The notes under the pieces were generated by a model, which did not search any database, was not told the DNA's origin, and worked only from the letters and a program-made list of their open reading frames with translations. This document shows positions 1 to 34,743 of a DNA stretch of 34,743 nt, one piece after another. Source of the stretch: Candidatus Cloacimonadota bacterium (lineage in GTDB: Bacteria; Cloacimonadota; Cloacimonadia; Cloacimonadales; TCS61); assembly GCA_021735645.1 (NCBI GenBank), contig JAIPGP010000035.1, forward strand, positions 1-34,743, given 5' to 3'. Within the stretch, counting starts at the first letter, position 1, and each line of letters begins with the position of its first letter. The translations under genes and the position numbers were made by a program.

Positions 1-2
1 AC

Positions 3-131
3 CTTCAGTCATATCTTGATGAATTCTGCTACAGGTTGAATAGGAGATTTCATGAGAATGAGTTATTAGACAGAGTAATTACGGCTTGTACAAATTCTTG
101 CGGAATTACTTATGCGGAGCTATACGGATAG
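3..131 (+). CDS. IS1595-family (ISXO2-like) transposase, C-terminal fragment cut by window edge
   Basis: Reading from base 3 gives 42 residues ending at the TAG at 129-131. They start LQSYLDEFCYRLNRRF and end with a TYAELYG-like tail. The 'YLDEFCYRxNRR' string is the hallmark C-terminus of ISXO2-like DDE transposases of the IS1595 family, which move insertion sequences by cut and paste. The N-terminal part and the catalytic residues lie outside the window, so intactness cannot be judged. No terminal inverted repeat could be identified between the stop and the downstream promoter at 149, so the right end of the element must be very close to or within 131-149 if the element is complete. Confidence 0.8.
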   Translation, partial: LQSYLDEFCYRLNRRFHENELLDRVITACTNSCGITYAELYG

Positions 132-148
132 TCATTATTTATTTTGTA

Positions 149-165
149 TTGGCATAAAGATTGCT
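149..165 (+). promoter_or_regulatory. Putative sigma-54 (-24/-12) promoter of the LruC-domain gene
   Basis: The sequence TTGGCATAAAGATTGCT has the GG (151-152) and GC (163-164) dinucleotides exactly 10 bases apart, as sigma-54 requires. It matches the consensus yTGGCACGrNNNTTGCW everywhere except the central CG. The expected start, about 12 bases past the GC, falls near 176. That leaves an 18-base leader containing the GGAGG Shine-Dalgarno at 183-187 before the ATG at 194. I inspected the other gene upstream regions by eye and found no comparable match. Confidence 0.65.
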
Positions 166-193
166 ACATTATTAGTTGATCTGGAGGATTATA

Positions 194-1420
194 ATGAAAA
201 ATAGAATATTTATAACTATGCTCCTGCTGCTGGCGATATTAAGCCTGTTTGCAGGGCTTAAGGTGCAGCCGGTGATGGAATGCGTGATAAGTAATGGTGA
301 CGGCACCTGGACAGCTCATTTCGGTTATCTGAATGAAAATCCCAATGTTCTATCTATCGGGATAGGAGTACATAATAAATTTGTAGGTACTCCCAGCGAG
401 GATATGGGACAACCCACAATATTTCAGCCGGGCAGGCATGAATTCGAGTTCTCTGTTACATTTAATGATGGCGATAATTTTGTCTGGTCACTTAGCGGAC
501 CGCGCGGACATGGCAGCGTGAATGCCAATTCCAGCAGCTCCGCCTGCCCACGGGGCAGCGACTCAGACGAAGACGGAGTAGAAGACCAGTATGACGAGTA
601 TCCCGATGATATGCATCGAGCATATAATAACTGGTATCCTTCTGCAGAAGAAGATGAATGGGGCACCCTGGCTTATGAAGATTACTGGCCCTTTCAGGGT
701 GATTATGATTTCAATGATCTGGTGATAGACTACCGGTTCAATCTGGTAACAAACGGCTCAAACCTGGTAATAGATGTAAATGGATATTTTAAATTACGGG
801 CAATAGGAGCCAGTTACAGTAATGGATTTGGCATAGAATTTCCCTTTCATGCAGATAGTGTAGAAGTAGCAGAGATTCTACCAGCCAGTATGAATTCGGT
901 GTTAGAATCGAGTAATACGAATCTGGTAATCTTGTTTTTTGACAGTTCAAAGGATTATATGAGTCCTGCTGGTGAGGATTTTTTTGTGAACACAGACCCG
1001 GAGGAGAGCTGGGTAAATACCTTTGAATTCAGCCTTGCCATGACATTATACCCTACTCAGAATATCAATAACCTGGTCTGGCTGGCACCCTTTAATCCCT
1101 TTATCTTTATTCAGGGAGAGCGAGGGAAAGAGGTCCATCTGGCAGGTTACCCGCCAACAGTCTCTGCTGACCGCAGTTATTTCGGGATCGGCGATGATGA
1201 CAGCAATCTCAGTCAGGAGAGGTATTACAAAACAGCAGGCAATCTGCCCTGGGGCTTGAATCTGCCTGCCACCTGGGCATATCCTACAGAGCGAACTTCT
1301 ATAACAGAAGCCTATTTATACCTGGCAGACTGGGCACAGAGCAATGGAGAGCAACATACTGACTGGTATGAGAATGCAGGTGGAAATACCGATGAATCCA
1401 AGTTGTATATAGAGCCTTAA
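194..1420 (+). CDS. LruC-domain exported calcium-binding-type protein
   Basis: A protein of 408 residues. A reading frame also allows TTG at 176, but ATG at 194 has GGAGG 6 bases upstream and begins a proper signal peptide (MKNRIFI, hydrophobic stretch, AGLKV). Residues about 123-139 (DSDEDGVEDQYDEYPDD) form an acidic thrombospondin-type-3-like calcium loop. It is followed at about 166-182 by PFQGDYDFNDLVIDYRF, the signature of the LruC / DUF4842 domain found in surface proteins of Leptospira, Bacteroidota and relatives. The molecular role of the family is not known; it is probably secreted or surface exposed. It has no T9SS sorting domain. It stands alone between a transposase remnant and a convergent operon, with its own sigma-54-type promoter and a strong terminator. 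Confidence 0.85.
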   Translation: MKNRIFITMLLLLAILSLFAGLKVQPVMECVISNGDGTWTAHFGYLNENPNVLSIGIGVHNKFVGTPSEDMGQPTIFQPGRHEFEFSVTFNDGDNFVWSLSGPRGHGSVNANSSSSACPRGSDSDEDGVEDQYDEYPDDMHRAYNNWYPSAEEDEWGTLAYEDYWPFQGDYDFNDLVIDYRFNLVTNGSNLVIDVNGYFKLRAIGASYSNGFGIEFPFHADSVEVAEILPASMNSVLESSNTNLVILFFDSSKDYMSPAGEDFFVNTDPEESWVNTFEFSLAMTLYPTQNINNLVWLAPFNPFIFIQGERGKEVHLAGYPPTVSADRSYFGIGDDDSNLSQERYYKTAGNLPWGLNLPATWAYPTERTSITEAYLYLADWAQSNGEQHTDWYENAGGNTDESKLYIEP

Positions 1421-1448
1421 ATTTCGCAATATCATTTCTGAAAAAAAT

Positions 1449-1487
1449 AAAAGTTAACCCGGAAAATTATCCGGGTTAACTTTTTAT
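1449..1487. terminator. Bidirectional rho-independent terminator
   Basis: A perfect 14-bp stem (1449-1462 with 1471-1484) contains GTTAACCCGG and its complement around an 8-base loop. Runs of A precede it and T follow it, so it can stop transcripts from both the LruC gene (+) and the groES-trxA operon (-). Confidence 0.9.
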
Positions 1488-1510
1488 TATTTTCCCATTA
1501 ATAAAATGGG

Positions 1511-1825
1511 TTAAAGTGAGAATTTTTTCAGCAGTTTATCAGTGGAAATCAAACCTATATGCTGCTTATCAACTTTCCCTTCTTTGAATAATAAAAGCGT
1601 GGGAATAGACATCACATGAAACTGGGTGGCAAGCTCAGGATTTTCATCCACATTCAGCTTAGCAACTTTAACTTTGTCACTGTACTTCTCTACTAATTCT
1701 TCAATCATGGGAGCCATTGCACGACAGGGGCCACACCAGGGTGCCCAGAAATCTACCACTACCGGCTGGGAAGAATCTAACACCTCTTCCTGAAAATTTT
1801 TACTGTTCAATTCGATATAAGACAT
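1511..1825 (-). CDS. trxA: Thioredoxin
   Basis: 104 residues, the normal length of a bacterial thioredoxin. The redox site WCGPC is at residues 30-34 (C31, C34) and the cis-proline sits in MSIPTL at P75. It reduces disulfides in cytoplasmic proteins using electrons from thioredoxin reductase, which is not in this window. The start codon lies one base after the groES stop, so the two are surely co-transcribed and probably translationally coupled. This places thioredoxin under the heat-shock (CIRCE) control of groES. Confidence 0.97.
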   Translation of the reverse strand: MSYIELNSKNFQEEVLDSSQPVVVDFWAPWCGPCRAMAPMIEELVEKYSDKVKVAKLNVDENPELATQFHVMSIPTLLLFKEGKVDKQHIGLISTDKLLKKFSL

Positions 1826-1826
1826 A

Positions 1827-2099
1827 TTACTTCTCTACCAATGCCAGAACATCGCTGCGGGAGATGATAAGGTATTTCTTATCTTCTACATCAACTTCGG
1901 TTCCGCCATATTTGCTGTAAAGCACTTTATCTCCAACTTTCACCAGTTCCTGCAGTTCTTCATCATTACCAACTGCTATTACGGTTCCCACGTTTGGTTT
2001 CTCCTTGGCAGTATCAGGTATATAAATACCTCCAACTTTCTTTTCTTCATTCACTGTCGGCTCGATTACTAACCGATCATCGAGTGGCTTAAGAGTCAT
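1827..2099 (-). CDS. groES: Co-chaperonin GroES (Hsp10)
   Basis: 90 residues, close to the usual 95. It opens with the conserved LKPLDDRLVIEP, has the mobile-loop segment near residues 18-30 (KKVGGIYIPDTA) and a VGDKVLYSKYGGTEV core. As a heptamer it caps the GroEL folding chamber. An AGGAGG Shine-Dalgarno lies at 2104-2109. Normally groEL follows directly; here the next gene is trxA, followed by a terminator, so groEL must be elsewhere. A CIRCE operator and a promoter-like pair of hexamers lie immediately upstream. Confidence 0.96.
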   Translation of the reverse strand: MTLKPLDDRLVIEPTVNEEKKVGGIYIPDTAKEKPNVGTVIAVGNDEELQELVKVGDKVLYSKYGGTEVDVEDKKYLIISRSDVLALVEK

Positions 2100-2136
2100 A
2101 ATAACCTCCTGTATATTATTTTTTATTTACTATAAC

Positions 2137-2163
2137 TTAGCAATGACTTTTTTAGAGTGCTAA
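2137..2163 (-). promoter_or_regulatory. CIRCE operator (HrcA binding site) upstream of groES
   Basis: TTAGCAATG-N9-GAGTGCTAA on the plus strand. One arm is a perfect 9/9 match to the CIRCE consensus (TTAGCACTC-N9-GAGTGCTAA) and the other matches 7/9, with the exact 9-base spacer. It lies about 38 bases upstream of the groES start codon, where the HrcA repressor would block transcription until heat or folding stress. hrcA itself is not in the window. Confidence 0.85.
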
Positions 2164-2176
2164 GTTTTCCCGTCAA
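2149..2176 (-). promoter_or_regulatory. Candidate sigma-70 promoter of groES-trxA
   Basis: On the minus strand TTGACG (2176-2171) is followed after 16 bases by TAAAAA (2154-2149). The -10 is only a 4/6 match, but the position overlapping the CIRCE operator is what HrcA repression would need. Confidence 0.45.
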
Positions 2177-2366
2177 GTAAAAAAATCGATATAGTAATCT
2201 AAGGTCACTGAGAAATTGTTCAGTTATTTTTCCTGGATAGCTGATGGAGAAAAAAAACTGAACTGTCACTCCGGGGTGGGATACCGGAATTTTAACAAAA
2301 TACTTGACTAATGAAACATATTTCAATGAAAAGCGTATAAATAAAAATAAAGAAGTTGGAGGTAAA

Positions 2367-4016
2367 ATGCCTTATTCACGCGAGCAGATATTAGCTGATC
2401 TCAATCAGGTGCTTGCCGGTCATGCCAGACTGATCAAGAATCCCTCACGTAAGTTTATGATCAAAAGTGCAGTAGAAAACAAGGAAGCAGTAGTAGCTGC
2501 CTGTGGCTGCCTGAGTACCTGGACACCACCGGAATCAACCGGCAGGAGTCCTAAAGATACCTACATCGTAAAAAGAGCAGCCAGTGCAGATACCATAGAC
2601 TGGGACAGTCCTAATAACATTCCCATGCGGGAAGAGACTTTTGATATGATCCTGGAAGATGCCTATGTATCTTTATCACAGCGAAAGAATCTCTATATAA
2701 CAGACCGGGTAGTGGGCGCAGATGCCAGTTTTGCACTGCCAACCCGTACTATTTCAGATTTGGCACTCACAGTGTTATTTACCGATAATATGTTCCGTCC
2801 GGTACCTGAGACTCTGAACACCTGTCTGGAAGGTTTCACCTTAATCGCTCTGCCCTATCTGAAGCTTGATCCTAAGCGTTATGAAGGTCATCTGCGTAAA
2901 ATGCCTGACGGTACTACTTCTAATATGGCAGTTGCCATGGATCTGGATCGCAGGATTGGTATAGTATATGGTTCTGCCTACGGGGGCAGTGTAAAGAAAC
3001 TGATGTTCACAGTGATGAATTATTATCTTCCAGCCGAGGGTATATTGCCTCTGCACTGTTCTGCTAATGAAGGAAATGAAGGTGATTGTGCTCTGCTGCT
3101 GGGTTTAAGCGGAACAGGCAAGACCACTCTGTCTGCTGACCCGAAACGCGCCTTATTAGGCGATGATGAACATGGCTGGAGCAATTATGGGGTAGCTAAT
3201 TTTGAAAATGGCTGCTATGCCAAGCTTATCAACCTGAAAGAGGAAAAAGAACCTGAGATATATAATGCAGTTTTCCATGAAGACCATTATCTTGATCACG
3301 GCTCTATTGTAGAAAACACCATGATGTATCCTAATGGCACTTACGATCTTGATGATGAGCGTTTAACGCCAAATTCCCGGGGCTCATACCTGCTGAGCGA
3401 TCTCAGTAATATCAAAGAATCATCCTGCAGCGGACATCCTAAAACTATCCTCTTCCTAACCGCTGATGCCAATGGTGTACTGCCTCCAGTATCCCGACTT
3501 ACTGAAGAACAGGCAATGCTCTGGTTCCTGATGGGCTATACTTCCAAGCTGGCAGGAACAGAAACAGGGATAGTTGACCCAGTATCTACCTTCTCCAGAT
3601 TCTTTGGAGCACCCTTTATGCCCCGTAATCCTGACGTATATGCCCGTATGCTGGGCGACAAAATGGAGCAGTTCGGCACCAGCGTCTATCTGGTTAATAC
3701 CGGCTGGAGCGGAGGAGCTTATGGTGTGGGTAAACGTATGGATATTAATCTTACCCGCGCCATAGTGGATGCCTGCCTGGATGGCTCACTGTCAGAAGTG
3801 GAATATGAAGAAAACAAACTTTTCCATGTTCTGATACCCACAAGCTGCCCGGGAGTATCTGCAGAAGTATTAAATCCGCGAAATACCTGGAAAGACAAAT
3901 CGCAGTATGATGAACGGGCCAAGAAGCTGGCCCAGGATTTTGCCACGCATTTTGATAAAGCCTATGGTAATAAAGACATAGACGCCAATGTGGCAGCTCA
4001 ATGTCCCGGAAAATAA
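2367..4016 (+). CDS. pckA: Phosphoenolpyruvate carboxykinase (ATP)
   Basis: 549 residues from the ATG at 2367, chosen over upstream in-frame starts because GGAGG at 2358-2362 sits at the right distance and the protein then starts at the family position. The P-loop GLSGTGKTTL is at residues 246-255 and LLGDDEHGW (D266/D267, metal binding) follows, both at nearly the same numbering as E. coli PckA. The enzyme interconverts oxaloacetate plus ATP with PEP, CO2 and ADP. It serves gluconeogenesis, or, in fermenters, ATP-yielding CO2 fixation toward succinate. It is monocistronic, closed by a terminator. A TTGACT hexamer lies at 2304 but no convincing -10 was found. Confidence 0.97.
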   Translation: MPYSREQILADLNQVLAGHARLIKNPSRKFMIKSAVENKEAVVAACGCLSTWTPPESTGRSPKDTYIVKRAASADTIDWDSPNNIPMREETFDMILEDAYVSLSQRKNLYITDRVVGADASFALPTRTISDLALTVLFTDNMFRPVPETLNTCLEGFTLIALPYLKLDPKRYEGHLRKMPDGTTSNMAVAMDLDRRIGIVYGSAYGGSVKKLMFTVMNYYLPAEGILPLHCSANEGNEGDCALLLGLSGTGKTTLSADPKRALLGDDEHGWSNYGVANFENGCYAKLINLKEEKEPEIYNAVFHEDHYLDHGSIVENTMMYPNGTYDLDDERLTPNSRGSYLLSDLSNIKESSCSGHPKTILFLTADANGVLPPVSRLTEEQAMLWFLMGYTSKLAGTETGIVDPVSTFSRFFGAPFMPRNPDVYARMLGDKMEQFGTSVYLVNTGWSGGAYGVGKRMDINLTRAIVDACLDGSLSEVEYEENKLFHVLIPTSCPGVSAEVLNPRNTWKDKSQYDERAKKLAQDFATHFDKAYGNKDIDANVAAQCPGK

Positions 4017-4040
4017 GTGCAGATTAAGTAATATAATTTT

Positions 4041-4072
4041 AATGGCTGCTTGCCTTAGCAGCCATTTTTTTT
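4041..4072 (+). terminator. Rho-independent terminator after pckA
   Basis: A 10-bp perfect stem AATGGCTGCT / AGCAGCCATT (4041-4050 with 4057-4066) around TGCCTT, followed by a run of eight T (4065-4072). Confidence 0.9.
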
Positions 4073-4131
4073 GAGCAGGGTAAAAATAGAAATTGACGGC
4101 GATTGGCAATAAAGTGTGATTGGTAACAAAG

Positions 4132-4707
4132 ATGGATAATAGAGAAAATATGGAACGCAAAAAACTTCTGATTCATGTATGTTGTGCGCCCTGCCTGATC
4201 GCACCGCTAAAGCATTTGCAGGCAGAGGATAAATTTGATATTCGGGGCTTCTGGTTTAACCCCAATATTCATCCTTATCAGGAAAACAGCCGCCGGCTGG
4301 ACACATTGAAAGAGTATGCAGAAAAGATTGAGCTTAAATTGATCATTAAAGATGAATATGAATTAGAAGAATTTCTGCGTCAGGTTGCCTTTCGTGAAGG
4401 AGACAGATGCCGTATCTGCTATCATTCACGTCTAAGATATGCCGCAATTGTGGCTGCCAAAGGCGGATTTGATTATTTTACTACTACCTTGCTGTACAGT
4501 AAATTTCAGAAGCATGACTTGATCCGCGAAATCGGCGAAGCCTGCGGCAAAGAGCAGGGCGTTAAATTTCTCTATCGCGATTTCAGAGAATACTGGAAAG
4601 AAGGCATTGAATTATCCAAAGAAGAAGAGATGTATCGTCAGCAGTATTGCGGCTGCATCTATAGTGAAAAAGAACGCTATCTGCCAGCCTTAAAACGAAA
4701 GGAGTAA
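4132..4707 (+). CDS. queH: Epoxyqueuosine reductase QueH (DUF208)
   Basis: About 191 residues. It reduces epoxyqueuosine to queuosine in the wobble position of GUN-anticodon tRNAs, as a non-orthologous replacement of the cobalamin enzyme QueG. The family cysteines are present: HVCCAPC near the N-terminus (C17, C18, C21), CRIC (C93, C96), which with the first pair holds the Fe-S cluster, and a C-terminal YCGCIYS pair (C173, C175). The start is uncertain: ATG at 4132 or ATG at 4150, neither with a clear Shine-Dalgarno. The shorter form would match the usual family start and leave a leader behind a TTGACG/TGTGAT hexamer pair at 4093-4120. panB begins 2 bases after the stop. queC, another gene of this pathway, lies at 28459. 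Confidence 0.93.
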   Translation: MDNRENMERKKLLIHVCCAPCLIAPLKHLQAEDKFDIRGFWFNPNIHPYQENSRRLDTLKEYAEKIELKLIIKDEYELEEFLRQVAFREGDRCRICYHSRLRYAAIVAAKGGFDYFTTTLLYSKFQKHDLIREIGEACGKEQGVKFLYRDFREYWKEGIELSKEEEMYRQQYCGCIYSEKERYLPALKRKE

Positions 4708-4709
4708 AC

Positions 4710-5516
4710 ATGAAGAGCATAAAGAAGTTTTTGCAAATGAAAAAACAGCAGGAACCTATCGTAATGGTTACTGCCTATGATTATCCTTCCGGGAGATATG
4801 CAGAAGCAGCTGAAATAGACCTGATCCTGACGGGTGACAGTCTGGGAATGGTAATTCTGGGTTATACAGATACTTTACAGGTAACACTGGAAGATATGAT
4901 CCATCATACCCGGGCAGCCAGGAGGGGAGCAACCGATACGTTTCTGATTGCAGATATGCCGCACATGAGCTATCATATTAGTATAGAAAACACCAAAATT
5001 AATGCCAGCAGATTAATTAAAGAAGGCAGGGCAAATGCCGTAAAACTGGAAGGTGGCAAATCCAGCCGTCTGGAGGCGATCAAAGCAATAGTAGATTGTG
5101 AGATTCCGGTGTGTGCTCATCTGGGACTTACCCCTCAATCTATTAATACCATGGGTGGCTATCGGATTCAGGGTAAGGAAGAAGCGGAATACCAGGCAAT
5201 ACTGCAGCAGGCATTGGCTATCGAAGATGCGGGAGCCTTTATGCTGGTGCTGGAAGGTATTCCGGAAAGACTGGGAAAAGAAATTACAGAAAAACTTTGT
5301 ATTCCAACGATAGGCATCGGAGCCGGACGTTATACTGATGGTCAAGTACTGGTATATCATGATCTATTGGGAATGTGTGAATTCAAGCCCAAATTTGTTA
5401 AGCAGTATGCTAATATAAAAGATGAGATAATCAGCAGCATCAGCAAGTGGAAAGCCGAAGTGAAAGACGGTACATTCCCTGCCCAGGAAAATATATATAT
5501 TCCGCTGGAAAAATGA
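4710..5516 (+). CDS. panB: 3-methyl-2-oxobutanoate hydroxymethyltransferase
   Basis: 268 residues, the standard length. It catalyses the first committed step of pantothenate/coenzyme A synthesis, transferring a hydroxymethyl group from methylene-tetrahydrofolate to 2-oxoisovalerate. Visible signatures: MVTAYDYPSG near residue 19, LTGDSLGM with metal ligand D43, DMPHMSYH, AVKLEGG, HLGLTPQS, the catalytic glutamate in LEGIP (E182, matching E. coli E181), and IGIGAG. AAGGAG precedes the ATG. It is co-transcribed with queH (2-base gap), an unusual pairing; panC and panD are not nearby. Confidence 0.97.
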   Translation: MKSIKKFLQMKKQQEPIVMVTAYDYPSGRYAEAAEIDLILTGDSLGMVILGYTDTLQVTLEDMIHHTRAARRGATDTFLIADMPHMSYHISIENTKINASRLIKEGRANAVKLEGGKSSRLEAIKAIVDCEIPVCAHLGLTPQSINTMGGYRIQGKEEAEYQAILQQALAIEDAGAFMLVLEGIPERLGKEITEKLCIPTIGIGAGRYTDGQVLVYHDLLGMCEFKPKFVKQYANIKDEIISSISKWKAEVKDGTFPAQENIYIPLEK

Positions 5517-5552
5517 AAAACACCCAAAAAATAAAAGTGAGGAAGGTAAAAC

Positions 5553-6173
5553 ATGTGGCAAAATGAAGAAATGAGTATTGAAGAAAAATTGAAAGCAACT
5601 CTAAATCTTAAGCAGCAAATGGAGAATAACTTTGTTTCTCTGGGTCAATTACTCTCAGAAATGAAGCGTTACAAGATATTTGCTAGCAGAGGCTATAAAA
5701 CCTTCAATGAATTCGTGGAAAATGAATTTAATATAGCTTCCACCTTCGCAAGTAAACTGATCAGCACCTATGATCTCTTTATCGAAAGCCTTGATAAGGA
5801 TGAAAAAACTGTTCAGGATATTGGTCTTGATAAACTTAATATGATCAAGCCATTTGTGAAGCAGGCAAAATTTATCGAAGCAGAAGCCTGGATCAATAAA
5901 GCCCAGGAAATGCCCACTGCTCAACTTCGTGAAGAGATCAAAGAAATCCGAGAACAAAAAGCTAATGTGAAAAAAACCATGAAAGATGTACTGATCGATC
6001 AATACATCGAAAGAATGGTAACTTTCTTTAATTGTGGACGTAAAGAACTCAATTTCAAGCTGGCACTATATTTTCAGGATATGGACCTGGATCAGATCAG
6101 GGACATAATCAGAACGCGTCAGCGTCAGTTTGAAGATGACCAGTTAAAAGCACAGGAGGCAGCAGATAAATAG
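5553..6173 (+). CDS. Hypothetical protein, helical N-terminal motif plus coiled coil
   Basis: 206 residues, not recognised with confidence. The start at 5553 has GAGGAAGG at 5538-5545; a second Met is 6 codons on. Residues about 20-75 (LGQLLSEMKRYKIF, GYKTFNEFVENEF, ASKLISTYDLF) resemble a helical motif seen in many plasmid and phage proteins of the form 'L.E....Y...GY.SF.EY.E.EF.IS.S.A..LI', which is probably nucleic-acid or protein binding. Residues about 110-150 are strongly charged and likely coiled coil, and the C-terminus is rich in Q, D and K. It is soluble, with no signal peptide. It sits 62 bases upstream of porX on the same strand and may share its transcript. Confidence 0.75.
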   Translation: MWQNEEMSIEEKLKATLNLKQQMENNFVSLGQLLSEMKRYKIFASRGYKTFNEFVENEFNIASTFASKLISTYDLFIESLDKDEKTVQDIGLDKLNMIKPFVKQAKFIEAEAWINKAQEMPTAQLREEIKEIREQKANVKKTMKDVLIDQYIERMVTFFNCGRKELNFKLALYFQDMDLDQIRDIIRTRQRQFEDDQLKAQEAADK

Positions 6174-6235
6174 TTTGTGAACTCATAAAAGTCGGATTCG
6201 GCAATATTTACAATGCTAAAATTACGGAGAAAAAT

Positions 6236-7789
6236 ATGCAACGAATAAAGATACTATGGGTAGATGATGAGATAGATTTACTGCAACCTTTTGTGATCTT
6301 CCTGGAAGACCGTGGATTCCAGTTGGAAACCGTGTCAAATGGTTCTGATGCAGTTTCTATGATCACAAATGATTCTTATGATCTGGTTCTATTAGATGAG
6401 ATGATGCCAGGCATGAATGGTTTAGCTACTTTGAAAGAAATCAAGAGAATAAATTCCTCTCTGCCAGTTGTGATGGTTACTAAAAGCGAGGAAGAAGGCT
6501 TAATGGATGGAGCGATAGCCGGGCAGATTGCGGATTATCTGATCAAGCCTATTAATCCCAATCAAATAATCATGGCGATTAAAAAGGTCATTCAGGCAGA
6601 CGATATCAAGCGGGATTTGATCGGGCGGGAATACGCCCAGTTTTCCGCTCAATTGAATCAGAAAATCTTCGCAGAACCCAATTACGAGGAATGGCTGGAA
6701 ATATACAGGGACCTTTGCCGCTGGGATTTACGGCTGGATGGTATTAATGAGATAAATATCTCCCAGACACATTTTCTGGAAAAACTGAATTGCAACTCTG
6801 AATTTTCTGACTATATCACCAGGAATTACCGGGACTGGCTGCGTTCGGAACAGCGTCCCTTATTTTCTATTGATGTAGTACCTGAAATGCTTTTGCCGGA
6901 ATTAGATCAAGGGCATCCGGTTTACCTGATCGTGCTGGACTGCATGAGACTGGACCAGTATTTTGCCTTTGAGCCTATGCTGAATGATCTGTTCGATATT
7001 AACCTCAATCTGTATTACTCCATACTCCCTACAGCAACACCATATTCAAGAAATGCCATTTTCAGCGGATTATTACCTCTTGATATTGCCGAAACCTATC
7101 CGCAATACTGGAATGACACTGATGATATGGATAACAGCAGAAACCGCAATGAGCATCAATTGATCGATGCACAATTAAGTGAACTGGGTCATAAACTGGA
7201 AGAGAGCCGTTACATTAAGATATTCACACCTGATGAAGCAGCTTTTGTCCAGCGAAAAGTCAATAACTGGGCAAATGAGAAACTGGTAGTATTAGTCTAT
7301 AACTTCCTTGATCTAGTAGCTCATCATCGCTCTCAAAACCAGATTCTTAAAGAAGCAATTCCTGATGAAAAAGCCCTGCGTGACTTCACCAAACACTGGT
7401 TTATCCACTCAAATTTCTATGCCACTCTTAAGGAAATATCTGAGCAGGGAGCTACGGTGATCATTACTACTGATCACGGTTCCATCCGCGTTAATCGAGC
7501 ATCTCAGATAGTTGGTGACAAAGAAACCACCACAACTGTCCGCTATAAACAAGGTAAAAATCTTAAGATCAATGGTAAAAATGCTCTTCTGATTAAAAAT
7601 CCCGCTGAGTATGGTTTGCCTGTCCGCAATATTGTAGATAATTATGCCATTACCCGCGATGATTATTATTTTGTGTATCCCAATTCTTTCCATCAATATC
7701 AGAAGCAGTTCAATGGAACTTTCCAGCATGGCGGTATTTCCATGGAAGAAATGATACTTCCTCTGGCTGTGTGTAAACCCAAAAAATGA
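6236..7789 (+). CDS. porX: PorX-type response regulator: receiver plus PglZ domain
   Basis: 517 residues, essentially the length of Porphyromonas PorX. Residues 1-120 are a CheY-like receiver with D10/D11, phospho-acceptor D54 (LVLLDEMMPGMNG), T82 and K104-P105. A helical linker leads to a PglZ/alkaline-phosphatase-superfamily domain from about 225, with LIVLDCMR (D235), TATPYSR (T266/T268), NFLD and AHH (D359, H363), TTDHG (D413, H414) and QHGG (H498). These are the expected zinc-binding and nucleophile positions. In Bacteroidota PorX pairs with the kinase PorY and controls type IX secretion genes; its PglZ domain has been reported to act as a phosphodiesterase. No porY or ECF sigma gene is in this window. 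It overlaps tsaE by 4 bases. Confidence 0.92.
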   Translation: MQRIKILWVDDEIDLLQPFVIFLEDRGFQLETVSNGSDAVSMITNDSYDLVLLDEMMPGMNGLATLKEIKRINSSLPVVMVTKSEEEGLMDGAIAGQIADYLIKPINPNQIIMAIKKVIQADDIKRDLIGREYAQFSAQLNQKIFAEPNYEEWLEIYRDLCRWDLRLDGINEINISQTHFLEKLNCNSEFSDYITRNYRDWLRSEQRPLFSIDVVPEMLLPELDQGHPVYLIVLDCMRLDQYFAFEPMLNDLFDINLNLYYSILPTATPYSRNAIFSGLLPLDIAETYPQYWNDTDDMDNSRNRNEHQLIDAQLSELGHKLEESRYIKIFTPDEAAFVQRKVNNWANEKLVVLVYNFLDLVAHHRSQNQILKEAIPDEKALRDFTKHWFIHSNFYATLKEISEQGATVIITTDHGSIRVNRASQIVGDKETTTTVRYKQGKNLKINGKNALLIKNPAEYGLPVRNIVDNYAITRDDYYFVYPNSFHQYQKQFNGTFQHGGISMEEMILPLAVCKPKK

Positions 7790-8214
7790 ATAAAGTGATC
7801 AGACTGGATACAAAGCAAAAAACCAGCCAGCTGGCAGAAACCATTGCCAGTCAGGTTTCATGTGGTGATGTTCTGGCACTTTCCGGTGAATTAGGTGCCG
7901 GAAAAACCTATTTCACGCAATGTCTCTGCCGTTTTCTGGATGTCACAGAATATGTGTCCAGCCCCAGCTATATCCTGCTGAATGAGTATGAAGGAAAATT
8001 TCCCATCGCTCATTTTGACCTCTATCGCCTGGATTCTCTGGACGAAGTTCTCGAGACTGGTTTACCTGATTTTATAGAACAAAGAGTTACTGTGATTGAA
8101 TGGTATGAAGTAGCTCGTGAAATTCTGCCGGAAAATACAATATATCTGGATTTTGTGCTTACAGAATCTGAACGTATAGTGAAGCTTAAAACGATTAGAG
8201 CACTAATTGTCTAA
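7786..8214 (+). CDS. tsaE: tRNA threonylcarbamoyladenosine biosynthesis ATPase TsaE
   Basis: 142 residues, a typical length. Walker A GELGAGKT is at residues 34-41; the switch-like SSPSY at 58-62 has Ser in place of the usual Thr; HFDLYR (D78) and VIEWYE (E105, W106) complete the family set. TsaE is the ATPase that resets the TsaB-TsaD complex during t6A37 synthesis on ANN-decoding tRNAs. Its ATG overlaps the porX stop (ATGA), so translation is coupled to the regulator. A terminator follows 8 bases after the stop. tsaB and tsaD are not in the window. Confidence 0.96.
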   Translation: MNKVIRLDTKQKTSQLAETIASQVSCGDVLALSGELGAGKTYFTQCLCRFLDVTEYVSSPSYILLNEYEGKFPIAHFDLYRLDSLDEVLETGLPDFIEQRVTVIEWYEVAREILPENTIYLDFVLTESERIVKLKTIRALIV

Positions 8215-8222
8215 TATAAAAA

Positions 8223-8252
8223 AAGCCCCTGAATTCAGGGGCTTATTTTTTT
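8223..8252. terminator. Bidirectional terminator between tsaE and the minus-strand operon
   Basis: Perfect palindrome AAGCCCCTGAATTCAGGGGC plus TT (8223-8244) with A-run before and TTATTTTTTTT after, so it can end the porX-tsaE transcript and the convergent operon. The T-run overlaps the stop codon of the minus-strand gene at 8252. Confidence 0.9.
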
Positions 8253-8551
8253 TAGCGTAATAATAAATGATAAAGACTGGTCAACAGCAGAATAACAATA
8301 ATTATATTACCCCACATCAACCGGTTTTTCAAGTCCTCTATATCTCGCCGGTTCTGCTCAAGTTTGTCTTCTAACCGAACAATCAAATGCTCCATGTTCT
8401 GTAATCCTTCCTGATATTTATCTATCCTTCGCACCTTTTGATGATTATCAAATTCATTGATAAAATGCTTCACTATATCAAAAAAAGCTGTGACAAAACC
8501 TGTTACCAGCACATTACCATTCTTGGCAGCAACTTCATTTTTCTTTTTCAC
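8252..8551 (-). CDS. Small membrane protein with coiled coil and C-terminal anchor
   Basis: 99 residues, of no recognised family. The start is a GTG at 8551 with AAGGAG about 6 bases upstream. After a basic N-terminus, residues about 40-75 (KYQEGLQNMEHLIVRLEDKLEQNRRDIEDLKNRL in part) have heptad-like charge spacing typical of a coiled coil. Residues about 80-96 (WGNIIIVILLLTSLYHLLL) form one transmembrane segment at the extreme C-terminus, giving a tail-anchored topology. It is the last gene of the tdk-to-lspA operon, 17 bases after the PorV-like barrel gene, and stops inside the terminator. The role is unknown; a scaffold at the inner membrane is possible. Confidence 0.7.
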   Translation of the reverse strand: MKKKNEVAAKNGNVLVTGFVTAFFDIVKHFINEFDNHQKVRRIDKYQEGLQNMEHLIVRLEDKLEQNRRDIEDLKNRLMWGNIIIVILLLTSLYHLLLR

Positions 8552-8568
8552 ACCTAACTCCTTCTACC

Positions 8569-9432
8569 CTAAAACTTGTAGGAAAGCCCTATATGATGCG
8601 TGCCGCTTAATACAGCATGCGTATTATAACCATAATCTATCTGAACACCATAAGCATGGATTCCGGCTCCAGCACTATATGATACCGGCTGTGTCCTCAA
8701 CCCTGCCCGTAAAGTTAATAATTCATTGATTTTAAACTCCATACCTGTATGAAGCTCCGTCTTCTCACCTTCTACTCCGCCTAAGCCATAAGTCTTCTTC
8801 ATCTCTATAGCTGTCACTACATCCGGATATGGTTCATAAGCTATGCCAATTGCCATTTTTTGAGCCAGCTCTTCGTCATCTTCCTTGCCAAAAGCCGGAT
8901 TATTCAGGTTCGATACCGTAAATGCCAGCCTGGTTCGCTGATGCAGGATTGCTAAAGCTCCCAGATTAATACCCAGATCAGTTTCACTGCCAAAGCTATC
9001 CATATCAAGCGAATACATATTCAGGGAATATCCTAAATATATCTCACTGTGGATATCCTTTAAAAGCGTGAAAGAGTGGCTCAGGTTATATATCTTTTCG
9101 CTCATCAGATTCACTTCCAGATAATCCACATCCATGGATTGCAGACCCAAACCAAAAGTCCCCAGCCTGTAAGGAAGTTCATAGGAAAAACCTAATACCG
9201 TGAGTTCCTGAAAATTATTGCCAAATAGCTGACTATAGGAAGTTGCCACACCATTACCTGCCAGAGAGAGTCCAGCTGGATTATAAAATACTGCCATTGG
9301 GTCATTGGACAGGGAATAATAAGCACCACCCATTGCCCGTGCCCTTGGGGAAGGTTCATAATCATTAAATATTGCCAGCAGATTAAGACTGAGTGCAAAA
9401 ATTATTATCAAAAATATTGTCTTTCTCATCAT
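8569..9432 (-). CDS. PorV/PorQ-like outer-membrane beta-barrel protein
   Basis: 287 residues. A signal peptide (MRKTIFLIIIFALSLNLLA) is followed by PRARAMGGAYYSLSNDPMAVFYNPAGL near residue 30, the opening motif of the PorV/PorQ/UPF0164 family. Alternating polar/hydrophobic strands follow and the C-terminal residue is Phe (LSYKF), the usual outer-membrane insertion signal. In T9SS organisms PorV shuttles CTD cargo from the translocon and PorQ/PorZ act at the attachment complex; which of these this protein resembles cannot be told here. There are two adjacent ATGs (9432 and 9429); AGGGGGAG lies directly before the first, so the second is the better-spaced start. It lies 6 bases after the OB-fold protein gene. 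Confidence 0.82.
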   Translation of the reverse strand: MMRKTIFLIIIFALSLNLLAIFNDYEPSPRARAMGGAYYSLSNDPMAVFYNPAGLSLAGNGVATSYSQLFGNNFQELTVLGFSYELPYRLGTFGLGLQSMDVDYLEVNLMSEKIYNLSHSFTLLKDIHSEIYLGYSLNMYSLDMDSFGSETDLGINLGALAILHQRTRLAFTVSNLNNPAFGKEDDEELAQKMAIGIAYEPYPDVVTAIEMKKTYGLGGVEGEKTELHTGMEFKINELLTLRAGLRTQPVSYSAGAGIHAYGVQIDYGYNTHAVLSGTHHIGLSYKF

Positions 9433-9438
9433 CTCCCC

Positions 9439-11049
9439 CTATTTCAATGGTCCACCGATCACAATCGGCACCTGGTCTGTTTTAAGATCACCACTATCAT
9501 TTTCCAGGACTTCCAGGTGACAAATATACAAGCCCCAGGGAAGCAGTTCACCATTCCTGTCTCTGCCATCCCATTCGTAGGAATTATAGCCAGTATTGCT
9601 GGTTATCACTTTATTCTCCGGCGTGAGCATCAGCTTGCCTTCTGAATTATATATCCGCATGATCGCCCGATCACCTCGCTGGGCAAAGAACTCTATCATC
9701 ATTGTATCATTATCAGGATTGGTATCTCGCTGATAAGGATCAAAGGGATGAGGCTCTACCTTTAATATTGCCTTATGCGACTTTACAGGATAAGTATAAG
9801 TTATCTGATCATAATAATATACTTCCATAGAATCATTCATTGCATAAATCCCGATATAAAGCTTGGTCCCTGCTGATTGCCCGGGAATCTCACCATGGAA
9901 TAAATTGCTTTCCACACTATCTGCTATCATCAGCTCACGATATTCATCAGCACTGAAATCCCGGGTATATAAAAGCCAGACCTGCAGATTTGCCATTGAA
10001 GGGTCAATAACTACTGCATCCACTTGCAGGCTGTCACCGGCAACGGGAGAATTCACTATACTGATATCATTCAGTACTATTCCATCTTCAATTATTGTAA
10101 CTGTTACCAGATCTGATTCCACTTCATTTCCATCATCATCTTCTGCGGAAATTGTAAATTCATAGTAGTAATTCCTATCCAGCAATCCATCTAAGGTAAA
10201 TTTATAGATATCACCGGGTATTGGCGTCATCTGACTGGTATGCCAGTCACCTGTAATTTCTGTTATCGCACGCCAGACTATATTTGCTGAGGTAATGATG
10301 CCGTCATAGTCTACAATACTTGCTCGAACCTCTATTTCCTCTTCTATCACCGGAAAAGCTGGCAAGATACTAATGTCTGCGATTATGGGCTCACCCATAG
10401 CAATAAAATCTCCTGAACTGCGGGGATTTAGTCCATATTCACCAAAATTGTAATCTACTGCCCCAATTATAGAATAAAATTCGTCTCCTGTATGCACGGT
10501 TCCATAGCTGTACATTCCATCATCTATCTGACACTCACCACTGCCATCATCCACGAACCACTCTCCATAATTATTTGGTGTAGCTGATACTTCTACTAAA
10601 CTAATTTTCGCAAAGCACCCTTCATAAGCTTCATTAGATGCCAGATCATCAGTGCTGATCTCAATCGGGTCTGGTAGAGAATTACCGGAACTCAATATTG
10701 TCAGATTATTCAGATTAATGAGTTCAGTAAAATTATTATATTCATCAACTTCGGCAGTGAATTCCACCTCATCACCTATTTCGACAATATAATCCCAATT
10801 GAAGCAGAACACTCCGCTCCAGGCTCCTCCCTCGGGGTCACTGATAAAGAAGCGGTTACTGTTGGATGAGGAATAATATCCATTGGCAGTAACTATTCCG
10901 CTTACATTCACGATTTGACCATTTAGGGGTGAATCACCGGACGGATCATCAGTATATTGTATCTCATATACAGTTACGGCTGGTAATAATGCTGGTAAAA
11001 GCACTAATAACAATAAAATAATTAGTCTGGAAGACTTCCAGATTTTCAT
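9439..11049 (-). CDS. Exported multidomain protein with OB-fold-like N-terminus and FlgD-type C-terminus
   Basis: 536 residues with a signal peptide (MKIWKSSRLIILLLLVLLPALLPA). Residues about 35-215 (GQIVNVSGIVTANGYYSSSNSNRFFISDPEG in part, WDYIVEIGDEVEFTAEVDEYNNFTEL) look like the OB-fold domains that accompany secreted nucleases and lamin-tail proteins; they appear twice. Ig-like strands follow. Residues about 430-525 (HPFDPYQRDTNPDN, YEWDGRDRNGELLPWGLYICHLEV) resemble the FlgD Ig-like / gliding-motility C-terminal module, which can also act as a cell-surface sorting unit. No nuclease catalytic motif was seen, so it is likely structural or binding. GGAGGAAAG precedes the ATG. It lies between lspA and the PorV-like barrel, which suggests an outer-surface partner of that barrel. 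Confidence 0.75.
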   Translation of the reverse strand: MKIWKSSRLIILLLLVLLPALLPAVTVYEIQYTDDPSGDSPLNGQIVNVSGIVTANGYYSSSNSNRFFISDPEGGAWSGVFCFNWDYIVEIGDEVEFTAEVDEYNNFTELINLNNLTILSSGNSLPDPIEISTDDLASNEAYEGCFAKISLVEVSATPNNYGEWFVDDGSGECQIDDGMYSYGTVHTGDEFYSIIGAVDYNFGEYGLNPRSSGDFIAMGEPIIADISILPAFPVIEEEIEVRASIVDYDGIITSANIVWRAITEITGDWHTSQMTPIPGDIYKFTLDGLLDRNYYYEFTISAEDDDGNEVESDLVTVTIIEDGIVLNDISIVNSPVAGDSLQVDAVVIDPSMANLQVWLLYTRDFSADEYRELMIADSVESNLFHGEIPGQSAGTKLYIGIYAMNDSMEVYYYDQITYTYPVKSHKAILKVEPHPFDPYQRDTNPDNDTMMIEFFAQRGDRAIMRIYNSEGKLMLTPENKVITSNTGYNSYEWDGRDRNGELLPWGLYICHLEVLENDSGDLKTDQVPIVIGGPLK

Positions 11050-11083
11050 CTTTCCTCCAATTTTTATGATTTATTTCGCTTTT

Positions 11084-11581
11084 TTAATCTCTCACTGCCG
11101 GCCGAGTTGACTTCTTCTCAAAAAAAAGATAATATATCACCAGCATACTTACTCCAATTACTATACTACTGTCTGCCACATTAAATACGGGCCACCTTTC
11201 CATTATAAAATCAGGAAAGTCACAGTTTATAAAATCTGTTACTCTACCCAGCCAGATTCTGTCAATCAAATTGCCAGCCGCTCCTCCCATCACCAGAGAA
11301 AGACTCACTGCCTCTACTTTACTTATGGATTTCACTACCAGTATACCCAGAATAACTACTGCAATTGCCGCTATGATAGAAAACAGTATCCGGTTCAATT
11401 CAACACTGCCAAATGTGACGCTGAAAGCTGCACCGGTATTTTCCACAAAAGTTATCCAGAGATATTTTGGAGTGATCTTCAAGTTCTCACCAGGGTACAT
11501 GGTACTTCGGATATAAAACTTGCTCAATTGGTCAAGAATAAGCACCAGCAAGGTTATCAGGAAATATTTTTGTTTCTTCAT
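11084..11581 (-). CDS. lspA: Lipoprotein signal peptidase (signal peptidase II)
   Basis: 165 residues, four predicted membrane segments. The catalytic aspartates are D116 (GRVTDF) and D137 (FNVADSS); ENTGAAFS and GGAAGNLIDR are the other family blocks. It cleaves prolipoprotein signal peptides at the lipobox in the inner membrane; a likely client in this window is the MORN lipoprotein at 23356. The start overlaps the stop of the DksA-like gene by 4 bases (ATGA), a conserved neighbourhood in several phyla. Confidence 0.97.
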   Translation of the reverse strand: MKKQKYFLITLLVLILDQLSKFYIRSTMYPGENLKITPKYLWITFVENTGAAFSVTFGSVELNRILFSIIAAIAVVILGILVVKSISKVEAVSLSLVMGGAAGNLIDRIWLGRVTDFINCDFPDFIMERWPVFNVADSSIVIGVSMLVIYYLFFEKKSTRPAVRD

Positions 11582-11976
11582 CCGCGCTTCTTATTCCGCT
11601 TCTCTTCTTCATTTTTGCAATCAATACAGTAACGGGCATAAGGAATCGCACATAGTCTCTTCTCGGCAATATGCTTGCCGCATATTTGACACAGACCATA
11701 GCTTTTATCATAAATCCGCTTCAAGGCTTGATTCAATTTACGCAGTTTTTCTATCTCGCTGTTTATATAATAAACACGCTTCTCTGCATAGATCGTGTCC
11801 GTTCCCATATCTGCCTGATGAAGTGAATATGATGATAAATCTCCACTGCTCTCACGCATACTGTTCTTCTGCATATCATTCAATTCCCTGATCAAATCTT
11901 CCGAGGCTTTGCGTTCGGAAAGAATCATCTCCTCAAATTTTTTGAGTTTCTTTTCTGATAATACTTTTTCTGACAT
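11578..11976 (-). CDS. TraR/DksA-family zinc-finger protein
   Basis: 132 residues. An N-terminal helical hairpin of charged helices (about 1-90) is followed by CQICGK...CIDC, a C4 zinc finger with C96, C99, C117 and C120 spaced as in DksA (CxxC-x17-CxxC). DksA-type proteins enter the secondary channel of RNA polymerase and modulate initiation with ppGpp. The coiled-coil tip does not clearly show the DxxDxA acid motif of DksA (SSYSLHQADMGTD is the nearest segment), so function as a true DksA is uncertain. AGAAGGTGA precedes the ATG. Coupled by 4-base overlap to lspA. Confidence 0.88.
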   Translation of the reverse strand: MSEKVLSEKKLKKFEEMILSERKASEDLIRELNDMQKNSMRESSGDLSSYSLHQADMGTDTIYAEKRVYYINSEIEKLRKLNQALKRIYDKSYGLCQICGKHIAEKRLCAIPYARYCIDCKNEEEKRNKKRG

Positions 11977-11991
11977 AATTCACCTTCTTAT

Positions 11992-12804
11992 TTAGGAATT
12001 TAGTTCTATTTCTTTGATTATTGCTTCCAGTTTCGCTGTATTTCCTGCTGCCTGCTCCTGAATTTCCGCCTGTGTATGAGCTGCTCCATGAAATATATTA
12101 GTGAAATTTGTTACGGCTGACAAACCTATCACCCGCAACCCGCCATGAATCGCCGCGATCACTTCCGGCACTGTGGACATTCCCACCAGGTCTGCCCCCC
12201 AGTTTCGCATCATTAGGCACTCCGCCCGTGTCTCAAAACTCGGTCCTGTTACCGCTATATATACTCCTTCCCTGAGTTTGAAATTATTCCTGTCCGCTAT
12301 CTGCCGCAATTGCCCACGCAATTCTGCATCATATGTGTCATGCAGACTGGGAAACCTCTCACCGAATTGTTCCTCATTTGCACCGATCAAGGGATTATTT
12401 CCCATAAAATTTATGTGATCATTGATCGCTACTAAGTCTCCAGGCAGTAAATAAGGGTTTAAACTGCCAGCGGCATTGGTCAATATCAGGGTATTGATCC
12501 CCAAAGCTGTCAGCACCCTGATGGGATAAGTGATTTCCGGCAAACTGTATCCTTCATAATAATGTAGTCTGCCCTGCATCATCACCACTCTTTTATTCCC
12601 TACTCGGCCAATCACCAGACGTCCCTTATGAGATGGTGCGGTAGATACTTTGAACCCCGGTATTTCGCCGTAAGGTATTTCCACAGTCTCTTTTACACGC
12701 TCTGCCAGCGAATTTAAACCTGTACCTAATACTATTCCCAGCTCCTGCTTAATATTTGCCCGACTGCGTATATATGACACTGATTGTTGTATTCTATCCT
12801 CCAT
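11992..12804 (-). CDS. punA: Purine nucleoside phosphorylase (trimeric class)
   Basis: 270 residues. Family signatures: LGTGLNSL (26-33), phosphate-binding SHKGRL (58-63), GRLHYYEG (78-85, H81), TNAAGSLNP, FETRAE with E192, GMSTVPEV and the base-contacting N233 in SAVTNF. It splits inosine, guanosine and their deoxy forms with phosphate into base and (deoxy)ribose-1-phosphate. AAGGAAG precedes the ATG. Together with tdk two genes upstream it gives the operon a nucleoside-salvage half. Confidence 0.95.
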   Translation of the reverse strand: MEDRIQQSVSYIRSRANIKQELGIVLGTGLNSLAERVKETVEIPYGEIPGFKVSTAPSHKGRLVIGRVGNKRVVMMQGRLHYYEGYSLPEITYPIRVLTALGINTLILTNAAGSLNPYLLPGDLVAINDHINFMGNNPLIGANEEQFGERFPSLHDTYDAELRGQLRQIADRNNFKLREGVYIAVTGPSFETRAECLMMRNWGADLVGMSTVPEVIAAIHGGLRVIGLSAVTNFTNIFHGAAHTQAEIQEQAAGNTAKLEAIIKEIELNS

Positions 12805-12816
12805 GATCTTCCTTGC

Positions 12817-13071
12817 CTATAATCCTACTATTATTCTTTGTAATATTGATAATAATATTATGGCAATTATGGGCGAAAAATCAACTGTCGATCGCGGTAA
12901 ATATCTGCGTATCTGTCTTAAAAATGGCTCGGTAATGCTTATTAAAAATCGGTATATCCCATTATTGGGACTTAAAGAAAACCATGATAATATTGCTCTG
13001 ATTATTATGGCAAATGTATAAATATCAATTGCCCTGTAGATTAAATAGGTTAAAAAACCCGGCTCTTGCAT
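12817..13071 (-). CDS. YggT-family integral membrane protein
   Basis: 84 residues from the ATG at 13071, which overlaps the tdk stop by one base (TAATG) and has GAGGAG upstream; a longer in-frame start inside tdk is unlikely. Two hydrophobic segments (YLIYRAIDIYTFAIIIRAILSWF in part, and FSPIIAIILLSILQRII) flank the typical RFLISITEPFLRQIRRYLP loop of the YggT family. In other bacteria members are linked to osmotic shock tolerance, cell division or thylakoid organisation; the biochemical role is unresolved. Confidence 0.9.
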   Translation of the reverse strand: MQEPGFLTYLIYRAIDIYTFAIIIRAILSWFSLSPNNGIYRFLISITEPFLRQIRRYLPRSTVDFSPIIAIILLSILQRIIVGL

Positions 13072-13649
13072 TAAAACTTCTCCTCGTCTGATTCTATTAC
13101 TATATGACAATTACGGCACCTGGCTTCATATATATCGGCAGCACCCACTAATACGGTATCTGTACCGCCACTCAAGCGCTGAGTCCGGTTGGCAGGGTTT
13201 CCGCATTTCACGCAGATTGCCAGATTCTTGGTCACATATTCCGCGATTGCCATTAGAGTGGGCATAGGCCCAAAGGGAAGACCGCGGTAATCCTGATCCA
13301 GCCCGGCTACTATCACCCGCTTACCTGCATCTGCCAGTTCTGTGCATAGCTCCACTATCTCATCACCAAAAAATTGTACTTCATCTATAGCAACCACTTC
13401 CGTATCTGCTTCCACCAGCCGGCGTATCTCTGCTACGCTGCTCACTCGCTCTGATGAGGCTTTCATCTGGCTGTGAGATACGATATATTCCACCTCATAG
13501 CGATTATCTATCTCAGGTTTGAATACCTGGCATTTCTGCCGGGCATATTCAGTTCGGTGCACTCTACGTATCAGTTCTTCTGTCTTGCCGCTGAACATAC
13601 TGCCCGTTATCACTTCAATCCATCCACTCGAACTTCTTATTACATTCAT
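13071..13649 (-). CDS. tdk: Thymidine kinase (type II, zinc-containing)
   Basis: 192 residues. P-loop GSMFSGKT at 16-23, [10 protein letters not shown] with the catalytic glutamate E90, the lasso segment and two CxxC/CxxCH zinc pairs (CVKCG; CRNCH). It phosphorylates thymidine to dTMP for salvage. GAGG lies 5 bases before the ATG, with a TTGACA promoter candidate upstream. It is the first gene of an eight-gene minus-strand run extending to 8252 with gaps of at most 34 bases. Confidence 0.97.
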
Positions 13650-13669
13650 ATTTATCCTCGGGGAAACAG

Positions 13670-13696
13670 AATTTAGACACCGCCTGCAAATGTCAA
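13670..13696 (-). promoter_or_regulatory. Candidate promoter of the tdk-lspA operon
   Basis: On the minus strand a perfect -35 TTGACA (13696-13691) and TAAATT (13675-13670, 4/6) are separated by 15 bases, about 20 bases before the tdk start. The spacing is short, so this is only a candidate. Confidence 0.4.
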
Positions 13697-13800
13697 CCTA
13701 TTTGTACTTAAAACAGTAGTTTATCACTAGAAATTGACACCTCCTCTCCGACTTGCGGCTCTCTGCCTGCCTGCCACTACTTTGAATCACATAAAAATCA

Positions 13801-13829
13801 TTGCCAGTATTTGGTAAATCGGCAATTAT
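13801..13829 (+). promoter_or_regulatory. Candidate promoter of the hemolysin-III-like gene
   Basis: TTGCCA (13801-13806, 5/6) and AATTAT (13824-13829, 4/6) are separated by 17 bases. The expected start near 13836 leaves a leader of about 24 bases with AAAGGAG before the GTG start. Confidence 0.45.
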
Positions 13830-13859
13830 GGTTTGCAAGTATTACTAAAGGAGTTCATA

Positions 13860-14531
13860 GTGAATACAAGACAAAGGCTTTTTGACCGGATAAAAATGCT
13901 GCCTCCTCAGTCTATCTCAGAGGAAGTTGCCAGCAGCGTTATTCATGGCATAGGGATTTTGATCGCAATAGCAGCTCTAGTGCTTCTGGTGGTTTTTGCC
14001 TCGCTATATGGCAATCCCACCCAGGTTGTTTCCTTTTCTATCTTTGGCGGATTTGCCGTTTTGTTTTATCTCTCTTCCACCTTTCATCACAGCCTCACGC
14101 ACTACAAGGCAAAACGCATCTTCCGTATTATGGAACAAAGCTCTATCTATCTCTTCATCATTGGCACCATCATTCCCATCTCGCTCGTTGTCCTCAATTC
14201 AAACTGGGGCTGGACACTATTCCTCATCACAGCAGTATTGGGCTTGCTGGGCATCCTCAACCTTTTCTTTAATACTAAAAACTCCGGTGACGTCGATTTC
14301 GCTGTTGATCTCATTCTTCTGCTTTTCCTCACAGTAGCACTGCTTATCAGCCTTAAATATTTCACTCCAGCATTCAAACTCTTCTTCGTACCAGGTGCTA
14401 TTCTCTATGTGCTCTCTTTCTGGATCGGCAGCATGAATGGCTTAAAAAATAACCAGCCCTATGCCCACGCTCTCTCCCTCATCGCCACCACACTTCACTT
14501 CTTCGCCTTCTTCAGCCTGATTAACTTCTAA
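13860..14531 (+). CDS. Hemolysin III / PAQR-family membrane protein
   Basis: About 223 residues from GTG at 13860, supported by AAAGGAG 6-9 bases upstream; a TTG further up has no such site. Seven hydrophobic segments are visible. The conserved family residues are present: SSVIHGIG in the first segment (metal-site His), LSSTFHHSLTH in the second and HALSLIATTLHFFAFF at the end. These histidines form the zinc site shared with adiponectin receptors and suggest a ceramidase-like hydrolase fold. The 'hemolysin' name is historical and haemolytic activity should not be assumed. Confidence 0.9.
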   Translation: MNTRQRLFDRIKMLPPQSISEEVASSVIHGIGILIAIAALVLLVVFASLYGNPTQVVSFSIFGGFAVLFYLSSTFHHSLTHYKAKRIFRIMEQSSIYLFIIGTIIPISLVVLNSNWGWTLFLITAVLGLLGILNLFFNTKNSGDVDFAVDLILLLFLTVALLISLKYFTPAFKLFFVPGAILYVLSFWIGSMNGLKNNQPYAHALSLIATTLHFFAFFSLINF

Positions 14532-14584
14532 AACACTCACTCTAAAAACTTGACTCTACAACTATGCCACACAAATGTTGCATC

Positions 14585-17500
14585 ATGAAAAAATATCAGA
14601 TTATTAAACAGATAGGCGAAGGCAGTTTTGCCACTGCCTGGCTAGCTCAGGATGCCAGCGGAAATGGAGTTGTACTCAAAAAATACAAATCCGCAGAAAC
14701 CGCTCAGGCTCGCAGAGAATTCATCTTCCTTTCCACCTTGCAGCAGGCCAATGTACCCAGGTTTATCGAATACAGCAGTTCCCCTGAAAACCTCTTTCTG
14801 GCGATGGAATATATTTCGGGAAACTCCCCTGCCCAGGCTGATTTCTCCACCCCTCTAGAACTTGATACCTTCTTCTTCCAGCTTTGTAACCAGATTGTTA
14901 CTATCCAGGCTGCCGGTATTGTTCTCAATGACCTGAAACCTGATAATATTATCATCCGCAACCAGACGCCCTGGTTGCTCGATCTCGGTCTGGCAACCAC
15001 GAATAATTATAATGACGGCAGATTTCGCGGAAATATAGCATACAGCTCACCTGAAAAGATCAGGCACAATGTCTCCAATTTCGCCGGCGATATTTTTGCT
15101 CTGGGTATCCTCTATTATTATCTTTCTCAGGGTAAACATCCCGCTGACCTCATTACCCGGGACTGGCAGACACTCCTGCTTAACGAAGATGCCTGGAATC
15201 AATGGCTGACACAGCAGCAATTCCTGCCCGATTTCATCCTGAAAATGCTTTCCTATTATCCTGCCAGAAGACCATCAGTGGTTCAAGCCCTGCAGCACTT
15301 TGCCAGCCTGGCAGGTGTCATTCCCGCTCTGAACCGCAGTATTATTGCGGATTACCTTTTCCCCAGTCAGCAGGAAATGGCATCCCAGCTTTTCCAACGT
15401 AAAAATATAATCATTAACCCTGATGATGAACCATATAAAATCATCAATCAGATTATGCTGCTCTCAGAAGCCAGCGGCAAACCTGCCTGCCTGATCAATG
15501 ATCGTGATCTTACATCTTCACCGGATGCTATACTTGCTCAATTCCAGTCTCTTAGTGATATTGATCTGCAAAATATCACTGACCTGACTGAATTCCCCAC
15601 TGATATTGCCAATATTATCCTCATCCGGAATGAGCAGAATTCCCCTTTCTTCCAGCAAATGCTTAACCGCCCGGATACTTACTCACTAGTGATAGATAAT
15701 AGCTTCCCCGCTCATTTGCTCTCTGACTCAGAATATTCTTCTTATCTGCTCGCTACTGCCGCGCATCTGGATACTCCTTTAGATAATGCCTCCATTTCGA
15801 TTGCCAGTGCCAGACTCTGGCTGCGTTTCCGGTTATTGCCCGAAACTGCTGCCAGACATACTGATCTGATTGCCCTCTCTGCGGCTATTAATCACCCTAT
15901 CCCGCTCAGTCTGGCAGAGTTTTTAGAGCCGGACTGGCTTTCTCAAATTACTGCTGCTCTTCAAACAGGCAGCATCACGCTTACTGCCAGTGAATTCTTC
16001 GCTGATTCCTTTAATATGTCACCTCTGCCGGATGATATTCTGCAAAATTATCAAGCCATTGCTGAACAGCAGGAATTTCATCTTTATGCTGCCCTGATAG
16101 CTATTCTCAGAAAGGATAATGCTGCTGCACTACAGCAGACCAATCTGCAATACCGGATTTTCACTCAAAAAGGCTATTTCACTTCTGCCTGGCAGGTTAT
16201 CACTCTTCTGGAAACCCGCCTGGGCTGGCAAAACCTGGATTTTAATCTGCAGAAAGCCAAAGCATTTCTGGCTCGTAAACTGGGTGACCCCGCTACTGCG
16301 ATCTCACTTTACCAGCAGCTTGTCCCTCAGCCTCAAGGCTCTCAAGCTGCCATCATTGCCGCCGATCTCGCTATTGCCTTTCAGGAAAACGGACAGCTCG
16401 ATGATGCCCTGAATGCTCATCAACAGGCTCTGGAATTCTTCCGCTCAGATAAAAATACTAAAGCCGTGCTCCGCTGCCTTAATAATATAGCAGCGGTACA
16501 TTACCTCAAAAATGACTATAACCAGTCCAGTCAGATATATCTGGAAATGATCCGCCTCGCAGAAGATAATGAATCCAGCGAATTTGCCCGTAACTATCAT
16601 CTGATAGCTGAAATCAATCTGGCAGACATCTTCCTGCATAAAGCCCAATGGAAGCGTGCCCTTTCCTATGCCCGAAACGCAGCCCAAAACGCTGTGAGTA
16701 TCCAATTACCAATCTTTCGCTATCAGGCAGAATTCATCGCTATCTCTGCCCGTTTTGCCTTAGGTGAAAATGATGAGCTTACCACTATTATTGAACAGTT
16801 CCTCACTGATAAATACCTGCTGCAGAATCCCGTCCTGCTCCATGAACTCTCTGCTAATGCCCTGATTATTCTCCAGTTCCTTGATCCTCCGCAGGCTCAG
16901 CAACTGGCAGATAACCTCCTGCAGAAAAATCTGAATGAGTACCCGCCTAACCTGCTATTGTCCCTTTTCTATTATGGCTGGCAAAATAGAAAAATGCAGC
17001 ATATCCACCTCATCCCTGCTCTGCTGCCTGATGGTCACTACCGTAAAATTGCTGATTCACTACTGAATCCTGACTCTATCCAGAAAACGCTCCAGAGGCT
17101 CTCACGCCAGGACGATTGCCTCTTATATATCAATTATGCTACTCAGATCGCTGCTGCCGGATTGACTCTTGAGAATAAAGCTTATGCTGCCGAAATCGAT
17201 AAACTGCTTACTATCTATTCTTTCCAGCCACTTGCCAAAATCATCCAAAACTCCACTTCCACTACGCCGGAACACCTGCAACTGCTCTGGGATGTGGTTT
17301 CGCTTATACATGATAAAGTGGACTTTAGCCAGATCATGGCTGCCCTGCTTTCGGGCATCATCCGCATTGCCCGGCTAGACCGTGCCGTCTTCTTTGCCTG
17401 GCAGGAAGGCAAACTTGTCCCTATGCAGGGGCTTGATAAAAACCTCGCAGCTCTTGACCTGGAGTCTATCCAGGTGAGTCAGACAATTCTACTGGAAACC

Positions 17501-18751
17501 CTGGAGAAAAAGGAAATCAACTTCCTCACTGACCTGCAGTCCGAAACAGATTTTGACATCCATTCCAGTATTTTCGGCTTAGGACTTCGCTCTGCCGTCT
17601 GCTACCCGCTCATACTCCAGGATAATATCCACGGCGTTATCTATTCCGATGCCCAGTCAAACCGTAATTTTGATGATCAGGAAAAAATGCTGCTCACTTC
17701 TATTCTCGTGCAGGGTCGCTCCGCCTTTGAAAAAGCTGTCCTGATCCAGAATATCAGACGCCAGCAGCTTGATAAACTCATCGAAAATGACCAGAAATTT
17801 GATGACTCCATTATCGGCAACAGTCCTGCCATGCAAAAGATTTTTCACCTCATAAATCTTGTCTCCTCTCATAATGTGAATGTCCTCATTACCGGGGCTA
17901 CCGGTACTGGTAAAGAACTCGTTGCCCGGGCTGTGCACAAACGCTATGCACCTGATAAACCCTTCACTCCGCTTAATTGTGCTGCCATACCCGAAAATCT
18001 CCTCGAAAGTGAATTATTTGGCTATGTAAAAGGCGCTTTCACCGGCGCTGACCGTGATAAAACAGGTCTCATTGAAGCTACCCGAGGCGGTACGCTCTTC
18101 CTCGATGAAATCGGTGATATGCCCCCGGCTCTGCAGGCGAAACTGCTCCGCGTTATTCAGGAACGCCAGCTCACTCCTGTCGGCTCCAATAAGATCATCC
18201 CGGTTGATGTGCGCATCATTGCCGCCACAAACCGCTCCCTGGAAAAAGCTATCGAAAACGGCTCTTTCCGACAAGATCTTTATTACCGGCTCAAAGTTAT
18301 CAAAATCGACCTGCCCTCTCTCGCCAAAAGACGCGAAGATATCCCCCTGCTCGTGCAACACTTCATCACCCGCTATAATGAAAGATTCCACAAAGAAGTA
18401 AAAGGTATCTCTGCCCCGGCATTGCAATTACTCCAGAACAAGGAATGGCAGGGCAATATCCGCGAACTGGAAAATGACATCGAACGTGCCATGGTGCTCT
18501 GCCAGGATACTCAACTCACACTCGATCTCTTTGAAGGTTCTGCCCTGCAGAAAAACTATTCCCTGGAAGATAATATCCCGCTCAACTGGGATGATTACAA
18601 AGAATACCGCCGTCAATTTACTGGTAACCTTGACGAAATTTACGCTAAAAAACTACTCAAAGCCGCTAATAACAAAATCTCCTCCGCCTCCCGACTCGCA
18701 AAGATCAGCCGCACCCAGATCTACCGCCTCCTGAATCCCAGTGAATCCTGA
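14585..18751 (+). CDS. Protein kinase-TPR-GAF-sigma54 activator fusion regulator
   Basis: About 1388 residues; ATG 14585 is chosen because the kinase fold starts at once, but ATG 14564 is possible and neither has a clear Shine-Dalgarno. Domains in order: Ser/Thr kinase (about 1-245: GEGSFATAW loop, K32, LNDLKPDN with D116 and N121, DLG in place of DFG, SPE); a long region of uncertain fold (245-580); TPR-like helices (about 580-710); GAF (about 900-1050); AAA+ sigma-54 activator (from 1078; Walker A GATGTGKE 1104-1111, GAFTGA loop 1150-1155, Walker [27 protein letters not shown]); Fis-type HTH at the end ([21 protein letters not shown]). The intact GAFTGA loop says it can open sigma-54 holoenzyme. 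The HRD His-Arg is Leu-Asn, so kinase activity is likely but not certain. Coding-strand C use is visibly higher here than in neighbours. Confidence 0.93.
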
Positions 18752-18763
18752 TCTGCACACATT

Positions 18764-18797
18764 ACTATAGGTCCTATAAGTCCTATAAGTTCTATAC
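18764..18797. repeat. Nonamer tandem repeat, GTCCTATAA type
   Basis: Three in-register 9-base units, GTCCTATAA, GTCCTATAA, GTTCTATAC (18771-18797), preceded by a partial unit TACTATAG. It lies 13 bases past the stop of the kinase fusion gene. The rest of the gene-free stretch to 18970 is C-rich then AT-rich; a TTGACG hexamer at 18923 has no good -10 partner. Confidence 0.7.
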
Positions 18798-18970
18798 CCT
18801 TCCCCCCATTTTTCCCACAAATAGCCCACACAACAATAAAACACGTACCCACTTTTTGCGAGATTGTGCTTTATGTTACAGGTGCCTGCCCTGAGAAAAT
18901 TGTTTTATTTTGAGAAATATTATTGACGAAATGGGATTTAATCAACATGTTGCTTAAAAGGAATAAAATT

Positions 18971-20683
18971 ATGCTAATAACAGAAATAATACGAGAGTTG
19001 GAATATTTTAAAGGATATTATCCTGAAAAAGCCTTGCGCGAGGCTATTGACCGTAAGGAAGAAGTAATCCCAGAGCTTATCAAAGTACTCGAGAAATCAA
19101 TTGCTAATATTTCATATATTCGAGTTTCTAAACGTAACAATGGATTTATTTATGCTTTTTATCTGCTGGCGCTATTTCGGGAAAAATCAGCTTTTCCCTT
19201 TATAGCAGAGTTTTTTAGCAAATTAAAAGGAAATCCCTATGATTTTACAGGAGTTCTGGTAACAGAAACTCTCGCTCGCATTCTGGCATCAGTATTTAAT
19301 GGTGAATTAGCTACCTTAAATTTCATTACTACTTGTGATGAATATGATGAATTTGTGCGAATAGCATTTTTTGACACCTATTTGATATTGTATAAAAATG
19401 ATATGATCAGCCGGGAAGAATTAATCAGGGAATATCAGAAGGTATTTGAGAATTTGGTAAGAAAGAAATCATATCTCTGGTACAATTTAATTGATGCTTG
19501 TGCTAAAGCAGGGATTAAAGAATTAATGGAAAATATCAAGCAGGCTTACGAAGATAATCTAATCGATACTGTAAATCTGCCTTATGAAGAAACCATGGAT
19601 GACATTAATTCAGGATTTAGTAAAAACTATTCATCAAAATATACTACCCTGATTGATGATGTGATAGCGGAAACAAATTGGTGGTCATGTTATTCTAAAA
19701 AGCAGGAAGAACATGGTTTTTATGCCGGAATGCCAGAAAATGCCAAAGAAATAATCAAAGAACTGGCATATTTTCAGGGATCTTATCCTGAAGACGCACT
19801 GATAAAAGCTGCCAAAAACAAAGATGTCATTATTCCTGAATTGCTTAAATTACTTGATTGGACGTCTCAAAATCCCCAAGATTGCGAGGATATTGATTTT
19901 ATTGGACCAGTATTAGCCTGCTATCTTCTGGGACAGTTTCAAGAAAAGTCAGCTTTTCCAGTGATAATTAGATTTATAACTTCAGGAGTATATTCAGAAG
20001 AAACCCTGTTTGAATTTGTCTTGATAAACCTAAGTGAGATACTGGCATCATGTTACAATGGCGATTTCAGTTTATTGATAAAAAATATCTTAAACAGCAA
20101 AATACCAGAAGCTATCAGAGCTTCATTCCTGGAATGCTTAATTATTCTCTTCAAATTTAATGAAATCAAGAAAACCGAATTTATTGAAACTCTAAAAATG
20201 CTAATTAGTAACCTTGAAAGGAATGCCAGCGATGTCTGGAATTATTTGATCGAAGCCTGCAAACTGTCAAAAGCAACAGAGTTATTCCCGGAAATCGAAT
20301 TGGCATATAAAGAAGAACTGATTGATGAAGATTTTTATCCCTTTAAGGAAACCCGTGAAGTAATTTATGGTATTCGTGGAAAAGTTCCTGATTTTAGTTT
20401 TTTTCAGAAATTCGATTCAGAAATCATTTCAACTGATTGGTGGGAGGGTATCGAGCTGTATCAACCAGAAGAAATACATCTTTCATATCGTAAAAGAATG
20501 AAGAATTTTGTAGATACACGTTCAGATGATGATATTGATGAAGAGGAATTTGATGATGAAGATTATCTACCTATGCAAACTTGGCAACCTTATGTGCGGG
20601 AAGGTAAAAAAATAGGTAGAAATGATCCCTGCCCCTGCGGATCAGGAAAGAAATTTAAAAAATGCTGCGGGAGAGATAATTAA
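18971..20683 (+). CDS. Tandem DUF1186-like repeat protein with SEC-C zinc motif
   Basis: 571 residues from ATG 18971, which has AAAAGG 8-10 bases upstream; upstream TTG/ATG choices lack this. Two homologous halves are plain: [18 protein letters not shown]...[10 protein letters not shown] starting near residue 4 and [18 protein letters not shown]...[10 protein letters not shown] starting near 260, each about 250 residues and helical (HEAT-like). Each half also shares FLLxxFxEKSAFP-type and YEETxxxI-type blocks. An acidic linker (about 520-535) leads to [19 protein letters not shown], a SEC-C zinc-binding motif also found at the end of SecA. The role of this family is unknown; SEC-C may tether it to ribosome or translocase partners. 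It has a small gene 4 bases downstream. Confidence 0.85.
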
Positions 20684-20687
20684 AATT

Positions 20688-21086
20688 ATGAATAATCAGG
20701 AATTAAAGAGCAAAGTTACTAAAACAGCCGGGCAATTGATGTATAACAAGAAATATATTGCTCCGGTAGATTTACTGCTGGAATTAGGCTATTTAACGGA
20801 AAAAGATCATGAAAGCTGGCGAATGGGGAAAATAGCCTTTCTGGAACAGGCATGTCAGATCAATCTGAAAAAGCTCTCGCTAATTATGAAGACTTTGAGG
20901 GATTACGCTAAAAAATTAAATTATAAGCCGTCTTTTACCGCTTATTGTGGCTGGGGTAAGCAAAAAAGGAGAAAACTGAGATTCAGTAAATCAGGTACTC
21001 CTTTTATTGAACAGGCTTATGCTACGCATTTTATAAGCACCTATCAAAAAAAAGAGGCTGTTCTGGTTGAGCCATCGGAGGATTAA
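20688..21086 (+). CDS. Conserved hypothetical protein, partner of the SEC-C protein
   Basis: 132 residues from ATG 20688, with GGGAGAG inside the end of the upstream gene. Not a family I can name. Block YIAPVDLLLELGYLTEKDHESWRMGKIAFLEQ near residues 25-55 (in part) resembles a small conserved family whose members have this 'PVDLL...GYL...WR.G...LE' pattern. The C-terminal part is basic (KQKRRKLRFSKSGTPFIEQAYATHF). No membrane segment or signal. The 4-base gap implies co-expression with the SEC-C protein. Confidence 0.72.
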   Translation: MNNQELKSKVTKTAGQLMYNKKYIAPVDLLLELGYLTEKDHESWRMGKIAFLEQACQINLKKLSLIMKTLRDYAKKLNYKPSFTAYCGWGKQKRRKLRFSKSGTPFIEQAYATHFISTYQKKEAVLVEPSED

Positions 21087-21120
21087 GAGTTTTTTTTTAC
21101 ATAATGTAATTGCTGCTTCA

Positions 21121-21182
21121 TTGTATGCTACCATCCTGGTCTTGAAGTATTTAAATCCCAGAGCAGGATGCTCGCATACAAT
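21121..21182. repeat. REP/BIME-like inverted pair
   Basis: The forward copy TTGTATGCTACCATCCTGGT plus CTT (21121-21143) and a reverse copy whose complement reads TTGTATGCGAGCATCCTGCT plus CTGG (21159-21182) face each other. Each has its own short palindromic core (ACCA-TCC-TGGT; AGAGCA/TGCTC) with matched base changes in both arms, and the pair together forms a longer imperfect hairpin. Related copies are at 23253, 30553, 30764 and 34439. Confidence 0.65.
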
Positions 21183-21236
21183 AACTATCCTGATACCTTT
21201 AGAGCATTTTGAAACCACTTATCATTTTAATTTCGT

Positions 21237-21277
21237 GGGGATACCAATTAAATTTATACAGGTATCCCCTTGTTTTT
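21237..21277 (+). terminator. Candidate rho-independent terminator
   Basis: Stem GGGGATACC (21237-21245) pairs perfectly with GGTATCCCC (21261-21269) over a 15-base loop, then TTGTTTTT. It may close the SEC-C protein operon, although it is 150 bases past the last stop. Confidence 0.7.
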
Positions 21278-21357
21278 ATTAGTTTTCCGCACTCACATGC
21301 TTAGTGGTTTTTCCTGATTGGCTTTTTATTGGTGAACATAGTGGACGGGGTTATGGT

Positions 21358-21393
21358 GTCCATTTTGTCAATTATGTCCATAGTGTCCATAAA
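21358..21393. repeat. Nonamer tandem repeat, GTCCATNNN type
   Basis: Four in-register 9-base units: GTCCATTTT, GTCAATTAT, GTCCATAGT, GTCCATAAA. A reverse-oriented unit (CATAGTGGAC) lies just before, at 21337-21346. It has the same phase and GTC lead as the arrays at 18771 and 30669, but a different tail. Confidence 0.65.
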
Positions 21394-21495
21394 GGGATGT
21401 TCTGGTGGGCAGGTAAATTAAATAATTGACTTGCGGAGTGGGTTGATAAAAAAGTAATTATCGAAACAGGATTAAATATAAAAAGGATATAGATA

Positions 21496-22245
21496 ATGAG
21501 AATATTACTGACAAATGACGATGGCATCGACGCTCCAGGGATCAATGTATTGGGCAGACATCTGGCTGAAGCAGGTCATGAGATTACTTATTGTGCTCCC
21601 CAGACACAGCAGAGTGCTGCTTCACACTCTATAACTTTGCACGCACCTGTGCGTCTATTTAAGCATAACGAAAACAGGTATTCAGTCGCGGGTAAACCAA
21701 CTGACAGTGTTTTGATCGCTTATCACCTTTTTGGAATAGAAGCCTTTGATCTGGTGATTTCCGGCATCAATCAGGGACAGAATATGGCAGAAGATATTTT
21801 GTATTCGGGAACGGTGGCAGCAGCTATAGAAGCCAGTTTTGTAGGGTACCGTTCAATTGCAGTTTCTGTAACCAGCTTCACTGATGTGCGTTATGATACT
21901 GCAGCCGCTTATCTCTGCCGTCTGTTGAAAGCCGGACTGGCAGATCAGATACGGCCAGAGGAAGTGCTTAATATCAATGTTCCGAATGTGGAAATTGACG
22001 CTATCAAAGGCGTGAAGATCACTCATCCCGGACATAGGCATTATGAGAATTTTGTCACGGAGATCAAGGCACCTCGCAATAATATGCTCTACTGGATTTC
22101 CGGTGACGTGGTCTGGGCAGAAGATAAAGATGCCGATACGGCAGTGATTCAGGAGAATTATATCTCGATCAGTCCTATCTATCCTGATTTCAGTAAGAAA
22201 CAGGCACATCAGCGTTATCAGGACTGGTTAAAAGAGAATAATTAA
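21496..22245 (+). CDS. surE: 5'/3'-nucleotidase SurE
   Basis: 249 residues, usual length. MRILLTNDDGIDAPG at the start carries the metal ligands D8 and D9; SAASHSITLH, SVAGKPTDSVL and SGINQGQNMAEDILYSGTVAAA are the other hallmark blocks. SurE is a divalent-metal-dependent phosphatase acting on nucleoside 5'/3'-monophosphates and short polyphosphate, linked to stationary-phase survival. AAAAGGA precedes the ATG. The DUF368 gene follows after 19 bases. Confidence 0.97.
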   Translation: MRILLTNDDGIDAPGINVLGRHLAEAGHEITYCAPQTQQSAASHSITLHAPVRLFKHNENRYSVAGKPTDSVLIAYHLFGIEAFDLVISGINQGQNMAEDILYSGTVAAAIEASFVGYRSIAVSVTSFTDVRYDTAAAYLCRLLKAGLADQIRPEEVLNINVPNVEIDAIKGVKITHPGHRHYENFVTEIKAPRNNMLYWISGDVVWAEDKDADTAVIQENYISISPIYPDFSKKQAHQRYQDWLKENN

Positions 22246-22264
22246 AAGGCAGCGGTAATATATT

Positions 22265-23215
22265 ATGAAGTATATTATAGATTTGATCAAAGGCTTACTG
22301 ATCGGTGTGGCAAATATTATTCCCGGCATCAGCGGTGGCACTTTTGCCTTGATATTGGGGATATATGAGCGTCTGATAAATGCAATTGGCAATATTGATA
22401 TTGAATTTGTCAAAGAGCTGTTTTCCCGCAGGATCTTAACTGCACTTAAAGGCATCGATTTCTGGTTTCTAGTGCGGATTTTCCTGGGAGCTATCATCTC
22501 AATTGTCCTGCTTTCCCGGGTAATAGAATACTTTCTGGAACAGCAGCACGATTCCACTTATGCCTTTTTTATTGGCTTGATCATCCCTTCGATAGCCGTA
22601 CCCTGGAAGATGATGCAGCGACGCAAAACGCCCGAATATATCTGGTTTATGGCGGGAGTAATATTCCTGCTGGCACTATCGATCGGCTTTGGTCATTTAA
22701 ATGATCAGAAGCTGGAAATCAAGGCTGAGGCAGAATTGCTGACAGCGGTTGATATTCACAGTGCCTGGCAGCTCATCTTTGCTGCACTCAGTGGAGCCCT
22801 GGCAATCAGTGCCATGATTCTGCCGGGTATCAGTGGATCATTTGTGATGCTGCTTTTAGGTCAGTATAAAAACATGGTGACTGCTATCAATAATCGTGAC
22901 CTGATCTTTATTGCTGCTCTGGGAATCGGAATGGCATTGGGAATCATCATGTTCACCAGACTATTGAATATGCTGCTTAAGAAATTTCATTCACAGACAA
23001 TCGCCTTTTTAATCGGATTGATGATCGCTAGTTTATATACATTGTGGCCCTTTAAGAAAGTGATTGAGCAGGGTGGAGAATTATATCATACCTCAGTAAA
23101 CATCATGCCGGAGCCGGGCAGCAATCTCTGGATTTCTTTGCTGTCATTTGCAGTAGGTTTTTTTATTGTCTGGATATTTTTGAAAACGGAAAAGAGTATT
23201 AATCGTGAGTCGTGA
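22265..23215 (+). CDS. DUF368 membrane protein (polyprenyl-phosphate translocase, PopT type)
   Basis: 316 residues, eight to nine membrane segments. The family motif appears twice, once per half: NIIPGISGGTFALILGIYERLI near residue 18 and MILPGISGSFVMLLLGQYKNM near residue 185, showing the internal inverted-repeat build of the family. DUF368 proteins have been identified as undecaprenyl-phosphate flippases that recycle the lipid carrier of peptidoglycan and O-antigen precursors. The last codons and stop (R-E-S-TGA) are made by a CGTGAGT heptamer repeat (23201-23226), so the natural C-terminus may have been altered. Co-transcribed with surE. Confidence 0.9.
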   Translation: MKYIIDLIKGLLIGVANIIPGISGGTFALILGIYERLINAIGNIDIEFVKELFSRRILTALKGIDFWFLVRIFLGAIISIVLLSRVIEYFLEQQHDSTYAFFIGLIIPSIAVPWKMMQRRKTPEYIWFMAGVIFLLALSIGFGHLNDQKLEIKAEAELLTAVDIHSAWQLIFAALSGALAISAMILPGISGSFVMLLLGQYKNMVTAINNRDLIFIAALGIGMALGIIMFTRLLNMLLKKFHSQTIAFLIGLMIASLYTLWPFKKVIEQGGELYHTSVNIMPEPGSNLWISLLSFAVGFFIVWIFLKTEKSINRES

Positions 23216-23226
23216 GAAGTGAGTCG
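23201..23226. repeat. Heptamer tandem repeat overlapping the DUF368 stop codon
   Basis: Three in-register 7-base units CGTGAGT, CGTGAGA, AGTGAGT (23204-23224) begin inside the DUF368 gene; the stop TGA at 23213-23215 lies in the second unit. The same units occur at 30410, 30463, 34234 and 34404. Confidence 0.75.
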
Positions 23227-23252
23227 GAAACTTGACAGGTTATGGTGGCAAT

Positions 23253-23280
23253 GCGTAACTAGACCACTCTGGTCTGGATT
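23253..23280. repeat. REP-like palindrome, single forward copy
   Basis: TGCGTAACT is followed by AGACCACTCTGGTCT (23261-23275), a 6-bp stem with a 3-base loop, then GG. The flank-plus-palindrome order equals the complement of the copies at 30553 and 34439. A lone perfect TTGACA sits at 23232 without a -10. Confidence 0.65.
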
Positions 23281-23355
23281 TCTAACTCATAACACCTAGC
23301 TAAATTGAAAAAGTGATTTTAAGAAAAGAAAATTAAAGGATAAGAGGAGTACAAA

Positions 23356-24291
23356 ATGCGAAGAGTTACCCTGATCATAGCTTTATTGATGTTATTGAGC
23401 AGCTGCTCAAAGCAGGTATCAGAAGTTGTGGAAAAATATGACAATGGTAACTGGAAAAGAGTTATAGTTTATCAGGTGAAGGGAGACCAGCGTAAGAAAC
23501 TGAAAGTTGTTGATTACTACGAGAATGGCGAAGTGAAGCAGGAAATAGACCTAAGGAAAGTGAAAGATTATTCCGCGAATAAAGTTGCAGAAAAACAGGA
23601 ATCCGAAGAACCTGAAACCGCTTCCGGAAACCCGCCGGCACCTGAACAACAAATCGAATATCAGGGTCCTTATGCTGATATGATGAACCAGCCTGGAGCA
23701 GTGACGCGTAAACTGGAAGGTGAAGAAAAAGAACGCGTGCTGGAAGCCATGCGAAAACGCAAGGAAGAGCAGGAAAAAGGTGAAGAATTCACCGAACTGG
23801 ATGAGGATGGTGAGGAAGTAACCAAAATACGCCAGGTGATGGAACGCTTTGAAGATGGCAGCATAAAACATGAACAGATATTTATCAAAACAGAAACCGG
23901 AGCAGATCTGGAAAAGGATATCGAGTATTATGCTAATGGTCAGGTTCGGACTTATGTACCCTATACTGCCGGTATCGGTAATGGTAAATGGCTGAATTAC
24001 TATCGAAATGGTCAATTGAAAACCGAAGGCTATTCACGCAATGGCGAGCACCACGGGGAATATACCCAATACTATGAGAATGGCAGCCCTATGATGAAAG
24101 GACAATTTAAAGCCGGAAAGATGGATGGACTATGGGAATACTATTGGGAAAATGGTAATAAGAAAATGCAGACGACCTTTGCTGATGATAAAGAAATAGG
24201 ACCTATGCAGCGTTTTGATGAAAACGGTGAACCGATTAAACATGAATCGCCCTTCCGCGTAGGCGAAAAACTCAATTTAAATGGTAATTAA
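23356..24291 (+). CDS. Lipoprotein with MORN-type (YwqK-like) repeats
   Basis: 311 residues. A lipobox (LMLLSSC, C17) follows a short signal sequence, so signal peptidase II should process it to a lipoprotein. Low-complexity charged sequence (about 65-150, rich in E, K and P) separates an N-terminal repeat (YDNGNWKRVIVYQ, YYENGEVKQEI) from a run of MORN_2 units (YYANGQVRTYVPY, WLNYYRNGQLKTEGYSRNGEHHGEYTQYYENG in part, WEYYWENGNKKMQT). Such proteins are often auto-named 'toxin-antitoxin system YwqK family antitoxin', but there is no toxin gene here. AGAGGAG precedes the ATG. The stop overlaps the next ATG (TAATG). Confidence 0.88.
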   Translation: MRRVTLIIALLMLLSSCSKQVSEVVEKYDNGNWKRVIVYQVKGDQRKKLKVVDYYENGEVKQEIDLRKVKDYSANKVAEKQESEEPETASGNPPAPEQQIEYQGPYADMMNQPGAVTRKLEGEEKERVLEAMRKRKEEQEKGEEFTELDEDGEEVTKIRQVMERFEDGSIKHEQIFIKTETGADLEKDIEYYANGQVRTYVPYTAGIGNGKWLNYYRNGQLKTEGYSRNGEHHGEYTQYYENGSPMMKGQFKAGKMDGLWEYYWENGNKKMQTTFADDKEIGPMQRFDENGEPIKHESPFRVGEKLNLNGN

Positions 24292-25748
24292 TGCAATATA
24301 AATACCTCGCTCAATTTGCCCGGGAAAACAATGATCCCGGGCTTTTTTACAGATCAGTCAGCCGCTGGCGTGATCAGTATGCTATCACCTTCAGTCAGGG
24401 TAATTTTCTGCAGATCAGCCTCATGCAGCAAGACCCCTTTTGCTTCTTTACACAGCAGGGACTTATCGAATGGGGAGATGCTCCCGAACTGGCAATGATG
24501 CACCAGCATCTGAACAGAGCACGGCTGGACAGCATTTCCTGCTCGGAAACAGACCGGATTATCCGGCTGAATTTTTCTAAGCCTGATCCCTTTCAGGGCA
24601 GACAGGAATTTCACCTGATACTGGAACTTATCCCTCAATTTGGCAATATTATCTTAACCCGCAAAGACGGCAATAAACAGATAATTATCGATTGTGCCAA
24701 AAAAGTGAGTCTGGCAGAAAACCGGCAGAGACAAATATTACCTGCCGTGGAATATGAGCCGCCACCAGTGGGATTTATCAATGAACAGGCGGATGTGCAA
24801 TATCCGGTAGGTTTTGGCACAGACATGCGGGTGATAGAGAATTCTGCCGCGGGTTTTGATAATATGAACCAGCTTCTGGAAGCCTGCTATTATGAGGGCT
24901 GGCTGCAAAAACTGAGTGACCAGAATCTACGCAGCAGCAGGGAACAATTGATCTCTGAGCAGAAAAAAAAAACCGGCAAGCTGCTGAAACTGCAGGCGGA
25001 GCTTGCTGAGGCAGAGAAACAGTCCAAATGGCTGCAAATGGGAGAATTGCTGAAGGCAAACCAGCAGCAGATAAAAGCCGGCAACACTCAGATAACGCTG
25101 ATTAATTATTATGACCCTGAGATGAGCAGTATCGATGTTAAGCTGCAGGCAGATAAATCTGTGCAGTGGAATATCAATTATTATTTCAGGAAACATCGTA
25201 AAGCAAAAACGGGGAAGATCATGATCGCTGAGCAGATAGCTATCACAGAAAAAGAAATTGCTGAGATAAAGCGAAAACTGACTCAACTGGCAGAACTCAA
25301 TCTATTACTGCCAGGTGAAAAACTGCAGCATGTAAGCGGTAAAAATCCGGTGCTGGAGAATGTAACCCGTCTGGAAATTGATGATAACTGGCAATTTCTG
25401 ATCGGCAGGAACAGTACGGAAAATGACCTGATAACTACGCGTATTGGGCGACCACAGGACTGGTGGTTTCATACCCGCATCTACAAGGGTACCCATGTGG
25501 TGCTGCGTAATCTGCAAAAGAAAGAACTCCCGGAACACCTGATGCGATTAGGCTGCAGGATAGCAGCTTATTTCAGTAAAGCCTCCAAATCAAGTAATGT
25601 GCCAGTGGATTATACGCAGATACGCTACGTTCGCAAGCCCCGGGGCAGTGCTCCTGGCTATGTGATCTATACTAACCAGAAGACCTTATACGTTGACCCT
25701 CTCAGCCTGCGTGATGCCCGTAAGGAAATAGAGTCATGGGAGAAATAA
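24291..25748 (+). CDS. RqcH/NFACT-family ribosome quality-control protein
   Basis: 485 residues, shorter than the usual ~570. The NFACT-N part keeps the tRNA-contact D-R pair (D88-R89 in ETDRIIRLNF) and the ELIPQFGNIIL block, but the usual first residues (the 'D...l..l..EL' opening) are missing or diverged. A coiled-coil arm (about 210-255 and 315-340) is followed by the NFACT-R domain from about 365: FLIGRNSTENDLITTRIGRP, DWWFHTR, GTHVVLR, YFSKASKSSNVPVDYTQIRYVRKPRGSAPG (in part). RqcH binds obstructed 50S subunits and adds C-terminal Ala tails. It may also have been annotated as fibronectin-binding protein; that is a family legacy name. Overlaps its neighbours on both sides (1 and 13 bases). 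Confidence 0.92.
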   Translation: MQYKYLAQFARENNDPGLFYRSVSRWRDQYAITFSQGNFLQISLMQQDPFCFFTQQGLIEWGDAPELAMMHQHLNRARLDSISCSETDRIIRLNFSKPDPFQGRQEFHLILELIPQFGNIILTRKDGNKQIIIDCAKKVSLAENRQRQILPAVEYEPPPVGFINEQADVQYPVGFGTDMRVIENSAAGFDNMNQLLEACYYEGWLQKLSDQNLRSSREQLISEQKKKTGKLLKLQAELAEAEKQSKWLQMGELLKANQQQIKAGNTQITLINYYDPEMSSIDVKLQADKSVQWNINYYFRKHRKAKTGKIMIAEQIAITEKEIAEIKRKLTQLAELNLLLPGEKLQHVSGKNPVLENVTRLEIDDNWQFLIGRNSTENDLITTRIGRPQDWWFHTRIYKGTHVVLRNLQKKELPEHLMRLGCRIAAYFSKASKSSNVPVDYTQIRYVRKPRGSAPGYVIYTNQKTLYVDPLSLRDARKEIESWEK

Positions 25749-26626
25749 GCGAACTGCTCAATTGCCGGATGTGTCCGCGCGAATGCGGCGTAAACCGCTA
25801 TCTGCAAACGGGCTTTTGCCGCATGGGCAGTGAACTCAAGATCAATACCTGGCAGAAACACTTTGGCGAGGAGCCGTTTGTTTCCGGAACGCAGGGCAGC
25901 GGCACGATCTTCTTTTCCGGCTGTAATCTTTCCTGTCTGTTTTGCCAGAACTACCTGATCAGTCAGCTTGGTCACGGCAAAGAATATTCCATTGCTCAAA
26001 CTGCTGATATTATGCTGCAATTACAAAATGAGGGTGTGCATAATATCAATCTGGTCACTCCAACCCACTTTAGTTTGCAATTGCGGGAAGCTCTGTTGCT
26101 TGCCCGGAAACAAGGACTAACTATCCCAGTAGTCTGGAATACCAATTCTTATGAGAATGTGGAAATGCTGAAGCGTCTGGAAGGCTTGGTGGATATCTTT
26201 CTGGCAGATTTCAAATATGGCACTAATACCGCAGCAAGCAAATATTCACAGGCAGATAACTACTTTGATATAGCTGCCGCAGCAGTGAACGAAATGCTCC
26301 GTCAGGTAGGACATATCAAGCTGGATGATGATGATATTGCCCGGAAAGGCTTGGCTGTGAGGCTGCTGGTACTGCCGGAAGATGCAAACAGCACAGAGTT
26401 CATACTGCAATGGCTGGCAGAAAATATTGGTAATGATCTCTATATCAGCCTGATGTCACAATACTATCCCACCTGGCAGGCAGCGAAATATCCTGAAACT
26501 GCCCGTAGTTTGAATACGGAAGAATATGAAGCAGCTGTAGAACTGGTGGAGAAATATAACTTTGAGAATTGTCTTATCCAGGAGCTGTCACCTTCAGCGG
26601 ATTGGACTCCTGATTTTACTATCTGA
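25736..26626 (+). CDS. Radical SAM protein, PflA-like (COG1313)
   Basis: 296 residues. The radical SAM cluster motif is C63-x3-C67-x2-C70 (SGCNLSCLFCQNY). Upstream, C10, C13, C17 and C28 (NCRMCPRECGVNR, FCRMG) form the extra cysteine set typical of this pyruvate-formate-lyase-activase-related group, which may bind a second metal or cluster. NLVTPTHFS and VVWNTNSYE, LADFKYG and SQYYPTWQA match the family. The substrate is unknown. It overlaps the RqcH gene by 13 bases, so translation is coupled; the link between the two is not explained by known biology. Confidence 0.9.
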   Translation: MGEISELLNCRMCPRECGVNRYLQTGFCRMGSELKINTWQKHFGEEPFVSGTQGSGTIFFSGCNLSCLFCQNYLISQLGHGKEYSIAQTADIMLQLQNEGVHNINLVTPTHFSLQLREALLLARKQGLTIPVVWNTNSYENVEMLKRLEGLVDIFLADFKYGTNTAASKYSQADNYFDIAAAAVNEMLRQVGHIKLDDDDIARKGLAVRLLVLPEDANSTEFILQWLAENIGNDLYISLMSQYYPTWQAAKYPETARSLNTEEYEAAVELVEKYNFENCLIQELSPSADWTPDFTI

Positions 26627-26650
26627 CCAGAATAATTCCCATTTAAAATT

Positions 26651-26899
26651 CTAATCAAATAAGCCCATTTGAAATACACTGATCAGGGTTCCCCACATCA
26701 GAATTACCGCAACATAACCAATTACCTGTAATAAAAGCCATGCTTTCGCCCAGTTCGCTTTACACACCGGTGTGCTCCGACTGAATGCCCACATCAATAG
26801 CGATATTATCCCCACAAAAGGTATCGAAGATATTATCAGCGTTAGCATCCATTCACCCATCGTCATCTCATGATCTGATCTGCTATCATAATTTTCCAT
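26651..26899 (-). CDS. Small two-helix membrane protein
   Basis: 82 residues with AAGGAG before the ATG. The order is acidic N-terminus (MENYDSRSDHEMTMGEW), one hydrophobic segment (about 19-42), a cationic loop (SRSTPVCKANWAKAW) and a second hydrophobic segment (about 55-75). The 'W.L.L......P..N/G.I..L.WAF......K.N.A.A' pattern is common in an unnamed small membrane protein family. Convergent with the radical SAM gene; function unknown. Confidence 0.78.
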   Translation of the reverse strand: MENYDSRSDHEMTMGEWMLTLIISSIPFVGIISLLMWAFSRSTPVCKANWAKAWLLLQVIGYVAVILMWGTLISVFQMGLFD

Positions 26900-27017
26900 A
26901 CAATTCTCCTTATTTAACCGCTTGATTACCCATATTTATATTACAACCAAATCATCAATCCCCCCCACTCAACTGTCAATCCCTTTATTTCCCCTCTCTT
27001 TCCAAACTTCAATATCT

Positions 27018-27040
27018 CCCATTACCCCCCCCACCCACCC
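27018..27040 (-). other. Potential G-quadruplex (minus strand)
   Basis: The plus strand reads C3-ATTA-C8-A-C3-A-C3, so the minus strand has four G runs of at least three with loops of 1, 1 and 4 bases. It lies in the spacer between the two divergent genes at 26899 and 27061; another C7 tract is near 26960. Confidence 0.5.
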
Positions 27041-27060
27041 GTGAGTCCTGTGACTGGAAG

Positions 27061-27330
27061 GTGGCAGGTAAAGATTTTCTGTCTGCCTGGCAGACTTATC
27101 AAACCAGATGGCTGGAGAATCATTTCAGGAAAATACGCAAAGCTACTGGTATCCTGCATCTATGGACAAGTATCGTGATGAGGGCAGCCGTAGAACTAAG
27201 CTTTGATCTGGAGCATCTGGCACCGGATAACTGGCTGCCGGAAATCGAGACACTCGGTGATCTGGTAGAAGCAGCAGGCTATATCCGCTATGGCGTCAGC
27301 GATAAAGTGTGGGAACAGGAGATATACTGA
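27061..27330 (+). CDS. Small orphan ORF, possibly a gene remnant
   Basis: 89 residues starting at a GTG; amino-acid composition looks protein-like (W, L, R and E rich, with FRKIRKATGILHLWTSIVMRAAVELSF forming probable helices). There is no usable Shine-Dalgarno: GGAAG abuts the start, and the upstream sequence is C-tract and a CGTGAGT repeat unit. The reading frame stays open upstream through this non-coding-looking sequence. It could be a real small cytosolic protein or the 3' part of a broken gene. No family recognised. Confidence 0.4.
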   Translation: MAGKDFLSAWQTYQTRWLENHFRKIRKATGILHLWTSIVMRAAVELSFDLEHLAPDNWLPEIETLGDLVEAAGYIRYGVSDKVWEQEIY

Positions 27331-27339
27331 ATTCAAGCT

Positions 27340-27434
27340 ACCTCCCGGATGGTTGGAAACCTCCGGGATGGTGGCGACCATTACACCCAGCTTCCGAAGA
27401 CAACCATGCCGGAGGTCAAGACCATCCGGGAGGT
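27340..27434. repeat. Nested inverted repeat of four 14-mers
   Basis: The 14-mer ACCTCCCGGATGGT (27340-27353) and a one-base variant (27359-27372) are followed by inverted copies at 27403-27416 (one mismatch to the second) and 27421-27434 (perfect complement of the first). Both pairs nest and can fold into one long hairpin with a roughly 30-base apical loop. It sits between the orphan ORF and the 3' end of the M55 peptidase gene. Confidence 0.75.
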
Positions 27435-27495
27435 GTTAGTTGGGTGACCTTTCATTTTTTCATTCCACCATCTTAAGGGTCTTTTTCATGCGCAG

Positions 27496-28317
27496 CTATT
27501 TGTAATAATTCTTTACAGCTGAAGAGACCATGACACAGGTCATGAGGTATTGATACATTTCCAGGGGATTACGGCAGGTTATGCTGATACTGCGCGGATT
27601 AACTGCTTTCACACCGGGTATCATCTGGACAGCATAGCCTATATTGGTATCAGCAAGGTCTATTTCCAGAACTATTTGTGATGGTACTTCCAGTAAGCAG
27701 GGCGAATATTCTGTGATGCTTTTCCCGGTCTGATATAGCTCAGAGAGCAATTGCTGATAAGGCTTGAATTGGGCAGCATATCGGGCGATAATATTTTTGC
27801 TGGATAGATATTTTAGTTGAGTACAGAGATTTTGCTGCATCCATTCTTTCCCGACATCATCTGTGTAAACAAACAGCAGTGGAACACCAAAATGTGCGGC
27901 TATCAGGGCATTGATATTTGCTTCTGCAACTTCCTGTCCGTTGATTCTCACCTGATAAAAACTGCTGGATGAATATGTGTGATCCATATTACCTGCCTGA
28001 CCAATTGGGGCATGGTAACCCATAAAGATCACTCCGTCATAGCTGCGGTCTATCCCTTCCATCATATAAAGCTGACGGGGATAGCCACTGATCAGATATG
28101 TATTGCCAACCAGCTTTTCATAAATTATATTGTTACCATCTCCATGGGAATCGCATAATACTACTTCAGCGTCAGGCTCTGACTCATAAACACCTTTCAG
28201 AAAAGCATTGATCTGCTCCGTTATCAATTCATTATAGCGGCTGCTGCCAATTGTCTGCTTCCAATTGCACACACCACCCATTCCTTCATAATCAAATGAT
28301 ATAAATAGCTTTTTCAT
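27496..28317 (-). CDS. M55-family D-aminopeptidase (DppA-like)
   Basis: 273 residues. SFDYEGMGG gives the zinc ligands D9 and E11; CDSHGDG (H58), MGYHA (H102), MDHTYS (H113) and NGQEVAEAN (E129/E132) match the remaining metal and catalytic positions of B. subtilis DppA. These cytoplasmic decamers release N-terminal D-amino acids from short peptides, often peptidoglycan-derived. AGGAG lies upstream of the ATG. It stands alone, divergent from queC; no Dpp transporter genes are next to it. Confidence 0.92.
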   Translation of the reverse strand: MKKLFISFDYEGMGGVCNWKQTIGSSRYNELITEQINAFLKGVYESEPDAEVVLCDSHGDGNNIIYEKLVGNTYLISGYPRQLYMMEGIDRSYDGVIFMGYHAPIGQAGNMDHTYSSSSFYQVRINGQEVAEANINALIAAHFGVPLLFVYTDDVGKEWMQQNLCTQLKYLSSKNIIARYAAQFKPYQQLLSELYQTGKSITEYSPCLLEVPSQIVLEIDLADTNIGYAVQMIPGVKAVNPRSISITCRNPLEMYQYLMTCVMVSSAVKNYYK

Positions 28318-28458
28318 AATTAATCTCCTGATACCAGGATCACATTTTAGCTGATCATAAGCAAGAAATAAATACGATTCCTGCCAGACATTAAAAAAAT
28401 ACTTGCTAAATATGCTCAGCTTAAATCGTGTATCCTAAAAAGATACAAAGAGAGTGAT

Positions 28459-29127
28459 ATGAAAGGAATAATACTTTTATCAGGCGGAATGGACAGCCTG
28501 GTGACGGCTGCTATTGCTGCCGGGGAATGTGAGGAGATATATTTTCTGCATGTGAATTATGGACAGAATACTCAGCAGAAAGAACTGGAATGCTTTAATA
28601 AGCTGGTAATACATTATCAGCCAGCCGGGACTTTGGTTACTTCTATTGACTATCTGCGACAAATAGGAGGTTCCAGCCTTACTGATGATGATATTGCCGT
28701 TACTGATCACCAAAATACAGATCAAATAACCAGCAGCTATGTGCCATTCCGGAATGCTCATCTATTGGCGATAGCAGTTTCCTGGGCGGAAGTGATTCAC
28801 GCAGATCAGATTTATATCGGAGCAGTTGAAGAAGATAGCTCTGGTTATCCTGATTGCCGGGAGAGCTTTTATAATGCCTTTCAGAAGGCAATCAATCTGG
28901 GAACGGCAGATGATACTAAAATAGAAATTATCACTCCTGTGATACATCTCACAAAGCCAGAGATCATTCGCAAAGGAATTGAACTGAAAGCTCCTTTTGA
29001 ATTTTCCTGGAGCTGCTATCGTGAAAATGAGATTGCCTGTGGTACCTGTGATAGTTGCGTATTGAGATTGCAAGCCTTCAAAAAAGCTGGAATAGAAGAC
29101 CCTCTGCCCTATAAAGTAAGGCTGTAA
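28459..29127 (+). CDS. queC: 7-cyano-7-deazaguanine synthase QueC
   Basis: 222 residues. The PP-loop SGGMDS is at 8-13 and the C-terminal zinc site is C186, C194, C197, C200 (CYRENEIACGTCDSC). It converts 7-carboxy-7-deazaguanine plus ammonia and ATP to preQ0, the precursor of queuosine. AGAGAG precedes the ATG. I looked for a preQ1 riboswitch in the leader and saw none. The stop overlaps the trmFO start (TAATG). queH at 4132 supplies the last step of the same pathway. Confidence 0.96.
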   Translation: MKGIILLSGGMDSLVTAAIAAGECEEIYFLHVNYGQNTQQKELECFNKLVIHYQPAGTLVTSIDYLRQIGGSSLTDDDIAVTDHQNTDQITSSYVPFRNAHLLAIAVSWAEVIHADQIYIGAVEEDSSGYPDCRESFYNAFQKAINLGTADDTKIEIITPVIHLTKPEIIRKGIELKAPFEFSWSCYRENEIACGTCDSCVLRLQAFKKAGIEDPLPYKVRL

Positions 29128-30428
29128 TGAAAAAGATAAATATAATTGGAGCCGGAATGGCTGGCTCAGAAGCAGCTCTGCAGTTTGCGGATGCAGGCTG
29201 GCAGGTTAACCTTTATGAAATGCGTCCTGATGTAACTACTCCAGCACATGAAACGGGTAATTTTGCCGAGCTTGTCTGTTCAAATTCTTTGAAATCGTCT
29301 CTTATTTCTACAGCTTCCGGTTTACTGAAAGCTGAGATGGAAATGCTGGGCTGCAAGCTGCTGCCTTTGGCTGCCCAATGTACCGTCCCTGCAGGAAATG
29401 CTCTGGCGATTGACCGTGATAAATTTGCTGAGCTGATAACTGCTACTATCAATGAACATCCACATATCAAAGTGATCAGGCAGGAAGTTACGCAGCTTCC
29501 CGAGAATCTGACGATCATTGCCACAGGACCTTTAACTTCAGATGCTCTTTTGAAAGCCTTATTGCCATTTCTTCCTCAGGAGCACCTTTATTTCTTTGAT
29601 GCCATCGCCCCTATTGTTTCTGCTGAAAGCCTCGATTATGACATTGTTTATCGCAAAACACGCTATGATAAAGGTGAAGCTGATTACTTGAATTGCCCCT
29701 TCACAAAAGCTGAATACTACCAGTTTGTGGAAGCTTTAAATGCAGCAGAAAAACATACAGCACATGAATTTGAAAATGAGTTCTTTGCCCAGATAAACTT
29801 CCAGTTTTATGAGAATTGTACTCCGATCGAAGAACTGGCAAGAAGAGGAGCAGAAACACTCCGATTTGGTGTCATGCGACCGGTTGGGCTGGAAACACTC
29901 GCAGGAGACAGACCTTATGCTGTATTGCAATTGCGGACCGAAAATAAGGATTTTTCGTCTTATAACCTGGTCGGCTGCCAGACCATGCTGCGCTATCCTG
30001 AACAGAAAAAGATATTCAGACTGATACCCGGCATGCAGCAGGCAGAATTTCTGAGGTATGGCTCTATTCATCGTAATACATATATAAATTCGCCCCAAAT
30101 ACTGAGCTCTGATTTAAACTTGCCAACGCTGCCTGAGCTTTATTTTGCAGGACAGATCACGGGATTGGAAGGTTATACAGAATCTATCTTTGGAGGTTTA
30201 TTAAGTTTCCTGATCATAGCAACCGGGCTCAAAGAACTGCCGGAAACTACAATCAGCGGACAATTATGGCGTCATCTGCAAACTGATGTGAAGAATTATC
30301 AGCCTATGAATGCAAATTTTGGGATTCTGCCACCGCTTAAGGAAAAGATCAGAGATAAAAAAATGAAGAAACTCGCACTTAGCGAAAGGGCTTTGCAGGA
30401 TTTGAAAATCGTGAGACGATCTTCGTGA
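29127..30428 (+). CDS. trmFO: Methylenetetrahydrofolate-tRNA (uracil-54-C5)-methyltransferase TrmFO
   Basis: 433 residues, typical. FAD-binding GAGMAGSEAA is at 8-17, followed by YEMRP, ELVCSNSLKS (Cys important for catalysis) and NCTPIEELARRG. The C-terminal GQITGLEGYTESIFGG is also diagnostic. It makes ribothymidine (m5U54) in the T-loop of tRNA, using methylene-THF and FADH2. Coupled by one-base overlap to queC, forming a tRNA-modification operon. The last codons (V-R-R-S-S-stop) come from the heptamer repeat block 30410-30437, so the C-terminus may be recently changed. Confidence 0.96.
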   Translation: MKKINIIGAGMAGSEAALQFADAGWQVNLYEMRPDVTTPAHETGNFAELVCSNSLKSSLISTASGLLKAEMEMLGCKLLPLAAQCTVPAGNALAIDRDKFAELITATINEHPHIKVIRQEVTQLPENLTIIATGPLTSDALLKALLPFLPQEHLYFFDAIAPIVSAESLDYDIVYRKTRYDKGEADYLNCPFTKAEYYQFVEALNAAEKHTAHEFENEFFAQINFQFYENCTPIEELARRGAETLRFGVMRPVGLETLAGDRPYAVLQLRTENKDFSSYNLVGCQTMLRYPEQKKIFRLIPGMQQAEFLRYGSIHRNTYINSPQILSSDLNLPTLPELYFAGQITGLEGYTESIFGGLLSFLIIATGLKELPETTISGQLWRHLQTDVKNYQPMNANFGILPPLKEKIRDKKMKKLALSERALQDLKIVRRSS

Positions 30429-30476
30429 GTCGTGAGAGGAAATGTAAAACCAAAACCAATATCGTGAGTCGAAATG
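30410..30476. repeat. Heptamer-phased repeat overlapping the trmFO stop codon
   Basis: Units CGTGAGA, CGATCTT, CGTGAGT, CGTGAGA run in 7-base register from 30410; the trmFO stop (30426-30428) lies in the third unit. A shared tail (GAAATGTAAAACCAAAACCA) follows, then another CGTGAGT-CGAAATG block at 30463-30476. The block at 34234 has the same order. Confidence 0.75.
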
Positions 30477-30552
30477 TAACCAATACCTCCCAGCTAAGCA
30501 GGAGTTTTGAACTGAACTCAGGACAAGACTTCTGGCGACCGTGAATACTACT

Positions 30553-30579
30553 CAGAGCAGGGATGCTCTGGTTACGCAG
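30553..30579. repeat. REP-like palindrome, single reverse copy
   Basis: CAGAGCAGGGATGCTCTG (7-bp stem, 4-base loop) followed by GTTACGCAG. The same 27 bases recur at 34439-34465, and the palindrome alone at 30807. Confidence 0.8.
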
Positions 30580-30668
30580 CCCCTCCCTGCACACCTTCGC
30601 ACTTTCGAATCTTCGCACCTTCGCATATCAATGGTTGCGACCAGTTGCTGCCCAGGTTTCACTTTTAT

Positions 30669-30720
30669 GTCCACTACGTCCTCTGAGTCCACTATGTCCA
30701 CTACGTCCACTGTCCACTAA
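30669..30720. repeat. Nonamer tandem repeat, GTCCACTAN type
   Basis: Units GTCCACTAC, GTCCTCTGA, GTCCACTAT, GTCCACTAC, a 7-base GTCCACT, then GTCCACTAA. Five full nonamers in near-perfect register. Confidence 0.8.
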
Positions 30721-30763
30721 TTCACCACTACCCACAACCAGACTACGATTACATGAAGCTCCC

Positions 30764-30830
30764 CTGCGTACACTGACCATCTTGGTCTGATTACATTTCT
30801 TAAACTCAGAGCAGGGATGCTCTGGATACG
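30764..30830. repeat. REP/BIME-like inverted pair
   Basis: A forward copy CTGCGTACACTGACCATCTT plus GGTCTG (core GACCA-TCT-TGGTC, 30775-30787) is followed about 19 bases later by a reverse copy CAGAGCAGGGATGCTCTG with GATACG (30807-30830). This is the same head-to-head arrangement as at 21121-21182. The pair lies directly downstream of the T9SS cargo gene. Confidence 0.7.
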
Positions 30831-30885
30831 TAAAAAAATAAATCACTCTGATAAGGGCGGTTCGTTGATTAAAGAGGAAAGAGAT

Positions 30886-33800
30886 TTATTTCATCAGAAT
30901 CAGCTTCTGAATCTGCTCTGTTCCACTTGCAGTCATTTTCACAAAATAAATACCACTTGCCTGACCGGCTGCATTCCACACTACACTGTGCTGTCCTGCT
31001 TCCTGACTGCTATTTACCAGTTCTGCCACTTTCTGTCCTTTGAGATTATAAACTGCCAGGTTTACATTACCAGTTTCTGAAATCTGATAAGCGATAGTTG
31101 TTTCTGGATTAAAGGGATTAGGATAAATTGTGTTCAGTTTAGTAACCAGTGGTATTTCAGATATACCATTATTAGTAACTTCAAGCTGGATACTGATTAT
31201 ATCTGAGCTGCCATCAATATATACCGCTTCTACACCAAATTCGTGAAATCCGGTTTCACAGCTTATCACAGCTAAAGTATCAGTGGTGTTTTCATAAAAA
31301 ACACTATCTAAATAAATATTATAATTCAATTCAGGGTAATAAGCAGAAGGTACCAGCCAGGATAATTCAATGTTACCATCATATAAGTTCACTGCCTGTA
31401 ATTCTCTCACCTCATCATCATTGATGGTAATTAGAAGACTGTCTCTGCTTACTAATCTATTCTGAAGATCATCCACCGTAAGATAAATCATTTCTGAAAC
31501 AGTATTATCACACTCAGCAACTGAAAATTCAGCAATTTCTGACTCCGCATTAACTATGGTAACATAATCACCAGCCTGCCATAAAAATGATAGTGTTTCA
31601 CTGTCAATATCATATGTAGAACTTGCATCGAGAGTACCTGATTCTCCATCTCTGATTATGATATCTTCTCCTGCTTCCGGAACTGGCGGATCATTCACAG
31701 GACTCACATTTACCAGAAGTGAATCTATGCCTTCCAGACGAGTGCGATTATCTGAAATTGTAAATGTGATCATTTCGCTGCCAAACCAGTTACTATCAGG
31801 TATAATACTTACTTCCAGATCATCAATTCCGATGGTAATATTATCTGAGCCAGCAGAGTAAATCTGCAGATCATCACCATTTAGATCATTAGAATAAATC
31901 GTAAAATCGACTAACAACTCAGTATCTTCCTCTAAATCAAAGCTATCCGGCAGAGTGAGTGATGGCGGGAAATTCTGATATAATACGGTAATGGTCAGCT
32001 CATCAGACTGACTATTCATTTCAGGATCAGTTACCTGCAGACTCAGAACATATTGCGTATCTTCATCCACTACAGGTGCTGTAAATTCTGGAGTAATAGA
32101 ATTTACATCATCCAGAATTATTTCAGCGGGAGTATCCCAGAAATATTCCAGCTCTCCCCCATCGGGGTCCCAGGATTGTGAACCATCTAAAATCACCTGT
32201 TCTCCTGCTGCTATGGTGATATCATCACCTGCTATTGCCTGTGGGGGATGATTTGTAAGCCCTACATCATTTATCACTACTAAGCCCGGTAATGGTGGAG
32301 CAAGCAGCAGTCCATTATAAACAGCGAAGATTCCATCTATCTCTGTTTCACCATAACATCCTGCCTGAAACCATAGTTTAAAAATTGAACCTTCACCAAC
32401 CAGCGGTAAATAATGCATATATGTAATCTCTATCTGGGCAGGATTTGTTTCTTCATTTACTTCACAATTCACAATTCCACCAGAAGCAATAGTTCCTTCC
32501 AGGCTATGCCCGAAATATTGCAGATAATAAGGATCATATTCCAGAAATATCTGATATGTTGAAACTGACCAATGCTCAAAGACTTCACTTGTATTCAGAT
32601 CTATTTCCAGATAATCACCATCGTCTGCAATCTCACTGCTTATTTCAAGAATACTGTCTTCCAGCAAAAAACAGTTTACTGTAATAGTATCCATGCGAAC
32701 TATCCTGGCGGTTTCATCATCAACAGTAAAAACTACATCTTCTGTGCCATGCCAAGAGTTTATTGGTGTAAATTCCACTAAATAATCTACTATTTCAATG
32801 CTCATATTTTCGGATTCAGCAGTTATTGCCAATTCAGTATTATCCACATCATTGATATAGGTCGAAATATCCCATTCCTCTGGCAGATCAGCAGCAAAAG
32901 TGAAATATTCCGGTAGATTAATCTCTGGTGCATCATTAACCGGGTTATAAGTGATCATTATACTATCCATCACAGTTCCAGTCTGGTCAAATACGCTGAT
33001 CACAGCACTCTCGGTTCCATACCAGTCTGCAGCAGGAATAAACCTGATCTGTCCATCAGCTATCAGCATACTAATATTATCCAGACCATTGGCAGAAATT
33101 GTCAGAGTGTCATTTTCCACATCATAGATAACCTCAGATATCAATAATACTATTTCCTCATCCTCATCATATACCAATACTTCAGGAAAGGTTAATTCCG
33201 GCAGATCATTTACTGCTATCACGCTGATCTCCACATTTTCTACTGTTATTTCCCGATATTGCCAATCTTCTGCCGTTAATGTAACTACTTCTTCCCCATT
33301 CCAGTTCAAGGGTGCAGATAATTCCAGCATACTACCAGTCAATTCACAAATAATCTCGGTATTTCCACTAATACTGAAGCTGAGGCTGTCTCCTTCAAAA
33401 TCGCCAGAATAATCCATAAGCTCTATACTCAGATTCTCATCTTCTGCAAAAAAGAATCCCTCCACCGGAAAATCAAATACCGGCGAGTGATTAGGATACA
33501 CTTCCACAGTCAAAGAATCAACTGCAATCGACCGTGAATTATCATCCACCATGATATAGATCATTTCTGAACCAAACCAGGAGCCATCCGCAGAAAACTG
33601 CAAAACCATTTCAGCAATTTCCACCTCTATTTGCTCATTTCCTTCCACTTCAATGATATAATTATCATCCCAGAGATAACTGATATATGCCGAAAGATCA
33701 AATAATAACCCATCATAATACCTGAAACCTGTTTCATCCGGCAAATCTAATCTCACTCCCAGAATCATGCCCCCATTTTCAATATCAAATGTCTGGATAT

Positions 33801-34128
33801 TCTCACCATCAAGCTCATATTCCATCATAAACCATTCTTCTGCCAGATCATCAAACACTTCCACATGAAGAGTATCACCTGGATTCCAGACAGCAAAAGA
33901 ACCACAATTTATATGCAAATACACATTAAAAGCTGGATAATAGCAATCAGTACTACTCAAATCGAGTATTGTGTTTGGGTGTCCTAATCTCCAGGCTTGA
34001 AAACTTAACCCTTCTGGATCAGGTAGATTTCCCAAGGAAGTCTGCAATTCAATCAAAACTGGATGTGGTGGTGATGCAAATATACTTGTTGCTAATATTA
34101 ATAATAATAAAATGTTGAAAATTCTCAT
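30886..34128 (-). CDS. T9SS-sorted surface protein with cadherin-like, cohesin-like and PKD-like modules
   Basis: 1080 residues. A signal peptide (MRIFNILLLLILATSIFAS) is followed by tandem cadherin/tandem-95-like repeats (each with NDxPxxxxPE, DxENDxLxIS and W.G.E..... words, about 215-480). Next is a cohesin-like segment (about 493-600: STYQIFLEYDPYYLQYFGHS, GGIVNCEVNE, SIFKLWFQAG) and a PKD/REJ-like domain (about 626-714: AIAGDDITIAAGEQVILDGS). More tandem repeats, a second PKD-like domain and an FN3-like domain (about 905-985) precede the T9SS C-terminal sorting domain (from about 1000: IYPNPFNPETTIAYQI, YNLKGQKVAELV, SGIYFVKM, QKLILMK). It should be exported by Sec, moved across the outer membrane by T9SS and anchored. 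No enzymatic motif was seen; it is probably adhesive or scaffolding. Confidence 0.9.
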   Translation of the reverse strand: MRIFNILLLLILATSIFASPPHPVLIELQTSLGNLPDPEGLSFQAWRLGHPNTILDLSSTDCYYPAFNVYLHINCGSFAVWNPGDTLHVEVFDDLAEEWFMMEYELDGENIQTFDIENGGMILGVRLDLPDETGFRYYDGLLFDLSAYISYLWDDNYIIEVEGNEQIEVEIAEMVLQFSADGSWFGSEMIYIMVDDNSRSIAVDSLTVEVYPNHSPVFDFPVEGFFFAEDENLSIELMDYSGDFEGDSLSFSISGNTEIICELTGSMLELSAPLNWNGEEVVTLTAEDWQYREITVENVEISVIAVNDLPELTFPEVLVYDEDEEIVLLISEVIYDVENDTLTISANGLDNISMLIADGQIRFIPAADWYGTESAVISVFDQTGTVMDSIMITYNPVNDAPEINLPEYFTFAADLPEEWDISTYINDVDNTELAITAESENMSIEIVDYLVEFTPINSWHGTEDVVFTVDDETARIVRMDTITVNCFLLEDSILEISSEIADDGDYLEIDLNTSEVFEHWSVSTYQIFLEYDPYYLQYFGHSLEGTIASGGIVNCEVNEETNPAQIEITYMHYLPLVGEGSIFKLWFQAGCYGETEIDGIFAVYNGLLLAPPLPGLVVINDVGLTNHPPQAIAGDDITIAAGEQVILDGSQSWDPDGGELEYFWDTPAEIILDDVNSITPEFTAPVVDEDTQYVLSLQVTDPEMNSQSDELTITVLYQNFPPSLTLPDSFDLEEDTELLVDFTIYSNDLNGDDLQIYSAGSDNITIGIDDLEVSIIPDSNWFGSEMITFTISDNRTRLEGIDSLLVNVSPVNDPPVPEAGEDIIIRDGESGTLDASSTYDIDSETLSFLWQAGDYVTIVNAESEIAEFSVAECDNTVSEMIYLTVDDLQNRLVSRDSLLITINDDEVRELQAVNLYDGNIELSWLVPSAYYPELNYNIYLDSVFYENTTDTLAVISCETGFHEFGVEAVYIDGSSDIISIQLEVTNNGISEIPLVTKLNTIYPNPFNPETTIAYQISETGNVNLAVYNLKGQKVAELVNSSQEAGQHSVVWNAAGQASGIYFVKMTASGTEQIQKLILMK

Positions 34129-34233
34129 AATCTATCCTCATGTACTTTTTTTTTATTTTATTTTGAGTCTTCTATCTGTCAATCTTTGTATTATCTATTT
34201 TTGTATATTTTTTAACTGCGAACAAAACTAAAT

Positions 34234-34282
34234 CGTGAGTCGAGGTTCGTGAGTCGTGAGTCGAAATGTAAAACCAAGACCA
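34234..34282. repeat. Heptamer-phased repeat block
   Basis: Register of seven: CGTGAGT, CGAGGTT, CGTGAGT, CGTGAGT, CGAAATG, TAAAACC, AAGACCA. The last three units recur after the CGTGAGT units at 30431-30459 and (first two) at 34425-34438. Confidence 0.75.
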
Positions 34283-34327
34283 ATTCCTATGTGTTCTCTG
34301 CGGTGAAAAAATCTTCACATTACATTT

Positions 34328-34357
34328 TTCCGTGTAGTCCGTGCTGTTGTCCGTGGT
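34328..34357. repeat. Nonamer-phased repeat, GTCCGTGNN type
   Basis: TTCCGTGTA, GTCCGTGCT, a 3-base GTT insert, then GTCCGTGGT. A related TTCGTG...TCCGTG pair with 10-base spacing follows at 34380-34395. Confidence 0.55.
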
Positions 34358-34403
34358 TAATTACTCTTACATTACATTATTCGTGCAAATCCGTGGCTAA
34401 AAT

Positions 34404-34438
34404 CGTGAGTTGAGGTTTGTGAGTCGAAATGTAAAACC
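34404..34438. repeat. Heptamer-phased repeat block abutting a REP-like palindrome
   Basis: CGTGAGT, TGAGGTT, TGTGAGT, CGAAATG, TAAAACC in 7-base register, directly joined to CAGAGCAGGG of the palindrome at 34439. Confidence 0.7.
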
Positions 34439-34465
34439 CAGAGCAGGGATGCTCTGGTTACGCAG
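34439..34465. repeat. REP-like palindrome, single reverse copy
   Basis: CAGAGCAGGGATGCTCTG plus GTTACGCAG, identical over 27 bases to 30553-30579. It is located just past the terminator of the partial T9SS cargo gene, like the copy at 30807. Confidence 0.8.
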
Positions 34466-34499
34466 GCAAAAAAGAACCGCTCCCTGAGGAGCGGTTCTT
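34466..34499 (-). terminator. Rho-independent terminator of the partial T9SS cargo gene
   Basis: Perfect 12-bp stem AAGAACCGCTCC / GGAGCGGTTCTT (34472-34483 with 34488-34499), 4-base loop. On the minus strand it is followed by a T-run (34476 downward, TTCTTTTTT). Confidence 0.9.
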
Positions 34500-34519
34500 A
34501 GAGTAAAGAGGAGAGAGAT

Positions 34520-34743
34520 TTATTTCATCAGAATAATCTTCTGATTTTGGGTAGTTCCATTAGTATGCATTCTTACGAAGTAAACACCACTTGCTTTGCC
34601 TTCAGCATTCCAGATAAGCTGATGCTGACCTGCTTCATAGAAGTCATTAGTTAGTTCACTAACTTTCTGACCCTTGATATTATAAACAGAAACATTTACG
34701 TTTCCTTGTTCTGCCAGATTGAAGGCTACTGTTGTTACCGGAT
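34520..34743 (-). CDS. T9SS C-terminal sorting domain of a protein cut by the window edge
   Basis: The last 73 or so residues of a minus-strand gene, TAA at 34522-34520. They read PVTTVAFNLAEQGNVNVSVY, then NIKGQKVSELTND, EAGQHQLIWNAEGKASGVYF, VRMHTNG and QKIILMK. This aligns along its length with the C-terminus of the protein at 30886, including YN-KGQKV-EL, AGQH, WNA-G-ASG-YFV-M and QK-ILMK, so it is a T9SS type A sorting domain. The cargo part lies beyond the window. Nucleotide similarity to the neighbouring gene continues 16 bases past the stop codon. Confidence 0.9.
   Translation of the reverse strand, partial: PVTTVAFNLAEQGNVNVSVYNIKGQKVSELTNDFYEAGQHQLIWNAEGKASGVYFVRMHTNGTTQNQKIILMK

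Follow-up and report, generated by a model that had tools for sequence, protein, structure and literature searches.

REP palindromes in the intergenic spacers of a Cloacimonadota genome and a RAYT gene flanked by the same repeats

Introduction

Several spacers of a 34,743-nucleotide contig of a Candidatus Cloacimonadota bacterium (the window; JAIPGP010000035.1) carry short palindromes that differ in sequence from copy to copy and still keep their stems. Are these repetitive extragenic palindromes (REPs) served by a REP-associated tyrosine transposase (RAYT), are they RNA elements, or are they repeats that spread passively? A preliminary description of the window had proposed a REP/BIME-like family, and the sequence at the places it named reads as described there. 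Our literature search found nothing relevant on REP/RAYT systems in Cloacimonadota or Cloacimonas, subscription papers being mostly outside its coverage.

Results

Copies in the window and across the genome

A covariance model of the repeat, R1, matched six copies in the window at E<=0.05 (Table 1). Where the preliminary description counted at least seven copies in five spacers, these six stand by the model; the seventh, at the left end of the series, is degenerate and has no model match, and together with its neighbor it forms one long DNA hairpin (DNA fold, z = -5.9). According to the ORF table all window copies do lie in spacers, but in four, as the copy at 30546 and the pair at 30765/30800 share one. 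Both inverted pairs have their feet on the outer sides, that is, they are head-to-head as first reported. Read on the minus strand, the last copy is immediately preceded by a terminator-like hairpin and a T-run. The spacer of the copy at 23252 is shorter and without a REP in two sister species; the difference between species is about 90-100 nt and is not a clean 33-nt insertion. A further REP-free orthologous site was sought in the L204 region, and no clean empty site was found there.

Table 1. Palindrome copies in the window
Feature	Position	Strand	Stem	Foot	Evidence	Remarks
Degenerate REP copy	21120..21147	+		GTAT (outside)	Read from the sequence; no R1 match	Left half of a REPIN-like inverted pair
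REP copy	21152..21182	-	GAGCA/TGCTC	GTAT	R1 40.3 bits, E 1.9e-8	
REP copy	23252..23283	+	GACCA/TGGTC	GTAA	R1 34.9 bits; spacer alignment	
REP copy	30546..30578	-	GAGCA/TGCTC	GTAA	R1 36.1 bits	
REP copy	30765..30796	+	GACCA/TGGTC	GTAC	R1 28.9 bits	Left half of inverted pair; 3' end ATTACAT ("double foot" form)
REP copy	30800..30832	-	GAGCA/TGCTC	GTAT	R1 42.1 bits	Right half of inverted pair
REP copy	34432..34464	-	GAGCA/TGCTC	GTAA	R1 44.7 bits	

The proposal of a REP-like family hung on there being more than these few copies. At E<=0.1 we found at least 145 in the genome, in 61 clusters, a lower bound because 150 of 2968 candidates were scored; the family thus exceeds the 100 copies per genome expected of REPs. 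The copies are mostly extragenic, with 122 of 150 matches outside greedily called ORFs of at least 90 aa. Among the 28 inside ORFs, 23 belong to arrays (L195, L197, L208) that the ORFs overlap, and the remaining five are at L163, L165 (twice), L177 and L183. Arrays of alternating orientation, as in BIMEs and REPINs, are present on contigs C103 and C112, in addition to the inverted pairs of the window. Spacers in this genus are also rich in other short repeats.

Paired changes in the stem

The two stem forms reported earlier are both correct but incomplete: genome-wide, the main stems are of the GACCA, GAGCA, GATCA and GAGCT types, and the outer pair also exchanges C-G for A-T. That both arms change together, so that the stem is kept, was borne out: compensating changes filled 99 cells, more than the 28 seen after shuffling, and lay mainly at three base pairs. 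The motif CAGAGCA-n-TGCTCTG occurs at 12 places in the genome, one of them (on C131) without REP-like flanks, and at none in a backwards control. A pattern for the 5' half alone occurs at 78 places, representing 47 distinct sequences, with one match in the backwards control. In 43 of the 47, the 3' half matches the arm at five or more of seven bases, and 39 of these 43 are fully complementary (shuffles: mean 12.5, maximum 20; 2000 shuffles). The excess therefore also holds when only the 5' half is used to find the copies, which confirms the paired changes.

A RAYT gene flanked by the same palindromes

The preliminary description had suggested a search for a RAYT gene, and the same genome has one. 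On another contig, C103:487-1077 codes for a Y1/HUH protein of 196 aa with an MPNHVH motif, and arrays of the same palindrome, in both orientations, lie on both sides of it. A PDB search at E<=0.01 returned a single match, TnpA-REP 4er8 (3e-8); the protein also matches the NCBIfam family REP_Tyr_transpos at 3.4e-19, yet with a score of 69.2 against a family cut-off of 80, and it is above the cut-off of Pfam Y1_Tnp. It is thus related to TnpA-REP as a Y1/HUH protein. An ortholog in a sister species, 74% identical, likewise has REPs on both sides and shares the downstream gene. In the assembly, which is 95% complete, the gene occurs once in full, and two further matches are partial and more distant; the gene is therefore not a multi-copy mobile transposase gene of the IS200/IS605 kind.

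Each RAYT appears with its own REP family. A second, different RAYT (L213), partial at a contig edge, has different palindromes; among 30 RAYT-like loci repeated hairpins were present at 23, and these differed between most loci outside the ortholog pair described above. R1 itself was absent from 33 of 40 relatives. Two genomes speak against such a pairing: G015 (68 matches) and G029 (20) have REPs found by R1, but no close relative of the C103 RAYT was found in them. In a scan of named genomes the RAYT sequence alone gave no match, and a query with an alignment succeeded.

Position of the RAYT in the tree

In a tree of 98 rows, the C103 RAYT pairs with L081 at 99/93 within a 40-row clade at 99/96, among RAYTs of the Planctomycetes/Verrucomicrobia type, whereas the 23 other rows used from the host's class fall in a separate clade of 26. 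This tree left out two RAYTs of the class, L024 and L050, and no usable row was obtained from 7 of the 80 named loci. A wider quick tree of 97 rows, in which these two and other class loci were added, repeated the grouping with L081 (93) and with L094 (89; not strong in the 98-row tree, 84/92) and placed 66 of 69 class rows beyond a branch with support 97. The quick tree has SH-aLRT support only, omits 16 loci without a readable frame and contains one mis-extracted row (L088, branch 7.7); in it L024 sits with Bacteroidales RAYTs. Of the 80 named RAYT loci, 23 were searched with R1, which gave matches at E<0.01 only in L081 and L094, so that the two nearest relatives of the RAYT outside the genus have REPs with the same core. 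Apparently, then, the RAYT and its REP crossed phyla together.

Alternatively, no transfer occurred, and the RAYT is an old paralog of the class that was lost from nearly all other sampled members. Long end branches would agree with this, as would L050, a truncated class RAYT from another family that joins the same Planctomycetes/Verrucomicrobia-type set, loosely and on a long branch, in the quick tree; foreign contigs are also possible in MAG records. Against it stand the placement of nearly all class rows elsewhere, the support values of the separate clade and of the L081 pairing, and an identity of 55% to L081 over 187 residues versus 28-37% to class sequences other than the ortholog (local alignments covering most of the protein reach 42%). 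We consider an old paralog doubtful and prefer the transfer of RAYT and REP together.

The foot of the REP

Among the 150 matches the foot is GTAT in 103, GTAC in 23, GTAA in 17, GTAG in two and another sequence in five. The GTA part of the 5' GT[AG]G foot of REPs is thus present and its final G is not; motifs of classes 2.6 and 3 likewise lack GT[AG]G (PMC6006769). The residue of the C103 RAYT equivalent to the foot-reading Q95 is His; a complete RAYT with Gln, L047, is present in the sister species. A published guide model predicts AT, GT or TT beside GTAT, GTAC or GTAA, respectively, and we discarded this rule for the flanks, as neither side is enriched: on the 3' side the predicted dinucleotides were rarer than in shuffled sequences (59 of 125 versus 74.5), and on the 5' side they numbered 69 versus 65.8.

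A general rule that Gln at position 95 goes with G at foot position 4 lost its significance in new loci. In the discovery set (110 loci, of which 24 had feet called), part of which had been seen when the rule was framed, 11 Gln loci had mostly G and two did not (L049, and L121 with a tie), as against none and 11 for loci without Gln (p = 3e-5). In the new set (55 loci, feet called in 20) the counts with and without mostly G were 3/3 for Gln and 3/11 for other residues (p = 0.30), becoming 4/3 and 2/11 (p = 0.12) once the motif of L286 was re-read. A pooled p of 2.5e-6 includes the discovery set and was set aside. When descent was controlled for, just three independent pairs lay on supported branches (agreeing 1.9 and opposing 0.0 on average; p = 0.5). 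Mostly G at position 4 was found at none of 14 His loci, first 0/6, including two orthologs, then 0/8 (p = 0.04 in the new set); one of these eight, L293, has GTAG in two of seven copies. Possibly, the pair crossed phyla and a change from Gln (95 in E. coli) to His then lifted the need for G at the fourth foot base, so that one fold serves GTAT, GTAC and GTAA, a sequence of events that we regard as tentative and on balance unlikely. If it did take place, the guide model would imply altered cut sites for REPs with these three feet.

Discussion

We conclude that the palindromes of the window are very probably REPs, in the form of singlets, inverted pairs and arrays, of a REP/RAYT system whose RAYT is the C103 protein, the two having probably been acquired together. 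The dispersed copies, the paired changes, the REPs flanking the RAYT, the REP-free sister spacer and the REP core common to the nearest RAYT relatives were observed directly.

The preliminary description invoked selection on DNA or RNA structure, and this can be narrowed in favor of DNA. Next to co-directional genes, single copies have no preferred orientation (14 versus 11), and of 50 single copies 11 are located between divergent genes and five between convergent ones; a function at the DNA level fits this better than one in RNA. Terminators, mRNA 3' stabilizers or attenuators under selection in transcripts would share the preserved stems, and three of 65 tested copies do directly follow a terminator-like hairpin, foot first (background 0.9% of positions), which is too few for a targeting of terminators. 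The element itself has no T-run, the window has no Rfam match at gathering thresholds, and RNA elements would leave the long arrays around a nuclease gene unexplained; we regard them as very improbable. Equally remote is a passive spread by recombination or slippage, the RAYT being there by coincidence, since, for all the short repeats in the spacers of the genus and the copies that belong to longer duplicated spacers (e.g., L204, L189, L209), the same 33 nt recur between unrelated flanks, the REP core tracks the RAYT tree across phyla, and the second, partial RAYT has other palindromes.

How the REP/RAYT pair may work is suggested by studies in E. coli, Stenotrophomonas and Marinomonas (for the mechanism, PMC8266576). 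Most probably the C103 RAYT binds single-stranded REPs folded into a hairpin, and it would read the GTA of the foot, the loop and the pairing of the stem rather than most of the stem's base identities. With pairing read more than letters, stems would drift by paired changes. The tyrosine of the RAYT would cut beside the REP, which could then be copied or moved into spacers. A joint acquisition of this RAYT and its REP type from a Planctomycetes/Verrucomicrobia-like source is probable, before the split of the two sister species in which the RAYT is found; the direction of this transfer is one that we infer. The foot would have lost its fixed G at position 4, perhaps alongside the Q-to-H change at the foot-reading residue, whose causal part we likewise infer.

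The pair matters for the setting in which it is found. The class has been little studied, and RAYTs of this kind are frequent in it (57 of 124 genomes at E<=1e-20); this one genome has a complete REP/RAYT system and, beside it, another RAYT-REP pair that differs from the first. It also offers a natural comparison, His versus Gln at one residue and GTA[TCA] versus GTAG feet around the same REP core, with which one can test directly, on purified proteins, what recognizes the foot of the REP and how the two partners coevolve.

REP/RAYT systems as such are familiar, as DNA pairs that are parasitic or have been domesticated; what is unusual here is the recognition tag and the signs of movement between distant bacterial lineages. 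As in the Y and Z REPs and BIMEs of E. coli and the REPtrons of Stenotrophomonas and Marinomonas, a short hairpin with a 5' foot occurs in more than 100 mostly extragenic copies, as singlets, inverted pairs and arrays, and a Y1 HUH gene is flanked by REPs. Several stem sub-types surround one RAYT, as in nearly half of the sample of PMC6006769. In contrast to those systems the foot is GTA[T/C/A] and not GT[AG]G, and the RAYT has H and N where the E. coli protein has Q95 and a residue 100 given as E100 in PMC6006769 and as D100 in PMC8266576. The GTAG repeat families 1-24 (PMC3733652) share stems of mostly 6-9 bp with short loops, complementary changes in the stem, and an occurrence as dimers and clusters; their tag is reported to vary at positions 2 and 3 (GYAG, GYRG, GTRG, GTMG; GTGG in one species), whereas here it varies at position 4. 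The 3' end of many GTAC copies, ATTACAT, is a foot on the opposite strand and recalls the "double foot" REPs of class 2.4 (PMC6006769), although those have GT[AG]G and C[TC]AC feet and these GTAC and GTAA. Finally, a Y1 HUH nuclease acting on hairpins is shared with IS200/IS605 elements, but here the palindromes are dispersed and the gene, with its one full copy in the assembly, is not.

The palindromes belong to a genome-wide REP family

A palindrome of 31-33 nt is present in the window seven times, six of the copies being clear and one degenerate; the copies themselves stand as first described, but they are spread over four spacers, not five. Read 5' to 3', their consensus has a short lead, frequently ATT or TGC, followed by a foot of GTA plus T, C or A, then CCAGAGCA-TCC(C)-TGCTCTGG and a tail. 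A covariance model, R1, was built from 30 distinct copies and run against the genome (3.77 Mb in 151 contigs, the window being contig C24). This search, which the preliminary description had proposed, found at least 145 copies at E<=0.1, which form 61 clusters and are spread over 46 contigs. The count is a lower bound, since scoring covered 150 of the 2968 first-look candidates. At E<=0.05, R1 found 151 copies in 313,866 bases from 54 sources (the window plus 53 further stretches of this genome), and 150 of them were aligned. Arrays at two loci (L195, L208) are head-to-tail tandems with a period of 32-33 nt, whereas those on contigs C103 and C112 alternate. The window spacers at 23200-23226, 30406-30480 and 34230-34430, and many other loci, consist of a mosaic of further dispersed repeats, short and word-like, including CGTGAGTCG, AGTGGACGCAGTGGAC and CACAGAGAGCACAGAG, some of them common to sister species.

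The genes flanking the copy at 23252 align to both sister species, whose spacers are REP-free and shorter by about 90-100 nt; the difference is the presence or absence of a spacer segment rather than a clean insertion. At other places, 33-nt copies identical to one another are set amid unrelated flanks and are therefore better evidence for a moving unit.

Stem changes are paired

In a set of 115 distinct copies, pairing holds for 94.9% of stem cells, and 99 cells are changed on both sides, against 28 in shuffles; with sliding partners as a control, pairing reached at most 47% and both-side changes at most 18. The central pair is C-G in 54 cases, G-C in 37 and U-A in 8, the inner A-U becomes U-A 20 times and an outer C-G becomes A-U 27 times. 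Because R1 itself rewards pairing, the whole genome was also searched with the 5' half alone, leaving the varying bases free. This gave 78 places with 47 distinct sequences (backwards control, 1). The 3' half was arm-like in 43 of the 47 and fully complementary in 39 of these 43, where 2000 shuffles gave a mean of 12.5 and a maximum of 20; of the remaining four, three resemble chance matches and one a broken copy. Both analyses uphold the compensating arm changes noticed in the window.

These changes had been ascribed to selection on DNA or RNA structure. As single strands, five stretches of the window have folding z-scores of -3.2 to -5.9, better than those of nearly all shuffles, and 21118-21185 is predicted to form one long hairpin. 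Among 50 single intergenic copies, 25 lie between co-directional genes with no orientation bias (14 vs 11), and 11 lie between divergent as against 5 between convergent genes, the rest being at contig edges; this argues for selection at the level of DNA rather than RNA. REP-free spacers of the same stretches comprise 25 co-directional, 9 divergent and 10 convergent ones, with a median length of 218 nt vs 516 nt for spacers with a REP. Greedily called ORFs contain 28 of the 150 copies, 23 of them in arrays.

A RAYT gene flanked by the same REPs

Four places in the genome matched Pfam Y1_Tnp. The proposed search for a RAYT, the Y1/HUH nuclease that pairs with REPs, led to a gene on C103 with the window's palindromes in its arrays (see table). 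Its product scores over the Y1_Tnp cut-off and, at 3.4e-19, under that of REP_Tyr_transpos. The sole PDB match at E<=0.01 is TnpA-REP 4er8, which we take to be the E. coli protein. The same-genus genome G001 has an ortholog (74%) flanked on each side by REPs that share these cores; the downstream gene is also the same, and its translation reads as peptidyl-prolyl-isomerase-like. In a third genome of the genus (G002, 67% complete), 19 REP matches and no ortholog were found. R1 copies, paired changes and the REP-flanked gene together sustain the REP/BIME observation and its RAYT interpretation.

Coordinates of the Y1 features
Feature	Location	Length	Description
Own RAYT	C103:487-1077	196 aa	Y1_Tnp match, REP arrays on both sides
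Another Y1 gene (L020)	G000:C42:1-523		Cut by contig start
Long open frame (L081)	L081:969-4559 (DYIT01000002.1)		Contains whole RAYT and flanking REPs in frame

The REP type appears to follow the RAYT across phyla

RAYT-like matches at E<=0.001 occur in 26 of 40 genomes (own included) and R1 REPs in 7 of 40. Repeated hairpins accompany 23 of 30 RAYT-like loci, most of which differ in hairpin; the second, partial RAYT of the own genome, on C14, has a different palindrome. A tree of 98 rows joins the own RAYT and its ortholog to L081 (record titled Candidatus Kuenenia stuttgartiensis; support 99/93); the link to L094 (Puniceicoccaceae; 84/92) is less firm. All of these lie in a clade of 40 rows (99/96), mostly from Verrucomicrobiota, Acidobacteriota and Planctomycetota. 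The host's class accounts for 23 further rows, which are placed apart in a clade of 26 rows (100/99) together with Candidatus Tenebribacter mawsonii. Over the stretch compared, the RAYT of the latter (L156) shows no difference from one of the window's own family (L262). A wider quick tree, with class RAYTs absent from the first, keeps the grouping with L081 and L094 (93 and 89) and places 66 of 69 class rows beyond a 97 branch; L050, truncated, long-branched and from another family, joins the own group loosely. The window also encodes a protein with a Por_Secre_tail sorting domain. This domain and the identity of L156 and L262 point to Cloacimonadota, the phylum of Candidatus Tenebribacter mawsonii, as the lineage of the genome; the evidence is good but, as RAYTs may be acquired by transfer, short of conclusive.

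At E<0.01, R1 matches just L081 and L094 among the 23 of 80 named RAYT loci searched. The L081 gene has REPs of the GTAGCCAGAGCGTCTCGCTCTGG type, with related copies, to its left and right, and the L094 gene has R1 matches on either side once weaker ones are counted. Together with the tree grouping, this indicates that in these cases the REP type follows the RAYT across phyla; MAG records can contain foreign contigs. The long frame at L081 has Y1_Tnp at residues 442-496 and Eco57I/MmeI-type DNA methylase matches at 615-880; its RAYT is like an in-frame passenger. REPs of the own type also occur in G015 (68 R1 matches) and G029 (20), in whose assemblies no close relative of the C103 RAYT was found; the assembly of G015 may lack the gene, because one array (L244) is located at the start of a contig.

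The foot and comparison with known systems

In 150 copies the foot is GTAT (103), GTAC (23), GTAA (17), GTAG (2) or other (5). E. coli TnpA-REP contacts the foot through Q95, residue 100 and R104 among others (excerpts of PMC6006769 and PMC8266576); alignment with 4er8 gives H157, N162 and R166 at these places in the C103 RAYT. A mostly-G fourth base occurs at 0 of 14 loci with His in the Q95 place and a called foot; Gln accompanies another base at L049, L285, L298 and L309, with L121 a tie. In new loci a Gln-G rule failed to reach significance, and the descent control was without power. A guide-model prediction of cut dinucleotides failed in the REP flanks. The stem CCAGAGC/GCTCTGG is common to L081 and L021 while the foot differs; at L081, GTAG occurs in three of the four listed copies with a GTA foot, as against GTAT/C/A in the own genome.

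As far as the excerpt of PMC8266576 goes, TnpA-REP binds one strand of the folded REP, tolerates many stem bases and cuts at dinucleotides, which the foot can change in one system; three systems give different weight to the foot, to the loop or bulge and to whether the stem is paired or mispaired. We infer that the C103 RAYT may read its REP in this manner: reading of pairing rather than stem letters would leave the pattern observed, paired drift while GTA and loop stay constant. RAYTs are described as coevolving with two inverted flanking REPs (PMC2817692, in part).

A literature search on REPs in Cloacimonadota or Cloacimonas found nothing that looked relevant. The REP/RAYT kind is already known; the foot, the apparent cross-phylum pairing and the lineage set this system apart. 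The L020 gene, with six in-frame 33-nt palindrome-bearing repeats between its HUH motif and C-terminal part, resembles class 2.4 as given in PMC6006769. Within the portions of these sources available, typical REP classes have a GT[AG]G foot (PMC6006769) and GTAG families vary at foot positions 2 and 3 (PMC3733652), whereas the REPs described here mostly have GTA[T/C/A] and vary at position 4.

Follow-up and report, generated by a model that had tools for sequence, protein, structure and literature searches.

Heptamer arrays in the window

The window, i.e., the whole 34,743-nucleotide stretch of DNA analyzed here, is contig C24 of a metagenome-assembled genome (G000; 3.77 Mb, 151 contigs) of an uncultured bacterium from the genus Ca. 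Stygibacter in the phylum Cloacimonadota, and it carries short arrays of a 7-bp unit, CGTGAGT, at several positions (Table 1). Gene ends were taken from a simple ORF rule (ORFs of at least 100 codons), not from annotation, and no known RNA family or tRNA was found within the window. Arrays at 3' gene ends often provide the TGA stop codon; in the window this is the case for ORF 22265-23215 and for the trmFO-like ORF 29127-30428, whose 3' end is the site 3 array and whose stop (30426-30428) lies inside a unit. The minus strand at 30886-34128 encodes a secreted repeat protein of 1080 amino acids with a C-terminus (YPNPFNPETTIAYQ...GIYFVKMTASG) that, judged by eye, resembles a type IX secretion sorting domain; another such gene, again by eye, starts beyond 34520.

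Table 1. Heptamer arrays and adjoining elements in the window
Feature	Units and interpretation	Position	Strand	Basis
Site 1 array	CGTGAGT 34234, CGAGGTT 34241, CGTGAGT 34248, CGTGAGT 34255	34234..34261	+	direct reading
Site 1 end unit	CGAAATG, the usual array 3' end (CGAAA plus variable junction)	34262..34268	+	array right flanks, genome sample
Site 1 linker and start of hairpin-type module	TAAAACC 34269, AAGACCA 34276; no heptamer units	34269..34282	+	differs among loci; stems AGACC/AGAGC
Site 2 array	CGTGAGT 34404, TGAGGTT 34411, TGTGAGT 34418	34404..34424	+	direct reading
Site 2 end	CGAAATG 34425, linker TAAAAC	34425..34437	+	direct reading
Hairpin module 3' of site 2 array	CCAGAGCA-GGGA-TGCTCTGG	34438..34457	+	perfect inverted repeat
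Site 3 array	CGTGAGA 30410, CGATCTT 30417, CGTGAGT 30424, CGTGAGA 30431	30410..30437	+	direct reading
Site 3 end and linker	GGAAATG 30438, TAAAACC 30445	30438..30451	+	direct reading
Site 4 single unit and end	CGTGAGT 30463, CGAAATG 30470, then TAACCAA	30463..30476	+	direct reading
Fifth array	CGTGAGT CGTGAGA AGTGAGT	23204..23224	+	3' end of ORF 22265-23215, TGA stop within array

A period of 7 was called by TRF at 34233-34263 (site 1), and CGAGGTT, CGATCTT and TGTGAGT occur as in-step 7-mers between CGTGAGT units of the window, which contains 6 occurrences of CGTGAGTCG as compared to 0.01 expected. An earlier note on this DNA had described four words, i.e., CGTGAGT, CGAAATG, TAAAACC and AAGACCA, as following one another in strict 7-base steps at four sites. 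This description holds at site 1, the one place in the window where the four words are directly consecutive (34255-34282), and not at sites 2 to 4, where the later words are altered or missing; TAAAACC is followed by CAGAGCA instead of AAGACCA at site 2 (where TAAAACC starts at 34432), and by AAAACCA (30452) at site 3. The fifth array had been overlooked in that note.

The earlier note had also regarded the four words as distinct repeat units forming an ordered phrase. A short phrase of this kind does recur, as the order CGTGAGT-CGARRTT-CGTGAGT-CGTGAGT-CGAAA is found at 34234 in the window and on contigs C102 and C127. TAAAACC and AAGACCA do not belong to it; neither is repeated in tandem, and both are replaced by other junctions at other loci, so that we rejected them as repeat units. 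Arrays mostly end in CGAAA and the sequence after it is locus-specific (ATATAATGTAAT, ATGCGTAACC, AACTTGACAGG and others); at further loci the array end is followed by CGAAATATAAT, CGAAATGCGTAACC or CGAAAACTTGACAGG. TAAAACC and AAGACCA thus represent the junction of an array to a linker and part of a hairpin module, and their 7-base spacing is therefore uninformative by itself. The "ordered phrase" is mostly an array joined to neighboring spacer modules (linker, hairpin).

Period, placement and change between species

The period and the location of the arrays were assessed in a sample of 1.17 Mb of the 3.77 Mb genome that was partly picked for array content. In the sampled spacers, the recurrence of 5-mers peaked at lags of 7, 14, 21, 28 and 35 bases; these peaks were absent in coding DNA (at lag 7, 10.8 per 1000 in spacers as compared to 1.6 in coding DNA, with 2.4 in spacers at lag 6). 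Units of period 7, of which 97 were distinct, covered 4,193 bases of the sampled spacers, as compared to 718, 1,992 and 342 bases for periods 6, 8 and 10, respectively; periods of 8, 9 and 5 were present in the spacers as well. CGTGAGT itself was about six times as dense in spacers as in coding DNA of the sample (4.21 and 0.67 per 10 kb, respectively). Where two CGTGAGT units were separated by 8 to 63 bases, the gap was divisible by 7 in 13 of 15 cases (with 1 in 7 expected; P of approx. 8 × 10-10, a value that overstates independence since some of the loci share a phrase and related copies are counted separately), and variants such as CGTGAAT, CGTGAGA and CGAGGTT were in step with the consensus. 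In the genome as a whole, the 16-mer CGTGAGTCGTGAGTCG had 28 matches and its reversed control had none. Overall, the reading of the earlier note was supported in that the 7-base register persists where units are not identical and the arrays recur across the genome; the refuting result that it had named, i.e., spacers lacking a period-7 signal in an autocorrelation, was not obtained in the 1.17 Mb. A chance origin of the arrays is ruled out by the CGTGAGTCG excess, the 28 matches against an empty control, the period of 7 in spacers and the spacer density.

CGTGAGT read outward from the nearest gene end in 32 of 40 arrays in the Stygibacter samples and at 55 of 74 loci from other phyla. The nearest gene end was the 3' end for 26 of 41 Stygibacter arrays and the 5' end for the other 15; among the 74 loci of other phyla these numbers were 49 and 25, with a median distance of 5 bp between the array and the nearest ORF end. 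The counts at 3' ends are inflated because one strand of a CGTGAGT array has stop codons in every frame and the other strand has none, so that ORFs tend to end in arrays. The outward bias weakens yet survives when the cases with a stop in the array are left out (pooled, 62 outward and 27 not; P = 3 × 10-4), and arrays at 5' ends alone were also mostly outward (11 to 3 in Stygibacter and 18 to 7 in other phyla).

Change of the arrays was followed at two orthologous sites in two other Stygibacter species (G088 and G089) and an outgroup genus (G083); the protein names used for these sites, i.e., DUF368-like and 2-oxoacid oxidoreductase gamma, were given by eye from the sequence. The fifth array of the window, at the end of the DUF368-like gene, reads CGTGAGT-CGTGAGA-AGTGAGT in G000, and its orthologs read GTGAGT-CGTGAGA in G089 and AGTGAGA-AGTGAGA in G088; in G083 the same two genes are separated by a spacer of approx. 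10 bp with no array. Downstream of the oxidoreductase gamma gene, the array begins directly after the T-tract of a terminator in all three Stygibacter species and consists of 2 CGTGAGT units in G000, approx. 12 CGTGAGT/TGTGAGT units in G089 and 4 AGTGAGA/C units in G088, while AGTGAGA-AGTGAGA-CGTGAGA stands at the stop codon in G083. Copy number thus differs by whole units at both sites among three to four species; the earlier note had proposed to check whether length varies between strains. Between species, site and period persist while the number of units and their word change, which is what gain and loss of whole units together with the spread of mutated units would give.

These comparisons also bear on whether the arrays could be functional elements of 3' ends, i.e., terminators, mRNA stabilizers or stop cassettes. 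Their adjacency to gene ends, the terminator T-tract abutting the array at the oxidoreductase gene and the stops in all three frames are consistent with such a role. We nevertheless consider it quite improbable, as few genes have an array and absence is tolerated (at the DUF368-like gene in G083, and at the trmFO end in G088, which has no array at the position corresponding to site 3), as the 15 Stygibacter arrays mentioned above lie nearest to a 5' end, and as neither a hairpin nor a T-tract forms part of any window array. It appears highly improbable that the arrays are phased direct repeats to which a dedicated DNA- or RNA-binding protein attaches; direct heptamers are reportedly operators of SARP regulators in Streptomyces, and RNA-binding proteins have been suggested for TAACTGA repeats (PMC4679880), but orthologous sites differ in the copy number and the word of their arrays, and arrays also occur outside promoters and on either side of genes. 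Overall, nothing in the sequence comparison pointed to a dedicated (regulatory) function.

Several spacers have opposed arrays at their two ends, with a shared core between them, CGAAAACTTGACAGG...CCTGTCAAGTT (L033 at 7484-7627, 10114-10252 and 10832-11008; L073 at 11171-11279; and L014), and four such spacers fold strongly, with z between -6.1 and -7.6. Inverted pairs, 66 to 99 bp apart, were also found in a Thermomicrobiales genome; a Thermomicrobiales spacer with a terminator-like core reached z -15, and at the oxidoreductase site both arms differ in word between G000 and G088. These observations would fit a palindromic (MITE- or REP-like) mobile element that fills the spacer and has arrays as its arms, with single arrays as one-arm remnants. 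We regard this explanation as rather unlikely. Most arrays are unpaired, including all of those in the window, which have no inverted partner and do not fold (z +0.65, -1.1 and +1.3); the G083 site does not fold either, and fixed ends that would define an element were not found. Y1 transposase genes are present in 36 of 40 genomes of the family, most of which lack arrays. A REP/RAYT origin finds no support, as Y1_Tnp occurs in nearly all genomes of the family with or without arrays and does not track them.

Distribution and relation to known heptamer repeats

The 16-mer was found in 5 of 125 Cloacimonadota genomes, i.e., in the three Stygibacter genomes, in G083 and, as one copy, in a genome of another genus (G097), and was absent in the other 120. 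At least 117 stretches, which record names place in at least 15 phyla, matched a 23-mer (approx. 0.007 expected by chance), and most of 20 chosen genomes had many copies of it. Among 150 genomes of a Chloroflexota class, 7 carried the 23-mer (two had been chosen for carrying it) and 7 carried the reversed word, itself a unit of the form NNTGAGT; among 146 genomes of the Halomonas order, these numbers were 3 and 1, respectively. As the control word is about as common in these order and class samples, CGTGAGT is not privileged and independent origin suffices, and horizontal spread of the word across phyla is not supported. The reversed control, as an array of GCTGAGT, had 397 matches (16-mer) in Calothrix sp. 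NIES-4105 and 162 matches (21-mer) in a genome of the Chloroflexota class (G294).

Cyanobacterial STRRs, known from Calothrix and its relatives, are short tandem heptamers dispersed in spacers. The arrays studied here, short spacer arrays of the unit CGTGAGT, are akin to them in kind, as the earlier note had suggested, and differ in word; the STRR unit is of the CCCCA(A/G)T type, and a unit matching STRR1 (ACTGGGG/CCCCAGT) was a minor family here, present in only 2 of the sampled spacers. Calothrix heptanucleotides are also mentioned in PMC4692102, and an excess of heptanucleotide repeats in bacterial genomes, together with a proposal of polymerase slippage, is cited in both PMC4692102 and PMC4679880.

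TAACTGA repeats occur in marine Beggiatoaceae, cyanobacteria and Bacteroidetes, in sets split by related 7-mers, with insertions and deletions of 7-nt steps and stop codons in each frame (MacGregor 2015, PMC4679880). They share with CGTGAGT the 7-bp unit, the short dispersed spacer arrays split by related words, the 7-nt steps between relatives, the three-frame stops, the overlap with the stop of the upstream gene and the scattering across phyla; they differ in the word and in their usual place, immediately before start codons and in forward orientation. CGTGAGT arrays are more often at 3' ends and are outward at both gene ends. GGGAATC and GGGGA(C/T)T repeats of Xanthomonas and Nostoc, for which slippage has been proposed and outward placement reported (Rehm et al. 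2015, PMC4692102), resemble CGTGAGT arrays in the 7-bp unit, the spacer bias, the location within 50 bp of gene ends, the paired inverted arrays, the outward orientation (on the coding strand downstream and the non-coding strand upstream of genes) and the variation in length and sequence at the same sites between species. These words, however, have G runs and form G-quadruplexes in vitro (Rehm et al. 2015, PMC4692102), while CGTGAGT has no G run. REP/BIME and MITE elements are similar in that some spacers are palindromic with array arms, i.e., arms that are inverted at some sites and at none in the window, and different in that the arrays have no fixed ends, form no defined element and are unpaired in the window. 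Each property of the arrays has thus already been published for other heptamers; CGTGAGT adds a further word to a known, still little understood kind of bacterial repeat.

We consider it probable (approx. 0.75) that the arrays are dispersed spacer repeats in which a 7-bp unit (consensus CGTGAGT) stands in degenerate tandem copies, and that they belong to a family of simple sequence repeats like the cyanobacterial, Beggiatoaceae and Xanthomonas heptamers, grow and shrink in 7-bp steps, and owe their placement more to tolerance than to function. The arrays are dispersed, lie between genes, contain variants in register, and differ between species by whole units and in word. Slippage or unequal exchange may lengthen and shorten arrays by 7-bp steps, as the comparison between species suggests, and point-mutated units may spread along an array; together, these processes would keep variants in one register and let the word turn over while site and period stay. 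Placement would likewise reflect tolerance more than function. As 7 is not a multiple of 3 and the unit contains TGA, an outward array ends translation, whatever the frame, after three units at most and might overrun the stop codon of the gene itself at little harm. Read inward, as ACTCACG, the unit is free of stop codons. As a counterpoint, tolerance does not explain the outward rule of GGGAATC arrays in Xanthomonas, which are stop-less by our reading of the unit.

The heptamer arrays of many phyla could alternatively stem from one conserved array-generating process at gene edges, e.g., template switching between inverted arms, that preserves the step of 7 bp, outward polarity and a class of TGA-containing words while the exact word turns over, with CGTGAGT, AGTGAAT and GATGAGT as interchangeable states of one element class; we consider this unlikely. 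The arrays add a third well-characterized word to the bacterial heptamer repeats, and we found no earlier report for this phylum. The orthologous sites allow a direct reading of how arrays are gained, change in length unit by unit and turn over in word. A word with no relation to G-quadruplexes also follows the outward rule, in many phyla, so that the rule probably has a cause other than quadruplex formation.

Neighboring spacer modules

Among the modules that adjoin the arrays are a pentamer-like linker (CTTACATTACATT), a three-beat "GTG phrase" (e.g., TCTGTGTTCTCTGTGCCTCTGTGG) and hairpins with a constant GGGA loop. In GTG phrases the frame is constant and the word varies (TCTGTGTTCTCTGTGCCTCTGTGG, TCCGTGTTAATCCGTGAAATCCGTGG, TTCGCGTAATTTCGCGGCTTTCGCGG); they occur at 34283-34400 in the window and at loci such as L033, L035, L037, L059 and L069. 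They had 36 matches in the genome sample as compared to 6 for the reversed control, and the linker TTACATT followed within 30 nt downstream in 26 of the 36. Similar phrases were seen in Phycisphaerae (L190) and Vreelandella (L162) loci. A literature search by sequence for the neighboring CACAGAG/CACGGAT phrases returned nothing relevant. The hairpin family, with a constant GGGA/TCCC loop and the flanks GTAAT...TACGCA, is represented at 30553, 30807 and 34438-34457 in the window and in L033, L035, L072 and L075, the last with five copies in an 86-bp tandem; its stem words (CAGAGC, CAGACC, AAGACC, GCTTAATC, GATCAATC) are exchangeable, with both arms changing together.

Of the spacer bases in the sample, 39% have a match in one or more other spacers and 16% in at least five; the spacers of G000 are largely mosaics of shared short modules. 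The window also contains tandem families with periods of 8 to 9 (TATGTCCAC, CACCTTCG, CTATAAGTC and GTGTCCATA, at 30666-30719, 30592-30625, 18765-18796 and 21356-21391). A near-identical protein fragment ending in a CGTGAGT array was found in L011 (1512-1811, minus strand) and L106 (3-302), from G000 and G097, and could form part of a mobile gene. The window has a degraded relative of this fragment (APDNWLPEIETLGDL...) at 27061-27330.
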